Of a DNA stretch of 64,000 nt, positions 1-64,000 are shown piece by piece; positions within the stretch are counted from its first letter, which is position 1; each line of letters begins with the position of its first letter. The notes below the pieces were generated by a model. That model did not search any database, was not told the origin of the DNA, and was given only the letters and a program-made list of their open reading frames with translations. Made by a program: the position numbers and the translations under genes. This DNA is from Bacteroidales bacterium. Lineage in GTDB: Bacteria; Bacteroidota; Bacteroidia; Bacteroidales; Lentimicrobiaceae. The stretch spans positions 1 to 64,000 of the forward strand of contig JAEUTG010000029.1 in assembly GCA_016788045.1 (NCBI GenBank), read 5' to 3'.

Positions 1-115
1 TTTCGTTACATTTTGTTACGACCACACTCACACCCTGTGGGATATAGCGTTGGGGGGGTGGGTGGCGGCCACGCCGCAACCAAGCCCTCCTACCGTAGAA
101 CCCATGTAACTCATA

Positions 116-143
116 GTCATTCTGAGCGTTAGCAAAGAATCTC
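116..143. repeat. Dispersed 28-base intergenic motif (GTCATTCTGAGCG type)
   Basis: The sequence reads GTCATTCTGAGC, then GTTAGCAAAGAATCTC. A degenerate copy in opposite orientation is found at 40403-40448 (ATATTCTTCGCTTCA ... CTCAGAATGAT). Both copies sit beside a second shared module (GCAACCAAnCCCTnCTAC ... CCATG), so the two modules appear to travel together. Confidence 0.45.
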
Positions 144-301
144 ATAATTATACCGGACAACAGCATTAGAAACCATAAAGGATTGTAAAAAATACAATTC
201 CCCGTTTTGGTTTTGATAAACCGGAATTTCTGCCCGATTTCCGGTTTTGCTGATAATGCTGTAATTAAAGGTTGCGGGTGTTGCAGCTTGCCTGAAAACT
301 G

Positions 302-333
302 TTGCACTAATCCGGAAAAACTTTTTACCTTTA
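302..333 (+). promoter_or_regulatory. Candidate Bacteroidota-type promoter of the TPR regulator gene
   Basis: TTG at 302-304 and TACCTTTA at 326-333 are 21 bases apart. They match the TTG / TAnnTTTG consensus of Bacteroidota housekeeping promoters except for the last base. The start codon follows 21 bases later, leaving a short leader. Confidence 0.4.
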
Positions 334-354
334 TTTCGGAATTCCTTTTAACCT

Positions 355-2358
355 ATGAGCCGTCGCGGATCAATCATACTTCTTTCTTTAAGTCTTTGCT
401 GTCTTATATTTTCTGAGACAAGGTCTCAAAATCCTGATGTACCGGCTGATACTGCCCGGATCTCGGCCAGTCTTGCAAAGGCATCAAAGGCGCAATCAGA
501 TACGGCCATCCTTCTTTACAACACTGCCATTCAAACTGCCGAAAAATGCCTCAGGCAAGGTGGCAGCAGAGCATACAAAAATGCTGTTAAGCTAAAGCTG
601 ATCAAGGCCAGGCTCGGATTGGGTCTTGCTTACTATAACAAACTGAATTATTCTGCAGCGATGCAGCAATACCGGCAGGCTTTGGTTGATGCCGAAGCAC
701 TGGATCAACCATCGCTGGTTGCAGAAGGCAATTTCAACATAGCCGAAATCTACCTAGAGCAAAGTCAGTTCAGTAAAGCCATGGAGTATTACAGGCTTTC
801 ACTCTCTGGTTACGAAGCACTGAAAGACCATTCAAGCCGGTTCTGGTGCTACACAGGAATGGGGATTGTTCAGAAACAGTGCGGTAATTACAAGGATGCC
901 GCTGCGTTTTACACGAAGGCCCTTCAAACAGCCCGGGAATCAGGCTTAACCTATGAAGAAGCCATCTGTTACAACAACCTTGGGAATCTGCACCGCAAGA
1001 CGGGTGATTTCGCACTGGCCATGGAATCGTATCAAAAAGCAATCGGAGTGTTCAGAAAGCTGAATGACGAAACGGCCATCTCCGATTGTCTTAACAACAT
1101 CGGTAACCTGTTCAGCGACCACAGCGACCCTTTCAGGGCATTGGAGTATTACCGTCAGTCGCTTGATATTACAAGCCGTTTGAAAGATGAATACCGGCTT
1201 ATCATCCGCTATAAGAATATGGCCGGTGCTTACCTTGAGTTGAACGACTTTGAGAATGCCCGGCAATTTCTCGATGACGCTCTGAAGCTTTCTGAAAAAG
1301 CGGGCGATAAGTTATTCATTGCCTCCTGTAATATGCTTTACGGAAAACTGCACGAAGCCCGGAACGACCATCTGATCGCTACGGCTTATTACCGCAAATC
1401 TGCAGGCCTGTATGAAGAAGCGGGAGCTAAGCCAGAGCAGGGGGAAGCACTGATTGCGTTGTCAACATCACTGTTAAATCAGAATTCTGTTGACGAGGCA
1501 CTGAGATATGCCAACGATGCCCTCAGGATTGCCGAAGGAACCGGATCGCTCAAAGGCAGACTTGAAGCCAGCCTGTGCCTTGCAGACTGTTACGATAAAG
1601 ACGGCAATTCTGCCCTGGCATATACCTATTTGAGAAGTGCCATGGTTTTGAAGGATAGCATCTATACTGCCGATAAATACCGTACCATTGAAGAGATTGA
1701 AGCTGGTTTTGAGCGTTCTGAACTGAAAAAGCAGAACGAAACGCTGAACCAGCTGAGTACATTGCAAAAACAGGCCATCCGAACCCGGAATATCATTCTG
1801 TTGCTGCTGGGCATCAGCCTTGTACTCGGGCTTGCACTGATATGGCTGATTTTCAAAAGAGCCCGGGAAGCAAGAAAAGAGGCAGGGCTTATCAAACAGA
1901 TCAGCGAAGCAAAAATCGGACAGCTCAATGAAGACCTGATCAGCAAAGAACGCGAACTGACATCCAAAACGGTTTTCATCAATCAGAAGAATCAGCTACT
2001 TGAACAGCTGATCAGGGAATTGGAAGAACTGAAAAAGTCGGAAGTGTCGGCTCAATCCATCCAGCACCTTCAGATGCAGTTGAAGCAGGAGCTTTCGCCC
2101 AATGCATGGAAAGAATTTGAGCTGCAGTTCAACGAAGTGCATCCAGGTTTCCAAAACCGCCTGTTAACCATTTATCCCGACCTTTCTCCGGCCGAACGAC
2201 GCCTGTGTTCTTTTATACGGCTCGATATGAATACCAGGGAAGTTTCCTCTCTCACCGGCCAGTCAATCAAGAGTATTGAAGTTGCCCGCACCCGCATACG
2301 CAAAAAGCTCGGTGTTCCCCACGAACAGAACCTGACCAACTTTATTGCTTTAATCTGA
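355..2358 (+). CDS. TPR-repeat membrane protein with C-terminal HTH (LuxR-like)
   Basis: 667 residues. A signal-like hydrophobic stretch (about 6-24) is followed by an array of tetratricopeptide repeats (about 60-440) with the usual A..Y..AL spacing. One membrane span lies near 478-500. After it come a charged coiled coil (about 505-595) and a C-terminal helix-turn-helix (about 610-667; LSPAERRLCSFIRLDM, then SIEVARTRIRKKLG). This order (periplasmic TPRs, span, cytoplasmic HTH) is common in Bacteroidota and suggests a one-component regulator that responds to an envelope signal or partner protein. The ligand and target genes are unknown. The ATG at 355 is preferred because it opens directly into the signal-like segment. 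The downstream secreted-protein genes are possible targets, which is inference only. Confidence 0.8.
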   Translation: MSRRGSIILLSLSLCCLIFSETRSQNPDVPADTARISASLAKASKAQSDTAILLYNTAIQTAEKCLRQGGSRAYKNAVKLKLIKARLGLGLAYYNKLNYSAAMQQYRQALVDAEALDQPSLVAEGNFNIAEIYLEQSQFSKAMEYYRLSLSGYEALKDHSSRFWCYTGMGIVQKQCGNYKDAAAFYTKALQTARESGLTYEEAICYNNLGNLHRKTGDFALAMESYQKAIGVFRKLNDETAISDCLNNIGNLFSDHSDPFRALEYYRQSLDITSRLKDEYRLIIRYKNMAGAYLELNDFENARQFLDDALKLSEKAGDKLFIASCNMLYGKLHEARNDHLIATAYYRKSAGLYEEAGAKPEQGEALIALSTSLLNQNSVDEALRYANDALRIAEGTGSLKGRLEASLCLADCYDKDGNSALAYTYLRSAMVLKDSIYTADKYRTIEEIEAGFERSELKKQNETLNQLSTLQKQAIRTRNIILLLLGISLVLGLALIWLIFKRAREARKEAGLIKQISEAKIGQLNEDLISKERELTSKTVFINQKNQLLEQLIRELEELKKSEVSAQSIQHLQMQLKQELSPNAWKEFELQFNEVHPGFQNRLLTIYPDLSPAERRLCSFIRLDMNTREVSSLTGQSIKSIEVARTRIRKKLGVPHEQNLTNFIALI

Positions 2359-2387
2359 ATTCCTTCCTAAACCGCACTTCGGGGTTT

Positions 2388-2627
2388 CCGGATGGTCTCG
2401 ACTCCGCTCGACCACCGGACTCCGCCCGAAAGTCTCAGGATGGTCCCGACTCCGCCCGGCCACCGGACTTCGCCCGAAAGCCTCCGGATGGTCTCGACTC
2501 CGCCCGACCTCCGGACTTCGCCCGAAAGCCTCCGGATGGTCTCGACTCCGCCCGACCACCGGACTCCGCCCGAAAGCCTCCGGATGGTCTCGACTCCGCT
2601 CAACCACCGGACTCCGCCCGACCACCA
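2388..2627. repeat. Five tandem copies of a 48-base GC-rich repeat
   Basis: Units start at 2388, 2436, 2484, 2532 and 2580 and are exactly 48 bases each. The core is CGGATGGTCTCGACTCCGC followed by CCGACCACCGGACTCCGCCCGAAAGCC. Units differ by a few substitutions and no length changes. Because 48 is a multiple of three, frames stay open on both strands, which produces false ORFs. Confidence 0.9.
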
Positions 2628-2654
2628 GGCATTGTTTTAAATCGGGATTTTCGG

Positions 2655-2761
2655 TGGTGGTCGAGCGGAGCCGAGACCACCATGCCATGTTGCGGAGCCA
2701 AGACCACCATGCCATGTTGCGGAGCCAAGACCACCATGCCATGTTGCGGAGCAGGGACCAC
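2655..2761. repeat. Inverted copy of the GGTCTCGACTCCGC core plus three 27-base tandem repeats
   Basis: At 2655-2680 the sequence GTGGTCGAGCGGAGCCGAGACCAC is the reverse complement, with one mismatch, of the 48-base unit core. Three 27-base units (2681-2707, 2708-2734, 2735-2761) follow, each reading CATGCCATGTTGCGGAGC then a variable base and GACCAC. The block could fold back on the upstream array. Confidence 0.8.
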
Positions 2762-2944
2762 CATTTTTCAGTTCTGAAAACCGGATTCTGCCACTTCTGT
2801 TGCTTTGAGTGTTTTTGTAGGGTGGTGTGAAGGATATTGTAAGGTGTTATGAATGAGTGTATTGTAAATCGCGTTGTAGATTTGTCACGACAACGGCGTA
2901 CAGTGTGCTCCACTGCAACCTGAGCCGGATCAACATCCCCAATT

Positions 2945-4057
2945 ATGAAAGCCATGCCAGTAACAGCAGTTGTTTTTGCTTCGCTTACCCTCTTTGCCTG
3001 TAATTCAGGTCTTAACCCGGATGAAAAGGATGGTGGAGAACCTAAAAGCGGTGGTGAAGGCCATCCGGTAATTTTTCACCGAAACAGTGAACCCAACGAA
3101 AAGGCCTTCACGTTTCTGCTACCTGAAGAATGGCAGATCTCCGGCGGAATTACCCGGGTTGATCCCAGCACCTCGGGAGGTTCCGGAAATTCCATAGAGG
3201 CCAAGCTGTACATGAAAATCTCGTCACCCGACAACAAATCCGGCATGGGATGGCTGCCCGATACCCGCTTCTTCGATATGCGCCGTTACCCGGGGAAAAA
3301 CCTGGCTGCTCCCATGTTTCCCGATGGCAGCAACTACAACGGGATGATGGTCATGCGCATGATGGCTCCCGTTGATTTTATCCGTGAGATTGCCGTTCCG
3401 TTTGCCCATCCCCATGCTCAGAACCTGAATGTAACCGCGGTTCAGCCTCTTCCGGAACTTGCAGCCGGATTCAGTAAAATGTCGGCCACCATGCTGAATG
3501 GCTATCATTTTGATTACCAGGCGGCTATTGTTACCATGGAATATACCGAAGGCGGTATTCATTACCTCGAAAAAATGGTGTGCGCCATCGAAGATTGGGG
3601 GCAACCGGGTGGAGGCTTATGGAGCAACAAGGAAACCTGGTATGTGCGGGCCGAAAAGCCGCTTTTTGAAGAACTGGCCCCTGTGTTTGCCACCATAGGT
3701 CAATCGGTTAAACTCAATCCTGACTGGATTGCCCGTGAAATACGCAGTCAGCAGGTAAACAGCAGCATAGCCCTGCAGACACAGCGTGATATTGCCCGCA
3801 TTGACCGTGAGATCACCGAACACCGCGCCCACACCAATTCAGAAATCAACAACGACATGTACCTCAACCTGACAGGACAAGAAGACTACATCAACCCGTT
3901 TACCGGTGAAACCGAGCGGGGCACCAATGAATGGAACTACCGCTGGGAGAATGAACAGGGCGATGTGATTTACCACGACAACAACAACTACAATCCTAAT
4001 GATGATGCGGATTTAAGGGTGAAGGGTTTCAAACGGTCGGAGATCCGTAAAAGATGA
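2945..4057 (+). CDS. Hypothetical lipoprotein
   Basis: 370 residues. The first 19 form a lipoprotein signal with the lipobox LFAC and Cys19 as the acylation site, so the mature protein is expected in the outer membrane or periplasm. A Gly/Glu-rich tether (20-40) leads into a globular domain (about 45-250) that I do not recognise. The C-terminal part (about 260-370) is charged, then rich in Asn and Tyr, and ends with the pattern WNYRWENEQGDVIYHDN and KGFKRSEIRKR. No catalytic motif is evident. It stands between a repeat block and the T9SS cargo run, in the same direction but with 64 bases before the next gene, so co-transcription is possible. The function is unknown. Confidence 0.75.
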   Translation: MKAMPVTAVVFASLTLFACNSGLNPDEKDGGEPKSGGEGHPVIFHRNSEPNEKAFTFLLPEEWQISGGITRVDPSTSGGSGNSIEAKLYMKISSPDNKSGMGWLPDTRFFDMRRYPGKNLAAPMFPDGSNYNGMMVMRMMAPVDFIREIAVPFAHPHAQNLNVTAVQPLPELAAGFSKMSATMLNGYHFDYQAAIVTMEYTEGGIHYLEKMVCAIEDWGQPGGGLWSNKETWYVRAEKPLFEELAPVFATIGQSVKLNPDWIAREIRSQQVNSSIALQTQRDIARIDREITEHRAHTNSEINNDMYLNLTGQEDYINPFTGETERGTNEWNYRWENEQGDVIYHDNNNYNPNDDADLRVKGFKRSEIRKR

Positions 4058-4121
4058 AAACATTGTCTAAATAATGCAAACCTGAATGCCCAGTAGATAA
4101 ACCTTTAAAAAACAAATCTAT

Positions 4122-5369
4122 ATGAAAATGAAAATCTGTCTACCGTTATTGTTGTTACTGTTTCCCTGCTATATTTCGTGCCAGAACCCTGAATGGGTGG
4201 TATTTAATTCAACAAACTCCGGTCTTGGTGACAACGATGTGAGGTCACTTTCCATCGACAACAATGGTGTAAAGTGGATCGGTACAGTGAATGACGCCGT
4301 TTTCACGTTTGATGGCGCAGCCTGGAACCACTTCAACTCAGCCAATTCCTACGTTTTTGATGATTACATCCTTTGTATTTCAACTGATGTACAAAACAAC
4401 AAATGGATCGGCACGCGCAGCGGCGGAATGTCGGAATACGATAATTCGCAATGGTTTTTCTGGGATGAGACCCATTCTGATATCCCCGATGATAAGGTTT
4501 ATGATGTGCAGTTTGAAGGTTCAATCAAGTGGGTAGCTACCATGCACGGACTGGCAAGTTTCGACGGTACTACATGGACAACCTGGAATACTTCGAATTC
4601 ACAGATACCGGCAGAAGAGGTTAAAGCTATAGCAATCGATGGCTCCGGAAATAAATGGATTACCACCGCGGGCGGTGGAATTGCGAAATTCGATGGCACT
4701 ACCTGGACAGTTTTCGATCCTTCCAATTCTCCTTTGACCGATTATTATTGTAGTTCCCTTTTTTACGATGGTACCTTTTTATGGATCGGCACCAGCGGAC
4801 ATGGACTGGTTCGCTTCGATGGAACCAACTGGACCGTTTTTAATACCACAAATTCCGGACTCCCGTCCGACTTTGTCTTTAATACCAAGGCTGAAGGGTC
4901 TAAACGCTGGTTTGCAACCGGTGCAGGGCTGGCGCTGCTTGAAGGTACATCCTGGGCTGTATATAACCCTTCCAACTCTGGCTTGCCGGGGCAGATTGTA
5001 AAGGATATTGAGATCGATGCTTCTGGCAACAAGTGGTTAGCTACCGATCAGGGTCTGGCAGAATTCCGACAGGGTGGCGTCTTGTCAAGGGATGAGATAC
5101 ACAATCCTTCCGAACAGATGAATGTGGAAATCATACCTAACCCTTGTTCGGATATAACCCGGATTCAGTTGAATTTAATGAAGAATACTCCGGTGAAGAT
5201 TGACCTGCTCGATGGCCTGGGAAAGGTTCTCAATCAGGGCCGGGGACTTTCATCAACAGATGGATTTTATACCTGGTCTGTCCAAACGGAGCATCTGCCT
5301 GCGGGAATATATTATGTAAGGATATCGTCAGGTAAATCATTCATGAGTAAGAAAATCATCAAATACTGA
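4122..5369 (+). CDS. T9SS cargo protein with two-component-regulator-type propeller repeats
   Basis: 415 residues. It has an N-terminal signal peptide (about 1-20, ending CYISCQ). About seven repeats of 40-48 residues follow, of the pattern KWIGT..GG...FDGTTWT.FN.SNS (20-330). This is the Reg_prop blade signature, normally found in periplasmic sensor kinases, but no kinase part is present here. The C-terminal about 80 residues are a T9SS type A sorting domain (VEIIPNPCSD start, GIYYVRISSGK, KKIIKY end). It is therefore predicted to be a secreted or surface-anchored beta-propeller. It is the first of a run of exported proteins and lies 37 bases before a FISUMP lipoprotein. The binding partner is unknown. 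Confidence 0.85.
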   Translation: MKMKICLPLLLLLFPCYISCQNPEWVVFNSTNSGLGDNDVRSLSIDNNGVKWIGTVNDAVFTFDGAAWNHFNSANSYVFDDYILCISTDVQNNKWIGTRSGGMSEYDNSQWFFWDETHSDIPDDKVYDVQFEGSIKWVATMHGLASFDGTTWTTWNTSNSQIPAEEVKAIAIDGSGNKWITTAGGGIAKFDGTTWTVFDPSNSPLTDYYCSSLFYDGTFLWIGTSGHGLVRFDGTNWTVFNTTNSGLPSDFVFNTKAEGSKRWFATGAGLALLEGTSWAVYNPSNSGLPGQIVKDIEIDASGNKWLATDQGLAEFRQGGVLSRDEIHNPSEQMNVEIIPNPCSDITRIQLNLMKNTPVKIDLLDGLGKVLNQGRGLSSTDGFYTWSVQTEHLPAGIYYVRISSGKSFMSKKIIKY

Positions 5370-5406
5370 TTCCATCAAACAAATAAAAAACCTAAGACTT
5401 CTGATT

Positions 5407-6105
5407 ATGAAAACAATAAACAGGTATGCAGTTTTTTTCTTTTATCTGGGACTGGTCGCTATACTGTCCGTTGGCTGCAAAAAGGAGGATAATCCCGACG
5501 ATCATACAGGAACTATCAAAGATAAAGACGGCAATGTTTACCACGCCGTTACCATCGGTACCCAGACCTGGATGGTTGAAAATTTAATAACTACCAAATA
5601 CCGCAATGGCGACCCTATACCGCAGGTTGCTGATGACGCTCAATGGGCCGGCCTGTCCACCGGGGCATGCTGCTTCTATGACAATAATTCAGCCAACGGC
5701 AGTACCTATGGCGCTTTATACAACTGGTATGCCGTGAACGACCCCAGAAACATCGCCCCGGAAGGATGGCATGTCGTTTCCATGGAAGAATGGAATATCC
5801 TGAATACCTTTCTTGGAGGAGAACTGGTTTCCGGAGGTAAATTGAAGGAAACCGGAACAACACACTGGGATAGTCCCAACACCGGGGCAACCGATGAGGC
5901 TGGATTTAAAGGGCTGCCCGGGGGAGGAAGATCCCTGGATGGCCTTTACAACAGCATCGGGCAATCCGGACTCTGGTGGACTACCGCAGAAAGCAATCCG
6001 GATAATGCCTGGCCACGAGGACTATCATACAATTCGGCATTGATATTCAGTAGCATGTGGCTGGATAAGAACAGTGGATTTTCGGTGCGGTGCATCAAAG
6101 ATTAG
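5407..6105 (+). CDS. FISUMP-domain lipoprotein
   Basis: 232 residues. A lipoprotein signal ends at Cys24 (LSVGCKKEDN). The rest is one Fibrobacter succinogenes major paralogous domain. It starts with KDKDGNVYHAVTIGTQTWMVENL, passes through YNWYAV, PEGWHVVSMEEWN and GFKGLPGGGRS, and ends with the family signature GFSVRCIKD. Such domains are abundant on the surface of Bacteroidota and Fibrobacter. Their role is not established, and the fold is distantly related to C-type-lectin or formylglycine-generating-enzyme-like domains. The gene lies between two T9SS propeller genes (37 bases after the first, 74 bases before the next). Confidence 0.85.
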   Translation: MKTINRYAVFFFYLGLVAILSVGCKKEDNPDDHTGTIKDKDGNVYHAVTIGTQTWMVENLITTKYRNGDPIPQVADDAQWAGLSTGACCFYDNNSANGSTYGALYNWYAVNDPRNIAPEGWHVVSMEEWNILNTFLGGELVSGGKLKETGTTHWDSPNTGATDEAGFKGLPGGGRSLDGLYNSIGQSGLWWTTAESNPDNAWPRGLSYNSALIFSSMWLDKNSGFSVRCIKD

Positions 6106-6179
6106 ATGGTCCGGTCATTCTGGCTTGATCAAATAGTTTTATTGGAAAGGTATTTTTAAAACTTAATAGCAGGAATACG

Positions 6180-7379
6180 ATGAAAACAAGAGTAATAATT
6201 CTGATGATCAGCCTGTTTGTGTTAAAATCAGGGATTGTAAAGGCACAGTGGACCCAATCGGCATTTCCGCTGACAAATGAAATTACCGACCTATTCAGTT
6301 ATGGAAATGTCTGGTATGTGGCCACTTCCAACAACGGTATCCAGCGCTCACAAAACTTCACCGACTGGTACCCTTCATCCACCGGTATCGGCACCGCCGA
6401 CATCCGAAGGATCATCTCTTCAATTGAAGGTGCCAACATAGTGCTGTATGCTGCCACTGCAAATGGTGTTTACCGTTCCACCATGCTGGGCTACAACTGG
6501 ACGGCTGTCAGTAACGGGCTCAGCAGCCTGAATGTTGGTGACATTTTCTCGGATGGGACTATCCTGCTGGCTTCCACCGCCGATGGTGTATTCAGGTCTG
6601 AAAACTACGGTCAGAGCTGGTCGGCAGTCAGCATCGGTGCTCCCGATCAGAATGTCAGATGCTTCCTGAAAAATGGTTCTGATCTTCTTGCAGGGCTGGC
6701 AAACACCGGAAACTACCTTTACCGTTCAACCGACAACGGACTCACCTGGTCGCCTTATGGGTCGGGACTTTACGAAACGAATCAGCTGGCAAAACTGGAT
6801 GATAAACTCTTTGCCTCTTCCCTGACCCTCATGTATGCGAGTACTGACAATGGACTGACCTGGACGCCCTCCTCTTCAGGACTGGTTCCGGGGATGTATA
6901 TCATGGATATGACTACCTGGGGCGACTATCTGTATGTGGCAACACTGGCCGGTGGTTATGTCCGCCATGCCGACAGCAGCAGTTTCCGGATGATCACTTC
7001 CGGTATGCCGCAGGGTGGTTATATGTCCAATACAGTGGGTGTCAATAGCTTAAATATCGTTTTCGGAACCATTTCTGATGGCCTTTGGTATGCCGATCCC
7101 GGGGTCATCACTGCAGTTACATCCCCAGTGTTGCCTGATTTTAAGGTATTTCCCAACCCGGCAAACAATATGTGCTGGTTTTCATCTCAGGAAATGGCAG
7201 GAAAGCCTTGCGCGTTTGAACTCTGTGATATGCAAGGCAGAAGAATGGTGTTAAGGGATTATCCATCGTTATCATCCGGTGATATTGCATTGGATGTCAG
7301 TACTTTGCCAGTCGGTATGTATTTGCTGAAGATCAGCAGCGGGGCAAATGTTTCAATACAAAAAATTGTTAAGAATTAA
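6180..7379 (+). CDS. T9SS cargo protein with BNR/sialidase-like beta-propeller repeats
   Basis: 399 residues. It has a signal peptide (about 1-22, ending VKAQ). The body (25-310) has propeller-like repeats with VYRSTMLGYNWT, VFRSENYGQSWS and LYRSTDNGLTWS motifs, i.e. the Asp-box/BNR pattern S.D.G.TW. The C-terminal T9SS type A domain starts near 320 (FKVFPNPANN) and ends VSIQKIVKN. The Asp-box is structural in this type of propeller, and catalytic residues of a sialidase could not be identified. It is predicted to be a secreted surface protein. It lies between two FISUMP lipoprotein genes and reads in the same direction. Confidence 0.82.
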   Translation: MKTRVIILMISLFVLKSGIVKAQWTQSAFPLTNEITDLFSYGNVWYVATSNNGIQRSQNFTDWYPSSTGIGTADIRRIISSIEGANIVLYAATANGVYRSTMLGYNWTAVSNGLSSLNVGDIFSDGTILLASTADGVFRSENYGQSWSAVSIGAPDQNVRCFLKNGSDLLAGLANTGNYLYRSTDNGLTWSPYGSGLYETNQLAKLDDKLFASSLTLMYASTDNGLTWTPSSSGLVPGMYIMDMTTWGDYLYVATLAGGYVRHADSSSFRMITSGMPQGGYMSNTVGVNSLNIVFGTISDGLWYADPGVITAVTSPVLPDFKVFPNPANNMCWFSSQEMAGKPCAFELCDMQGRRMVLRDYPSLSSGDIALDVSTLPVGMYLLKISSGANVSIQKIVKN

Positions 7380-7423
7380 ATAACAGTTAATCAAACCAAT
7401 TGCAAACCAATAACTTTCAGAAA

Positions 7424-8116
7424 ATGAAAAAAAACAATTTGTTGCTTTTCGCTTTGATTTTGGGTATTTTTATAGTTCTTGTCACTGCCTGCGGAAAAGA
7501 TGGTGATGAAGTTAAAAACAAGGACTACGATTATTTTACCGATCAGCGGGATGGTGAAATGTATAAGACCATAAAAATTGGTGATCAGGTCTGGATGGCC
7601 GAAAACCTGCGGTACCTGCCCTTCGTGACTGAGCCCGACTCAGGTTCGCCGACGATTCCGCTGTATTATGTGCTGGCTTACGAAGGAAACGATCTGGCAG
7701 AAGCCAGGGCTTCTGACTATTTCGATACTTACGGTGCCCTGTACAATTGGGAGGCTGCAAAAATTGCCTGCCCTTCGGGTTGGCACCTGCCCACGGAAGC
7801 CGAGTGGATGCAGCTGGCCGATTTTGTCGGCGGGGCAGGCACAGCCGGCGATAAGCTGAAAGAGAGCGGCACAGCGCATTGGGGCCTTATAAATGACGAA
7901 ATTACGGATGAATTCGGTTTTACCGCCCTTCCTGGTGGGTGTTGCCTCGCAAACGGGCTTTTTGATGGACTGGAAAGTTATGCAGCCTGGTGGACAGTTA
8001 CCGGAATTGATACTGCCCAGGCTTCCTACATACTTATGACGCATAATGGTACAGGAATGTACACAGGTATGAGCATCAGAGAGCATGGTTTCTCGGTGCG
8101 TTGTGTGAAAGATTAG
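7424..8116 (+). CDS. FISUMP-domain lipoprotein
   Basis: 230 residues from the ATG at 7424, preferred over a TTG at 7400 because it opens directly into the lipoprotein signal MKKNNLLLF. The lipobox is VTAC with Cys23. The FISUMP domain runs from DYFTDQRDGEMYKTIKIG to the terminal GFSVRCVKD, with typical internal motifs WMAENLRYLP, YNWEAAK, PSGWHLPTEAEWMQL and GFTALPGG. It is a clear paralogue of the gene at 5407 and repeats the propeller-then-FISUMP order, 44 bases after the preceding T9SS gene. The role is not known; surface binding is the usual guess for the family. Confidence 0.85.
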   Translation: MKKNNLLLFALILGIFIVLVTACGKDGDEVKNKDYDYFTDQRDGEMYKTIKIGDQVWMAENLRYLPFVTEPDSGSPTIPLYYVLAYEGNDLAEARASDYFDTYGALYNWEAAKIACPSGWHLPTEAEWMQLADFVGGAGTAGDKLKESGTAHWGLINDEITDEFGFTALPGGCCLANGLFDGLESYAAWWTVTGIDTAQASYILMTHNGTGMYTGMSIREHGFSVRCVKD

Positions 8117-8201
8117 AAGTGTCTGTCCACGGCAGGAGCATGCTGTCTCTTTTTATGTAATTGTCTGCTAAAAAGCGATTGTTGAACGTAAAAAGCAACC
8201 T

Positions 8202-9464
8202 ATGAAGAAGTTTCTGCTCATGATTTTTCTAGCTTTCTACATCATGCATCCAACCAACGGTCAGCAAAATAGCTGGACCAGCATCACCGCCAACCTGCCT
8301 GACTTTATCAACGACACGGTTATCATTAACAACGGAGCAGATACGATCATTGCCAATATCAGCGGGTTGTCATTTATTGACGACAACCATGGCTGGATAT
8401 GTACCAACCATCCTTTCGACGGAGAGCCTTCCGCAGTGTTGGAAACCACGGATGGTGGTGCGACGTGGACTGAGCATGATGCTCCCCTGGCTGCGGCGGA
8501 TATTTACATGGTGGATGAAAATACCGGTTATCTTGGCGCCACCAATGGTATGATTTTCAAGACAGAGGACGGATGTAATACATGGAATTACCACGGGCAC
8601 CTGGGTGCTTATCTGTACGATCTTGGATTTCCGCCGCGTCCGGCTCAAAACGGATATGCCGGTGGTAAAAACGGGACAATGGCCCAAATCACCCCGGAAG
8701 GTGTGTTCCCATTTGATCTGGGGCTGGCCGGCAACGTGTATTGCATCGATTTCCCTTCCGTGGAACGTGGTTATGCCATACTTGATTATCAGATGATCAT
8801 CTATTACATGGATGAAACCTGGCATGTGGAGGCAAGTTACCCTTATGCGGGCAAGGGATGGCTTTATTTCTACAATGATTCCCTCGGTTGGTGTGTCGGT
8901 GACCGGTTTCTGAAAACTGATACAGGGATTGACTGGTACACTACCTCGGTGAACACTGTCCCTGAAGCCCCGCTGACCGGAGTCTTTTTCAATGATGAGT
9001 ACAATGGGTGGGCTGTGGGTGCGCTGGCACAGATATTTTACACCAACAACGGTGGCTCGGATTGGATCAGGCTGGAGCATACCCTGACCAACGGATTCCT
9101 CAACGGCGTTCGTTTCACCTCTCCAACCAATGGATACATATACGGGGGAGAGAAGATACTTTTGAAATACGGGACGTTGATCGGGATAGAGGAAACCGGA
9201 TGGCGAGTGGACAAGGAGAGGGAGGTGGTAGAGGTTTGGCCGAACCCAACCTACAGACAATTCAAAGTTCAAAGTTCAAAGCGTAATGTTGAGTTAGAAA
9301 GAATAGAGATGGTTGATGTTTATGGAAAAATCGTCGAAATGCGGTCCCAGGAACCAGGAACCGGAAACCAGGAAGTGGATATCAGTCACCTGCCGGCCGG
9401 CATCTATATCATCCGGATATCTCTTGATAATCAAACGATTGTGAAGAAAATTGTTAAGTTATGA
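8202..9464 (+). CDS. T9SS cargo protein, YCF48-like beta-propeller
   Basis: 420 residues. It has a signal peptide (about 1-20, ending TNGQQ). The body (20-330) carries repeats of the kind NGWICTNHPF, TTDGGATWTEHD, NTGYLGATNGMIFKTEDG and YNGWAVGALAQIFYTNNGGSDW, as in YCF48/photosystem-II-assembly-factor-like propellers, which in Bacteroidota are used as general secreted modules. The T9SS C-terminal domain starts near 343 (VEVWPNPTYRQF) and ends IVKKIVKL. Unusually, two stretches of this C-terminal domain are encoded by heptanucleotide tandem repeats (9261-9281 and 9347-9374), listed separately. The partner or substrate is unknown. Confidence 0.83.
   Translation: MKKFLLMIFLAFYIMHPTNGQQNSWTSITANLPDFINDTVIINNGADTIIANISGLSFIDDNHGWICTNHPFDGEPSAVLETTDGGATWTEHDAPLAAADIYMVDENTGYLGATNGMIFKTEDGCNTWNYHGHLGAYLYDLGFPPRPAQNGYAGGKNGTMAQITPEGVFPFDLGLAGNVYCIDFPSVERGYAILDYQMIIYYMDETWHVEASYPYAGKGWLYFYNDSLGWCVGDRFLKTDTGIDWYTTSVNTVPEAPLTGVFFNDEYNGWAVGALAQIFYTNNGGSDWIRLEHTLTNGFLNGVRFTSPTNGYIYGGEKILLKYGTLIGIEETGWRVDKEREVVEVWPNPTYRQFKVQSSKRNVELERIEMVDVYGKIVEMRSQEPGTGNQEVDISHLPAGIYIIRISLDNQTIVKKIVKL
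9261..9374 (+). repeat. Two heptanucleotide tandem repeats inside a coding region
   Basis: TTCAAAG is repeated three times at 9261-9281. CCAGGAA is repeated four times, with the third copy CCGGAAA, at 9347-9374. Both encode parts of the T9SS sorting domain (FKVQSSK and RSQEPGTGNQE). Similar period-seven repeats occur in intergenic DNA at 54396, 59947, 60017 and 60057. Confidence 0.85.
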
Positions 9465-9560
9465 AAATTAAACACAACTTGTCCCGCCACGGGAGGGATA
9501 GAATTCTATTGTGATTTCTATGTGCTCTACTGTGCCTATTGTGGTGAAAAATAAAAAACT

Positions 9561-11381
9561 ATGAAAACAAGTAGCCGGAAGACTGGCTCATACCTTACGC
9601 TTCACATCTCACTGCTGCTCTTGGTCTTGTGCCATGCACGCTTAGCCCCGGGCCAGCAGGTAATCTACGTCGATGCCTCCAACAACACCGGCATCGAGAA
9701 TGGCACCCCGGAACATCCGTTCAACACCATCAAAGAAGGTGTCGCCAATTCTACATCAGGTACAACGATAATGATCAGGGAAGGCAACTATTATCCGGAT
9801 TCAACCTGGCAGGCATACCAAAATGCACTTTATCTCAAACCGGGCATTGCACTGACCGGTGAAGGAATGGCAAACACCATCATTCATGGGGTGATAGTTG
9901 ATTGGGATCAGGGAAACCTTTCATGTAAACTCGATGGTATGGCTTTTCTGGAGTATCACTTTGCCCGGGGGCCTTCGGAAGGGCCGTTTGATCAACAGAA
10001 TATCATCAGAAACTGCCAGGCTGATCTGATAGAAATCAACCATTCGGCAGGAACCCCTGTGAATGACTCCACGCCGGGTCCTATCTATGGATTCATGATT
10101 GAAAACAATGATCTCGGAGAAGGTGGCATTCAATTCGCTCAGGGTAGTGGTGTGGCAAACAACAACATCCGAAATAATACCTGTGGAACTATTTTAATTT
10201 ATTCTGGTGCTGGGTATACCTATCTTCTGGATAACAATGATATCCAATATGGGATTATTGATGCCTCGGGAGTATGCAAGACAACCATCAGCAATAATCG
10301 TATATACAACGGAGGTATAATTGATAAAAGCGGAAGTAATCCCTATGGTATTGAGGATCAATTTATTGAATTCAATACCATCACCTGTAATGAAGACTCA
10401 CCCCTTTTTCAGGATGAAGATGTTAAGGCAGCAATCATTGCCCGGCCCACATCTGTCACCATTCGTAATAATACAATTACCTGTTCAGGAATGGTTTATG
10501 GAATATATTCAAAATCGGGCGGGCCATTTCACGTCATTGATAATAACATTCAAACAGAAGAGGCCTTTCAACCCGCCACAGACCCGGATGAAGCTGTTTG
10601 CGGAATTTATACAAAGGCAGGGTGGGGCTATGTTACCGGGAATATTATCTATGGCGGCCAGATCGGATACTACAGCAAAGCGGGAACAGAAGACTTTTCA
10701 GGCAATGAGATTTCAGGTGCATATATTGGATTTCTTTCCAGCGGGGCGGAGGATGTGCATCACAATTCGATTACGAACTGCCATGGCGATGGCATGATCA
10801 TGTATGGTTTGCGCGGCCCTGTCCATAGCAATGTGGTGAAAGATAACGAAGGTTCGGGTATTCATGTCATCAGGCCTGATATTGACCTTGGCGGAGGCAA
10901 TTTTAACGGCGCGGGGAACAATATTATCACCGGAAACGGAAATTTCGACCTGTATATAGATTGCCAGAGTACCGGAAATCCGGTACTATATGCAAAGTAT
11001 AACGTATGGGACCATACGGATGCAGCAGAGATCATGCAGTACGACATCCGCGACGGTTCCGATTCTACGGGGCTGGTGACCGTTGATTTCAGCCCTGTCG
11101 GGTATCTTGGGGCGGAGGAAATGAAGGAAGTGACAGGCTTTGAAATTTTCCCGAATCCAACTTCAGGAAAATTTATGATTTATTCCCCGCCGTCATTTGA
11201 TGATTCCTTCACCATTGAGTTGTTCGACCTGGCCGGCAGGGCGACAGAAATGGTGTCGCATATCAAACAGGGGCAGGATCAAACAGCTTACGATATCAGC
11301 CACCTGCCCGCCGGGGTGTATCTCTGTCGCATCACTGATTCCAACGCTGTGATCATGAAAAAAATCGTAAAGTGCAGATAA
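9561..11381 (+). CDS. T9SS cargo protein with right-handed beta-helix
   Basis: 606 residues. It has a long basic-then-hydrophobic signal peptide (about 1-31, ending PGQQ). A DUF1565-like opening follows (VIYVDASNNTGIENGTPEHPFNTIKEG). A long stack of parallel beta-helix turns (about 60-510) has recurring N-N-x-I and GIYSKSGG, YYSKAGT motifs. Such proteins fold like pectate lyases and often bind or cleave polysaccharides. Catalytic residues could not be assigned, so an enzymatic role is open. The T9SS sorting domain starts near 525 (FEIFPNPTSGKF) and ends MKKIVKCR. It is the last gene of the plus-strand exported-protein run and is followed by about 700 bases without a gene. Confidence 0.83.
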   Translation: MKTSSRKTGSYLTLHISLLLLVLCHARLAPGQQVIYVDASNNTGIENGTPEHPFNTIKEGVANSTSGTTIMIREGNYYPDSTWQAYQNALYLKPGIALTGEGMANTIIHGVIVDWDQGNLSCKLDGMAFLEYHFARGPSEGPFDQQNIIRNCQADLIEINHSAGTPVNDSTPGPIYGFMIENNDLGEGGIQFAQGSGVANNNIRNNTCGTILIYSGAGYTYLLDNNDIQYGIIDASGVCKTTISNNRIYNGGIIDKSGSNPYGIEDQFIEFNTITCNEDSPLFQDEDVKAAIIARPTSVTIRNNTITCSGMVYGIYSKSGGPFHVIDNNIQTEEAFQPATDPDEAVCGIYTKAGWGYVTGNIIYGGQIGYYSKAGTEDFSGNEISGAYIGFLSSGAEDVHHNSITNCHGDGMIMYGLRGPVHSNVVKDNEGSGIHVIRPDIDLGGGNFNGAGNNIITGNGNFDLYIDCQSTGNPVLYAKYNVWDHTDAAEIMQYDIRDGSDSTGLVTVDFSPVGYLGAEEMKEVTGFEIFPNPTSGKFMIYSPPSFDDSFTIELFDLAGRATEMVSHIKQGQDQTAYDISHLPAGVYLCRITDSNAVIMKKIVKCR

Positions 11382-11909
11382 TCTGAGATTAATTATATCA
11401 GGATGTCGTTCAGTAGTTCCGCTGGAAATTCTCAAAAACCCGGATGAATGCCTGCCATAACTTTCATGTGAGCAACAAAAATGTAACGCAGAGTTTTATA
11501 TTTTTGAATTTCTGATCAACGCACCCGATGTCTGGACTTATACACCGGCAGCCGGCCGGTTCTTTTGTCCTGTTGATGCTGACCTTTTATCTGCTTCGTA
11601 AGCTGGCTGCAAAAATTTTCCGGGTCTCTATTCTTATGAGTGGGAAAGAGCCTTCATGGAATGAAATATTCAGATTGGTTAAAAACCCCGGCTGATTTAA
11701 AAACCGGCATCAGTGGGTATTGCTGCTGAAAGAGTTACCTGGGATGCCTTTTACCTGACTAATTCTATTCCATTATTCCGTTGATGTTCTTTATTCAGAT
11801 GATCTGAAAGGTATTGAATAACAATGCAAATCTGCTAAAAATAATGATAATCATCACGATAACTGTCAGGATTGGATCTTTGCGCCTGTCGCGAGAATTC
11901 GGGGTCTTT

Positions 11910-11937
11910 GCCTGCCTGACTGCACAGGCAGACAGGC
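11910..11937. repeat. 28-base imperfect palindrome (GCCTGCCTGACTG / CACAGGCAGACAGGC)
   Basis: It is nearly identical (one base difference) to 19082-19109, and related to longer palindromes at 54743-54792 and 57286-57335 and a degenerate one at 63371-63397. All are intergenic, and each could form a stable hairpin. Confidence 0.75.
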
Positions 11938-12029
11938 GTGATTCTTAGCATCAGCGGACTATTGATATTCAGGAAACGTATTTTTTCAAAATCTGAGCTT
12001 CTATCCGGAACTACTTCAAAGACGTAAAA

Positions 12030-12063
12030 AAAAAGAAAGAGGCTGCACATTTGTTGCAGCCTC
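12030..12063 (-). terminator. Rho-independent terminator for the minus-strand gene at 12093
   Basis: The stem GAGGCTGCA (12039-12047) pairs with TGCAGCCTC (12055-12063) around a 7-base loop. On the minus strand it is followed by a U-rich tract (complement of AAAAAAAAAGAAA). It lies 30 bases beyond the stop codon. Confidence 0.8.
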
Positions 12064-12092
12064 CTGAACCGGGAAACAGGATAGTATCGTAC

Positions 12093-12587
12093 TCATGATT
12101 TCCTGTTGTTTTCACTAATGACTCTTACATTGAAACTGGTCAGAATGTATTCATTTACATTTTCTCTGGTCAGAAGTTTAAGGAGGCCATTTTCAAATTC
12201 ATAATACCGGTAAACCCTGTTGATCGGGGCGATTTCGCCGTTTAAGGGATCATATTTGCTGCAGTTGCTGCAGTACCTGTATAAGCGGTTGCCGTTTCTC
12301 ATCGCGATAAACTCCATAAAGGCATAGTCAATGGTATCACCCGAACGATCAATCAGTGGCTGCAGTTCATACTGATGGCCGTTCAACCGGTATGCTACTA
12401 CCTTTCCATTGGAAACCTTTACTACACTACCTTCAGGGGTATAGATCCATGTCCTGAAAAGCCCGATCCGCATGTGGCGGCATAAGTAAGTTATTCCATC
12501 TGCAACAACAAAGTTATCCCCTGTTGATTCAGCCATTGCAACTGTTGAAAATATCAACAGCATGAATGTTATCAGTGGCGTTTTCAT
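12093..12587 (-). CDS. Small secreted protein of unknown function (paralogue of the next gene)
   Basis: 164 residues. It has a signal peptide (about 1-19, MKTPLITFMLLIFSTVAMAES). The mature part contains TYLCRHMRIGLFRTWIYTPEGSVVKVSNGKVVAYRLNG, then LMEF-like and RNGNRLYRYCSNCSKYDP motifs. The whole layout matches the neighbour at 12660-13133 (TYFCEKMNKGLFNV, DGTILKVPFGKVDSY, SRNGLRLYKYCEFGEC). I do not recognise the family. The three cysteines (one near the N terminus, two in CSNC) suggest a disulfide-stabilised periplasmic or secreted protein. It is followed by a terminator. Confidence 0.75.
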   Translation of the reverse strand: MKTPLITFMLLIFSTVAMAESTGDNFVVADGITYLCRHMRIGLFRTWIYTPEGSVVKVSNGKVVAYRLNGHQYELQPLIDRSGDTIDYAFMEFIAMRNGNRLYRYCSNCSKYDPLNGEIAPINRVYRYYEFENGLLKLLTRENVNEYILTSFNVRVISENNRKS

Positions 12588-12659
12588 AACACTTGTTTTA
12601 GATTGTTAAACACTTTGCCATACGCGTCATTCAAGCGGGAACTCAGTGCATTGTTTCAT

Positions 12660-13133
12660 TCAGAGCACTTCAATCCCAAAGAAAGGAAGCACTGTTGGGG
12701 CATTTTTCTGATCAACCAGCAGGTAGAACTTCCCATCCTGAAATACAAAAAATGCTTGCTGTTCATGCGCTTTCTTATAGGTATTGTCACACAGATTCCC
12801 GCATTCGCCAAATTCGCAGTATTTGTATAGCCTCAACCCATTGCGGGAAGTGATGTATTCCATCAGGGCAGTGCAGTCTTCAGGAGCACCCGCACATTTT
12901 AGGGGGAGCCTTTCAAACAAACGTCCTTTGCAACAATAGGAATCCACTTTTCCAAACGGCACCTTGAGTATGGTTCCATCGTCTAAAGTGATTTTTACAT
13001 TGAACAACCCCTTATTCATCTTTTCACAGAAGTATGTTTTTCCTCCCGTTGTAACGTAATTGGGGATTCCGGCAGCTGTTACCAGCGTGTTCGCAAAAAA
13101 TAACAGCAGCAATACAGCAATAAGTCTTTTCAT
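12660..13133 (-). CDS. Small secreted Cys-rich protein of unknown function (tandem paralogue)
   Basis: 157 residues from the ATG at 13133, chosen over an upstream start (13199) because it opens into the signal peptide MKRLIAVLLLLFFANTL and is preceded by a strong AGGAGG ribosome-binding site 6-7 bases upstream, which is unusual here. The mature protein carries paired cysteines (SYCCKGRLFERL, KCAGAPEDC, KYCEFGECGNLC). It is homologous along its length to the protein at 12093, from which it is separated by 72 bases, so the pair arose by tandem duplication and is probably co-transcribed. No function can be assigned. Confidence 0.75.
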   Translation of the reverse strand: MKRLIAVLLLLFFANTLVTAAGIPNYVTTGGKTYFCEKMNKGLFNVKITLDDGTILKVPFGKVDSYCCKGRLFERLPLKCAGAPEDCTALMEYITSRNGLRLYKYCEFGECGNLCDNTYKKAHEQQAFFVFQDGKFYLLVDQKNAPTVLPFFGIEVL

Positions 13134-13442
13134 GATAATTTCCTCCTGTTTAAGGTTAGTAATTGATGGAATAAAATTACTTAACAAGCTGTAGTACAAT
13201 CAAATGTATTCGACTACTTATGTAAAGCAATCTGTAAGTCATTGACCGTTTACGGGTGGGTTTTTACAGCATAAAACAGCCGGTTCACCGATCGGGCAAA
13301 CCTGGAAATTCAATTCAATGAAATAAGCTTGTCGGAAATAGCAATGGATTACCCTGGTTCTGGTTCCCGGAATCAAAGTTTTCCTATGGAAATGAATCTT
13401 TCTTCCCCGGTGGAATCAGGTCTTATTCCCGGTTGTTCAGGG
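13134..13442. other. Intergenic region between same-strand genes
   Basis: About 310 bases separating the kinase stop from the small secreted-protein operon. It contains the AGGAGG leader of the small gene (about 13138-13147 on the minus strand) but no clear terminator or gene. Confidence 0.5.
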
Positions 13443-16400
13443 TTAACTAAATTTGATTCCGTCAACAGGAATCAGAACCCTGAATTCGCTGCCTTTCCCC
13501 GGTTCGCTGCTGACCTCAATGCGGCCTCCGTGTTTTTCGATCAATTCCCTGCAAAGAATCAATCCCAACCCAGTGCCGGGTTCCTGTTCGGTTCCTTTCG
13601 TCTTATTAGATGCATCAATATTAAAAAGCTTCCCAACTTTCTCTGCTGAAATGCCAATACCGCTGTCCTTTACGCTTAATATGCAGAAATCATCGCTTTC
13701 TGAAACGCTGACATAGATCTCACCATTTCTGCGGGTAAACTTCAATGCATTGGTGAGTAGATTCCGGAATATTGTTTTGATCATGTTTACATCCCCGTTA
13801 ATCTGCCTGCAAGGGCTATAATCGGTAAAAATCTGAATATTCTTCCGTGATGCCTGAACTGCAACGAGTCCGATGCTTTCTTCAATCAAGACTTTAAGAT
13901 CGACTGGCTCTGGCCTGAACATTATAATGCCGGTTTGTGAACGTGCCCACAACAAAAGGTTTTCGAGTAATTCATAGGCTTGCTGTGAGGATGTTTTTAT
14001 ACTTTCAAGGTTTTTTTGGAGCTTGAGCGGATCAATATTGTTTAAGGTTATCAATAGAATATCGGTCAATCCGATAATGGTGTTGAATGGATTGCGGAGA
14101 TCGTGGGCAATGATGGAGAAAAATTTATCCTTTGCTGCATTCAATTCATTCAATTCATCATTCTTATTCAGTATTTCAGTTTTCTGCTTTTCGATCAGCT
14201 GGGTCCTCAACCTTACTTTTTCCTCCAGAATCTTTCGTTCCCTGATATGATTCCGTTCCCGCATATTGATATACAATACTACAAGGAATACGATAAGCAG
14301 AAAATAGGTCAGGTATGCCAGGGTGCTCCTCCACCAGGGTGGATGGACCAGGATCGATAGATGAACCCCGGTTTCGTTCCAAACCCCGTCGTTGTTGCAT
14401 CCTTTTACCCTGAAGGTGTATTCTCCCGGTGAAAGCCTGGTAAAAGCGACAAAATTACGTCGGCCGATGTCTATCCAGTTGTCGTCGATACCTTCGAGCA
14501 TATAGGCATAGGCATTTTTGGAAGGGTTGGTAAACTCCAGGGCCGCAAATTCAATGGTTAATGAGTTCTCATTGTAAGCGAGATCTATTTGTCCGCTCTT
14601 CTCAAGGTTTATATATTTCCTCGTGCCTTTGGCAATGAGATAGGCAGAATTAATTGCAATCACTGGTATATGAGGATTGTCTTTAAGAGAATCAGGAAAA
14701 AAAGAATTCAAACCGTTCATCCCTCCGAAAAACAGCTCCCCTTCTTCACTGATGCAGGCAGCGCCGAGGTTAAATTCAGGACTTTGTAAACCATCTTCCA
14801 CCGAATAACAGCGAAACTTTTTACCGCCTGCATCAAAACGGCACAAACCATTTCCAGTGGCAACCCAAAGGCAATTATTTTTATCCTTCAGAATACTGTA
14901 AACTAAATTGCTGGGAAAGCCGCCGTCCTTTGAATAACTGCTGAATACGCTATCTTTCAATGAAAAACGGTTCAGATAGGTGTTGGTTCCTATCCAGATG
15001 TCACCCTGCTGGTCTTCACACAAAGCAGTGATAAAATTATCTGAAAGGGTTCCACCTTTGTTCTCATCTTTTCTGAAATGAATCAGCGCCTTGTTTCTAG
15101 GATCAATAACATCCAGACCATCGATGGTTCCAATCCAGATATTTCCTCGCTTGTCTTCGAGTAAAGCATAAACCAGATTAGAACTGATATTGTGGTCAGC
15201 CTCTGCTCCTGCATAATAATGCTCAGGTTGGGGATTGTCTCTGCCAACCTTATATAATCCATCGTTGGTAGCAATCCAATAGGACCCTTGCCGGTCCTGC
15301 ATCATCAGGTTGATTCTCAATCCACTGAATCCGGGCATCCAGGCATAACTGAGAAGTTTACCGGGGCTGAGAAAACGTTGCTTCCCCCTGTCGTAAATCA
15401 GAAGGCCATCGCGGGTTCCCAGCCATATATTCTGCTGCGCATCTTTAAAAATGCAATGGACAAAGTCGTTGGGAATGTAATGCTGACCTGACAAAAATGA
15501 AGAATAGTGTTCAACGCTGCCTGTTTTCCGGTCGTACAGATTGAGTCCCTGCCCCCAGTTTCCGATCCAGAGAACATCGTTCCGATCCTTGTATACGGAA
15601 GCTATCACATTACCAGCCAGATCAACAGAATAGGGTGAATCCCAATTCCGGTAGAGATTAAAATTCTGTCTTTTCAGATCGGTTTTATTAAGCCCCGAGA
15701 GCGTGCCTACCCAAAGGTTGCCCGTATTGTCGATTGTCAGCGAAAGATTGATATTGTGATTAAGCCCGCTTTTTTCGGCGGTGAACCTCTCCGATACCAG
15801 GCTGTTGTTCTTGTTCCGGTAAACCCGGTTCAGGCCTCCTCCTTCCGTTGCAATCCAAAGGTTTCCTGAATTATCTCCAACAATGGACCTGATGAAATTA
15901 TTGCTTAGTGCAACATTACTCTGTGAACTGAAGTAATGAATGAAGCTGTTACTGCCGGTTTTCAACAGATTCAATCCGCCCGATGTCCCGATCCAGAGAT
16001 CACCCTGCTGATCCTCGTATAAGGAAGTTACATTATTGTCAGACAAGCTTGAAGGATCAGAAGCAATATGATTGAAAACCCTGAAAGTTCCGGTGCCGGG
16101 AGAGAATCTGGCAAGGCCTCTTGTTGAAGCGATCCACACGTAGCCCTGACTGTCTTCCAGTACCGGTATTCTATGGTCTTTTACACTTCCGTCGAAAGAC
16201 AATGGGCTGATAAAATGAACGAATGAACCGGTTTTAGGATTGCAGACAGTAAGAACCGGCGGTGTATTGATGAGAATTTTACCACCGGCGGTATATTTCA
16301 CATCATAAACGCAGTCGGCAATCTTAGTCCCATAGGGCGTACTATAAACCACCCTTTTAAATTGATTTTCTTTTCTGTCATACCTGATCAGGCCACCCTT

Positions 16401-16712
16401 AGTCCCTATCCACAGGTTCGCCTCCTTATCCTCCGCGATGCTGTAAATCCAGTTATTGGGGATCGAAGTTGTATCGCCCGGTTTATAGTTAAAAACCTCA
16501 AAATTGTATCCGTTGAATTTGTTCAGCCCGTTTTGGGTGCCAACCCATAAGTATCCTCTTGAATCCTGAAATATGCAATTGACAACACTCTGTGAGAGTC
16601 CGTCTTCAATGGAGTATCCCGAAAAAAAATATTGCTGTGCAGGGGAATGCAAACATACCAGGAGAAAAATTCCAGTAAACAGTGACCTTTTAATTAAGCA
16701 ATGCGTGAGCAT
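13443..16712 (-). CDS. Propeller-type sensor histidine kinase without receiver or AraC domains
   Basis: 1089 residues from the ATG at 16712, which opens the signal peptide (MLTHCLIKRSLFTGIFLLVC ... PAQQ). In-frame ATGs at 16769 and 16832 only add non-signal sequence. About 14 Reg_prop blades (GYLWVGTQNGLNKF, GDLWIGTSGGLN, NIWIGTIDGLDVID) form a large periplasmic double propeller (20-720). Then come a Y_Y_Y domain (about 725-790), one span (about 795-820), a coiled coil, a HisKA domain with phosphoacceptor His870 (FFSIIAHDLRNPF) and a HATPase with N-box NLLTNALKF and GTGLGLILCREL. It resembles Bacteroides hybrid systems but lacks the C-terminal receiver and AraC parts, so it must pass phosphate to a separate regulator. 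The LytTR regulator 295 bases upstream is a physical but unproven candidate. Confidence 0.88.
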   Translation of the reverse strand: MLTHCLIKRSLFTGIFLLVCLHSPAQQYFFSGYSIEDGLSQSVVNCIFQDSRGYLWVGTQNGLNKFNGYNFEVFNYKPGDTTSIPNNWIYSIAEDKEANLWIGTKGGLIRYDRKENQFKRVVYSTPYGTKIADCVYDVKYTAGGKILINTPPVLTVCNPKTGSFVHFISPLSFDGSVKDHRIPVLEDSQGYVWIASTRGLARFSPGTGTFRVFNHIASDPSSLSDNNVTSLYEDQQGDLWIGTSGGLNLLKTGSNSFIHYFSSQSNVALSNNFIRSIVGDNSGNLWIATEGGGLNRVYRNKNNSLVSERFTAEKSGLNHNINLSLTIDNTGNLWVGTLSGLNKTDLKRQNFNLYRNWDSPYSVDLAGNVIASVYKDRNDVLWIGNWGQGLNLYDRKTGSVEHYSSFLSGQHYIPNDFVHCIFKDAQQNIWLGTRDGLLIYDRGKQRFLSPGKLLSYAWMPGFSGLRINLMMQDRQGSYWIATNDGLYKVGRDNPQPEHYYAGAEADHNISSNLVYALLEDKRGNIWIGTIDGLDVIDPRNKALIHFRKDENKGGTLSDNFITALCEDQQGDIWIGTNTYLNRFSLKDSVFSSYSKDGGFPSNLVYSILKDKNNCLWVATGNGLCRFDAGGKKFRCYSVEDGLQSPEFNLGAACISEEGELFFGGMNGLNSFFPDSLKDNPHIPVIAINSAYLIAKGTRKYINLEKSGQIDLAYNENSLTIEFAALEFTNPSKNAYAYMLEGIDDNWIDIGRRNFVAFTRLSPGEYTFRVKGCNNDGVWNETGVHLSILVHPPWWRSTLAYLTYFLLIVFLVVLYINMRERNHIRERKILEEKVRLRTQLIEKQKTEILNKNDELNELNAAKDKFFSIIAHDLRNPFNTIIGLTDILLITLNNIDPLKLQKNLESIKTSSQQAYELLENLLLWARSQTGIIMFRPEPVDLKVLIEESIGLVAVQASRKNIQIFTDYSPCRQINGDVNMIKTIFRNLLTNALKFTRRNGEIYVSVSESDDFCILSVKDSGIGISAEKVGKLFNIDASNKTKGTEQEPGTGLGLILCRELIEKHGGRIEVSSEPGKGSEFRVLIPVDGIKFS

Positions 16713-17007
16713 TGCCTTACATGATAGCAATTGCAATCTGAAATGACACAGTTTCTGCCTGACTGACATGTTCAAAGGCTTTTCAGTATTGCATTCAAAA
16801 ATACGAAATTTAAGGGGGTATTTCAAGAACAACCTGCAGTAAAACCTGCTTTGCTAGAAAGAGTGGTACTTTGAGTCAATTTTCATTTTCAGGGAAGCTG
16901 CCCTTTCATGAGATCTGAATTTTATCATCAGCATTTTTTGTGCAGGTTCCTCAGAGAAATATGCTGCCTGTCTCGTTTTTTGTAATAAGATGTTAAAATA
17001 CAGCCAC

Positions 17008-17739
17008 TTATTGTTTCCTTTCGATAAGTTCAAAAAAGGTCTTCTGATAGGTGTCGCTGATGGGAATATACTGGTCAGCTATTTTAATGTGCCTACGCTC
17101 TATGAATTCTATTTTATCGATGGCAACAAACCATGACTTATGAACCCTGCAAAATCGCGGTTCCTCTAGTACATCCTCGATTCCCTGTGCATTCATCAAT
17201 GTCATTATCCGGCGGTTTTTGGTTACGATTTTCCAGTAATCACCCATGCCCTCAACATACAACACCTCATTCATGGCAACTTTCTCCATCCGGGTTTCAG
17301 TTTTTACAAAGAAATAGTCTTTCCCTTCTGTTTGTGGCAAATTCAATACAACCGGCTGTTCCTGCCCGGCAGATGCCAGAGCATGCATTCTGTCGGATAC
17401 TTTATTGAGGCCTTTAATGAACCGTTCGAACGAAATGGGCTTCAGCATGTAATCAACCACATCCAGTTCAAAGCCCTGTAGGGCATAGGAGTCGTATGCA
17501 GTTGTAAGAATCACAAAGGGCTTTATCTTCAGGGCGTTGAGCAATTGTATGCCTGTAAGTTCTTCCATCTGAATATCAAGCAGAATAAGATCCACACTGT
17601 TGTTCTGAAGATATTCCAGTGTATCGATGGCATTGTCAAATGTACGCAGCAGGTTTATAAACGGAACCTTTGTACAATAATCCCTGATGATATCAAGGGC
17701 CAGTGGTTCATCGTCGATGGCAATACAGTTTATTTTCAT
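17008..17739 (-). CDS. LytTR-family response regulator
   Basis: 243 residues. The receiver domain (1-120) has the acidic pair DD at 9-10, phosphoacceptor Asp55 (LILLDIQM) and the conserved Thr and Lys region (ILTTAYDSYAL, MLKPI). A linker leads to a LytTR DNA-binding domain (about 140-240; DYFFVKTETRMEKVAMNEVLYVEGMGDYWKIVT, RVHKSWFVAIDKIEFIE). It follows the kinase gene at 17741 with a single base between them, so the two form a coupled two-gene operon. The kinase-LytTR pairing is the classic LytS/LytT arrangement. The target genes are unknown. Confidence 0.92.
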   Translation of the reverse strand: MKINCIAIDDEPLALDIIRDYCTKVPFINLLRTFDNAIDTLEYLQNNSVDLILLDIQMEELTGIQLLNALKIKPFVILTTAYDSYALQGFELDVVDYMLKPISFERFIKGLNKVSDRMHALASAGQEQPVVLNLPQTEGKDYFFVKTETRMEKVAMNEVLYVEGMGDYWKIVTKNRRIMTLMNAQGIEDVLEEPRFCRVHKSWFVAIDKIEFIERRHIKIADQYIPISDTYQKTFFELIERKQ

Positions 17740-17740
17740 G

Positions 17741-18784
17741 TCAGTTGTTTATTTCAAGAATAATTCTGTAGGTTTCTGAATCTCTGGCTATTAAAAGCGA
17801 ATGTTTTCCCGGATAAATCAAATCAAGTCTTCTCCTGATGTTGACAAGGTCTGATCTGCTTCCATCTTCATCCTGCGTGGCCGAAGTTTTCTTTAAATAA
17901 TTCAACACTTCAAACCGTATTGTTTTTCTTGTTACTGACAAACGTATAACAATTCCCGGACTGTGTTTTCTGCTGCCATATCTGAAAGCATTTTCGACAA
18001 AGGGAATCAGTAACATTGGCTCGATAGAATGTCGTTCTGTTTCTCCGTCAATTTCAAATAAAACGAAATAGGGGTCTTTAATGCGAAGTTTCTGAAGTTC
18101 AATAAAACTATGGAGGTGTTCAACCTCCTCCTCAAGCAGTACCTTTTTGGTGGAAGCATCAGAAAGCATATACCTCATGATGGAAGAAAGTTTCATGACG
18201 GCAGCCGGGGCTTCATCAGATTTTCTGTAGACAAGGGAATATATATTGTTCAGCGTATTGAAAAGAAAATGCGGATTTATCCGCGACCTTAACAAAGCAA
18301 GTTCGCTGGCTTGCTGACGGTTGATGAGTTCGTTCTTAAGTTTCTGCGACTCGAACCAGTTTATCGTAAACCGGATCAGTATGGCATAAATACCGGTGAT
18401 GATTACCAACCGGAGATTGTTCCAGGTGTAACCCCATTTAAACATCAATTCTTCCGAAGGTAAATCAGTAAGCTGTTTCCAGAATAGAAATTCAATGAAT
18501 GTCCGGAATACCGTAACCATTGCAACAATGGGTATAGCTACTGAAAGAGTCAAGGCTAAGTTTTTGAATTTCAAGAAATAAGGAAATGAAAAATAGATCA
18601 GATAAAAAGAAATCATGTTCAGGATTGTCTTCAGACAAACATCTATCAGGAACTTATTGCCGGCCAGGTAGACCTCTTCAAGTTGCCCGGTGTAAAGTGG
18701 GAACAGCCCCTGGTTTATGATATAGAACCAGAAGAGCAAGTGAATGAACACGATGTTGTTCCGATGCATCTTCATTTCTCTCAA
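17741..18784 (-). CDS. LytS-type (His_kinase family) sensor kinase
   Basis: 347 residues. Four hydrophobic spans occupy about 8-160. The His_kinase core begins near 175 with LALLRSRINPHFLFNTLNN, whose His is the expected phosphoacceptor, and continues to the ATP-binding N-box MLLIPFVENAFRYGSR. Glycine-rich G-boxes are weak, as is usual for this kinase family. The N-terminal MREMKM leaves two or three possible starts (18784, 18775, 18769). A TAACTTTG promoter core lies on the minus strand just upstream (18804-18811). It is the partner of the LytTR regulator directly downstream. The sensed signal is unknown because no extracellular domain is present. Confidence 0.9.
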   Translation of the reverse strand: MREMKMHRNNIVFIHLLFWFYIINQGLFPLYTGQLEEVYLAGNKFLIDVCLKTILNMISFYLIYFSFPYFLKFKNLALTLSVAIPIVAMVTVFRTFIEFLFWKQLTDLPSEELMFKWGYTWNNLRLVIITGIYAILIRFTINWFESQKLKNELINRQQASELALLRSRINPHFLFNTLNNIYSLVYRKSDEAPAAVMKLSSIMRYMLSDASTKKVLLEEEVEHLHSFIELQKLRIKDPYFVLFEIDGETERHSIEPMLLIPFVENAFRYGSRKHSPGIVIRLSVTRKTIRFEVLNYLKKTSATQDEDGSRSDLVNIRRRLDLIYPGKHSLLIARDSETYRIILEINN

Positions 18785-18803
18785 CCAATTCGTAATTGTT
18801 ACT

Positions 18804-18811
18804 CAAAGTTA
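18804..18811 (-). promoter_or_regulatory. Candidate promoter core (TAACTTTG) of the LytS/LytTR operon
   Basis: On the minus strand TAACTTTG matches TAnnTTTG exactly, 19-20 bases upstream of the first possible start codon at 18784. The nearest TTG upstream is about 25 bases away, slightly longer than usual, so confidence is moderate. Confidence 0.35.
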
Positions 18812-19044
18812 AGGATAATACAGCATTCCGATTCTTCAAAGTGCCGTTAAATCGATGAAATACACTGATTATCCGGCCAATTGAAGTCTGGTATCTGTAA
18901 GTGGCATCGGGTGGAGCCGGTTTAAACTGAGATTGTTGATTGAATCCCGGCGGCAAATTGCTTAGAATCGAAAAAAACTGAGAAGAATTCACGATTGACT
19001 GGTTATAATATGAAAAGAAACTGCCACAAAGACACGGAGACACA

Positions 19045-19217
19045 GAAGCTGTCTCATAGGTTAGTGTCAGGCTTCGACTCCGCCTGCCTGATTGCACAGG
19101 CAGACAGGCTCAGCCTGACATTTGATAATCAATCGGTTGTCATATTGAGCAGCTTGCCCCGCCCATTTTGGCGGGGTAGTCGAAATATAGACAATTACTG
19201 ACTTTTGAGACATCCTC
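19045..19217. mobile_element. MITE-like element, copy 1
   Basis: The ends are terminal inverted repeats: GAAGCTGTCTCATAGGTTAGT on the left, and ACTGACTTTTGAGACATCCTC on the right, whose complement begins with GTCTCAAAAGTCAGT. The right-hand 100 bases (CAGCCTGACATTTGATAATC ... GGCGGGGTAGTCGAAATAT) match the copy at 40598-40758 almost exactly. The centre differs: this copy carries the mobile palindrome at 19082-19109. No transposase is encoded. Confidence 0.75.
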
Positions 19218-19297
19218 GGTGTCAAGGTTTCTTTTGCTTTAACCGTTTAACAATGATAAAATATCTACAGTCATTGGTTAAAGGCTGAAAATAACAG

Positions 19298-19381
19298 AAG
19301 AGGCTGTTTCAAAAGTCAGGCTATGCAAATCCGATGGCTCATCGGAACGAAGCCTGTTTTACTTTATGAGACAGCCTCTTT
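19298..19381. mobile_element. MITE-like element, copy 3 (inverted, internally deleted); possible terminator
   Basis: It begins AAGAGGCTGTTTCAAAAGTC and ends TTATGAGACAGCCTCTT, the same terminal inverted repeats as the other two copies. The inner part GATGGCTCATCGGAACGAAGC is the reverse complement of the left interior of the copy at 40598, so it is inverted and lacks the right half. It lies 50 bases beyond the stop of the minus-strand gene at 19431, where its long hairpin could also end transcription. Confidence 0.75.
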
Positions 19382-19430
19382 CAATTTCATTGATCCCGCC
19401 TTGAAAAGAAGGACCGGAATTCCACTCTGT

Positions 19431-21230
19431 TTAATGCCGTACCGGGATTTTCTTTGTAATCCTGTTGTCAGCTGATATAATATTCAACAGATACAATCCT
19501 TCTCTGAAGTCCGAACTGTTGACTGTTTTTAGTTGGCCCTCACGGATTTCACTGTATTCCGCTGAATAAATAATCCTGCCGGTAACATCGGTGATGGTCA
19601 GTTTGATGGTTCCTTTCACATTGTCGCCAAACCGAATGTTGATCTTATCGCTGGCAGGAACAGGAAACACACTGAAGCTGCTGAGGCTGAGGTCGCCTGC
19701 CGAAACCAGGCTTGCCGAGGCCTGATTTGAGTAAACATCGGTATAAACAGCATTGCGCAGGCCTGTATTACAACCGTCCGGGTTCACGATTTTAACCATA
19801 TAGGCGATGTCACCTCCAGGGGCATTGAAATCGGTGAAAGAACCGAAACTCGCCGAAACGGTGGCAATCTGCTCAAAGGGGCCATTGCCTGATCTGCGCA
19901 TGATTTTGTATGAATTGTAGTCAAAGCCCAGGTAAGGTGTCCAGATCAGGTTCCAGTTGCCTCCCACGCCCTGGTTGATGGTCAGGTGAATGGTCTGGTG
20001 GAAATCTCCTGCCGGGAATACCCTGTTTTCGCCATCCCTGAAACCAATTTTGTAACGGTAAGGTCTCATGGAAGGGTTGGATTCAGGATCGGTAACCATG
20101 GGTATATCCTGATAACTCACTGTATCAATGACGTCATAAATATTTGCTTCATCGGTTTCCTTATAGATCAGGAAATCGGCGATCAGATCCGAGACGGGCT
20201 TTTCCCAGACGATTACATTTTGATTTGTCAGGCTGTCTACTGTAACCATGCATACCGGAGTTTCAGGGAATGGCATAATTGTAAAGGCTTCGCTCACTGT
20301 ATTGGATGAAAGTGCGTAGGAATCTGTAATCCGGATGCGGCATTCATCTGAATTCACATAGGGGGTGAACCATTCAACACTTCCTGAATTCCCCTGGCTG
20401 CTTCCATTGGCGATGACTTCCCAGGTTGCACCGTTGTCATCGGAGAATTCGAGGTAATTGGCAGACGAAAAAGGGTTTTCGACTGTCCAGCTAAGGGTGA
20501 AAAGGCTATTGCTCTTTACGATTTCTCCCCCTAAAGGCGAGGTGAAGGTGTACACGGGTAAAGGACTGATCCTGAACACCTGGCTCAGGCCGAATTGTGA
20601 TGGATTCTCAGTATTGTAGAGTTTCAGGATACACGAATCAGCAGGGATTTCAGATAATTCAATGTAGGTATAGCTCATCAATGCGTTCAGATTCTGGGCT
20701 ACGGGTGTAAAGGTGAGTCCGTTATCGACCGAGATTTCAGCGTTCAGCAGGGCAATACCGGGCACGTTGGTAAACCAGTAAACCTGGGCAGGGCTGTTGG
20801 CAAAAACGGCCGAAGTGCCGGATGGCTCCCAGATGCTGATGGGTGGAACGTAAACGGTAAAAGGTGCATCACTGACATCGCTGGCTTCAGGGTTTATAAA
20901 ATCAGTAATTCTCAGTATCGCGTTGGAAGTTGAAATATTTGGTGGGCCCACCGAAGCAATGCCTCCGGTTGGCCCGGAAGGAACCTGTCCCATATACCAC
21001 CAGTTGATTCCGCCATCATAGGAAAATTCGATGTTTACCACACTGCTCAGGTTTTGTCCTGTCCAGGTGGTTGTTTCAGACGTTCCATAGGTCCATGTCT
21101 CTCCGCCATTGGGAGTTTGTATGGTTAGCGTCTGCGCAAAGACCGGTATGTTGATAAAAGTTGAAAAAATGAACATGCTGAAAACAATAGGTTTCAGGTA
21201 TTTTGGAAGGCGGGCGTAATTTGGCATCAT
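19431..21230 (-). CDS. T9SS cargo protein, PNGGETW repeat and Fn3-like type (tandem paralogue A)
   Basis: 599 residues from the ATG pair at 21230/21227. An upstream in-frame start (21290) adds non-signal sequence and spoils the match to the 598-residue neighbour. The order is: signal peptide; three Ig-like units beginning QTPNGGETWTYGTSETTTW, EPSGTSAVFANSPAQVYW and TSPLGGEIVKSNSLFTLSW (Kre9/KNH-like NGGE pattern, each ending in RITD or FTI); an Fn3-like region (about 330-500); and a T9SS sorting domain (FSVFPVPASDKI ... TKKIPVRH). It is predicted to be a secreted adhesion or structural protein. It lies 191 bases downstream of its paralogue. Confidence 0.83.
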   Translation of the reverse strand: MMPNYARLPKYLKPIVFSMFIFSTFINIPVFAQTLTIQTPNGGETWTYGTSETTTWTGQNLSSVVNIEFSYDGGINWWYMGQVPSGPTGGIASVGPPNISTSNAILRITDFINPEASDVSDAPFTVYVPPISIWEPSGTSAVFANSPAQVYWFTNVPGIALLNAEISVDNGLTFTPVAQNLNALMSYTYIELSEIPADSCILKLYNTENPSQFGLSQVFRISPLPVYTFTSPLGGEIVKSNSLFTLSWTVENPFSSANYLEFSDDNGATWEVIANGSSQGNSGSVEWFTPYVNSDECRIRITDSYALSSNTVSEAFTIMPFPETPVCMVTVDSLTNQNVIVWEKPVSDLIADFLIYKETDEANIYDVIDTVSYQDIPMVTDPESNPSMRPYRYKIGFRDGENRVFPAGDFHQTIHLTINQGVGGNWNLIWTPYLGFDYNSYKIMRRSGNGPFEQIATVSASFGSFTDFNAPGGDIAYMVKIVNPDGCNTGLRNAVYTDVYSNQASASLVSAGDLSLSSFSVFPVPASDKINIRFGDNVKGTIKLTITDVTGRIIYSAEYSEIREGQLKTVNSSDFREGLYLLNIISADNRITKKIPVRH

Positions 21231-21421
21231 TGTTTTATTTTTTTGTTTAAACATTAAACGAAATAAATCGGCAAAAAATTCAAAGCGCATTTGCTATATT
21301 GAGAATTGTGGAAATATTTATTTCCTGCATCATTTGTTCAAATAATACGGCGTCTGGGCTTTTTCCCGTTTGTATTCTTCTACCTCCATCCTGTATTTTC
21401 AGATCGGATATCGTTCAGAAT

Positions 21422-23218
21422 TTAATGCCGTACCACAATTTTTTTTGTAATCCTGTTGTCGGATGAAATAACATTCAACAGATACATGCCTTCATTAAAG
21501 CCTGAACTATTTACTGTTATCAAATTTCCACCGCGCATACCGCTGTATTCATCTGAATGAATGATCCGGCCGGTAACATCGGAAATGGTCAGTTTGATCG
21601 GTCCTTTGACATTGTCTCCGAATTGAATGTTGATCCGGTCGTTGGCCGGAACCGGATAGATGCTGAAGGAATTATCCGGCATCTGTGCCACAGAAACGGC
21701 ATTCAATGAAGCTTCATTGGAACGGACCTGAAGATTTTCATTGTCACGGGAGCCGGTATTGCAGTTTCCGGGCCTGTCAATGGCCACAACGTAAGCTACA
21801 TCGCCGGCCGGAGCATCAAAATCGGTGTAGGAGTAGAAACTGGAGGAAATGGTGGCAATTTGTTCGAATTCTCCATTGCCTGATCTGCGCAGAATGTTGT
21901 ACGAAGAATAGTCAAATCCGGCATAGGGTGTCCAGATCAGGTTCCAGTTGCCACCCACACCCTGGTTGATGGTCAGGTGAATGGTCTGATGAAAATCACC
22001 GGCGGGGAAAACCCGGTTCTCATTGTCGAGGAACCCAACTTTATAGCGGTAAGGCCTTATGGAAGGATTCGACTGAACATCTGTAACCATGGGGAATTCA
22101 CTGTACGCCACGGTGTCGATAACCTCATAAACGTTCGCCTGGCTGGTTTCCCGGTATACCAGAAAATCAGAAATAAGCTCTGGTGAAGGCATTTCCCACA
22201 TGATGATGTTGTGGTTGGTGAGGCTGTCAACCGTAACCATACAAAGTGAGATCTCAGGAAAAGGCATGATGGTAAAAGCTTCGGAGGTATCCACAGATGT
22301 CAGGGAATATAAATCCCTGATGCGTATCAGGCATTCTTCCGAATTGATGTTGGGGGTATTCCAGACGTAGCTTCCGTAGGTTCCCGTGCTCATTGCATTG
22401 TTAATATACACCCATGTTTCTCCATTGTCGGTTGAATACTCGAGATCACAAATATCAGCATAGGGGTTTTCAATTGTCCAACTGATTGTCAGCGGGCTGT
22501 AAACATTCACAATTTCTCCGCCGGCAGGGGAGGTCAGGGTGTAAACCGGCACCGTGCTGATGGCAAAAGGCGTGCTGATGCAATTCTCGGACGGATCCGC
22601 AGCATTGGAAAGCCTGAGAATACAGGTTTCGGTTGCTGTGTCGGAAAGGGTAAGGTAAGTGAACCCGGTGAGAGCGTTGATGTTCTGGGCTACAGGCAAG
22701 TAGGTAAGTCCGCCGTCGGTCGATATTTCCGCATTGATCAGGGTGATGTCCGGGTCATTGACGAGCCAGTTTACATAGGTGGGTACATCGGCGAAAACAA
22801 AAGATCCGGTAGCCGGCTGATATATGTTGATTGGTGAAAAGGTAATGGAAAAAGGCGCATCACTGATGTCGCTTACCGCAGGATTGAAGAAGTCGGTAAT
22901 TCTCAACAGGGCGTTTGTAGTAATGGTATTGGGTACAAAGACCGGGGCTATGCCTCCGTTCGGTGCAGAAGAAAGTTCACCAAAGTAAAACCATTGATTT
23001 CCTCCGTCATTTGATATTTCAAGCCTAAGGATACTGCCAAGGGCTTGTCCTGTCCAGCTGACTTCTTCATAAGTTCCTCCGTTCCAGATTTCTCCGCCAT
23101 TCGGACTGAGTAAGGTTATACTCTGCGCGTATAAATTGTTAGCCTGCGCAGTTGCAAAGAGCAACGCAATGGCAATGGATTTTACATATCTCAGGGTGCC
23201 GGGGTATCTCTGTTTCAT
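21422..23218 (-). CDS. T9SS cargo protein, PNGGETW repeat and Fn3-like type (tandem paralogue B)
   Basis: 598 residues with the same layout as the neighbour at 19431: signal peptide ending LYAQ; Ig-like units starting LSPNGGEIWNGGTYEEVSW, QPATGSFVFADVPTYVNW and TSPAGGEIVNVYSPLTISW; an Fn3-like segment with the shared stretch HQTIHLTINQGVGGNWNLIW; and a T9SS domain (FSIYPVPANDRI ... TKKIVVRH). The Fn3-like and C-terminal parts are more alike between the two than the Ig-like part, suggesting diversification of the binding region or gene conversion at the 3' end. The role is unknown. Confidence 0.83.
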   Translation of the reverse strand: MKQRYPGTLRYVKSIAIALLFATAQANNLYAQSITLLSPNGGEIWNGGTYEEVSWTGQALGSILRLEISNDGGNQWFYFGELSSAPNGGIAPVFVPNTITTNALLRITDFFNPAVSDISDAPFSITFSPINIYQPATGSFVFADVPTYVNWLVNDPDITLINAEISTDGGLTYLPVAQNINALTGFTYLTLSDTATETCILRLSNAADPSENCISTPFAISTVPVYTLTSPAGGEIVNVYSPLTISWTIENPYADICDLEYSTDNGETWVYINNAMSTGTYGSYVWNTPNINSEECLIRIRDLYSLTSVDTSEAFTIMPFPEISLCMVTVDSLTNHNIIMWEMPSPELISDFLVYRETSQANVYEVIDTVAYSEFPMVTDVQSNPSIRPYRYKVGFLDNENRVFPAGDFHQTIHLTINQGVGGNWNLIWTPYAGFDYSSYNILRRSGNGEFEQIATISSSFYSYTDFDAPAGDVAYVVAIDRPGNCNTGSRDNENLQVRSNEASLNAVSVAQMPDNSFSIYPVPANDRINIQFGDNVKGPIKLTISDVTGRIIHSDEYSGMRGGNLITVNSSGFNEGMYLLNVISSDNRITKKIVVRH

Positions 23219-23930
23219 TGTTTACTGTTTAAGTTTCAGTGTTAAACGCCGAATCTGAAACATTGTTCATGGATGGTCGGGTGTAAACCTCTCCGGAGGT
23301 TCACTTCCGAGTATCCTTTGGCCGGCTAGCCGATCCACTAAGGAAATAAAAACCGCAGGTAAATAATTCACTATGAGAACATATCTTTAATTGTTTGAGG
23401 GCTGTATTACTTCTGTAAGATTCAGCCATTTGTGGTAGTGCTGCCTCTGAAACCTGATTGTCAATGTGGATGCTTGCCTGATTGTTGTTTAATCAGGGCG
23501 CCCAATGAATGAAACAAAGTCAGGATAATTCAGCCAATGTGAGGTTCTGAATGCATAAGCGGAATTCACCCTGATTCATCGGATCTGCATCGCACTGAGA
23601 AACCATTTTCTTATGGTTGGAATTCCTTTGCAATCAAAGGAAAACAACCCAGGTTCCTTCAACCACAGGTGAGCCGCAGTGCACATATTATTAACAAAAC
23701 TTTAACATTCTGACATAAACAACTTTTCCGGGTTGCTGGTTAAAATGTTGCAGGCAATAAATCACAATCCGGGAAAGCAAACGGATTTTCATAGAAAAAA
23801 TCAGGCTGACCCATCCATTACTTCATTGAACTATAATGCCACTTCCTGCAGACTTTTCCCGTTCGGGTCCGGCAGTTACAAATTTTTGATTTTCTCATGG
23901 TCTTTATCTTATTTTAAACAGGAGGTTTGA
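23219..23930. other. Long intergenic region between divergent genes
   Basis: About 710 bases serving as upstream region for both neighbours. It holds a small hairpin (AACCTCTCCGGAGGTT, 23286-23301). An AGGAGG ribosome-binding site stands just before the ATG at 23931. No gene, riboswitch or full promoter could be recognised. Confidence 0.5.
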
Positions 23931-25808
23931 ATGAAATCAATACTGGTTTCTTTAGGAGTATTTGTAATATTTATTCTGCTCAACAGTTGCGAAACAGCGG
24001 AGAAGACTGTAGTTTCTTCAGGAAAGAGTCTCAGTAAGGTTGTTCAGACTATAGACACCGTGCGCAAAAAGTTTATTGAGATAGCCAGGGCTGATTTGTC
24101 ACTTTCGCCAGGGGAAGCGCTGGCGAAGACAGAAGAATGGCTGAGTCAGCAACCAGAGGTCAAACAGTCGTTTGTGATGGATGATGCATTTATCAGATTT
24201 ACGCTTCAATCAGGGTTGGAAGGATACTTTACCATCAATCTGACGGATGAGAACGGATTAAGCCTGACAAGAGGAGGTTCAGAAGTAGCATTGGACAATC
24301 CTTTGACGCTGAAAGTCAGATCTGAAAACGTTCTTACCAATAAAAAAGTCCTGATTTTTTCTCCATTTGTCAGTGATACCTGGTATGCAAGTTTATACAA
24401 GGAAGCTGAGGCTGAAATCATCGAAAATAAAATTAAAAGTTATGACAATGAATTTGAAGTCACCAACTTATATAAAGCGGATACTAGCGATGGGAAACTT
24501 GCAAGGCAAATAAAGGAACTTGAATCAATGGGGGAATATGGACTTGTAATCCTCAATACCCATGGATTGCCTGACGGCTTTTATACATCGAGTTGGGTTT
24601 ATGGATTGTCATCACAGTTTGATACTACAGAAGCTGCTATAAGAGAAGGAATTGACTACTTAAGACCCGGCACCTACGACCAGATTCTGGAAGGCTATTT
24701 TAAATTTGCTTACTATACGAACCTTGCCAATGTTCAGAACTGGCAGGAATTTCTCGATGAACGGTTTATGGATCCTCCTGTTTTATATCTGGTTGTAACA
24801 TCCAAGTTTATTAAGTCAATCCCATCATTGGAGAATACCATCATTTTTGGAAATATGTGTTATTCGGGATGGAACCTTGAGCAGGTTGAAAAACCAAAGC
24901 CAGGTGGTGGATCCTATAAAATTGAATACGAACCAATCCGTGAAGCGTTTCTCTCGCACAATCCCATTGCCTATTATGCTTATGCTTATCCTGACGGGAA
25001 ATCTGCCAAAGTCGGGAATAAGTTTGCCAAGGCGATGGAAGACTCATTAACCCGTTCCCTGATAAGAGATCTGGACAGTACCGGCAGGGCATACAGAAAT
25101 TCGGAGGTTGAAGAGTTCACTGGTCAACAGGTAAATGATCCGGTCAGTCCGGATATGCCTTTCAAACTCTTCGGCGCAGAAAACTACAGTTACGACAACT
25201 GTCAGGAGGAAATTTTTGATGTACGTGATGGTCAAAAATATCAGGTAGTCTGTATAGGAGATCAGGTCTGGATGGCAGAGAATCTGCGCTACAGCGGCAA
25301 CATAACGCAGATCATTGATGAAGACTCATGGGTCGCCTTGTGGAATGATGGCAATCCGATTGAGCAACCTGCCTGGAGCCATTACAACAACGACCCTGCC
25401 AATGATGCGGTTTATGGCAAGCTGTATAACTGGCATGCCGCGAACACAGGCCAGCTTTGCCCAGCCGGCTGGCATATCCCGACGGATGAAGAATGGGGCG
25501 AATTGATCAGTTTTCTGGGTGGCAGAGTTGACGCAGGGGGTAAAATGAAGAGCACAACCGGATGGAACCCGCCAAACTTCAACGCTACCAACAGCAGTGG
25601 CTTTTCTGGGTTCCCTGGTGGTTTGCGTAGTATCCTCGATGGTCAGTTTTCTGAGCTTGGCTCCAGTGGTTATTGGTGGAGTTCTACTACGATGAGTACG
25701 ATAGAACAACAGGCTTATTTTATCAGACTTAACAGTATTACAGACTTTGCTGACAGGTTCAATGGAAATAAATTATCCGGAATGTCCTGTCGGTGTGTGA
25801 AAGATTAA
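23931..25808 (+). CDS. Lipoprotein with caspase/gingipain-like (clan CD) domain fused to FISUMP domain
   Basis: 625 residues. Lipoprotein signal with Cys20 (LLNSCETAEK). A helical segment (25-75) and a small beta domain (78-130) precede a region (about 137-400) with the block order of clan CD peptidases: beta strand KVLIFSP, then YGLVILNTHG (candidate catalytic His211), then NTIIFGNMCYSG (candidate catalytic Cys310), then AYYAYAYPDGKSAKVG. A FISUMP domain fills 430-625 (VRDGQKYQVVCIGDQVW ... GMSCRCVKD). I have not seen this fusion described. The clan CD call rests on the His-Cys pattern only. A strong AGGAGG leader precedes the start. The gene stands alone, upstream of a terminator. Confidence 0.65.
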   Translation: MKSILVSLGVFVIFILLNSCETAEKTVVSSGKSLSKVVQTIDTVRKKFIEIARADLSLSPGEALAKTEEWLSQQPEVKQSFVMDDAFIRFTLQSGLEGYFTINLTDENGLSLTRGGSEVALDNPLTLKVRSENVLTNKKVLIFSPFVSDTWYASLYKEAEAEIIENKIKSYDNEFEVTNLYKADTSDGKLARQIKELESMGEYGLVILNTHGLPDGFYTSSWVYGLSSQFDTTEAAIREGIDYLRPGTYDQILEGYFKFAYYTNLANVQNWQEFLDERFMDPPVLYLVVTSKFIKSIPSLENTIIFGNMCYSGWNLEQVEKPKPGGGSYKIEYEPIREAFLSHNPIAYYAYAYPDGKSAKVGNKFAKAMEDSLTRSLIRDLDSTGRAYRNSEVEEFTGQQVNDPVSPDMPFKLFGAENYSYDNCQEEIFDVRDGQKYQVVCIGDQVWMAENLRYSGNITQIIDEDSWVALWNDGNPIEQPAWSHYNNDPANDAVYGKLYNWHAANTGQLCPAGWHIPTDEEWGELISFLGGRVDAGGKMKSTTGWNPPNFNATNSSGFSGFPGGLRSILDGQFSELGSSGYWWSSTTMSTIEQQAYFIRLNSITDFADRFNGNKLSGMSCRCVKD

Positions 25809-26195
25809 GAATTTTGGTTTTTACAAAAGCAATGCAAAAGAAGATTTCATATTTCTCGCGCACATTCAACATTTTGGTGAACTGAATGCCCAGGTACGCC
25901 CCGGAGATGTTTTGGTATAAAGGGCTGAGTTCGGTTTGCCGGTACTAAGATTAACCTGAGTTTCCACCTGCTGAAAAACCTTCAACGGTTCAGCAGGTGG
26001 CTCTTTTTCGGTATGTTCTTGTTGCTGCATCTTTTCATCACACGCAGATAACGCTTACAAAAACCGTACTTCTCAAGCTTATTCTCAAAGGAATGTTTAA
26101 ATTTGAAGAGATTTCAACTTAGCATTGGTTGGCATAAGCTGATGCAAATGCTGGTTTGGTATTCCGGTTTATCCTGACAATCAATCCGCTTTTCT
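25809..26195. other. Intergenic region with terminator
   Basis: About 390 bases without a gene. It contains a strong terminator at 25964-26008, followed by about 190 bases of leader region before the next gene in which no clear promoter was found. Confidence 0.6.
25964..26008 (+). terminator. Strong intrinsic terminator
   Basis: CCACCTGCTGAA (25964-25975) pairs perfectly with TTCAGCAGGTGG (25989-26000) and is followed by CTCTTTTT. It lies about 155 bases after the caspase-FISUMP gene and probably ends its transcript. Confidence 0.85.
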
Positions 26196-26732
26196 ATGAA
26201 GAATTTCCTGACTGTTTTGCTTACCACATTTTTTTTCTCAGCATTGGCGGCTTTTTCTCAGGGCATCAGCCTTGATGACAGATTGTTGCTTGATGACAGG
26301 ATATCCCTGAAGGTTCCATCCGGATTTGAACCGATGAAAGAGGAGATGCTACGGCTCAAATATCCTCTGGAAAACCGGCCGACATTGGTTTTTACGAACC
26401 AGGCCGGAAGCATCAATGTTGCCCTGAACCATACACAGCACAAGGCAGATCAGGAAATGATAACTGCTTACAAAGACAATCTTGTTCAGACTTTCAAAAA
26501 CGTTTATCCTTCTGCGAAATGGGAAGATTCAGGGGTAAAGGAGATAAACGGAAGAAAAGTCGGCTATATGGAACTTGTGACCCCGGCAATTGATACAGAG
26601 ATCTATAATCTGCTGTTTTTTACCGATTTTGATGGCACACTGCTATTGTGCACATTTAATTGTACCAAAAAAGATATGAAAGAATGGATTCCGGTGGGGA
26701 AGGAGATCATGAATTCATTGATTATAAAGTAA
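26196..26732 (+). CDS. Small secreted protein of unknown function
   Basis: 178 residues. It has a signal peptide (about 1-22, ending AAFSQG). The mature part begins with a short direct repeat (LDDRLLLDDRISLKVP) and continues as a mixed alpha/beta domain with RPTLVFTNQAGSINVALNHTQ, FKNVYPSAKWEDSGVKEING and LLFFTDFDGTLLLCTFNC. The general pattern resembles small DcrB/PsbP-like secreted domains, but no signature allows a firm assignment. It stands between a terminator and a well-formed promoter for the following gene, so it is probably a single-gene transcript. Confidence 0.7.
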   Translation: MKNFLTVLLTTFFFSALAAFSQGISLDDRLLLDDRISLKVPSGFEPMKEEMLRLKYPLENRPTLVFTNQAGSINVALNHTQHKADQEMITAYKDNLVQTFKNVYPSAKWEDSGVKEINGRKVGYMELVTPAIDTEIYNLLFFTDFDGTLLLCTFNCTKKDMKEWIPVGKEIMNSLIIK

Positions 26733-26748
26733 GAGTGACTACAATAAT

Positions 26749-26780
26749 TTGTGTTAATGCTTAAAATTCTGTTACTTTTG
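26749..26780 (+). promoter_or_regulatory. Promoter matching the Bacteroidota consensus
   Basis: TTG at 26749-26751 and TACTTTTG at 26773-26780 (exact TAnnTTTG) are separated by 21 bases. The start codon at 26839 follows 58 bases downstream. This is the best promoter match noticed in the window. Confidence 0.6.
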
Positions 26781-26838
26781 TATTGAATGACTTACGCTTA
26801 TTTATTCACTTATTTTTTTATATTAGAAACCCGGCAAT

Positions 26839-28119
26839 ATGAAAACTATTCTGATTTTCTTACTTACTCTGTATTCTGCGGTGGTTTTTGCTCAGTGGAA
26901 TGCTGAACCGATCACTGCAAGCAGCCTCACCAAAGAAAATGAAGCTGTTTATAAAGCGGGTAAAGCCGACTCCGCATGGAAGATTCAATCGGTAGGAGCA
27001 GATATTTTACTTTTCTCCGTTTTTTTTACCGATGAAGATACCGGTTATACTGTGGGAGGAAATACAACTGATTTTACCGGGATCATCATGAAAACAACCG
27101 ATGGGGGCACTACATGGAATCCCCTGGACATCCCTGAAACAAGTTATCTGTCTTCGGTTTTCTTCACTTGTGCCGATACAGGTTTTGTAGCCGGATATAT
27201 GGGAACTATCCTTAAAACTACCAATGGTGGACTGAGCTGGACAAAAAGCGAAAGTTATTCGGACAATCATTTAAGGTCGGTATTTTTTTCTGATTCCCAA
27301 ACAGGATATATCGTTGCCGACTACGGATCCTTTTTAAAAACCACTGACGGAGGAATAACATGGACTGTCGGATCTATAGGTATCAATGCCTATGATATTC
27401 ACTTTTATGGGGTGTATTTTACAGACGTTAATACAGGCTATGCGGCAGGGGGCAATGGAACAGTGAGAAAAACCACAGATGGAGGGATAAGCTGGACCAA
27501 TCTATCTGCCGGAACAGACCAGTTTTTATATTCTGTCTGGTTTACCAATGATAGCATTGGTTTCATTGCAGGATCGTTTGGGCTGATTAAGAAAACCATG
27601 GATGGCGGATTAACCTGGAATACTGTCATCAGTGATCCTTGTATTTACCTGAGATCGTTTTTCTTTACAGATGCCGGCACAGGTTATGTGGTTGGCGACA
27701 ATGGAATTATTAGAAAAACCATTGATGGAGGCACTGTCTGGTACAATCTGCCGGTCGTTACCGGCAATCATCTCAATTCAATCTTCTTTCCCTCAGAAAA
27801 TATAGGGTACGCGGTAGGAGAAGGTGGAACTATCCTGAAAACAACATCCGCCTCTACCGGCTTTGATGAATTGTCTGATGGACCCAGTGAGTTGAAACTA
27901 TATCCCAACCCTTCTTCTGGGCTTCTTACGATTGAAGCACCGGTGTTGACTGAGGCTGGGAAGTTATCCATCATGAACCTTAACGGGCAGCCTGTTGTCA
28001 ATCTTACACTTACAAGGTCAAAAGCAGCGATTGACCTCAGCAGTCTGCCGGATGGCATTTACATTGTACGCTTTACAACAGAGAATTCAAAAGAAAGCAG
28101 GATGTTCGTCAAACAATGA
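26839..28119 (+). CDS. T9SS cargo protein, YCF48-like beta-propeller
   Basis: 426 residues. It has a signal peptide (about 1-18, ending VVFAQ). Seven repeats of about 45 residues follow, of the form VFFTDEDTGYTVGGN ... IMKTTDGGTTWNPLD (about 50-335), making a closed propeller of the YCF48/BNR type. The T9SS type A domain starts near 352 (LKLYPNPSSGLLTI) and ends MFVKQ. In plastids YCF48 assists photosystem assembly. In Bacteroidota such propellers are widespread secreted modules without a known role, so no function is assigned. It is preceded by a clear promoter and followed by a weak hairpin. Confidence 0.85.
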   Translation: MKTILIFLLTLYSAVVFAQWNAEPITASSLTKENEAVYKAGKADSAWKIQSVGADILLFSVFFTDEDTGYTVGGNTTDFTGIIMKTTDGGTTWNPLDIPETSYLSSVFFTCADTGFVAGYMGTILKTTNGGLSWTKSESYSDNHLRSVFFSDSQTGYIVADYGSFLKTTDGGITWTVGSIGINAYDIHFYGVYFTDVNTGYAAGGNGTVRKTTDGGISWTNLSAGTDQFLYSVWFTNDSIGFIAGSFGLIKKTMDGGLTWNTVISDPCIYLRSFFFTDAGTGYVVGDNGIIRKTIDGGTVWYNLPVVTGNHLNSIFFPSENIGYAVGEGGTILKTTSASTGFDELSDGPSELKLYPNPSSGLLTIEAPVLTEAGKLSIMNLNGQPVVNLTLTRSKAAIDLSSLPDGIYIVRFTTENSKESRMFVKQ

Positions 28120-28468
28120 ATCGGTTAAAAACCGGTTATTGCTAATGTGAGGCCAAACAGGCATCCTCTGTCTATTGGAGTTGGTTTGTTGAATTCCTGT
28201 TCATAAAATAAAAGGTTTTGAACTTGTAAAAATAATTCAGTCATGCAATGAGTGGAAGCTGAAAAGTGTAAGGCTTCCTGCGCATAAGAACCTCTTTTTC
28301 TGATCCTTCATCCTGATTTATCACCAGACATCCACATCCTTCGCCTGATCCACAGGTATTATCAGCCAGATAGCATCATCAAGCTACAATTTTTCTATTT
28401 TTATTCCTCCGGTTCCAACCCTTTGGAATCTGTCTTGTCATTACATCAACAACAATCCGGATTGGCGT
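28120..28468. other. Intergenic region before the ECF sigma operon
   Basis: About 350 bases. A small hairpin (ATCGGTT / AACCGGT, about 28119-28135) follows the stop of the preceding gene but lacks a U tract. No gene and no exact TAnnTTTG promoter were found upstream of the sigma factor, which would fit control by an alternative sigma factor, possibly itself. Confidence 0.5.
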
Positions 28469-29035
28469 TTGAATTACCAGCAGAACGACATACACCTGCA
28501 GTGGGTTGAAGCCTGCAGGCAGGGCGACCGAAAGGCATACAGCGACCTTTACCAGGCCTATTCGAAAGCGATGTTCAACATCTGCTTCCGCATGATGGGC
28601 GATGTGGAGGAGGCCCGCGATATGCTGCAGGAAGGTTTTGTGGAGGCATTTCATAAGCTGAACAGTTTCAGGGGGGAGTCAAGTTTCGGAGCCTGGCTGA
28701 AAAGGATAATGGTAAACCGCTGCATCAACGAACTCGGGCGGCGACGCATACAGTGGGTGAGTGATGACCAGCCTGAACTGAAGAATGTTGCTGATGAAGA
28801 CCAGGGAGTTGACGAAGAAGCATTGAGGCTGAGTGTTGACCGGGTTAAACTGGCCATGGCAAAGCTGCCCGAAGGGGCAAGGGTGATCTTCTCACTTTAC
28901 CTCATCGAAGGGTATGACCACACCGAGATCGCCGAGATTCTGAAAATCTCAGAGTCAACCTCTAAAACTCAGTTTATGCGTGCACGCCAGCTGGTAAAAG
29001 AAATTATGTTGTCAATGCCCGGATTTGTTGCCTGA
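28469..29035 (+). CDS. ECF-family RNA polymerase sigma factor
   Basis: 188 residues. Region 2 (about 20-90) has AYSDLYQAYSKAMFNICFRM, the EEARDMLQEGFVEAF motif and SFGAWLKRIMVNRC. Region 4 (about 130-185) has LPEGARVIFSLYLIEGYDHTEIAEILKISESTSK. The start is a TTG at 28469. No ATG precedes region 2 in this frame, so either TTG is the real start or another non-ATG codon is used. The gene is followed after 12 bases by a membrane anti-sigma-like gene and then an adhesin-like exported gene. This three-gene order is usual for envelope-responsive ECF systems in this phylum. Confidence 0.9.
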   Translation: MNYQQNDIHLQWVEACRQGDRKAYSDLYQAYSKAMFNICFRMMGDVEEARDMLQEGFVEAFHKLNSFRGESSFGAWLKRIMVNRCINELGRRRIQWVSDDQPELKNVADEDQGVDEEALRLSVDRVKLAMAKLPEGARVIFSLYLIEGYDHTEIAEILKISESTSKTQFMRARQLVKEIMLSMPGFVA

Positions 29036-29047
29036 AAAGAAGTCGTT

Positions 29048-29626
29048 ATGAAAACAGAAAGACTGGAACAATTTGTGAAGGACAATGCGGAGGGGTTTGA
29101 TACCCTCAATCCGCCTGACCTCGCCTGGGAAGTCATTGAAAAGCAACTGCCCTCACAACGGAAGCCGGTAGTGAAGCGCTTGTGGCCCTATGCCTGGAAA
29201 GCGGCTGCTGCCGTACTCATTTTTGCTGCAGCATGGATGCTGAACGACCTCAGGGATTTCAGCAGAAGCAGCGATGGATCTTCCCTGGCGAAAAAAGAGA
29301 TAAACCCGGCGCTCGACAACCTGTCGGATGCCGAAGCCTATTACACCTCCCAGATCAGCAGCCGGCAGGCTGAACTGGCTGCTTATGCCAGACAGCATCC
29401 TGAGATTCTCGAAGACCTGAAAACTGAGTTCAGCGAGATGGACCGTAAAAAAGCCGACCTGAAAGCCGACCTTACCGAAAGCAATGCCGATGAAAAGGTG
29501 ATTGAAGCCATCATCCTGTCATACAGGGTGAAAATTGAAATTCTTGATGAAATGCTCACTGCATTGAAAAAGGCTGAAGGAGAATCCATGGAGGATGATC
29601 AGTCTGCTGAAGATGTTGAGCTCTGA
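29048..29626 (+). CDS. Membrane anti-sigma-factor-like protein
   Basis: 192 residues. A short cytoplasmic N-terminal domain (1-48, with FDTLNPPDLAWEVIEKQL, as in anti-sigma factors coupled to ECF sigmas) precedes one membrane span (about 50-66, AAAAVLIFAAAWML). An acidic, helical periplasmic domain (75-192) is rich in Glu, Lys and Ala and probably forms a coiled coil. It has no zinc-binding HxxxCxxC motif. It is predicted to hold the sigma factor encoded 12 bases upstream at the membrane until a signal releases it. The assignment rests on position and layout more than on sequence. Confidence 0.7.
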   Translation: MKTERLEQFVKDNAEGFDTLNPPDLAWEVIEKQLPSQRKPVVKRLWPYAWKAAAAVLIFAAAWMLNDLRDFSRSSDGSSLAKKEINPALDNLSDAEAYYTSQISSRQAELAAYARQHPEILEDLKTEFSEMDRKKADLKADLTESNADEKVIEAIILSYRVKIEILDEMLTALKKAEGESMEDDQSAEDVEL

Positions 29627-29651
29627 ATAAAACAATAAACTGACGGATAAA

Positions 29652-30764
29652 ATGAAAACCGGAATCAAATTAATGCAGAAGTGTCTGATCGTGGTCATGG
29701 TGTTGTTGCTGATGCCGCTGCTGCTTGCTTCTCAGACCTTTTCTGAAAAACGGGAACAAAGCAGATCGTTCAGGCTGAAGGCCGGGGCCCTGGTGCAGAT
29801 TTCCAATAAATATGGCAATGTGTACATCATGAACTGGGACAAGGATTCGGTGCGCGTGGATGTGTCCATTTCGGTGCAATCAAAACAACCAACGAAAATG
29901 ATGAAAATACTGTCGTCCATCGATTGCGAAATGGTATCTTCTCCCAGCTACCTGAGTGCCCGCACGGTGTTTCACGACAACAGTGCTACTTTCTGGAAGG
30001 ATGTGGTGGCTTATGCAGGCAAGGTGGTGAGTACCAGCAACAACCTGCAGATCAACTATACTGTGTACATGCCATCCACAAATCAACTGAAAATCGATAA
30101 CAAGTTTGGCAACATTTACCTCGACAACCAGAAGGGAAGGGCAGACCTGACACTCTCGAACGGTGACCTGCAGGCCCGCGATTTTACCGGCGACCTCAAA
30201 CTCAACCTTGAATTCGGCACAGCCAACCTGCAACAGGCCGATGAAGCCAGCCTGAACATTAACTACTCTGACCTTTTTGCGCAGAAAATCGGCAAACTGA
30301 CTCTGGTAAGCCGCTCCTCAACCATTGATATGGAAGAGGTGGGATCGCTTGATGTGGAATCGGTAAGGGATAAAATCACCCTGAAAAACTGCAATTCTGT
30401 TACCGGTGATGCCTCTTTCACCCGGCTCAGGATCGGTGTACTGGGGACAGTCTGTTCCCTCACAACCAAGTATGGCGAACTGCGAATCAACGAAGTGCCA
30501 AAAAGCTTTCTCAATATTTTTGTAAAGGCAGAGTATACCGATCTGGTGTTTTCAGTCTCTCCGCAGGCTTCCTATGCACTCGACCTGTTGTACGACGCCA
30601 AAACAGCCCTCAGCATCACGCCCTCCATCGACAACCAGCTGAAGAAAGAGACCATCAATGCCAAGTACTCTACCATCAAAGCCAACGGGCAGATCGGCAA
30701 ATCCGATGGCTCACAGATTACTCTGACTGCTAAAGCCGGGTCGGTGGCGCTCATGAATAAGTAG
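29652..30764 (+). CDS. Exported DUF4097-like (adhesin-like) beta-solenoid protein
   Basis: 370 residues. It has a signal peptide (about 1-27, ending LLASQ). The mature protein has short beta-rich repeats of DUF4097/head-GIN type: LVQISNKYGNVYIMNWDKDSVRVDVSI, NQLKIDNKFGNIYLDNQKG, LTLSNGDLQARDFTGDLKLNLEFGTANL, LTTKYGELRINEVP. Each turn ends in a glycine or asparagine, as in a beta-solenoid. It is co-directional with the sigma and anti-sigma genes (25-base gap) and is probably the third gene of that operon, as a structural or sensing component in the envelope. A hairpin lies just after its stop. Confidence 0.75.
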   Translation: MKTGIKLMQKCLIVVMVLLLMPLLLASQTFSEKREQSRSFRLKAGALVQISNKYGNVYIMNWDKDSVRVDVSISVQSKQPTKMMKILSSIDCEMVSSPSYLSARTVFHDNSATFWKDVVAYAGKVVSTSNNLQINYTVYMPSTNQLKIDNKFGNIYLDNQKGRADLTLSNGDLQARDFTGDLKLNLEFGTANLQQADEASLNINYSDLFAQKIGKLTLVSRSSTIDMEEVGSLDVESVRDKITLKNCNSVTGDASFTRLRIGVLGTVCSLTTKYGELRINEVPKSFLNIFVKAEYTDLVFSVSPQASYALDLLYDAKTALSITPSIDNQLKKETINAKYSTIKANGQIGKSDGSQITLTAKAGSVALMNK

Positions 30765-30796
30765 CTGACCTTGTAAACCCGGATTAACAGGGTCAG
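30765..30796. terminator. Hairpin between convergent genes, possible terminator
   Basis: CTGACCTTGT (30765-30774) pairs with ACAGGGTCAG (30787-30796) with one G-U pair, directly after the stop codon of the DUF4097-like gene. No U tract follows, so it may work weakly or not at all. Confidence 0.4.
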
Positions 30797-30831
30797 ATTC
30801 AATGAATTCTCAGCTAAGTATTCCTCGGACT

Positions 30832-33800
30832 TTACCTGAGGATTTCTACCGGGAAATCATTCCCAAACCCATAACTGGCCGGATATTGAAGCGTTCCGCT
30901 GTACTTTTTCATCAATTCCGGAACACCTTGCTGCAGATAGCTCTTAAGTCCGTTTACGGTAATCATTTTATCGGTGGCAGCAGAACCCTTCAGTGCTTCG
31001 AGCAGCACATAGGTAAAAGCACCATGGCCCAGCTGCGAAAATTCGTTGGCATATTGCTGGGCGCCGCTGGCTGCCATCCAATGGGTTCCGGTGCTGCGGG
31101 CAACCACAGCAATGGATTTCTGCTGGTCACCATCGTTGCTTAACATCGCCTCAAATGCTCCGGCGCTCTGACAGGCATCGAGGATAAAGAGCTGCTTACG
31201 GGCCTGAATGTCAACGGCATATTGTTGCAGTAACTTTGCAGAAAAACCTTTTCGTTCCAGTTCAGCCTGCACATTTTTCAGGTCACTCACATCGTTGGGG
31301 ACCAGGTAGAATTCTTTGTCTTTACCGATAACACCATGCCCGGCATAATAGAAAACAAACACATCGGCCGCTCCAGCCGATTTCTTTACTTCATCAAAGG
31401 CCTGTTGAATTCCCTGCTTGTTGGCCAGCCCATCGGTAACAAAATGGGTGCTGACATTGGCAATGATGGATTTAACATCTTTTTCAAGCTCCTGTTTGAA
31501 AGCAGTAGCATCGGCCAGGGCATAGTTGAGGCTCATGGCCGGATTCTGGTACTGGTTGATGCCCACCACTATCAGGTGGAGGGTGGCGTTTTTGTCGACC
31601 TGGTCAACAACTGTGTTACCGGGCAATCCAGGTTTAACAGGCACAGGCTGGTTGCCTGAATTGTAGTTGATGGTAATTTCATCGGGCCTGCTTTCGGTAC
31701 GCTGGCTGTTGATCGCAACCGCTCTGAACTTATTTACTCCGGGCAACAGATTGATGGTGTATTTTTTCGAATCGGAACCATCATCTTCTGTAACAAAAAG
31801 ACCACGGGTAGCCAGATTCACGACTTTGCCATTATGAAAAAGCCTGATTTCATCCACTGCATCGCCGGGAGCAGTGGCAACTACCGTGAGTTCTGCTAAC
31901 CCGGATGTATTGCTGTATTCAGCATTCCCCTCCGGATTTCGCTGTTTTTCTGCATACAGAATCTTTACATTTACCTCTTTCATCACATCGTCAATTTTCG
32001 GAGGAAAGAACTTCTCACCGTTGATTTTCCGGCGAAGAAGATCGGGTGTGTAAAACCGCTCAAAAAAGCGATCCAGTGTGATTACGCTGTTGTTTCTGAC
32101 AAAATACAATTCTGCCATACCGTTTGGGCTGCCATCAAACAGGCTTTCCGGCGAAACAAAGACATATTCATTGGTCTTATCAATGAAGTAGTAGGTGCCG
32201 AAGAGCTCTCCGGAATTTGTTTTCCACACCTGAACGCCTTTTTGGGTTGTGGGGGTATACATGATTTCACCGTCATCTGCAAAATTTGCGCTCATGAAAT
32301 ACTCGTTGTTCAGCGAGGTAATTTCCTGTTTTATATTCCCTTCAAGGTTGTAAAGAGAAATATTGTAGGTGGCTTCCTGATAAATTACTTCACGTCCCAT
32401 AGCAATCAAACCCTTTGCATGGCTGTAACCTAAATATTTCAAAGAGGTCGTTGGTATCTTCCGCTCAAAAGACAAATCTGTGGCACTGTATATCCTCAAT
32501 TCATTTTCATCACGACTGGCAATCAGGTAATAATGGCTTTCACCTAAAAAATGTACCGTGGCATTGCCGTTTTCACCGGCTTTCTGAACCAGAAGTTTTT
32601 TAGTATCCATATCATACACGCAACGGAATGTTCCGTTTTCAGTGGGTATGATGCAGGCAAAATACATGCCATCGCTGCTGGCTGATTTTCCCTTGACAAA
32701 AGACTCCGGTGTATTAATGTACTTTGTAAAGGCCCCGGAAGCAATATCCAGCACACCAATGTACTTCGACATGCCGTTTTCAATGAAGATTTTCGTTCCG
32801 GACTTATCAAAAAAGAAATAATAATGCGATTCTATTCCGGGTGGAAAAGGTATTTTTTTGATGATTTTTCCGGTGATGTTATCTGCAACTGTGATCTGCT
32901 TTCCGATGCCGGCGATCCTCTTTCCGTCGGGACTGTAGATCGGTGTTCCTTGCACAGGAATTATTTTTTCAGGCCGGTAGGTTTCCGGATTAAAACTTCT
33001 CGACAAGTCATCCTCAGTACCGATGTTGAATACGGAGTCAGGCAAGGGATGCTGGTTAACCATGCCAGCGTAGTAAAAGGCTTTAAAATCAGCGATTCTG
33101 TTGGTAAAGCCTGTTCGGGTGCTGTTTAACCCGGGGTCATACACTTTCAGGATTTTGAAATCATTGTAGGCCACTTTGCCAGCAGGTAGCGCGGTAGCTG
33201 CGTTTGCCCAATATATACTGGTTTCTCCAAAAAACGGTGGATCATTGATTTTTTTAATCAGCGACAAATCGCTCATTGAATACAAACCGACCACGTTTGT
33301 CTGCTTTGCATAGTCATTCTCAAAAACAAACACCCCTTTGTCTGAAGGGACAACAAACTGCAGGTTGGTGGTAAATGTCTTACTCTTTATAAGATTTCCG
33401 CTCTGCGCATCATACAAACTGAGGTCATTTTCACTGGCAAGTACAACCTTCCCCGAGGTGTGATCGTAGAAGCTGCTGATTCCTCGTTTATCTTCCTTTT
33501 TATATTGAACACTTTTCCCGGTTTCGGTATTGACAAGGCACCAGTTGAATCGGTTCAATGTTACAATCCGGTTGGGCTCAACCCAGTATATTTTTGGTTC
33601 GCCGTAGTCGATCTGGGTTCCGGCTTCAGCTATTTGCCTGATATATTTTCCGGTAAGGGCATTGTATATATTTACGTTGTTGTACTCAATGGTAGCAATC
33701 TGCTGATTGTCGGGCGAGAGTGCAACCGGATAGTAAACGGAAATCTCACAAATCAGTTCTCCGGTTTGAATGTTGTAGTAAAACACACCATTTGAGGTTC

Positions 33801-34077
33801 CGATAAGCACATTTTTATTGTCGGTTGAAAACTGCAGACTGATGTTTTTGTTTTCCCTGCTGCTGATTTTCATCTCTATGGAATAGAGTTGCTTTTCAAG
33901 CAGTGCGTCCCAGATAACAATGGTTTTATAGGCGGCAGTCGCGATCAGACTCCCGTCAGCGGAAGTGGTCATCTGATCGATATTGGCTGCGTTGCCCTGG
34001 GGAACAACCAGCCGGGTTTTCTGAGCCTGAATCTGTATTGTGCAGATCGCCAGAATTATAAAGAGAATTCTGCCCAT
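30832..34077 (-). CDS. Exported WD40-repeat caspase-family (C14) peptidase
   Basis: 1081 residues. It has a signal peptide (about 1-18, ending IQAQ). An N-terminal WD40/quinoprotein-like propeller region (20-650) contains TSADGSLIATAAYKTIVIWD, LSPDNQQIATIEYNNVNIYN and SPDGKRIAGIG. A linker beta domain (about 700-800) follows. The caspase p20 unit (about 820-990) has HLIVVGINQYQNP, catalytic His914 in FYYAGHG and catalytic Cys969 in LFILDACQSAG; a p10-like segment ends at 1081. Both dyad residues are present, so activity is plausible. Known relatives are bacterial orthocaspases, usually with Arg/Lys specificity. The gene lies 34 bases downstream of a C1-peptidase gene, so the two are probably one transcript. 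Confidence 0.9.
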   Translation of the reverse strand: MGRILFIILAICTIQIQAQKTRLVVPQGNAANIDQMTTSADGSLIATAAYKTIVIWDALLEKQLYSIEMKISSRENKNISLQFSTDNKNVLIGTSNGVFYYNIQTGELICEISVYYPVALSPDNQQIATIEYNNVNIYNALTGKYIRQIAEAGTQIDYGEPKIYWVEPNRIVTLNRFNWCLVNTETGKSVQYKKEDKRGISSFYDHTSGKVVLASENDLSLYDAQSGNLIKSKTFTTNLQFVVPSDKGVFVFENDYAKQTNVVGLYSMSDLSLIKKINDPPFFGETSIYWANAATALPAGKVAYNDFKILKVYDPGLNSTRTGFTNRIADFKAFYYAGMVNQHPLPDSVFNIGTEDDLSRSFNPETYRPEKIIPVQGTPIYSPDGKRIAGIGKQITVADNITGKIIKKIPFPPGIESHYYFFFDKSGTKIFIENGMSKYIGVLDIASGAFTKYINTPESFVKGKSASSDGMYFACIIPTENGTFRCVYDMDTKKLLVQKAGENGNATVHFLGESHYYLIASRDENELRIYSATDLSFERKIPTTSLKYLGYSHAKGLIAMGREVIYQEATYNISLYNLEGNIKQEITSLNNEYFMSANFADDGEIMYTPTTQKGVQVWKTNSGELFGTYYFIDKTNEYVFVSPESLFDGSPNGMAELYFVRNNSVITLDRFFERFYTPDLLRRKINGEKFFPPKIDDVMKEVNVKILYAEKQRNPEGNAEYSNTSGLAELTVVATAPGDAVDEIRLFHNGKVVNLATRGLFVTEDDGSDSKKYTINLLPGVNKFRAVAINSQRTESRPDEITINYNSGNQPVPVKPGLPGNTVVDQVDKNATLHLIVVGINQYQNPAMSLNYALADATAFKQELEKDVKSIIANVSTHFVTDGLANKQGIQQAFDEVKKSAGAADVFVFYYAGHGVIGKDKEFYLVPNDVSDLKNVQAELERKGFSAKLLQQYAVDIQARKQLFILDACQSAGAFEAMLSNDGDQQKSIAVVARSTGTHWMAASGAQQYANEFSQLGHGAFTYVLLEALKGSAATDKMITVNGLKSYLQQGVPELMKKYSGTLQYPASYGFGNDFPVEILR

Positions 34078-34111
34078 AGTATGTAATCTTAAAAAAGCTT
34101 CAGTAAACCTT

Positions 34112-35710
34112 TTAATTGTGCCTGATCTCGACCATCAGCGGCACCACGGAACCGGTGGCGAATCCGCTGTCCTGGTGATTATCCTCTTCGACAGTGAGGT
34201 TGCGCGTACTGTATTTAACATTCACCCGGAAACCAACCCTGTGAGGATCGTAATTGATTTTGTCCTTTGAAATCAGCTTATCGCCCAGTGCCGCCGTTAT
34301 TTTTGCCGACAGGCCACCGCTGGTTTTATTCATAACGGCAAGCATATCATTCATATTCAACGGCTCTTTTGAATAAAGGATCAACAGGTAGTCAGTCCCT
34401 CTGGTTTCATCCAGTTTGATGATTTTGGTGTCGGATGGAAAAGCAACGATGCTGTTGCTGCCGACATGTGTGGAGGTGAGATCATCGAAAGGCAGAATCC
34501 GGTTTATTTTTCCGGTGAGATCGGTGGCGAAAGCATAAATATAGGCCTCATTGTCAATCGTCATGTAAAAGCGGAATTTGGTGCCGCTCGTATAACTGTT
34601 CATCATGGTATAGGCTACCAGGTCTTCCTTGATTGCGATATCTTCTTCAACCATCAGGTTGCGCGATGAGATTTTATTCACCGGCATATCTTCCCCGGTA
34701 TTCAATTTAAACTCAATACTGCCACTCAGGCTCATGGTCAGCACATCGGGTTGTGGTTGTGGTTGTGGTTGCGGCTGTGGTTTCGGTTCAGGTTCAGGTG
34801 TTGGCGGAGGCAAAGGTGTATTTTGTTCTTCAGGATCAGGGGTAAACGGATTGCCAAATACCTGCAGTCCGAGTATACAATAGCGGGTATAATCATCGTA
34901 CCGCATCCACACAAAACCATGGTCTGCCCAGCCGGTTCCCCAGCTGTTCAGGATTCGGAAAGCACCCCCATATTGATTGTCATCGAAACCGACTACAGCC
35001 ATGGCATGTCCGTTGTGTTTCCAATCCTTATCCACCTCATTCGGATCTGAAGTCCAAACATCTGTTTTAATTTTGAAAAAACTTTCCGGTAGATGAAAAC
35101 CGCCTGAAACCGGTGAGCCTTCGAGTATCGCCTTTTTGGTCATGTCAATCATTTCACCGGGTGTTCTGGCGTATTCACCCGGTGCGAAAAGTACAGAAGC
35201 ATCTTTGATGGTGTATTTCAGGGCTTCGGCAACCGCATCAAGGGTAAAATCTACCTCACAATAATAGGGCACTGTCCTGATGAAGGGTGTTCCCATGTTT
35301 ATCATGGTCAGCAAGGCTACAATGGGGTCGCTTCCATACTGGCAGTTGATGTCGGTTGAATCCTTGATGATTTCATACAGATAACTGGGCGAAAAAATAT
35401 ACTTGTCAATCACGGATTTTTCGGTGATTTCATGGGTTTTTGCATACAGCAGGGTTGCAATCCCATAACCATTGGCAAAGGCAACGCAGGTGCCGTGGTC
35501 ACCCTGGTCGCCCGGCGTAGGACAATACTGTTCAAGTGAGGCCTGCTCCGGCATTCCCCTGAAACTCTGGAAAGAGAGCTGTACTTTTCTTGGTGTTTTT
35601 GCGATGGTGGCCATATCGAAATTGGCGCCCATGCCGCGTCTTTCCTGGGCATATGTAGCTGCTGAAAGACCAGCTGTTATCAGGATAATTGTGAGGCTTA
35701 TCTTCTTCAT
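34112..35710 (-). CDS. Exported papain-like (C1) peptidase with Pro/Gln linker and DUF4384-like domain
   Basis: 532 residues. It has a signal peptide (about 1-21, ending ATYAQ). A papain-fold domain (about 45-285) has the complete triad: Cys75 (DHGTCVAFANG), His235 (NGHAMAVVGFDD) and Asn255 (ILNSWGTGW). A low-complexity linker (about 300-325) of PEPEPKPQPQP type, encoded by a hexanucleotide GGTTGT repeat on the plus strand, joins a C-terminal domain with FYMTIDNEAYIYAFATDLTGKINRILPF and DYLLILYSKEPL, typical of DUF4384. There is no obvious propeptide, and no T9SS tail, so it may remain in the periplasm. It is the first gene of the protease pair. Confidence 0.88.
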   Translation of the reverse strand: MKKISLTIILITAGLSAATYAQERRGMGANFDMATIAKTPRKVQLSFQSFRGMPEQASLEQYCPTPGDQGDHGTCVAFANGYGIATLLYAKTHEITEKSVIDKYIFSPSYLYEIIKDSTDINCQYGSDPIVALLTMINMGTPFIRTVPYYCEVDFTLDAVAEALKYTIKDASVLFAPGEYARTPGEMIDMTKKAILEGSPVSGGFHLPESFFKIKTDVWTSDPNEVDKDWKHNGHAMAVVGFDDNQYGGAFRILNSWGTGWADHGFVWMRYDDYTRYCILGLQVFGNPFTPDPEEQNTPLPPPTPEPEPKPQPQPQPQPQPDVLTMSLSGSIEFKLNTGEDMPVNKISSRNLMVEEDIAIKEDLVAYTMMNSYTSGTKFRFYMTIDNEAYIYAFATDLTGKINRILPFDDLTSTHVGSNSIVAFPSDTKIIKLDETRGTDYLLILYSKEPLNMNDMLAVMNKTSGGLSAKITAALGDKLISKDKINYDPHRVGFRVNVKYSTRNLTVEEDNHQDSGFATGSVVPLMVEIRHN

Positions 35711-36127
35711 TCTTGCAGATGGAATTCAGTTTAAGTTCGGGATAATGTGGAAAATACAATGATTACTATTCGGGACCGACGTAGTCAGATCAACTGAATT
35801 AGTCCGGTTTTGTTCAGTCAGCAGCCTGAGTAGCATCCCTGATGAAACCAGCCAATGGTGAAATGACAAGGAAGAGAATTTTTCAAAAATAGGGTCATTC
35901 AGAAAGGGGGGCAATACCTAGCAATACTGATTATCGGAGGTAGATCAGCTATCGGCTTGTTACCGTATCAGAAAATGCAACATCCCGTAAACCTTTGTTC
36001 TGGAGGTTTTTATAAGAGCTTATTATCCCTGAATCTGGGATGTGCTTTATTTTTTTTGAGAATGCAGCGTTTTTTTTACAACCATTCATACTAACGTTTG
36101 TCATTAGTCTGTTTAATCATTCAAAGT
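35711..36127. other. Intergenic region between divergent genes
   Basis: About 415 bases, upstream of both the protease pair (minus) and the head-GIN lipoprotein (plus). AT-rich near 36050-36080. A near-consensus promoter element (TAACGTTTG, one base too long) lies at about 36091-36099. No gene is seen. Confidence 0.5.
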
Positions 36128-36871
36128 ATGAAAACCATTGAAAGACCACAGATCATCGTCAGCAGTACTTTATTGCTGCTGCTTTTATTAATAACGCTGA
36201 TGCTCTCCACCACAGGATGTATCCGTGAGCGGATAGAAGGAAATTACAGCGTTGGTACCGAAGAAAGAAGTGTCAGCTCTTTTTATAATGTAGAATCAAA
36301 GGGAAGCATCCATGTGGAAATCATCCCTTCTGATGAAACCAGGGTGGAGGTGAAGGCCGAAACCAACGTAATCCCTTATGTTGAAACATGGTCTGACGGT
36401 AACACCATGATTGTTGAATTCAGAGACGGATACAACATTCATGAGCACTACCCCGTTGAAGTTACCCTGTATACCCCGGAACTGGAAAATCTCAATCTCT
36501 CTGGCTCAGGACGGATTTACGCCGGGCATTTCAATGCGGTTAACGCCTCGGTGAGCCTCTCAGGTTCGGGCAACATCGACTGCAGTTTCAATGCCGCTAA
36601 CCTTGATGCAGATGTGTCAGGTTCAGGCAACCTTTATGTGGAAGGAGATACAGACCGCGGAGACCTTCGCATATCAGGCTCGGGAAAAATTGACGCCGGC
36701 AACCTTGCCTGCCAGACCTGCAAGGCGAGAATATCGGGCAGTGGCAACCTTTGGGTTGATGTGGAAGAATCACTCGAAGGGTGGATTTCGGGCAGCGGAA
36801 GCATCTACTATTATGGTGATCCCGTTGTAATCTCCCACATCAGTGGATCGGGCAGGATTATCCGTTACTGA
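36128..36871 (+). CDS. Head-GIN (DUF2807) domain lipoprotein
   Basis: 247 residues from the ATG at 36128, preferred over a TTG at 36098. It has a lipoprotein signal with lipobox STTGC and Cys31. The body (45-247) is a DUF2807 beta-solenoid: SFYNVESKGSIHVEIIPSDETRVEVKAE, then a stack of turns marked by repeated SGSG motifs (LSGSGRIYAGHF, LSGSGNIDCSF, VSGSGNLYVEGD, ISGSGKIDAGNL, ISGSGNLWVDVE, ISGSGSIYYYGD). The architecture predicts a rigid rod on the outer membrane. The family is common in Bacteroidota and its role is unknown. It is followed by two small envelope-protein genes on the same strand. Confidence 0.88.
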   Translation: MKTIERPQIIVSSTLLLLLLLITLMLSTTGCIRERIEGNYSVGTEERSVSSFYNVESKGSIHVEIIPSDETRVEVKAETNVIPYVETWSDGNTMIVEFRDGYNIHEHYPVEVTLYTPELENLNLSGSGRIYAGHFNAVNASVSLSGSGNIDCSFNAANLDADVSGSGNLYVEGDTDRGDLRISGSGKIDAGNLACQTCKARISGSGNLWVDVEESLEGWISGSGSIYYYGDPVVISHISGSGRIIRY

Positions 36872-36947
36872 TAACCTTGTCAGATCCGGTGACCGGGTCT
36901 CGTCCCTGATACAATTGCCTAAATTTCAACGTTAAAATAGAATCACT

Positions 36948-37448
36948 GTGAAAAAACTACTGCTTGTTTTATTGCTGTTTTCCGGGACTTCCGGTTTGTA
37001 TGCACAGAATTACCTCCATTCAGTGGGCGTCAGGCTGGGCGCCGGAAGCGGCTTCACCTACCGGCGTATGCTCGACAGAAACATCAGCGGCGAACTGATG
37101 CTCATTTCCCAGAATAACGGGACTGTGCTGGCCTTCGTTGTCCAGAAGCACCGCCCGGCAATGGTCTTCAACGATATACCCCTGACTTTTATCTGGGGCG
37201 CCGGTGCGCACCTGGGGATGGCCAGAGGCGATGGATTTTTTGATCCGCCTTACGAATACAGGAATGAACGGATGCCATACAGCATGCTGCAACTGGGGAT
37301 TGACGGATTTGCCGCCTTTGAATATGAACTGCCGCGATACCCGGTTTCCATCAGCCTTGAGTGCAAACCCTATTTCGAATTGTTCGACGACAGACTGCTG
37401 GGCATCCACCTGCCGGTGATTGCCGCAGGGTTTCGGTATACCTTCTGA
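36948..37448 (+). CDS. Small outer-membrane beta-barrel-like protein
   Basis: 166 residues. It has a signal peptide (about 1-20, ending GLYAQN). The mature part alternates hydrophobic and polar residues as in a small outer-membrane barrel (SVGVRLGAGSGFTYRRML, ISGELMLISQNNGTVLAFVVQK, FIWGAGAHLGMARG, MLQLGIDGFAAFEYEL) and ends with Phe (FRYTF), the typical C-terminal signature of outer-membrane barrels. It is predicted to sit in the outer membrane; ligand or role unknown. It lies 55 bases ahead of a second barrel-like gene. Confidence 0.7.
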   Translation: MKKLLLVLLLFSGTSGLYAQNYLHSVGVRLGAGSGFTYRRMLDRNISGELMLISQNNGTVLAFVVQKHRPAMVFNDIPLTFIWGAGAHLGMARGDGFFDPPYEYRNERMPYSMLQLGIDGFAAFEYELPRYPVSISLECKPYFELFDDRLLGIHLPVIAAGFRYTF

Positions 37449-37502
37449 AATCATTTTACCAAAACAACTTACGTACGTTTATCAACACTAATCTGATCAT
37501 CA

Positions 37503-38216
37503 ATGAAAAAAGCAACATTTTTATTTGCAATAGCCACCCTTTTCACGGGTAGTCTGGCATTCGCGCAACAGGATACCCTACGTTTGTTCGGCAACCAGAA
37601 ACCAAAGGAGAAAACCGAAGAACCCCGGGTTGAAAGGAAAGGCGATGTATTCACAGGCAACGACGGAATAAGAACCCTCACCGGTCCCGGGCGAAAACTC
37701 GGGTTTTATTTCGGATTCAATACCGGTTATCTGCAGGTCGACGGATACGATGCCTTCAGTGCAGGCGCTACCCTGGCGATGATAGCCAACCACGGTCTGG
37801 CTATCGGTTTCACGGGAAAAGGTTTCTTCTCAGAGCCCTACAAGCTAAGCCCCGGATCAAACACCAGCTATAATTTTGCCGGTGGGTATGGCGGCTTTCT
37901 GATTGAACCCATCATCATGCCCAAAAGTCCGGTGCATATTTCTTTCCCGATTCTTCTGGGAGGCGGTGGAATATCTCACAACAAACTCACCGATCTGGAT
38001 TACCCATACGAGTACACCGATGTGTACATCGAGGATACCGATGCCTTTCTGATTGCAGAGCCGGGGGTTGAGCTTGAAATGAATGTAGTCCGCTGGATGC
38101 GGGTTGGCCTGGGAGGGAGTTATCGTTTTACCACTTCCCTGGGTCCCGAGAATTTCGACAGTGATCTGCTCAACGGATTTTCTGCTGGCTTATCACTTAA
38201 GTTCGGAATGTTCTGA
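37503..38216 (+). CDS. Outer-membrane beta-barrel-like protein
   Basis: 237 residues. It has a signal peptide (about 1-21, ending LAFAQQ), followed by a charged, probably disordered segment (25-60, KPKEKTEEPRVERKGD). A predicted barrel (about 63-237) has alternating strands: KLGFYFGFNTGYLQVDG, AGATLAMIANHGLAIGFTGKG, YNFAGGYGGFLIEPIIM, HISFPILLGGGGISHN, MRVGLGGSYRFTTSL. The C terminus is GLSLKFGMF, ending in Phe as outer-membrane barrels often do. It is probably co-transcribed with the preceding small barrel gene. Function not identified. Confidence 0.72.
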   Translation: MKKATFLFAIATLFTGSLAFAQQDTLRLFGNQKPKEKTEEPRVERKGDVFTGNDGIRTLTGPGRKLGFYFGFNTGYLQVDGYDAFSAGATLAMIANHGLAIGFTGKGFFSEPYKLSPGSNTSYNFAGGYGGFLIEPIIMPKSPVHISFPILLGGGGISHNKLTDLDYPYEYTDVYIEDTDAFLIAEPGVELEMNVVRWMRVGLGGSYRFTTSLGPENFDSDLLNGFSAGLSLKFGMF

Positions 38217-38455
38217 GAGGCTGATTGAAACTCCTGGTGGGGGATCCATATCTCAAAGAAGTTTAAACGGGGCGAAGACTCATTTTAACAATCATCCCCC
38301 GGGAATCAATTCTACATCCGGTACAGGCAGATTGTTCAGCTTGTACCGGACGCTTTTATTACAATTAACAGGGGTGTCAAGTTTTCATAAACCTTTATTC
38401 AAGCAGACTATTAATATTTCTGCCAGGGTTCCAGGCGGGTCATCTTTACTGCTTT

Positions 38456-40087
38456 TTATCTGGTAATAATCAGTTTTTGAGCAGACGATACACCGCTATT
38501 CAGTGTAACCCTGAAGGTATAGAAGCCAGGTAAAAGTTTACCAACTGATACTGAAGCTCGTTCCTTTGAACTGAGAATGCTGCTTAGAGCTATCCTGCCG
38601 GAAAGATCATTGATTTCGAGAGTTCCTCCGCTAAGGTCTTGTGATGACGAAATTGTCAGATCATTAAAAGCCGGATTGGGGAACCCGGTGATGTGAAAAT
38701 GATTCTTATCCGGTGATTCAACAGAATTGGGTGCTGCATACTTTATAGCCACAAGGTTGGTTGGGCTTGATTGCTGATAATACATACAACTTCCTGTAAT
38801 ATAGGCTGCCCCTGAATTGTCTGTTGTTATGGAGCCAGCCAGGTCGTTGTAATCGCCCGGACCGTTGTAGCGATGAACCCATTTTTCATTTCCCTCAGCA
38901 TCGTAGCTGATGGTAATGATGTCGGATGTAGAGATGTTTGGCGATGGGGCGTTTTTCGAATATCCTGTAATGAAAATCTGTGGAGTGTTGTCAATTGCGA
39001 TGCCTGTTGCATAATCCTCCAGATTGTCGGGGCCATTGTATCTGGCAACCCACTCTTCACCCCCAAGAGGATTGTAGCAGATGGTGAGGCAATCGTATTT
39101 CAGGTTACTCCCGGCACTGTAACCGGTTACATAAACGTTTCCCTCGCCGTCTACTTTCAGATCCATGGCCAGGTCATCTGAATTGGCCGGGCCGTTGTAC
39201 CTTGAAACCCATTTTACGTTTCCTGAAGAGTCGTATTTTATGGTCGCATAGTCAGACATTGTCCCCCAACTGGAGCCCGTAACAAATACATTCCGTTCAT
39301 CATCGATGGCTATTGCAACCGCCCTGTCTTCATCGCTGCCGGTTCCGTTGTAGGTCCTGAGCCAGGCCGTGTCACCATCCGGGGTATACTTAACCGTTGC
39401 AAAATTGTACCTTTCATTCACCGATCCTTCCATATATCCCGTAACATACGCATATCCATGTTTGTCAACCACAATGGATGTTGCCCTGTCGTTGGGCATA
39501 CCTGATCCCCCTAACCTTGAGGCCCACAATGTGTCGCCACCTGGACTGTATTTAATGGTTGCAAAATCGGTCCAGTACGAACTTGAGTATCCGGCACTAC
39601 TGCCTGTCACAAAAACATTTCCATTGTTGTCAACTGCAACATCAACGGCTTCATCATCGCGGCCTTCATCAAGTCCAGAATAAAATCTTTTCCATACTTC
39701 TGATCCATCAGGATTTAACTTATACACAAGGAATTCCATTCCATCCGGTCCTTCATCGGCAAATCCGGCCAGGTAGATATTATTTTCGTCATCTACAGCC
39801 ACAGCATTGAAGGCATCGTCCCAGTTGCCGTTCCCGGCATATCTCATCGACCAGCGCATATCTCCTGCCGGACCGAACTTAACAATCAGTGCATCGGTTG
39901 TGTTGGAGGTTGGGTTCAGGCTGGCACCAGCCACCAGAACATTGCCCGATGCATCAACTTCAATGCTGTAGCCTAGGTCGCCAAACCCGTTCGAAGAATT
40001 GTACAAGGTGGTCCATTCCGGGATAACCTGAGATACTGCCACCCGAAGAAGTAATAAAGCAGGCAACAGCGCGTAAATCTTTTTCAT
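38456..40087 (-). CDS. T9SS cargo protein with SBBP-type beta-propeller repeats
   Basis: 543 residues. It has a signal peptide (about 1-19, ending VAVSQ). About eight repeats of roughly 50-55 residues have the SBBP signature VDNNGNVFVTGSSAG...DFATIKYSPGGDTLW (20-450). The T9SS type A domain begins near 463 (HITGFPNPAFNDLTI) and ends SAQKLIITR. Repeats are very regular, so the protein should form one or two closed propellers. It is predicted to be secreted or surface-anchored. No enzyme motif is visible. It is convergent with the barrel gene at 37503, with about 240 bases between them in which no clear terminator is seen. Confidence 0.85.
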   Translation of the reverse strand: MKKIYALLPALLLLRVAVSQVIPEWTTLYNSSNGFGDLGYSIEVDASGNVLVAGASLNPTSNTTDALIVKFGPAGDMRWSMRYAGNGNWDDAFNAVAVDDENNIYLAGFADEGPDGMEFLVYKLNPDGSEVWKRFYSGLDEGRDDEAVDVAVDNNGNVFVTGSSAGYSSSYWTDFATIKYSPGGDTLWASRLGGSGMPNDRATSIVVDKHGYAYVTGYMEGSVNERYNFATVKYTPDGDTAWLRTYNGTGSDEDRAVAIAIDDERNVFVTGSSWGTMSDYATIKYDSSGNVKWVSRYNGPANSDDLAMDLKVDGEGNVYVTGYSAGSNLKYDCLTICYNPLGGEEWVARYNGPDNLEDYATGIAIDNTPQIFITGYSKNAPSPNISTSDIITISYDAEGNEKWVHRYNGPGDYNDLAGSITTDNSGAAYITGSCMYYQQSSPTNLVAIKYAAPNSVESPDKNHFHITGFPNPAFNDLTISSSQDLSGGTLEINDLSGRIALSSILSSKERASVSVGKLLPGFYTFRVTLNSGVSSAQKLIITR

Positions 40088-40467
40088 AGAACATAAATTT
40101 TATAAGAATCATCTTTTTTCAGGACAATGTAAATATAGTGATAACTCTGATATATTGAAAGAGATATTTTCTTAAGTGTACAAAAACTGAATAAAACAAC
40201 CTCATAGGCCTTGAAGATATGTATAAGTCAGAATCTCAAATCTCTATGAAATTGAGCGGCTTGGTGAGCCGGATACAACCTGTATAGTATATTATCATTC
40301 AATTTGTTCAGATAGAAAAGACTGTCCTGGAAGCTACGGGCCAGTTAATTGTACAGGCGTATTCAAACGCAATATTGTAGGGCTAACTTCATAAATGCAT
40401 ATGATATTCTTCGCTTCACTGTCGCGTACGTGCAGGACTCAGAATGATAAGCTGTTGGATAATAGTA

Positions 40468-40500
40468 GGGGTTGGTTGGAGCGAAACTGCAACCAACCCC
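40468..40500. repeat. Perfect hairpin GGGGTTGGTTG / CAACCAACCCC
   Basis: The arms are at 40468-40478 and 40490-40500 with an 11-base loop. The right arm and flank (GCAACCAACCCCTTCTACGC ... CCATGCAA) match, with changes, the sequence at about 77-108 at the start of the window. No U tract follows. Confidence 0.7.
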
Positions 40501-40597
40501 TTCTACGCATTCTATCCATGCAATACATAGCCATTTCAATTTCGCATATTGCGGGAGAAAAATCTTATAATTTCTCAGAACAACAGTGAAAGAACAT

Positions 40598-40758
40598 AGG
40601 CTGTCTCAATAGTTAATGCAGGCTTCGTTCCGATAGCCATCTGAATCAGTCAGCCTGACATTTGATAATCAATCGATTGTCATTTTGAGCAGCCTGCCCC
40701 GCCCATTTTGGCGGGGTAGTCGAAATATGGACAATTCCTGACTTTTGAGACACCCTCT
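40598..40758. mobile_element. MITE-like element, copy 2
   Basis: Terminal inverted repeats: AGGCTGTCTCAATAGTTAATG at the left, and CTGACTTTTGAGACACCCTCTT at the right. About 100 bases of the right half match copy 1 (19045-19217) with few changes, and the left interior (CAGGCTTCGTTCCGATAGCC) matches copy 3. The right end lies about 36 bases past the stop of the T9SS gene at 40795. It has no coding capacity. Confidence 0.75.
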
Positions 40759-40794
40759 TAACTTTGAATGAAATTAGTTCTTTTACAAAGGTTA

Positions 40795-42897
40795 TTACCT
40801 GATTACCGTTAATTTTTTTGATCCGGATGCTTCACTTCCTTTAACAATTCTGTATGTATAGATGCCAGAAGGCAAATTCTTCAGTTCAACGCGGATCAGC
40901 GTTTCTTTGCCTAAAGTTCTGGTGATTACCCTTGTTCCGTTTAAATTGTAGATTTCAAGAGTGCCTCCGGATGCAGATTCTGAAACAGAGATCCAGGTAT
41001 AGTCACTGGCCGGGTTAGGAAAGTTTTGACCCAGACTGAGTGCTTTCATAGCCTCCCCGTATTCAACACCGGTCATCTCATCGGAGAGCCACTGACGGCT
41101 CAGCCCTATGATTTCGTTCCTTATGGCAGCATTGCTCAGCATTTCAAGTCCGATACCGAAATATACAGACCGGTAATTTTCACTCTCGTACCGGATGGCT
41201 GCATGCTTTGCCGCAGTATTGTAATCAAAGATCAGATCTGCACCATCCAGGGCATTGATTTCTTCCGGATACATGTTGCCGCCATACACATCCACAATGC
41301 TGCTCTGGGCAACCCCGCCAAATACGGGATCGGTGGCTACGGCCGTCAGTTTGTTGTTGGCCGATGATCCATCACCGATAAAGGCAGCTTTCAGGTAATC
41401 GGTATAGAACTGTTGGGTTATGGCATTGCCGTTCGATCCGCTCTGTCCGCTCATAATGTCCCAGCCGATATCCTGACCGGCGATAAAGATGTTGTGACCG
41501 GCATCCATAAAATCCATCACGGCTTCAGCCTGGCTGTCGCTGAGAGCCGGGAAGGTCCAGGCAATGTTCAGCCAGCAGGTAAAGACATCCTGATAAGCGT
41601 TGGCATTGATCATGTCGCGCATCACATTGGCATTCACAACCGCATAGGCATCGTTGCCTGAAGCTGCAAATCCGTCAAGGTATACTCCCTGGTTGTTTGC
41701 GGATTCGGGTCCTCCGGTACCGTTCACCAGCAGATCGGTAACGCCGGAAACAAGCATCACGCGGAACATTTTTTCAGGTGCCGACGGATTGTTTAGCGAC
41801 TTCATCTTCAACACATATCCCGGAAAACCAGCCGAAGGTCCGGGAATCACTTTCACTGTGACAGGCGTTGCGGATCCTTTGGTAAGGTTTATGGTGGTGC
41901 TGCCGGTATATTCCATACCATCAACAATGTATGAAGCCTGCCAGTCGGCGGGTGAATTTTCTGCAACAAGTTCAAAAACAAATGGTTCTGTTCCGTCGAT
42001 GTTGCTGTTGGCTTCTAAGGTGAAGGTGCGTTCAAACCCCTGGTAGCCCCGCTGTATGTATGGCTCAGCGGAGGAAATGTTGCCGATGTACAGGTTGGTG
42101 CCGTTAATGGCATCTACTTCATCAGCGGTGTAAACTTCCTGATGATCTTCAGCAACAAAGACCACAACCTTCATGTGTTCAACCACTGCAGGAACGCTGT
42201 TGTAGGCTTCAGGTACCGTATAGGTATAGGTGCGTGTGACCAGCGACCCGGTGGTTGTGGTATTCACCTCGTCACCCCATTGGCCGGTAATCAGGTGCCT
42301 CAGCATGTGCATATGGCGGTAGTTACTGCCTGCCCCGCCACCCGTCTGGGGGCCGTAAATGCTGTCCTGAATGAGGGCTACATTGATGAAGTTGGCTGAA
42401 GCCGGGGCATCGGTGGTGTAATACAACTCTACCTGAATGCTCAGTTCGCGGCTGGCTTCGTTGTAAGACGAGGCGATGCCGATGTTTACCGGAGAAATTT
42501 CCTGCATGATCTGGTCGCACGATGCCGACCAGGAACCGCGGTTCAGTGCAGTGGTACTCCCGGTGAATACATGCCGGTTTACAGTTCCTGATGGGTAACC
42601 CGTCAACCCGGTCTGACCGGCAAGAGCATCGCCAAAAGAAGTGCGGTAATCAGGTTCTCCGGCCGACGGTGAGGCAAATGAACCCTGATGTATGGCAATT
42701 ACACAAACCCGGCCAGGATTGTTGTCAAGAATCGACTGGGCGATTGCATGTCCGTCAGGACAATAAGTACAATGAATACCGGTATACTCTTCGAGGAGGG
42801 CATTCTTCGGCGAAGGATCTGTACTGACCAGAACCTGAGCGCTGACCATTGTTGCCATCAACGGGATAAAAAGAAGAAGAAGGGTAAGTTTTTTCAT
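40795..42897 (-). CDS. T9SS cargo protein of the Omp28-related, thioredoxin-like type
   Basis: 700 residues from the ATG at 42897, which opens the signal peptide MKKLTLLLLFIPLMATM. An upstream start at 42975 would add 26 non-signal residues. The N-terminal part (22-270) is an Omp28-like thioredoxin-fold domain with a CxxC motif, Cys43 and Cys46 (EEYTGIHCTYCPDGHAIAQ), and GLTGYPSGTVNRHVF. A beta domain and a second alpha/beta region (about 400-600; FIAGQDIGWDIMSG, YRSVYFGIGLEML) follow. The C-terminal T9SS domain begins near 628 (LGQNFPNPASDY) and ends SKKLTVIR. CxxC could support thiol chemistry at the cell surface, but family members are mostly uncharacterised. Confidence 0.82.
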   Translation of the reverse strand: MKKLTLLLLFIPLMATMVSAQVLVSTDPSPKNALLEEYTGIHCTYCPDGHAIAQSILDNNPGRVCVIAIHQGSFASPSAGEPDYRTSFGDALAGQTGLTGYPSGTVNRHVFTGSTTALNRGSWSASCDQIMQEISPVNIGIASSYNEASRELSIQVELYYTTDAPASANFINVALIQDSIYGPQTGGGAGSNYRHMHMLRHLITGQWGDEVNTTTTGSLVTRTYTYTVPEAYNSVPAVVEHMKVVVFVAEDHQEVYTADEVDAINGTNLYIGNISSAEPYIQRGYQGFERTFTLEANSNIDGTEPFVFELVAENSPADWQASYIVDGMEYTGSTTINLTKGSATPVTVKVIPGPSAGFPGYVLKMKSLNNPSAPEKMFRVMLVSGVTDLLVNGTGGPESANNQGVYLDGFAASGNDAYAVVNANVMRDMINANAYQDVFTCWLNIAWTFPALSDSQAEAVMDFMDAGHNIFIAGQDIGWDIMSGQSGSNGNAITQQFYTDYLKAAFIGDGSSANNKLTAVATDPVFGGVAQSSIVDVYGGNMYPEEINALDGADLIFDYNTAAKHAAIRYESENYRSVYFGIGLEMLSNAAIRNEIIGLSRQWLSDEMTGVEYGEAMKALSLGQNFPNPASDYTWISVSESASGGTLEIYNLNGTRVITRTLGKETLIRVELKNLPSGIYTYRIVKGSEASGSKKLTVIR

Positions 42898-43596
42898 GGT
42901 GCTGATTTTACTGTTTTGATGTGTGTTTCTGCAAATGTGCAAAAACTTATTAAGAAAATTTATTATCAGTGGCAAAACTTTTTCAACCTGATCTGGCGGC
43001 AGAGCCTGATAAAATCCTGTGATTCTATATTTCCCGGGTTATTCATCCTTTTAAACCCGGTGGATAAGAATACGATGGGGTGAACAATGATTTGATGAAC
43101 CAGCATGATTCACAACAAAGGGATACTTCTTAAAATTGGATTAAAGCTTAAGATGAAGAGAACAGATTTGAGAAAAATATAGTATATTTAGGGGTTAAAA
43201 TATCTGCCTGATGCAAACTTTTTATCAGGTAGAGTGTTCTTTCATTACTGATGCAGTAAGTTCCAGACTTTGCATCTTTAAATTTGATTTCGGATTATTC
43301 TGTGCCAGTATAACCCCGGCTGTCACTCTCTGTGTGTTTATCTATAGATGCTGCCTTTGCTATCCGAACCATTCCCTCCAGTTGCTGCCCTTTCTTCCCG
43401 TTAGAAGTTTAACCACAGGCTGTTAAGTTAACCTGTTATTTTCCCGGATGTTCTCCTGAAACCGCATCGTTAAATGCCGTTTTCCCGGAAAATATGCCTG
43501 TTCAGGATTCTTGTTAAAAATTAGTTAAACCATTTTATTCAGAACAACAATCGTAGCAGTTTTTGTTTTACCATTTGTTTTCAAAAAATGTTCACT
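42898..43596. other. Intergenic region between divergent genes
   Basis: About 700 bases upstream of both the Omp28-like gene and the first giant repeat gene. Two or three short ORFs in it have no ribosome-binding site or recognisable product and were rejected. TTTTACCATTTG near 43568 is a near match to a promoter core. Nothing else is evident. Confidence 0.5.
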
Positions 43597-46500
43597 ATGA
43601 AAAATCTCTTTACACATGCTGTTTCAAAAGCCTTCAGTGCTTTAATAATGCTGGCATTTTTCCCGGTCCTGGTCAGTTCACAGATTGTATCCGCCCCTGG
43701 CGGGGGATTGTGGAACTCTACATCCACCTGGATTGGTGGAACGATCCCAACTGCTGCCACTGATGTTATCATTGCTTCCAATGTTCTGGTCAATGGTGGC
43801 TCATGCAGAAACCTGCAGGTGAATGCCGGGGCATTGTTACAGAATAACAATGCAAGTTCTTATAATCTGTTTGTTAACGGAAATGTCCTCAATAACGGTA
43901 CTATTTCGAACGGTAGCAGCTTTGGATTGATTCTTTATCTGACGGGCAACCTTACCAATAACGGGACGATGTCTAACAACACCATCACCCTCAATGGAAC
44001 GACAAACCAGCAGATTTCCTCTACCCAGGTTATGTCTGTCGGCACCTTCAGTAAAAATGTTGGCAACGGAAGGGCTTTAGCATTAACAAACCTGAGTTTT
44101 TCAGGCACCACCCTCAGCTTAAATACTGACACACTTGAATTTACGGGTGGCAGTGAACTGACGATGGATGGTGGTTACATCACCAATGGGGTGATTTATA
44201 AATCCTCCTTGCCTGCATTGAAACTGACTGCAGGGAATGGCACTTATGCCACTTCGGTTACGGTGACTTCACCACAGACAGAGTTTTATGGCACCATACA
44301 GTTTTTTGGCAGCAGTAATTACTTCAGAAACAATTTCATCAACTATGGAATTCTGGAGAATTATCCTTCAACCACCTATACCTTAAATATTGCCGGAAAC
44401 ATAACCAACAACGGCACCATCCGCAACAACACGAATTATTCACTCAATCTGAATATTACAGGCAACATCACCAACAACGGTACCTGGGATAACAACAATA
44501 CCATACTTTCCGGAGGCAATCAGGATGTCTCAATGTCTAACCCGGTTTCGTGTGCACAGTTTCAACGGTACACAGGTACAGGGCGTGTAAGAGCGACCTC
44601 AGCATTGTCATTCGAGGGAACCGAAGTTATTCTTAGTGGCGATACACTCGAGTTTACTTCAGGTAGTGCCCTGATTATGAATGGTGGTTATCTCTACAAT
44701 GGGGTTGTTCTTAAGCAAGCCCTGCCGGCCCTGATACTCAATATCAGCAATGGCAACTATTTTCAGTCTGTAACAGTCAATGCCGTTGAAGCAAGCCTTG
44801 AGGGCTCTTTTTTGTTTTACAGTATCAACAGGTTTATCGGGAATGTGATCAACAACGGGACTGTCCGCAACTATCAGATTAGTTCTTATACGCTGACCGT
44901 AACCGGAAATTTTACCAACAACGGTACGGTTACAAGCAATGTATATGATTTTAATATGAATATAAGTGGTAACCTGACGAACAACGGTGTCTGGACGAAT
45001 GAAACAACTACGCTGAACGGGACGGCGAACCAACAGATTTCAATGTCGCAGCCATTCGCGGGCAAATCCTTGTTACGGACAACCGGAGCGGGCCGTCTCA
45101 TTGCTGTCACTGACCTTACATTCAACAATACTCAGGTATCACTCAACAACGACACCCTTCAGTTTACCACTGGGACCGGAATAACAATGAATGGTGGTTA
45201 CCTCAACCCGGGTGTGCTTTTTAAAACCAGTCAGCCAGCAATAAAACTCACTGGTAGCAACGGATTTTATTTCTATAACCTCTCGGTGGATGCACCGCAG
45301 ACCGAAACATACGGGACGATTTCTGTTTATGGATCAACCAATAACTTTAAAACCCTGCTGGTGAATTATGGAACCTTGCAGAACCGGGGTATCTCAAGCT
45401 ATTCACTGGTTGTAAACGGAGGTATTACAAACGAAGGAACGATACAAAACAACGTTTACGATTTTAGTATCTCACTTTCCGGCGACCTTACGAACAACGG
45501 TATCTGGAAGAACCGGACGACAACTCTTACAGGCAATTCAGCCCATACTTTTTCGTTTTCCGAACGGTTTGAAGGAGAAACCTTTGTGAACAGCAATGCT
45601 GCGGGTGCGATCAATGCCATAACCGATCTGTTCTTCGACGGAACCGGCATCGATCTGAATAACGGAGCCATCAATCTACCCTCAGGGGGATCACTCACCG
45701 TGAATAACGGTTACCTGCTCGAAGCGGTCGTGGGCGGTTCGGGCGTTCATTTCAGAAGCCTCGGATCTTACTGTCATGCTGTAAGTTTTACATCAGACCA
45801 AACATACCTGCATGGCGTATTTCAGGCAAGTACCGGGGTGAGTTTTTCTGGAAATGTGGTGAATGAAGGCACCATGCGCAACAGGGGAATCAGCTCATAC
45901 TCAGCGGTTGTGCAGGGTGATCTTGAAAACAACGGAGAGATCATCAACCCGGTATACAGTTTTACGCTGACAGTTTTGGGTGATATTACCAACAATGGCA
46001 TCTGGTCGAACACCCTCACCCTGCTCGACGGAACAACAGATCAGTTTGTTTACCTCGTCAACAGTCAGCCGATCACCGGTGAAGTGCGTTTTGATGCCAA
46101 TTTCTCAGGGGCAGGATTTGTCTGGTACGGCCCGGGGGGCAGCCTGGTTGGAAATCCTTCGTTTTCCGGTGCAACATCACAAACGCTCCGATTCCTTGTC
46201 CCGGTTACCGATGCCTTTGCCGGTCAGTATTATTGCCGCAACAACCAGGCGGTGAATTCGCGCAATATTTTCATACAAGCCTTGAGCAATCCGGTAAGGC
46301 CACTTACGCTCAATTTTCTGCTCGAAGGGCTTTACAATGCAGGCGGACAGATGAATCCTTCACTGGATGCATCCGGAAACCCTGTGTGGAATTCCTCAGT
46401 TACCGACCAGATTTCGGTTGATCTGCATGATGCCTCAGACTTCTCCAATATCCTGTTTTCAAAGGATGAGGTGCTGCTGAGTACAACCGGTGTAGTGTCA

Positions 46501-46872
46501 CTGAATGTTCCTGCAGCTTACACCGCCAGCTACTACATCTCCATCCGTCACCGCAGTGGTATTGTTACTGTAAGTGCAGCTCCGGTTCCTTTCAATACCC
46601 CGACGGTAAGCTACAGTTTCAACACACCATCAGCCGCTTACGGATCAAACATGATGCAGACCGGTGATGGGTTTACGGCTTTTTTCAGTGGTGATGTAAA
46701 CCAGGACGGGGTGATTGACACGGCAGATATGACCCCGGTTGACAACGGATCTGCCGATTACCTCGGAGGTTACCGCAATCCGGATGTAAACGGCGACGGA
46801 ATAATAGACACAGCCGATATGACCCTTGTGGATAACAACTCCAACAATTATATTTCAGCGGCTACTCCCTGA
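43597..46872 (+). CDS. Giant secreted repeat protein with dockerin-like C terminus (5-module paralogue)
   Basis: 1091 residues from the ATG at 43597, chosen because the paralogue at 47229 also begins MKNLF. It has a signal peptide (about 1-28) and a G8-like start (IVSAPGGGLWNSTSTWIGG). Five modules of about 170 residues follow, each with NNGTI...YSLNLNITGNITNNGTW, TLNGTTNQQ, DTLEFTGGS and MDGGYITNG elements. A unique segment includes an Ig-like region (GAGFVWYGPGGSLVGNPSFSG ... AGQYYCRNN). The end has two Ca-binding, dockerin-like loops (GDVNQDGVIDTADMTPVD and NPDVNGDGIIDTADMTLVD) and finishes YISAATP. No T9SS sorting tail is visible. It is predicted to be a long beta-helical surface protein; role unknown. 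Confidence 0.85.
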   Translation: MKNLFTHAVSKAFSALIMLAFFPVLVSSQIVSAPGGGLWNSTSTWIGGTIPTAATDVIIASNVLVNGGSCRNLQVNAGALLQNNNASSYNLFVNGNVLNNGTISNGSSFGLILYLTGNLTNNGTMSNNTITLNGTTNQQISSTQVMSVGTFSKNVGNGRALALTNLSFSGTTLSLNTDTLEFTGGSELTMDGGYITNGVIYKSSLPALKLTAGNGTYATSVTVTSPQTEFYGTIQFFGSSNYFRNNFINYGILENYPSTTYTLNIAGNITNNGTIRNNTNYSLNLNITGNITNNGTWDNNNTILSGGNQDVSMSNPVSCAQFQRYTGTGRVRATSALSFEGTEVILSGDTLEFTSGSALIMNGGYLYNGVVLKQALPALILNISNGNYFQSVTVNAVEASLEGSFLFYSINRFIGNVINNGTVRNYQISSYTLTVTGNFTNNGTVTSNVYDFNMNISGNLTNNGVWTNETTTLNGTANQQISMSQPFAGKSLLRTTGAGRLIAVTDLTFNNTQVSLNNDTLQFTTGTGITMNGGYLNPGVLFKTSQPAIKLTGSNGFYFYNLSVDAPQTETYGTISVYGSTNNFKTLLVNYGTLQNRGISSYSLVVNGGITNEGTIQNNVYDFSISLSGDLTNNGIWKNRTTTLTGNSAHTFSFSERFEGETFVNSNAAGAINAITDLFFDGTGIDLNNGAINLPSGGSLTVNNGYLLEAVVGGSGVHFRSLGSYCHAVSFTSDQTYLHGVFQASTGVSFSGNVVNEGTMRNRGISSYSAVVQGDLENNGEIINPVYSFTLTVLGDITNNGIWSNTLTLLDGTTDQFVYLVNSQPITGEVRFDANFSGAGFVWYGPGGSLVGNPSFSGATSQTLRFLVPVTDAFAGQYYCRNNQAVNSRNIFIQALSNPVRPLTLNFLLEGLYNAGGQMNPSLDASGNPVWNSSVTDQISVDLHDASDFSNILFSKDEVLLSTTGVVSLNVPAAYTASYYISIRHRSGIVTVSAAPVPFNTPTVSYSFNTPSAAYGSNMMQTGDGFTAFFSGDVNQDGVIDTADMTPVDNGSADYLGGYRNPDVNGDGIIDTADMTLVDNNSNNYISAATP

Positions 46873-47228
46873 TTTGAAGGGAAAATAAAGACTGAGTTCC
46901 GGGGTTAATGATTCTGGTTTCCCCGGTACTTGTGCTTATCTGTTTGAATTTTTACTGGTGCTTTCCCCTGAACTGGGAAAAATATCCAGACTCAGATTGT
47001 CATAATTCTAACGCTTTCAGGCGTGCTGTTTTGATCGCAATCTGAGACTCCTGAAATGATGAATGAGTTTGTTGTTGTTATTTGTCTCATGTTCTTTACA
47101 TCACAGTAATTACAACTGTAGCGATTCATCTTAAATGGTTAATTATTTGTTAATTTAATATTTAACTATTACAAATCAGGTTTCTGTTTGTTTGTTTTTC
47201 GGACCCCGTAACATTTAAAATTAAATTT
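46873..47228. other. Intergenic region between the two giant paralogues
   Basis: About 355 bases, becoming AT-rich (47090-47170) toward the second gene, consistent with a promoter region. I found no exact promoter or terminator. Confidence 0.5.
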
Positions 47229-50200
47229 ATGAAAAATCTCTTCTCAAAATCAGCACTTTTTCTTGCTGCAGGCATTCTACTTGCACTTTTAACACCTTTG
47301 TCAGGTATCTCACAGATTGTTTCAGCCCCTGGCGGTGGTTTGTGGTCCAACGGGGCAACCTGGGTCGGTGGAATTGTTCCGGGAGCTTCCGACAATGTTG
47401 TGATTGCCTCTACCGTTAGTGTGAATGGCAATACCTGTAATAACATTACCATTTCCATCGGAGGAATCCTCCAGAATCATTCCAACAATTCATATACATT
47501 GAATGTGAATGGGAACCTTACGAATAACGGAACCATTACAAACAATGGTTACTCATTTAACCTCAATGTTTCCGGTAATGTCAGCAACAGTGGTGTAATG
47601 AATAATAATAGCCTTGCACTCACCGGCAGTGGAAACCAGCAGGTATCAGCAACCCAGCCATTGTCAGTAGCCAACTTTACCAAAAGTGCCACTTCCGGCA
47701 GGGCGATTGCTACAACAGCGCTCAATTTTGCAGGAACAAACATCAATCTTAGCGGCGATACCCTCCAGTTCACAACAGGGTCCTCACTCACATTAAACGG
47801 AGGCTCCCTGAATACGGGTGTACTTTACAAATCATCATTGCCTGCTTTGCAGATAACTTCAGGCGGCGGTGCTTACTTTTACAATATAACATTGGATGCT
47901 GTTCAATCAGAGCTCAACGGAACATCAGTGATATTCAGTACCAATAACTTTAAAAATAATATCATCAACAACGGCACGCTGCAGAATTTCTCCAACAATT
48001 CTTATACTTTAAATGTCAATGGCAATTTCACCAATAACGGAACTGTACAGAATAGTGTTTACTATTTTTACATGACAATCTCCGGTAACATGTCCAACAA
48101 TGGTACGTGGTCGAATTATTCAACCACCCTTAACGGAAGTACCAATCAGAACATTGCCATGACTCAGGCATTTGCCGGAGCCAATTTATACAAAACGGCT
48201 TCTGCCGGAAGGGCTAACGCCACAACAGGCCTGAGCTTTATCGGAACAGCCATTGACTTAAACAACGATACCCTTGCATTTACCACGGGGAACGCGATTT
48301 CACTGGATGGTGGTTCACTGAATTCAGGGGTTATCTATAAGTCAGCATTACCTGCTTTGCAGATTACCTCAGGAAATAACGCTTATGTATATGTTATTAC
48401 CATTGATGCCTTTCAGTCTGAATTATACGGAGACCTCAGGATATATGGCAGCAGCAACGTGTTCAGAAAAAATGTAATCAATTTCGGTACATTACAGAAT
48501 TACCAGAACAACTCCTATACCCTTACTGTAGCAGGCAATTTCTCCAACAATGGGATCGTTAAAAACAATGTTTACAGTTTTTACCTGAACATAGCGGGTA
48601 ATATGGTTAACAACGGCACCTGGACGAATTATTCAACCACACTCAATGGATTGGTAAATCAGGGACTGGCAATGACGCAACCTTTTAGCGGTTTATTATT
48701 CTATAAAACAGTATCTCCTGGCCGGGTAATTGCGACAACCGGTTTAAATTTCGTAGGAACCAATATGGATTTCAATGCCGATACCCTTGAATTTACATCA
48801 GGGAATGCCATTTCACTTTCCGGAGGATACCTGAGTACCTGCGTGCTATACAAATCATCGACTCCGGCAATCCAGATAACAGGTGGCAATCTTGCTTACC
48901 TGTATGCAGTGACCATTGATGCCCCTCAGACAGAGTTGATCGGGGATGTCAGGATTTATGGAAGCAGCAATGTATTCAAAACAAATGTTACCAATTCCGG
49001 GACCATTCAGAATTACCAGAGCAATTCGTACACCTTAAATGTCATCGGGAGTTTTACCAACAACGGAACTGTTCAGAACAATGTGTACAGTTTTTATCTG
49101 AATATTACAGGTAACCTGTCAAATAACGGAGTGTGGTCAAATTATTCCACAACGCTGAACGGAACCGGAAATCAGAACCTGGCTATGACGCAGCCATTCA
49201 ACGGTATCTATTTTTATAAAACCATTTCACCCGGGCGGGTAATTGTCACAACCGGATTGAGTTTTGTCGGTACAGCCATCGACTTTAACAATGATACACT
49301 GCAGTTTTCCTCAGGGAATGCTCTGGCAATCAACGGGGGATACCTCTACCAGGCAGTGCTGTATAAAACATCATCGCCAGCGATTCAGTTAACTTCCGGA
49401 AACGGAAATTATCTGGCTCAGGTTACCATAGACTCTCCGCAAACATCCTTGTATGGAGTAGTGCTGATCTCTGGATCCAGCAACAATTTTAAAACCAATG
49501 TGACGAATTACGGTACACTTCAAAACAGGCCAAACAGCACCTATTTACTGCCTGTAACAGGTAGTTTTACCAACAATGGAATTGTACAGAATAATATCTA
49601 CAGTTTCAATCTGGAGATATCCGGCAATATAGCAAATGACGGGACCTGGAGAAACTACCAGACCACCCTTACAGGAACAAACACCCATTCATTGGCATTC
49701 ACCAACAGGTTTGAGGGGGATTACTTTATCAACAGCAATGCTGCAGGTAGTATGACATCAACCACCGATCTGATTTTTGACGGGACAATCATTGATTTAA
49801 ACGATTGCTCGTTTACACTCTCTTCTGGAAGTCGCCTGTCAGTCTTAAACGGAAGTCTCACCGATGCAGCAATATCAGGAACAGATATCCGGTTCCAGAG
49901 TCTTGGTGCTTTTTGTGTGGGCGTGGTGTTTAATTCTGCTGTTACACTGCAAGGGGTATTTCAGGCGGGAACCGGTGTTGTATTTAATGGAAATGTCATC
50001 AATGATGGCATAATGAGAAACCGCGGTAACACTACCTATGGAATTCAGATGAATGGGGGTCTCCAGAACAATGGTTCTATCACCAACAATGTGTATAGTT
50101 TTAACATAACTGTTTTGGGCGACATTCACAACAATGGTGTCTGGAGTAATAATCTAACGATCCTCGATGGAACCACAGATCAGCATATCTATCTGATAAA

Positions 50201-51011
50201 CAACCAGTCTATTGCTGGTGAAGTAAGATTCGATGCCAATTTTTCAGGATCGGGTTTTGTATGGTATGGGCCTGGGGGCAGCCTTGTTGGAAATCCTTCT
50301 TTTTCAGGTGCCAATTCGCAAATTCTCAGGTTCCTGGTTCCGGTAACAGATGCTTTTGCAGGTCAGTATTACTGCCGCAACAACCAGGCTGTAAATTCGA
50401 GGAATGTTTTTATTCAATCGCAATCAAATCCGGTAAGGATGTTAACCCTGAATCTTCTGCTTGAAGGCTTATACAATGCAAACGGTCTGATGAATGCTTC
50501 CAGGGATGCCTCCGGCCAGCCTGTCTGGAGCTCAAACATCGCAGACCAGATTACTGTAGAATTGCGTGATAACAGCAACTTCTCAAATATTATATTTACT
50601 AAACCAGAGGTTTTGCTGAGTACAAACGGCTCAGTTACCTTTGCAGTTCCGGCCGCCTATAGCAGCAGTTATTACATTGCCATCCGACACCGTAGTGGTA
50701 TTATCACGGTCAGCGCAGCGCCTGTTCCATTAACTACCCCTCAGGTTAATTACAATTTTGATCTCGCTTCGAAAGCCTACGGGAGCAATCTGGCATTGAT
50801 GCCCGATGGATGGTATGCATTGTACGGAGGTGATGTTAACCAGGATGGAATCGTTGATACGGCCGACATGACCCCGGTGGACAATGGTTCTGCAGCCTAT
50901 CTCAGTGGATACCGCAACCCCGATGCAAATGGCGATGGTGTGATTGATACAGCGGACATGACTTTGGTAGATAATAATTCGGCCAATTATATTTCGGCGG
51001 CTACTCCCTGA
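47229..51011 (+). CDS. Giant secreted repeat protein with dockerin-like C terminus (6-module paralogue)
   Basis: 1260 residues, a tandem paralogue of the protein at 43597. Signal peptide about 1-30. Six modules are spaced about 510 bases apart (NNGT motifs near 47522, 48030, 48542, 49052, 49564 and 50062), against five in the paralogue, so the proteins differ by about one module. Each module has TLNVNGNFTNNGTVQNNVYSFYLNI, TTLNG..NQ, PGRVIATTGLSFVGT and DTLQFTSG elements. The Ig-like segment and the two dockerin-like loops (GDVNQDGIVDTADMTPVD, NPDANGDGVIDTADMTLVD) are nearly the same as in the paralogue, and both end NYISAATP. Its last 11 bases overlap the end of cinA on the other strand. Confidence 0.85.
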   Translation: MKNLFSKSALFLAAGILLALLTPLSGISQIVSAPGGGLWSNGATWVGGIVPGASDNVVIASTVSVNGNTCNNITISIGGILQNHSNNSYTLNVNGNLTNNGTITNNGYSFNLNVSGNVSNSGVMNNNSLALTGSGNQQVSATQPLSVANFTKSATSGRAIATTALNFAGTNINLSGDTLQFTTGSSLTLNGGSLNTGVLYKSSLPALQITSGGGAYFYNITLDAVQSELNGTSVIFSTNNFKNNIINNGTLQNFSNNSYTLNVNGNFTNNGTVQNSVYYFYMTISGNMSNNGTWSNYSTTLNGSTNQNIAMTQAFAGANLYKTASAGRANATTGLSFIGTAIDLNNDTLAFTTGNAISLDGGSLNSGVIYKSALPALQITSGNNAYVYVITIDAFQSELYGDLRIYGSSNVFRKNVINFGTLQNYQNNSYTLTVAGNFSNNGIVKNNVYSFYLNIAGNMVNNGTWTNYSTTLNGLVNQGLAMTQPFSGLLFYKTVSPGRVIATTGLNFVGTNMDFNADTLEFTSGNAISLSGGYLSTCVLYKSSTPAIQITGGNLAYLYAVTIDAPQTELIGDVRIYGSSNVFKTNVTNSGTIQNYQSNSYTLNVIGSFTNNGTVQNNVYSFYLNITGNLSNNGVWSNYSTTLNGTGNQNLAMTQPFNGIYFYKTISPGRVIVTTGLSFVGTAIDFNNDTLQFSSGNALAINGGYLYQAVLYKTSSPAIQLTSGNGNYLAQVTIDSPQTSLYGVVLISGSSNNFKTNVTNYGTLQNRPNSTYLLPVTGSFTNNGIVQNNIYSFNLEISGNIANDGTWRNYQTTLTGTNTHSLAFTNRFEGDYFINSNAAGSMTSTTDLIFDGTIIDLNDCSFTLSSGSRLSVLNGSLTDAAISGTDIRFQSLGAFCVGVVFNSAVTLQGVFQAGTGVVFNGNVINDGIMRNRGNTTYGIQMNGGLQNNGSITNNVYSFNITVLGDIHNNGVWSNNLTILDGTTDQHIYLINNQSIAGEVRFDANFSGSGFVWYGPGGSLVGNPSFSGANSQILRFLVPVTDAFAGQYYCRNNQAVNSRNVFIQSQSNPVRMLTLNLLLEGLYNANGLMNASRDASGQPVWSSNIADQITVELRDNSNFSNIIFTKPEVLLSTNGSVTFAVPAAYSSSYYIAIRHRSGIITVSAAPVPLTTPQVNYNFDLASKAYGSNLALMPDGWYALYGGDVNQDGIVDTADMTPVDNGSAAYLSGYRNPDANGDGVIDTADMTLVDNNSANYISAATP

Positions 51012-52245
51012 TCTGAGTCAACTGTTTTCTGAGCATATCGAGGGCCGCCAGTGCGGCCCTCCGTATGTTGCGGCCGCGGTGTTCCCCGAAAGTAAATTTG
51101 CGCGTTTCGGCCCCTTTGGGAGTGAGCACACAGATCCAGGTTGTGCCTACCGGCTTTTCGGCAGTGCCGCCATCAGGGCCGGCTATCCCCGAAACGGCAA
51201 TGGCACAGTTGACGCCAAACTGCCGGATGATGCCCGCCGCCATCTCAAAAACAGTCTCCTCACTCACAGCACCATATTTTTCAAGGGTGCGCGGAGCAAC
51301 GCCAAGGGTATTTTCCTTGATCTCGTTGGAATAGGCAACGACTGAACCTTTAAAATAAGCCGAACTTCCGGCGATGCCGGTGATCAGGTGAGCAATGTAG
51401 CCTCCGGTGCAGCTTTCGGCAGTGGCAAGGGTATATTCGTGCTGCTTCAGCAAACGGCCAATCACCTGTTCCAGGGTATCCTCCCCTTCGCCGAAGATAT
51501 GTTCACCGATCAGGGCGTAAAGTTCTCCGGTCTGCCGGCTGATTTCGGTTTCGAGCATGGTCCGGTCGCTGCCCGATGCAGTAAGCCTCAGCCTCACAAT
51601 GCCAGGCTGGGGCAGGTAGGCCAGTTTTATGTATGGTGGCAGCGCTGATTCCCAGGCCTCGATTTTTGCCGCCAGAAACGATTCGCCGACACCCTGGGTG
51701 AGGATGGTGCGGTGCACGATGCTTCCTGAGCTGAAGGCCTTCAGCCTGGGCAATACCTGTTCTTCCATCAGGGCCTTCATCTCGAAAGGGACCCCCGGCA
51801 TGGAAACATAAATCTTCCCGTTCTCCTCAAACCACATGCCGGGAGCAGTGCCATTCACGTTGAGCAGCGGCGTACAGTTTTCAGGCACTTCTGCCTGGGC
51901 CCGGTTCAGCAGGGTCATGCTGTATCCGCGCATCCTGAAAATGCGGTCAACATTGTCGAAGGATTCCTGGTTGAAAACCAGGGGTGTATTGAAGAATTCG
52001 CTAAGGGTTTTTTTGGTGATGTCGTCGCGGGTCGGACCCAGACCGCCGGTCATCAGAATCACGTCGGCCCGGCCCGTGGCTTCTTTCAGGGTGGTGAGTA
52101 TGTGTTCGCGGTGGTCAGATATGCTGGTAATCTGCGCAACCCTAATCCCGGCAAGGTTCAGTTGTTCAGCCATCCAGGCCGAATTGGTGTCGATCACCTG
52201 CCCGATCAGCAGTTCGTCGCCTATGGTAATAATTTCTGCTTTCAT
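51001..52245 (-). CDS. cinA: CinA family protein (competence/damage-inducible protein A)
   Basis: 414 residues from the ATG at 52245 (MKAEIITIGDELLIGQVIDTNS, the typical family start); an ATG three codons upstream is also possible. The N-terminal MoCF-like domain (1-170) has TGGLGPTRDDITKKTLSEFF and PGVPFEMKALME. The C-terminal nicotinamide-nucleotide amidohydrolase domain (about 250-410) has TAESCTGGYIAHLITGIAGSS, SVVAYSNEIK and AVSGIAGPDGGTAEKPVGTTW. Length and motifs are complete. In characterised relatives the two domains act in pyridine-nucleotide repair (ADP-ribose pyrophosphatase and NMN deamidase). Which activities this one has is not shown by the sequence. It is a housekeeping gene bordering the accessory region. 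Confidence 0.95.
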   Translation of the reverse strand: MKAEIITIGDELLIGQVIDTNSAWMAEQLNLAGIRVAQITSISDHREHILTTLKEATGRADVILMTGGLGPTRDDITKKTLSEFFNTPLVFNQESFDNVDRIFRMRGYSMTLLNRAQAEVPENCTPLLNVNGTAPGMWFEENGKIYVSMPGVPFEMKALMEEQVLPRLKAFSSGSIVHRTILTQGVGESFLAAKIEAWESALPPYIKLAYLPQPGIVRLRLTASGSDRTMLETEISRQTGELYALIGEHIFGEGEDTLEQVIGRLLKQHEYTLATAESCTGGYIAHLITGIAGSSAYFKGSVVAYSNEIKENTLGVAPRTLEKYGAVSEETVFEMAAGIIRQFGVNCAIAVSGIAGPDGGTAEKPVGTTWICVLTPKGAETRKFTFGEHRGRNIRRAALAALDMLRKQLTQIRE

Positions 52246-52436
52246 AAGGATCATTCGTCAAAGGATAGAGGCCAACATAAAACTATCAGCCCTGCACCGG
52301 AAAACTGCGCAAATTTAGGCCAATATTGCTTCAGATGGTTTAATCCGGGAAGGATAATATCCGGGAATGGTTTCAGATTGAAAATTATGTAATCACAATC
52401 GGTTATTTGCTGCCCGAAGCTAAAATTTCAGACATT

Positions 52437-52444
52437 TACCTTTG
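52437..52444 (+). promoter_or_regulatory. Candidate promoter core TACCTTTG of the second ECF sigma operon
   Basis: An exact TAnnTTTG match, 24-39 bases ahead of the possible start codons. The nearest TTG upstream is 27 bases away, too far for a good match, so the call is tentative. Confidence 0.35.
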
Positions 52445-52482
52445 ATTTCCATGCAACTTTCAGTGAAATGGTGCATCATAGA

Positions 52483-53046
52483 ATGAGTCCGGACTTAACA
52501 AACGCTTCAGAACAACTGATGGATGAAAAGCAACTCCTGAGAGATTGCCTAGATGGTAACAGGCATGCCCAGAAGCGTTTGTATGAACTTTTTGCCCGGC
52601 GGATGTTTGGGGTGTGCCTTCGGTATGCACCCGATCAGCAGTCGGCCGAAGACTTTCTGCAGGAAGGGTTTATCCGCGTTTTTGTGAAACTTGACAGTTT
52701 CAGGTCGCAGGGTTCACTCGAAGGATGGATCAGAAGAATTATGGTAAATACATCGCTGGAGCTGTTGCGGAGAAAGGATGTGCTGAAGTATTCGGTGGAT
52801 ATCGGCACCCAGCCCGATTTGCCCGGAGAAGAGGATGATTTGCCGGAGGAGATCAGCGGTGAGGTTCTGTTAATGCATATGCAGCAGATGCCGGCCGGAT
52901 TCAGAACCGTGTTTAACCTTTACGCTGTGGAAGAGCTGCCGCACAAAGAGATTGCTTCGATGCTGGGGATCTCCGAAGGAACCTCCAAATCGCAGTATGC
53001 CAGGGCGCGGGCATGGCTGCAGAAACGGCTGACGGAAAACCAATGA
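52483..53046 (+). CDS. ECF-family RNA polymerase sigma factor
   Basis: 187 residues from the ATG at 52483; starts at 52468 and 52519 are also possible. Region 2 (about 15-85) has NRHAQKRLYELFARRMFGVCLRY, QSAEDFLQEGFIRVF and GSLEGWIRRIMVNTSLE. Region 4 (about 125-180) has MPAGFRTVFNLYAVEELPHKEIASMLGISEGTSKSQ. Its stop overlaps the next start as ATGA (53043-53046), so the sigma factor and the membrane protein behind it are translationally coupled. This is the usual sign of a sigma and anti-sigma pair. It is paralogous in type to the sigma gene at 28469. Confidence 0.9.
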   Translation: MSPDLTNASEQLMDEKQLLRDCLDGNRHAQKRLYELFARRMFGVCLRYAPDQQSAEDFLQEGFIRVFVKLDSFRSQGSLEGWIRRIMVNTSLELLRRKDVLKYSVDIGTQPDLPGEEDDLPEEISGEVLLMHMQQMPAGFRTVFNLYAVEELPHKEIASMLGISEGTSKSQYARARAWLQKRLTENQ

Positions 53047-54344
53047 AGAAAATGCAGAACGAAAAGGATAAAATAAAAGAGCTTGCATGCTCAGCCTTCT
53101 CTGGTTTTGAAGCGGAACCGCCAGAAAACATGTGGAACCGGATAGAACAGGCAAAGCAACGAAAAAGGATTTTGCCCTACTGGCTGATTGGCATGGCTGC
53201 TTCAATTGCGCTTTTGCTGGGTATTGGCCTGGCCGTGCTGAACCCATTCGGGGAAGATAATGCCATCACGTTGAAAACCCCGGAAACTGCCAGCCAGGAA
53301 TCTTCCGCTCAACCTGTCAGCAAAACGCAATCCCACGGGATTTCCACCCCACAACCGGCAGTCGGTTCCGAAAGCACATCCCATCAGGCCACCTTATCGC
53401 CGGCCAACCCTGGAAAGGTCGCTGGTAAGCCTGGGAATCCCGTCATGGCTTTATCAGGATTACCTGCTTATCAGACAACAACTTATCAGCAGCCTCTTGA
53501 GGAGTCTATTGCCGGAAACACCCCCGGACAGCCTGCAAAACCGGCGGATAGCGTTGATTCGCTTCCTGCTTCCGCAGTTCTGACAGATCCGCAGGTTTCC
53601 CTTGTTGTACAATCAGAGATCAAAAAAGCCCCTGAGACGGAGGATCAACCGGAAAAGCCAGGCCCCAGCAGTACAGCTGACTGGCAGCTGGCAATGAATT
53701 ATACCACCTCGGTTGGCAAGGAATCCTCCGGAGGTGACCTGCTGATGAGTGCCTCGCAGAGTCAGTTCAGCAACGACGGGTTTACCTCAGGAATAGCCGA
53801 GGAAACGGCTTATTTTGAGAATATTGCAACGACTACGCACGATGTGCCTTTGTCATTTGGATTCATGCTCAGCAGGCAATTGCACCGGCGTTGGTATTTT
53901 GAAACGGGCCTGCTCTATACCCGTTTGGGTTACACAATGAGAACCACCGAGCTCAGCGACTCCTACCAGCGCTACAGCAGCCACTTAGCTTACCTCGGAC
54001 TGCCGCTGGGTATACGGTTCAACCTGCTGGAATACAAGAAAATAAGTCTTTTTACTACCCAGAGTGCCATCATCGAGAAAGGCACCGGAATCCGGAGCAG
54101 TACAGAAACCTATCAGTCGGGACAGCTTACCTCAACGTCGGATGAAAGAACCGGGATCCGGGGGGTGCAGTTGTCATCTCTCACCGGATTCGGAGCAGGG
54201 GTGAAGGCTGGCGGTAATTTTTCCGTCTACGGACAGGCTGGTCTGCAGTTGTTCCTGCTCAACAGAACACAGCCTTTCAACATCCGGAGTGCCCATGTGG
54301 CCTGGCCTTCGTTTCAGATTGGGGTAAGGATGGAGCTGAGGTAG
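53043..54344 (+). CDS. Anti-sigma-like membrane protein fused to an outer-membrane-type beta-barrel
   Basis: 433 residues from the ATG at 53043, which shares the ATGA overlap with the sigma gene; an ATG at 53013 lies inside the sigma gene and was not chosen. A cytoplasmic segment (1-45; IKELACSAFSGFEAEPPENMWNRIEQAK, similar in style to anti-sigma N termini) precedes one membrane span (about 47-68). A long Pro/Ser/Thr/Gln-rich linker follows (75-225). The C-terminal region (about 260-433) has barrel-like alternating strands: PLSFGFMLSRQLHRRWYFETGLLYTRLGYTM, AYLGLPLGIRFNLLEY, SFQIGVRMELR. If both parts are real, the protein would reach from inner to outer membrane. It has a single span and no T9SS tail. 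Confidence 0.72.
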   Translation: MKKMQNEKDKIKELACSAFSGFEAEPPENMWNRIEQAKQRKRILPYWLIGMAASIALLLGIGLAVLNPFGEDNAITLKTPETASQESSAQPVSKTQSHGISTPQPAVGSESTSHQATLSPANPGKVAGKPGNPVMALSGLPAYQTTTYQQPLEESIAGNTPGQPAKPADSVDSLPASAVLTDPQVSLVVQSEIKKAPETEDQPEKPGPSSTADWQLAMNYTTSVGKESSGGDLLMSASQSQFSNDGFTSGIAEETAYFENIATTTHDVPLSFGFMLSRQLHRRWYFETGLLYTRLGYTMRTTELSDSYQRYSSHLAYLGLPLGIRFNLLEYKKISLFTTQSAIIEKGTGIRSSTETYQSGQLTSTSDERTGIRGVQLSSLTGFGAGVKAGGNFSVYGQAGLQLFLLNRTQPFNIRSAHVAWPSFQIGVRMELR

Positions 54345-54395
54345 CCTCCGGAAGGCTTTCTACACCTGGCAAATCTGGATTTTTGAGAAAGAAGG

Positions 54396-54437
54396 AAGCT
54401 CAAAGCATAAAGTTCAAAGCTCAAAGCTCAAAGTCCC
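54396..54437. repeat. Heptanucleotide tandem repeat AAGCTCA
   Basis: Six consecutive 7-base units: AAGCTCA, AAGCATA, AAGTTCA, AAGCTCA, AAGCTCA, AAGTCCC. The same heptamer, in another phase, recurs at 59947-59967 and a variant (TTCAAAG) at 9261-9281. Confidence 0.85.
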
Positions 54438-54732
54438 ATGTTGGCGCGCGTCTCCTGACGCGTGCCCCCAGACTCGCCTATAGAACAGGTTTGCTACGGA
54501 TGCACCTGTCAATCCCCGTTTTCGCGCGTTCCCTGTTGGCGAGCGTCCCCCGATGCGTGCCCCGCTGGCGCGCGTCTCTTGACGCGTGCTCCCGGACCTG
54601 TTAGCGCGCGTCTCCTGACGCGTGCTCCCATGTTGGCGCGCGTCCCCCGACGCGTGCTCCCGGACCTGTTGGCACGCGTCTCCTGACGCGTGCCCCCAGA
54701 CTTATCTTTGGAGCTTCCCTCTGTTGGCGCGT
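54438..54732. repeat. Cluster of about seven GCGCGC/ACGCGT repeat units
   Basis: Units of roughly 30-38 bases with the core GTTGGCGCGCGTCTCCTGAC then GCGTGCTCCCGGACC start near 54439, 54534, 54563, 54600, 54632, 54668 and 54723. Each core is partly palindromic (GCGCGTC...GACGCG). Degenerate units recur at 57178-57275. Confidence 0.75.
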
Positions 54733-54800
54733 CCCCCCGACTTGTCTGCCTGTCTGCCTGAATGCGGCAGACAGACAGGCAGACAGGCAGGCACGTGCCT
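54733..54800. repeat. 68-base direct repeat with long palindrome, left copy
   Basis: It begins CCCCCCGACTTGTCTGCC and contains the palindrome CTGCCTGTCTGCCTG ... CAGGCAGACAGGCAG. It matches 57276-57343 in the same orientation with one mismatch seen. The two copies flank the operon 54873-56932. Confidence 0.85.
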
Positions 54801-54872
54801 GCAGAATGCGCAATGTACGCAATGCAACCTTTTCCATTAGTTGTCATCTTCTCATAAACCAAAAAAACCGTC

Positions 54873-56165
54873 ATGAAACTCAATCTGAATTCTGCGGCCA
54901 TTCTGCCGGCATTGATGATCATCCTGATATTTCTTTCAGGCTGCAAAGACACCACCCACGAAGAAATTACCTACAAAGCCAATGTACCTGTGTATATGGG
55001 CCTGGATGAATTCAGAAGGGCGGTAAAAACCACGGAACCCCAGGTACTGGTGAACCCCGGCAAGATCTATTTCAAAGACAACTTTATTTTTGTGAATGAG
55101 TTTCACGAAGGCGTGCATGTGATCAACAACGCCAACCCGGCTGCTCCTGAGATGGTGGCTTTTGTTCAGATACCAGGGAATGTTGACATAGCCATACGCA
55201 ACAACATCCTGTTTGCCGACAGCTACATTGACCTGGTGGCCATCGACATCAGCGACCCGTCAAATCCTGTGGAGGTCGACCGCGTTGAAGACGCCTTTCC
55301 GAATGTACTGCCCGAACCCGACCTGAATTATCCAGTTTATGGCCTCGATTTTTCGAAAGGGGTGGTTACCGGCTGGGAAACGCGTGAAATCACCGAAGTT
55401 GTGGAGAAGGATGCTTATATCAACCAGAATTATCTGATATTTAACGATCTGGGTGTGCCGGCCGTCAATGGCGCTGAAGTCAGCATCGGTCCCTCAGCAA
55501 CGGGAGTAAGCGGCTCCATGGCGCGTTTTACCGTTTCCGGAGATTATATGTACACGGTTCACAACAACAACCTGAAGGTCTTCAGCATAGCCGTCACGCC
55601 GGGCATCAGCAGCGGTAACTCCATTCCGCTGAACCGGCAGGTTGAAACCATCTTCCCTTACAACAACAAATTATTCCTGGGTACCACCACCGGTATGCTC
55701 GTTTACGACCTGAGTGCCCCCGCTGCACCGGTCTATGTCTCTGAATTTAACCACATCAACTCCTGCGATCCGGTGGTGGTTGAAGGGAACCTGGCTTATG
55801 TAACCCTGCGCTCGGGAACACAGTGCAACGGTTTTACCAATCAACTGGATGTGGTGGACATCTCCTCCCTCACCAACCCCTTCCTCGTGAAGTCCTATCC
55901 GATGTACAATCCGCACGGGCTTGGGATCGATAACCACACCCTGTTTATCTGCGACGGCGATGCCGGACTGAAGGTTTACGATGCCACCGATCCAATGGAG
56001 ATTCATATGCACCAGCTGGCCCATTTTTCCGACATCAAAACCTACGATGTGATCCCGTATAACGGACTGCTGATGCTGATCGGCGCCGGCGGACTCTACC
56101 AATACGACTATTCCGATCTCGACAGCCTGCGCCTGCTGAGCCATATCCCGGTAGCCATTCCATGA
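54873..56165 (+). CDS. LVIVD-repeat lipoprotein
   Basis: 430 residues. It has a lipoprotein signal with lipobox LSGC and Cys24. The rest is a propeller of LVIVD repeats: NFIFVNEFHEGVHVINNANPAAPEMVAFVQIPG, NILFADSYIDLVAIDISDPSNPVEV, KLFLGTTTGMLVYDLSAPAAPVYV, NLAYVTLRSG...LDVVDISSLTNPFLV, TLFICDGDAGLKVYDATDP. The family is found on bacterial and archaeal surfaces and has no established function. Its stop overlaps the next start as ATGA (56162-56165), so it is translationally coupled to an envelope protein and the two probably act together at the outer membrane. The pair lies between direct repeats. Confidence 0.88.
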   Translation: MKLNLNSAAILPALMIILIFLSGCKDTTHEEITYKANVPVYMGLDEFRRAVKTTEPQVLVNPGKIYFKDNFIFVNEFHEGVHVINNANPAAPEMVAFVQIPGNVDIAIRNNILFADSYIDLVAIDISDPSNPVEVDRVEDAFPNVLPEPDLNYPVYGLDFSKGVVTGWETREITEVVEKDAYINQNYLIFNDLGVPAVNGAEVSIGPSATGVSGSMARFTVSGDYMYTVHNNNLKVFSIAVTPGISSGNSIPLNRQVETIFPYNNKLFLGTTTGMLVYDLSAPAAPVYVSEFNHINSCDPVVVEGNLAYVTLRSGTQCNGFTNQLDVVDISSLTNPFLVKSYPMYNPHGLGIDNHTLFICDGDAGLKVYDATDPMEIHMHQLAHFSDIKTYDVIPYNGLLMLIGAGGLYQYDYSDLDSLRLLSHIPVAIP

Positions 56166-56932
56166 TGCCTGTAAGTATGGATTCATGCAAGATAAGAGCT
56201 GTGCAGCCCGCCCTGATGTTCCTTCTCATTCTGGTGTTGGCATCATCGGCAGCCTTAGCGCAGCAAGGGAAAGAGGTAAGTGTTTACCTGAAGTCGGGCG
56301 ATGTGGTGTTCGGGCGGGTGCTGTCGCACGACAGCCTTGGAAACTACCGAATCATGAACGATTGCGGCATCCGCTTTCTCAGCTTGGATGAGATCAGCCG
56401 CATCAGCCGTCGTAACGATCGGGGTCAGGATGAGAAACCCGGCTCGTACTACAACCAGAGCACTGTGGCCCTGCTTTTCGGGGAGGGTAGCTCCGGTATT
56501 CAACCCAAAGCTTCCATTACCATGGTGAACGGATGGCAATGGAGTCGCCGCATCTATGCCGGTGTCGGGCTGGGTTACGAATACTACGACCGCGGGGTTA
56601 TGCCCCTGTTTGCCGAAGGGAAGTACTTTTTCAGCGGAAGTTCGTTTTCACCTTTTCTTTCGTTCAGGATAGGGTATGCGCTGCCTGTGGAGAAAAGAGT
56701 ACAACCGGATTATTACGGTCTGGTAACCGGTACCTACGGGGGTGTGTTGCTGAATCCGGAGGCCGGGGTCAGGTTGCGGATAAACAGCCATGCCGCATTT
56801 ATTGCAGGGCTCGGTTTCAATTACCAGGAGTTGTCGCACCGCGAATCGTATTATTCCTGGAGCTCTTACGACAGAACCGTGTTTACGCATTACAACCGGA
56901 TATCCTTCAGGATCGGGTTTATTTTTCAGTAA
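56162..56932 (+). CDS. Outer-membrane beta-barrel-like protein coupled to the LVIVD lipoprotein
   Basis: 256 residues. It has a signal peptide (about 1-35, ending AALAQQ). A small N-terminal beta domain (36-85; KEVSVYLKSGDVVFGRVLSHDSLGNYRI ... LDEISRI) resembles Sm-like or SH3-like envelope domains. A barrel-like region (about 105-256) has alternating strands (RIYAGVGLGYEYYDRG, FSPFLSFRIGYALPV, GVLLNPEAGVRLRINSHAAFIAGLGFNYQEL, RISFRIGFIFQ). It starts within the stop codon of the preceding gene (ATGA), a strong sign of joint expression. The role is unknown. Confidence 0.78.
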   Translation: MMPVSMDSCKIRAVQPALMFLLILVLASSAALAQQGKEVSVYLKSGDVVFGRVLSHDSLGNYRIMNDCGIRFLSLDEISRISRRNDRGQDEKPGSYYNQSTVALLFGEGSSGIQPKASITMVNGWQWSRRIYAGVGLGYEYYDRGVMPLFAEGKYFFSGSSFSPFLSFRIGYALPVEKRVQPDYYGLVTGTYGGVLLNPEAGVRLRINSHAAFIAGLGFNYQELSHRESYYSWSSYDRTVFTHYNRISFRIGFIFQ

Positions 56933-56935
56933 ACA

Positions 56936-57160
56936 GGGCAACCCTGGTTGTATTTTCTTTATCAGTCCTTTGTACCCCCCGGTGTGGTGAACCCCACCGG
57001 TTTATTGCGGGGCAACTACTGACTGAGTTTGTGGGTTTTTTTAGTATTCAGTGAAGGGCAGCCCTTACAGGGCTGTATTTTCATTATCAGTCCTTTATAA
57101 CCCCCGGTGTGGTGAACCCCACCGGGGGTTATTGCAGGGCAACTCCTGACGGAGTTTGCG
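56936..57160. repeat. Two tandem copies of a ~120-base hairpin-rich repeat
   Basis: Unit A is 56936-57055 and unit B starts at 57056. Both run GGGCA..CC...GTATTTTC.TTATCAGTCCTTT, then GGTGTGGTGAACCCCACCGG, then GGGCAACT.CTGAC.GAGTTTG. Each has three small hairpins in a row (for example GGTG...CACC and AACTCCTGACGGAGTT). One of them may end the LVIVD operon transcript. Confidence 0.8.
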
Positions 57161-57275
57161 CAATAGGCTGTCCTGCCAACTGACCGCTGGCGCCTACTCC
57201 GATACGTGCCCTGTTGGCGCGCGTCTCCCTACGCGTGTCTCCAGACTTGCCTATGGAACTGCCCGCTTGCGCTTG

Positions 57276-57343
57276 CCCCCCGACTTGTCTGCCTGTCTGC
57301 CTGAATGCGGCAGACAGACAGGCAGACAGGCAGGCGCGTGCCT
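57276..57343. repeat. 68-base direct repeat with long palindrome, right copy
   Basis: It matches 54733-54800 in the same orientation and length, differing at one base noticed (GCGTGCCT for ACGTGCCT). It is preceded by degenerate GCGCGC units (57178-57275), so the order of repeat types is the same on both sides of the operon. Confidence 0.85.
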
Positions 57344-57424
57344 CCAGACTGATCATTGGAACTGCTTAGCCACGGATGTTCTACCCCCGCTGGCGCTCAA
57401 CACCCGTCGCGTGCCTCCAAACTG

Positions 57425-58768
57425 CTACCGAGCAATCATCAGTTTCCCACCCGTATTCTTATTCTGACTCCGGAGCCGGTACAGATACACCCCCGGCTGT
57501 ATCCCATGAGTATTCCACACGATTTTTTCAGCATTCAGCGGAAAAGCAGCCACCTGCTTTCCGGCGATATCGGTAATGGTGATAATGCCGGGTTCAGATG
57601 CTGAAGTTTGCACAAAATTCACGTTTTCAATGGCAGGGTTAGGATAAACATGCAAGCCATCCGACAGCTCCGGTGATGCAGTGTGCAACGGACTGTTACC
57701 TCCCCAGGGATCGGTTTTTATCAGATAAGGTTGGTTGAAACCGTTTATTTCTATTCCACCGCTGAGTAAATACCCACCATCAGCACAAAGTGCCAGGCTG
57801 AAAGGGATATTGGATTCTGAATAACTCCTGATATTGGTCCATAGGCTGTCTCCTGATATACTCATACCATGGAAAAACAGCTTATTGATATCCCCGGTTC
57901 CAACGGTTGTAACTCCGCCAGCAGAATTGAAAATGTAGCAGTAAATTTCCGGGTTTGTAACAGGCAATGTAATTTCTTTTTGTTGAAGAATAGTGCCATT
58001 TTCTTCGTGATGTACCAGGTAATTAATGCCCCGACCATTGTTGCACACACTGAGCAGGTGGTTATCATACTGCCGTGAACAGAAAACCCCGTATGAATAC
58101 ACCTGATCAGGCGAAACATTTCCGCTGTCGATAAGTGCACCAGTAGCAGAATAAATACTAATCCGGTTATTTGGAAAAGTATACCCAAAGTCTCCTAAAC
58201 TATGGGTAAACAGCGCAATATTTCCGGATTCAGTTTCTGTAATGGCCGTGGCATTTGTTCTGGAATTACTTCCTATGGGGGCTGATTGCCAGATCAGACT
58301 TCCATCGTTGTCGAGTTTCATAAGGCAGGTAGATTCGCCGGAAGCCGAAAGCAGCAGCTTATTCTCTGAATCCAGACACAACTGATAAATTCGGGGTAAA
58401 TCGTCAAACTTTTTCCTCCATACCTCCTGCCAGTCAGTCGTAAACTTAACCAAACCCGCCGAATCAGCATAGAAGAAGGAAATATAATGATTATCCTCAT
58501 TGTCGGTTATAGCTCTTACAAGCCCCAGTGACTTTACTCCGTAGTCAAGATGCCTGGTCCAAAGGGTGTCACCGTTCAGATCAGTGTGAATAAGATAAAG
58601 GAAGTATTGACCGTTTGAAAGCCCAAGCCCTGCAAGGGTGTATCCATGCTCGTGCACGAAAACAAGGTCACCATATGCTTCATTGAAATAAGGGTAGCTC
58701 TTCTCAAACGGCTGCGCCTGAAGCAGCAGCACGTTCAACAGTAAGATGGGAAAGATTAGTCTTTTCAT
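57425..58768 (-). CDS. T9SS cargo protein, beta-propeller-like
   Basis: 447 residues. It has a signal peptide (about 1-18, ending VLLLQAQ). The body (20-360) has loose repeats of 45-50 residues (GYTLAGLGLSNGQYFLYLIHTDLNGDTLW, NKLLLSASGESTCLMKLDNDGSLIW, GGYLLSGGIEINGFNQPYLIKTDPWG) typical of secreted Bacteroidota propellers. The T9SS type A domain begins near 370 (LHVYPNPAIENV) and ends NTGGKLMIAR. It has no enzyme motif. It begins just beyond the repeat block, on the opposite strand to the LVIVD operon, and about 230 bases of non-coding DNA precede it. Confidence 0.85.
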   Translation of the reverse strand: MKRLIFPILLLNVLLLQAQPFEKSYPYFNEAYGDLVFVHEHGYTLAGLGLSNGQYFLYLIHTDLNGDTLWTRHLDYGVKSLGLVRAITDNEDNHYISFFYADSAGLVKFTTDWQEVWRKKFDDLPRIYQLCLDSENKLLLSASGESTCLMKLDNDGSLIWQSAPIGSNSRTNATAITETESGNIALFTHSLGDFGYTFPNNRISIYSATGALIDSGNVSPDQVYSYGVFCSRQYDNHLLSVCNNGRGINYLVHHEENGTILQQKEITLPVTNPEIYCYIFNSAGGVTTVGTGDINKLFFHGMSISGDSLWTNIRSYSESNIPFSLALCADGGYLLSGGIEINGFNQPYLIKTDPWGGNSPLHTASPELSDGLHVYPNPAIENVNFVQTSASEPGIITITDIAGKQVAAFPLNAEKIVWNTHGIQPGVYLYRLRSQNKNTGGKLMIAR

Positions 58769-58999
58769 TATAAAGGGTAGTATTGAAGTTTAAGTCTAAG
58801 GGATAGTAAGAATCTCCGGAAAAAGAACACTAATGAGAATATGTTGCCTGTGATTTGATGGTGTGGATAAAGGTATATAATTTAACCAGACTACGCATTC
58901 AGTTGGGAAAATTGTCTGAAACTATTAAGTATTGTTGGTTGCTTAATTAGAATGAAGTTATTCTAAAAAAACGCTACAAACAATTTTACCTTGAGACTT

Positions 59000-59872
59000 T
59001 CAATAAATGGTTCCTGCCTGTTCCTCCGGCACCACCGACATCACCGGCAGGGGAGAGCATCGGATAAATTCCTGGGCATGTGATCCCACGAAGAAATCGA
59101 CCAGGGCTCTTTCCTGTTGCGTCATGATGACGATCAGGCCGATGTCGCCCTCCTTTTCCACGTAATCAAGGATGGCGGGGACGGCTGTTTTCTCACCTGC
59201 CGGGGTTTCGATCAGGTGGGTACGACAGGCAATGCCGGCAGCTTCAATGGTCTGGCGCACGGTGTCCATCTGCAGCAGCAGGCGGGCCATGATTTCGGGG
59301 TCGTTGAGGGTCCACAGCGCGGAAACGGCTTTGATACCGGTGCCGAGAAATCCTGCCATGCGGATGGCCCAGGCAGTTTTCTGGCGGGTGATTTTGGTAA
59401 GGTCGAGCGGAAGCAGGAGGTAGCTGAAACCGGCCGGAAGTGCATTCCCGGCAAGGGTGATCACCGGGCAACCAGCCATACGGATTACCCGCGAAGTATT
59501 GCGGCCCGGCATGGGCTTCTCATCGCGCTCATCGGGGAAGTGGCTGCGCATGCCCATCACGATGAATGTTGCCTTTATCGAAGCGGCCACTTCCACGATC
59601 ACCCTGTAAACCCGCCCTGTCAGGACTTTTACTTCAACATCGGCTCCGGTACTGAGCGTTATTTTGGCTGCCACCGTATCGAGCTGGTCGTTGATGTGTT
59701 CCAGCAGCTCCTCATCGTCCTGCGGCCGGATAATGGAAGGGATAAATCCCTGTGATTCATGAACATACAACAGAATCACTTTGCTTTTCGTTTTCAGCGA
59801 CAGGGATACCGACCAATCCAGGGCAAGCTGCGACTGCGCACTGAAATCATAGGGAACAAGAATAATGTTCAT
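59000..59872 (-). CDS. Tandem universal stress protein (UspA family)
   Basis: 290 residues with two Usp domains. The first (1-145) starts MNIILVPYDFSAQSQLALDWS and ends with the nucleotide-binding type motif GMRSHFPDERDEKPMPGRNTSR then CPVITL. The second (150-290) has YLLLPLDLTKITRQKTAWAI and ends LVDFFVGSHAQEFIRCSPLPVMSV. The G-x2-G-x9-G(S/T) pattern is only partly kept in each domain, so ATP binding is uncertain. It is a cytoplasmic stress-related protein and stands alone on the minus strand. The leader (59873-59960) is A-rich. Confidence 0.9.
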   Translation of the reverse strand: MNIILVPYDFSAQSQLALDWSVSLSLKTKSKVILLYVHESQGFIPSIIRPQDDEELLEHINDQLDTVAAKITLSTGADVEVKVLTGRVYRVIVEVAASIKATFIVMGMRSHFPDERDEKPMPGRNTSRVIRMAGCPVITLAGNALPAGFSYLLLPLDLTKITRQKTAWAIRMAGFLGTGIKAVSALWTLNDPEIMARLLLQMDTVRQTIEAAGIACRTHLIETPAGEKTAVPAILDYVEKEGDIGLIVIMTQQERALVDFFVGSHAQEFIRCSPLPVMSVVPEEQAGTIY

Positions 59873-59946
59873 GGCTGAGCGTTTAAGTGATTTTTCGGGC
59901 TTTTAAATTTATCTAAAATAACAAAAATCAAGGATTCAAGGATTCA

Positions 59947-59967
59947 AGCTCAAAGCTCAAAGCTCAA
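59947..59967. repeat. Heptanucleotide repeat AGCTCAA x3
   Basis: Three exact copies, preceded by two copies of an octamer (CAAGGATT). Same family as 54396-54437. Confidence 0.85.
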
Positions 59968-60016
59968 ATTCAAAAATTAGCTTCGCTGAGCTCCCTTCGG
60001 TCGGTTCAAAGATTCA

Positions 60017-60044
60017 GAAGTAAGAAGTAAGAAGTAAGAAGTAA
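60017..60044. repeat. Heptanucleotide repeat GAAGTAA x4
   Basis: Four exact copies of GAAGTAA. A different sequence from its neighbours but with the same period of seven. Confidence 0.9.
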
Positions 60045-60056
60045 GATCAGCATCTC

Positions 60057-60119
60057 ATTCGTGATTCGTGATTCGTGATTCGTGATTCGTAATTCGTAAT
60101 TCGTAATTTGTAATTCGTC
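60057..60119. repeat. Heptanucleotide repeat ATTCGTG/ATTCGTA x9
   Basis: Nine units: ATTCGTG four times, ATTCGTA three times, then ATTTGTA and ATTCGTC. The gradual change from one variant to the next suggests slippage plus point mutation. Confidence 0.9.
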
Positions 60120-60308
60120 ATTTAAGAAGATTCAAGGATTCAACAATTCAACAATAATCGGGCTTTTATTCACTTTATTCTGAATTCCGGCTCCTGAATA
60201 CTGAATTCTTCAGAAAAAGAAATAGCACTGGATTGAAACAGTCTAATAGTTAACTTTGCTGTCACTTGTAAAGATAAGAACAGACAGAATCAAAAACAAG
60301 CAGTTTGT

Positions 60309-61184
60309 ATGACAAGAATCGGAGAATCGGAACTGATCATCAACCCCGACGGCAGTGTATATCACCTGAAACTGAAGCCTGAAGAGCTTGCCGGGGATAT
60401 CATTGTAGTGGGTGACCCGGGCAGGGTTGCAACGGTTTCGGCCCGTTTCGATCGCATTGAAGTGATGCGCCAGAACCGTGAGATCGTTACCCACACCGGT
60501 TATATCGGCCAGAAGAGGCTCACTGTGCTGTCGACCGGCATGGGCACCGACAATATTGATATTGTGCTCAACGAGCTGGATGCCCTGGTAAACATCGACC
60601 TGACACAGCGAACCATCAAGCCTCAGCATACCTCCCTCAACATTATCCGCCTGGGTACTTCGGGTGCGCTGCAGGCCGGGGTTCCGGTAGATTCGGTGGT
60701 GGCTTCCACCCATGGCATCGGACTCGATGGCATGTTGTACTACTACAAGGACCTGGCAAGGGTTGCCGACAGGGCCATCACAGAGGCTTTTATTGAACAG
60801 ACTGCCTGGCCGGATGTCTTTCCCCGCCCGTATGCCGTGGAGGCATCAGCCAGGCTGCTGGAAACCATCGGTGCCGGGTTCATTCATGGCATGACCACCA
60901 CCGCCCCCGGTTTTTATGGCCCCCAGGGCAGGGTGTTGCGGCTCGAAACCACCCATCCCGACCTGAACAGTGCCATTGCCGGTTTTGACTTCAACGGCCG
61001 GAAAGTTCTGAACTTTGAGATGGAGACTTCTGCCCTCTACGGATTGGGCAGAATGCTGGGCCACCATACCCTCACGGTTTGTGCCATCGTAGCCAACCGG
61101 GTCGAAAAAACCTACAGCAAAGACTATCATCCGGTGATTGAAGCACTGATCGGAACGGTACTCGAACAGCTGGCACATAGCTGA
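60309..61184 (+). CDS. Nucleoside phosphorylase (uridine phosphorylase-like)
   Basis: 291 residues covering a complete PNP_UDP_1 domain. Motifs seen: DIIVVGDPGRVATVSARF near 30 (phosphate-binding GDPGR), THTGYIGQKRLTVLSTGMGTDNIDIVLNEL, NIIRLGTSGALQAGVPVDSVV, and a substrate-binding segment NFEMETSALYGLGRMLGHH (the conserved E-M-E). It carries out phosphorolysis of a nucleoside in salvage. The GDPGR/EMET pattern suits uridine phosphorylase-type enzymes, but base specificity cannot be decided here. It is cytoplasmic and is followed after 123 bases by the SirB1-like gene. Confidence 0.9.
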   Translation: MTRIGESELIINPDGSVYHLKLKPEELAGDIIVVGDPGRVATVSARFDRIEVMRQNREIVTHTGYIGQKRLTVLSTGMGTDNIDIVLNELDALVNIDLTQRTIKPQHTSLNIIRLGTSGALQAGVPVDSVVASTHGIGLDGMLYYYKDLARVADRAITEAFIEQTAWPDVFPRPYAVEASARLLETIGAGFIHGMTTTAPGFYGPQGRVLRLETTHPDLNSAIAGFDFNGRKVLNFEMETSALYGLGRMLGHHTLTVCAIVANRVEKTYSKDYHPVIEALIGTVLEQLAHS

Positions 61185-61307
61185 AGCCTGCATTTGTAGC
61201 CTGTTTTAAAGTTTTTGACTTACAGCAGATTACCTAACAACTGCTTGTTGATAAATTGTGTGAGACAGGATGCACAGACCGGTGTTTTCGTGCCTTATAT
61301 TTGTGAC

Positions 61308-62183
61308 ATGAACTCCGCACCCGACAGCGATCCGAAACTTCAGGCCCTCATCAGCCTGCTGGATGAGCCCGACCACGGCTCCTTTCTGAAGGTGCGCGAC
61401 CAGATCTTCTCCTACGGTACCACGGCCGTTCCCATGCTCGAGAGTGCCTGGGAGAACACCTTCGATAACTCGGTGCAGCAGCGCATCGAAGACATCATCC
61501 ACAACATTCAGTACGATCAGTTGTTTTTAGACCTCACCCGCTGGGCACATTTCAACAAAGGTGACTTGCTGGAAGCTTGCATTCTTTTCACGAGATTTCA
61601 GTATCAGAACATTCTCCCCGAAAGCATGCATCAGCAGGTGCAACAGATCGGCCGCGATATCTGGCTCGAGCTCAACGACAACCTCACCGCCCTTGAAAAG
61701 GTTAAAGTACTCAACCACATCGTGTTTGACCTGCATCAGTACCGCCTGCCGGCTGAGCAGACCTCCGACCCACGGTTTCTCTTCCTCAGCAATGTACTGG
61801 AGTCAAAAACGGGCTATTCCTTCACCATCGGCCTGCTCTACACCATTCTTGCGCAAAGTATGCGAATGCCGGTATACCCGGTGTTGCTGCCGGGTGAACG
61901 ATATGTTATGGCCTGGCTGGACGAACATACCACCCCTGTTGGTGAGCTGCCCAGGGTAATGTTTTACATCAATCCCGAGAACAAAGGCAGTGTGTTTACC
62001 CGCAACGAAATTGTCTCACTTCTCAAGCGCATGAGCATTAAATCGGGAGAGCATTATTTCAGACCGGCCGACAACTGTGTGGTGATCGATAAGCTGTTCA
62101 GCCTGCTGGCCTACCTTTACCGCGAAAAAGGCGAAGCAACAAAAGCCGCCCGGGCCGACCATCTCCGCAGCTCACTGCTTTAG
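61308..62183 (+). CDS. SirB1-like, transglutaminase-like (Transglut_core2) protein
   Basis: 291 residues from the ATG at 61308 (MNSAPDSDPKLQALISLLDE); a non-ATG start at 61215 would add 31 residues that do not look conserved. The N-terminal part (1-110) is helical. The core (about 120-240) has LEKVKVLNHIVFDLHQYRLP, SNVLESKTGYSFTIGLLYTILAQSMRMPVYPVLLPGERYVMAWLDE, the Transglut_core2 signature. The usual catalytic Cys is replaced by Ser/Thr at TGYSFTIG, so transglutaminase chemistry is unlikely. The C-terminal region carries short helices. The cellular role of the family is unclear. A terminator follows. Confidence 0.82.
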   Translation: MNSAPDSDPKLQALISLLDEPDHGSFLKVRDQIFSYGTTAVPMLESAWENTFDNSVQQRIEDIIHNIQYDQLFLDLTRWAHFNKGDLLEACILFTRFQYQNILPESMHQQVQQIGRDIWLELNDNLTALEKVKVLNHIVFDLHQYRLPAEQTSDPRFLFLSNVLESKTGYSFTIGLLYTILAQSMRMPVYPVLLPGERYVMAWLDEHTTPVGELPRVMFYINPENKGSVFTRNEIVSLLKRMSIKSGEHYFRPADNCVVIDKLFSLLAYLYREKGEATKAARADHLRSSLL

Positions 62184-62222
62184 GAAATTCTGCTGTATTT
62201 TCTGAACCGCATTGCAAAAACA

Positions 62223-62255
62223 ATCCCCGCCATGAAATTCACAGCGGGGATTTTG
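62223..62255. terminator. Bidirectional terminator between SirB1-like gene and purC
   Basis: ATCCCCGC (62223-62230) pairs with GCGGGGAT (62244-62251). A T tract follows on the plus strand (TTTTG) and an A-rich stretch (GCAAAAACA) precedes it, so it can end transcripts from both convergent genes. Confidence 0.85.
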
Positions 62256-62283
62256 CATGATATCCGTAGCCGGATTAAGCTTT

Positions 62284-63237
62284 TTAGCGGTAATAGGCCG
62301 TGATAAACTTCAGGATGTTGTTTTCAACCCTTGCCGGTACATCGCTGATGTCGGAACGTTCGAAGGCTGAGCCGGTGATGCTCTCGTACAGCTCGATGTA
62401 TCGTTCAGAAACCTGGTTTACGAAAAGGTCGGTCATTTCGGGCATCTGCTGTCCTTCTTTTCCCTGGAAGTTATTGGCAATCAGCCATTCGCGAACAAAT
62501 TCCTTGGAGAGCTGTTTCTGGGCCTCGCCGGCAGCCTGACGGCGTTCGTAGCCTTCAAGGTAGAAATAGCGGGAAGAGTCGGGCGTGTGAATCTCGTCGA
62601 TCAGGAAGATTTCGTTGTCGTCCTTACCGAATTCGTACTTGGTATCCACCAGAATGAGTCCCATCTGGGCAGCCATTTCGGTGCCCCGCTGGTACAAGCG
62701 GCGGGTGTAGTCCTCAAGTTTCAGGTATTCCTCTTCTGAAACCAGCCCGGTGCGCAGAATCTCCTCGCGGGAGATGTCTTCATCGTGCCCGACGCTGGCC
62801 TTGGTAGTGGGGGTGATGATGGGTTCCGGGAAACGGTCGTTTTCCTTCATGCCATCGGGCATGGCAATCCCACAGATGCTGCGCTTTCCTTCCTTGTATT
62901 CACGCCAGGCATGTCCCGAAAGGTAGCCGCGGATCACCATTTCCACCTTGAAGGGTTCGCAGAAACGGCCAACCGTAACCATGGGGTCGGGCGTGGCGAT
63001 CTTCCAGTTGGGCAGAATGTCGGCTGTAGCATCGAGGAATTTCGAGGCAATCTGGTTCAGCACCTGGCCTTTGTACGGAATACCTTTTGGCAACACCACA
63101 TCGAAGGCTGAAATCCGGTCGGTGGTAACCATAATGAGCAGTTCCCCTTTTATGTTGTACACATCGCGTACCTTGCCCACGTATAGCGAGGTTTGTCCCG
63201 GAAGGGTGAAATTTGTTTTGGTGATGGCGTTTGACAT
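62284..63237 (-). CDS. purC: Phosphoribosylaminoimidazole-succinocarboxamide synthase
   Basis: 317 residues from the ATG at 63237 ([15 protein letters not shown]); an ATG three codons upstream at 63246 is an alternative. SAICAR synthase motifs are complete: [37 protein letters not shown] at the N terminus, [18 protein letters not shown], and the catalytic region [32 protein letters not shown]. It makes SAICAR from CAIR and aspartate using ATP in purine synthesis. The length is that of the longer family members found in Bacteroidota and yeast. It is cytoplasmic and stands alone between the terminator and the amylase-family gene. Confidence 0.97.
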
Positions 63238-63539
63238 TTTCAGCATGATGATTTGATTGTTAGAGCAATAAACACTTGATTGAACGCTTTGATCAATGAA
63301 TGATAAAAAGTTTTAAGCTTGAGTCCATTTCGAAAACTGGTTTTTTGACACCAAACCACGGAAACACAAACCTGTCTGCTTGACGCAGTCAGGCGGGAAT
63401 TCACCAATTTTAACGCAATGAGATATAATACTCAGTGTAATCCTTTTTCCCCTGTATCCTCCAGGCAGATAGGGCATGATTGGTGTCCTGGTGTCCTGGT
63501 GTCAAATCTTTTTTTTTTTTTTGACTTTTCGAAGCAGGC
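63238..63539. other. Intergenic region with octamer repeats and a 14-base T run
   Basis: About 300 bases with no gene. It contains a degenerate palindrome (63371-63397), three copies of TGGTGTCC (63481-63504, last copy changed) and an uninterrupted run of 14 T (63509-63522), which could be a slippage site or a sequencing uncertainty. Confidence 0.6.
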
Positions 63540-64000
63540 TCAAGCTTCCAGCCAAAGGTAACCGTAGGGTGGCAGGGTAAACGGAGTTTGCACCACCTTG
63601 TTGGTGAACAGTTCGGTAAACTCGGTATTGCCGTCTTCGATGGCTTTGATGGTGATCTCCTTGTCGGACAGGTTGTTGATCACCAGCACCCTTTCGCCGG
63701 GCATTGACCTGAAATAGGCCAGCAATGGCTTCTCACTTCCTGAGCGCGGGGTGATTTCGATGGTTGCCCATTCTTTACTGCCCCGGCCGAACACAGGCCA
63801 CTGGTTGCGCACGGCGATCTGTGTTTTCAGGGCGTTGTTCACCTGTGCCGTAAGCGATGCCGGATTTGCCAGTTCATGTTCAGCGGCTGCCCAGTCGAGG
63901 GGGCCACGTACAAAATAGCGGGTGTCGTCTTTGCCGGTTTCCAGTTTGAAACTCTCATAGAACTTCTCGTTGTTGAGCTTGCCGAACTCGTCGCCGTAAT
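63540..64000 (-). CDS. Alpha-amylase family (GH13-like) glycosidase, 3' part only
   Basis: A partial gene that runs off the right edge of the window. Its frame is open from 64000 down to the stop at 63540 (about 153 codons). Reading back from the edge gives YGDEFGKLNNEKFYESFK, then DDTRYFVRGPLDWAAAE, then KTQIAVRNQWPVFGRGSKEW and a C-terminal beta-sandwich (ERVLVINNLSDKEIT ... LPPYGYLWLEA). The YGDE-G motif and the following layout are those of GH13 enzymes (amylase, alpha-glucosidase, trehalose synthase). The catalytic Asp and Glu lie outside the window, so neither specificity nor intactness can be judged. The GTG at 63842 inside it is not the start. Confidence 0.8.
   Translation of the reverse strand, partial: YGDEFGKLNNEKFYESFKLETGKDDTRYFVRGPLDWAAAEHELANPASLTAQVNNALKTQIAVRNQWPVFGRGSKEWATIEITPRSGSEKPLLAYFRSMPGERVLVINNLSDKEITIKAIEDGNTEFTELFTNKVVQTPFTLPPYGYLWLEA

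Follow-up and report, generated by a model that had tools for sequence, protein, structure and literature searches.

Gene organisation and domain architecture

The window, i.e. the whole 64 kb stretch of Bacteroidales DNA analysed here, carries on its forward strand an intact open reading frame of 625 amino acids (23931..25808), with a Shine-Dalgarno-like AGGAGG (23920..23925) 5 bases upstream of the ATG. The encoded protein comprises, in order, a lipoprotein signal peptide (23931..23990), an N-terminal helix-helix-three-strand domain (residues 34-105; 24030..24245), a linker, a caspase/gingipain-like alpha/beta region (residues 137-424; 24339..25202), recognised by AlphaFold2, Foldseek and a family profile, and a FISUMP domain (PF09603, residues 440-624; 25248..25802). 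The same architecture is common to the full-length relatives described below (L001, L002, L028, L034, L037, L043, L045 and L050).

The signal peptide ends in a lipobox of the sequence LLNSC, whose Cys20 (codon 23988-23990) is present in 13/13 of the alignment rows covering the position, and by these sequence features the protein is a predicted bacterial lipoprotein. The first-pass annotation of this DNA had already taken Cys20 for the lipid-anchor residue and had noted a block with LNTHG and His211, followed after about 100 residues by FGNMCYSG with Cys310. Both readings hold, with His211 (24561..24563), the predicted catalytic histidine, lying within VILNTHG, Cys310 (24858..24860), the predicted nucleophile, within IFGNMCYSG, and the two lying 99 residues apart. 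The FISUMP domain, also recognised earlier and placed at residues 430-625, is a strong Pfam match (E = 5e-39, 135 bits vs a cut-off of 33.9); its start had been set too early, as the match begins at residue 440.

The N-terminal domain is modelled by AlphaFold2 with pLDDT values of 80-94, is kept by the full-length relatives and is possibly a prodomain. In the linker that follows, the position of Arg114 in Arg114-Gly-Gly (24270..24278) is occupied by R/K-G in 15/15 covering alignment rows, with RGG, RGA, RGT and KGG as the variants in the relatives, while most of the flanking linker columns are variable. Arg/Lys114-Gly is a candidate processing or activation site. No Pfam or NCBIfam family matches the middle region between the lipobox and FISUMP, and searches of this region against PDB sequences with the single protein and with 6-row and 17-row profiles gave no meaningful match; hits to the RuBisCO small subunit, PSMD14 and GH17 were rejected as chance. 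The protein was also unmatched by PADLOC.

Two more FISUMP proteins are encoded at 5407-6105 and 7400-8116 (+), alternating with other open reading frames. Adjacent similar secreted proteins, apparently tandem duplicates, are encoded at 19431-21290 and 21422-23218 (-), the first with a Por secretion tail. About 5 kb away on the opposite strand, a gene at 30832-34077 (-) encodes a 1081-residue protein with WD40 repeats and a bona fide Peptidase_C14 caspase domain. No tRNA or Rfam features were found in the 64 kb window.

Distribution of the family

The family has about 15 to 17 distinct members, with loci that were fetched twice counted once (L001 = L027; L002 = the G456 loci), and is rare and patchy within the phylum of the window. 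A scan of bacterial genomes yielded two loci, L001, with 72% identity to the query, and L002, on a contig of Candidatus Kapaibacterium. In L002 (1138-9854) four complete family genes and one partial copy stand in tandem; the partial copy starts just after its THG motif and is apparently truncated. Profile searches added members in the Kapaibacteria, where they occur in 6/13 genomes of the order and often in tandem arrays, a member from the window's own class (L050) and three distant relatives that lack FISUMP (L029, L030, L107). Matches were obtained in 7/395 genomes sampled across the phylum, the window's own genome being among these 7 and another (G108) contributing a TPR-CHAT protein that lies outside the family. 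The family was not found in 18 sampled genomes of the same genus, which gave weak matches only. The weak matches L004-L013, from genomes of the same genus and order, were attributed to chance, the best of the same-genus ones (L004) being a DNA polymerase III delta-like reading frame; L053, a glycoside hydrolase/beta-lactamase-like protein, was likewise dropped as a chance profile match. At L001 (332-8441) the family gene lies within what appears, on reading of the open reading frames, to be a cluster of genes for arginine biosynthesis, and at its end it shares about 22 bases with the following reading frame.

The FISUMP domain and its association with caspases

FISUMP is common in Bacteroidota, with at least 43 of the 60 sampled relatives carrying the domain, and to our knowledge it has no assigned biochemical role. 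Resemblance of FISUMP (Fib_succ_major) to DUF1566/Lcl_C by HHsearch and its occurrence as a DGR target domain have been reported (PMC4159848), and DGR variable repeats lie most often within a C-type lectin fold (PMC10907252). In the present analysis the similarity between FISUMP and Lcl_C (DUF1566) was sub-threshold, in 5/10 domains, and no solved relative of FISUMP was found by sequence. By analogy with these reports, FISUMP is most likely a C-type-lectin-like binding module. A DGR origin of the FISUMP end of the present gene was considered and rejected, as no sequence near-identical to the FISUMP 3' end recurs in the 64 kb window and no template/variable repeat pair is present there.

The genome of the window holds 12 FISUMP matches (11 besides the query) and 5 C14 matches. 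At one of its loci (L062, G000:C43, 2910-12828) there is a WD40-C14 gene with an overlapping FISUMP gene; the cluster also includes two further C14 genes, and behind one C14 gene lies a FISUMP-like gene that is divergent and sub-threshold. In relatives, C14 and FISUMP are fused in a single protein at L064, with an apparent signal peptide, and at L065, with an apparent transmembrane segment, both domains being above the cut-off in each. At each of L066, L067 and L068 a FISUMP gene comes after a C14 gene; at L069 the C14 gene precedes an FGE-sulfatase gene, beyond which lie two FISUMP genes. C14 genes adjoin FISUMP genes at five loci including L062. Across the 60 genomes, at least 6 FISUMP matches have a C14 match no more than 3 kb away, in every case on the same strand, where 0.50 would be expected (Poisson P 1.4e-5) under a null that assumes even placement in genomes that are themselves related; the count includes the own-genome C43 match, added from a separate genome search, and is 5 without it. 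Outside the genus of the window at least 4 pairings were observed against 0.38 expected (P 6e-4). These pairings suggest that the two domains work together. The first-pass proposal that a peptidase would give FISUMP an enzymatic partner is strengthened by such fusions and operons in so far as it concerns the partnership, while the peptidase activity itself is a prediction.

It is quite possible that FISUMP is a generic cell-surface or adhesion module attached to a wide range of unrelated proteins and functionally unconnected with caspases, an explanation that rivals the reading of the FISUMP part of the protein and leaves the protease part untouched. The 11 other matches in the genome agree with it, the N-terminal regions being unrelated among those read, as does a weakly resolved FISUMP tree that does not force repeated recruitment or separate fusion origins and in which independent fusions are uncountable. 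Such a module would not be expected to lie near or within C14 genes as often as was counted above, always on the same strand and in different architectures, nor does it account for the FGE-sulfatase gene in the equivalent place of the L069 operon. The C14-FISUMP pairing parallels the metacaspase-FGE-sulfatase architecture described in 33/671 sequences (PMC3501461).

Bacterial metacaspases and orthocaspases (Peptidase_C14) of this kind share with the query a caspase-like domain and a presumed C-type-lectin-like domain in one protein; they differ in that the catalytic region of the query is not C14 by profile and FISUMP replaces FGE-sulfatase. C-type lectin proteins that are diversified by DGRs and carry an orthocaspase or CHAT domain are also known (PMC7517822, PMC10907252). 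As in the query, their caspase-type domain is N-terminal and the lectin-type binding domain C-terminal, and Fib_succ_major has itself been reported as a DGR target domain, whereas the query has no template/variable repeat pair within the window. A link to caspases was absent from the titles and abstract openings of papers naming Fib_succ_major, in a search that covered few of the subscription journals.

Conservation of the putative catalytic residues

Clan CD enzymes use a His-Cys dyad in blocks such as those around His211 and Cys310, and loss of either residue in most homologues had been named at the outset as evidence against such an assignment. No such loss is seen: His is present in 17/17 relatives covering the position and Cys in 18/18, by alignment and direct reading with L107 included. 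L040, which begins after the His, is outside the His count, and the Cys of L030, misaligned in alignments A4 and A5, was counted from the sequence FSACELG read directly. T210, H211 and G212 are identical in 16/16 covering alignment rows. The relatives that keep both residues span about 18-77% identity, including the FISUMP-less L029, L030 and L107, and the Cys is retained throughout while its context shifts from GNMCYSG through NNSCESN to FSACELG/FSACQLG. Judged from the alignments, with His, T210 and G212 invariant and the Cys in every relative, the motifs are not the product of chance. The spacing between His and Cys in the family is 78-101 residues, longer than in caspases and gingipains because of an insertion at about residues 216-300.

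A caspase-fold protein devoid of peptidase activity, i.e. a conserved binding scaffold whose His and Cys have a structural or some other role, is an unlikely explanation of this pattern. The long insertion between the two residues would fit it, as would the fact that no substrate is known, and inactive clan CD homologues, the pseudo-orthocaspases, are known from bacteria (PMC6426788). Invariance of both residues in all relatives, at identities that fall below 20% and in differing Cys contexts (NMCYSG, NSCES, SACELG), argues against it.

Predicted fold and relation to known clan CD families

The first-pass annotation had tentatively assigned the region of residues 130-425 to clan CD, a proposal to which a predicted fold unlike that of the caspase-haemoglobinases would be contrary. 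Structure prediction points to a fold of the caspase/gingipain type. A first model from 6 alignment rows (model 1), of low overall confidence and with FISUMP poorly modelled, has clan CD structures as 49/50 of its best PDB neighbours by Foldseek (47 caspase chains and 2 SAVED-CHAT chains). A second model, by AlphaFold2, of residues 1-424 from 17 rows (model 2; pLDDT 80.6, pTM 0.82) has 40/50 clan CD chains among its best 50, most of the others being azoreductases. Gingipain R (1cvr) is the highest-probability entry of the latter list (probability 0.89), and rank 1 is held by a flavodoxin-type azoreductase. The Foldseek E-values, at 0.006-0.2, include none below 0.001, and the TM-scores are below 0.5, so these results are consistent with clan CD and are not proof of it. 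The core of model 2 consists of alternating strands and helices in which, by DSSP, His211 follows strand 205-208 and Cys310 strand 304-306; in the model, His and then Cys thus each come after a core beta-strand, as expected for clan CD. Taken with the conservation of the two residues, the presence of a clan-CD-like region in the protein is well supported.

Profile searches against Peptidase_C14 and C25, proposed earlier as a check on this assignment, were negative: neither PF00656 nor PF01364 matched above the Pfam cut-off in the query or the family, while the neighbouring protein at 30832-34077, serving as a control for the C14 search, matched Peptidase_C14 at 1e-14. For CHAT (PF12770) there was no Pfam match and no full-domain profile match. 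The A4 family profile matched the TPR-CHAT proteins L051, L052 and L054 at E-values of 7e-7 to 7e-4 in the His half, and profile-profile comparison placed the THG motifs of the family and CHAT in register over about 50 residues with a probability of 12-84% depending on the rows used; this alignment covers the His-containing half and leaves the Cys half uncovered. Profile-profile similarity to C14 was negligible. The region is thus clan-CD-peptidase-like in its predicted anatomy and, by the sequence tests run, falls outside C14, C25 and CHAT.

Of these families, CHAT shares with the query the THG block and, in the distant members L030 and L107, a SACELG-like Cys block; the query differs in the absence of a PF12770 match and of TPR repeats, in being a predicted exported lipoprotein and in a similarity confined to the His half. 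Gingipain R (Peptidase_C25) belongs to Bacteroidota, like the query, and is an extracytoplasmic clan CD cysteine peptidase, as the query product is predicted to be, and it provides the top-probability match of model 2; the query has no Pfam C25 match, is lipid-anchored by prediction, has a FISUMP C-terminus and shows a longer His-Cys interval. A different Rossmann-like enzyme fold, flavodoxin-like or another alpha/beta type, bearing a THG and a Cys block by coincidence is improbable. The azoreductases among the Foldseek matches, at rank 1 with model 2, and the weak Foldseek E-values speak for it; against it stand the 49/50 clan CD neighbours of model 1, the location of His and Cys at strand ends expected for clan CD and the CHAT similarity in register at the His.

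Proposed function and significance

The gene product is probably a cysteine peptidase with a lipid anchor, which belongs to a rare and new clan-CD-like family and carries a FISUMP domain for binding, targeting or regulation. Signal peptidase II would process the precursor at Cys20 and leave the protein tethered by its N terminus, presumably at the cell surface, with the N-terminal domain (34-105), a flexible linker bearing Arg/Lys-Gly, the caspase-like domain with its His211/Cys310 dyad and the C-terminal FISUMP following in that order. FISUMP would either present the protease with a ligand or substrate, perhaps in sensing, or regulate it; the same logic of a protease joined to a binding domain is found in the metacaspase-FGE-sulfatase fusions and the DGR-diversified orthocaspase and CHAT proteins. 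Activation may include self-cleavage at the basic residue 114, a plausible site should the enzyme share the preference for basic residues that many clan CD members have.

More tentatively, FISUMP might repeatedly serve caspase-fold proteases on the exterior of Bacteroidota cells as their sensor or targeting partner, paired with at least two protease families, and such proteins might be the surface counterpart of the C-type-lectin/caspase conflict systems that operate inside cells. An extracytoplasmic place would be unusual for bacterial caspase homologues, and the region studied here represents a probable protease family missed by the current profile libraries. The repeated link between FISUMP and caspase-type proteases provides a concrete, testable hypothesis for the role of the FISUMP domain.
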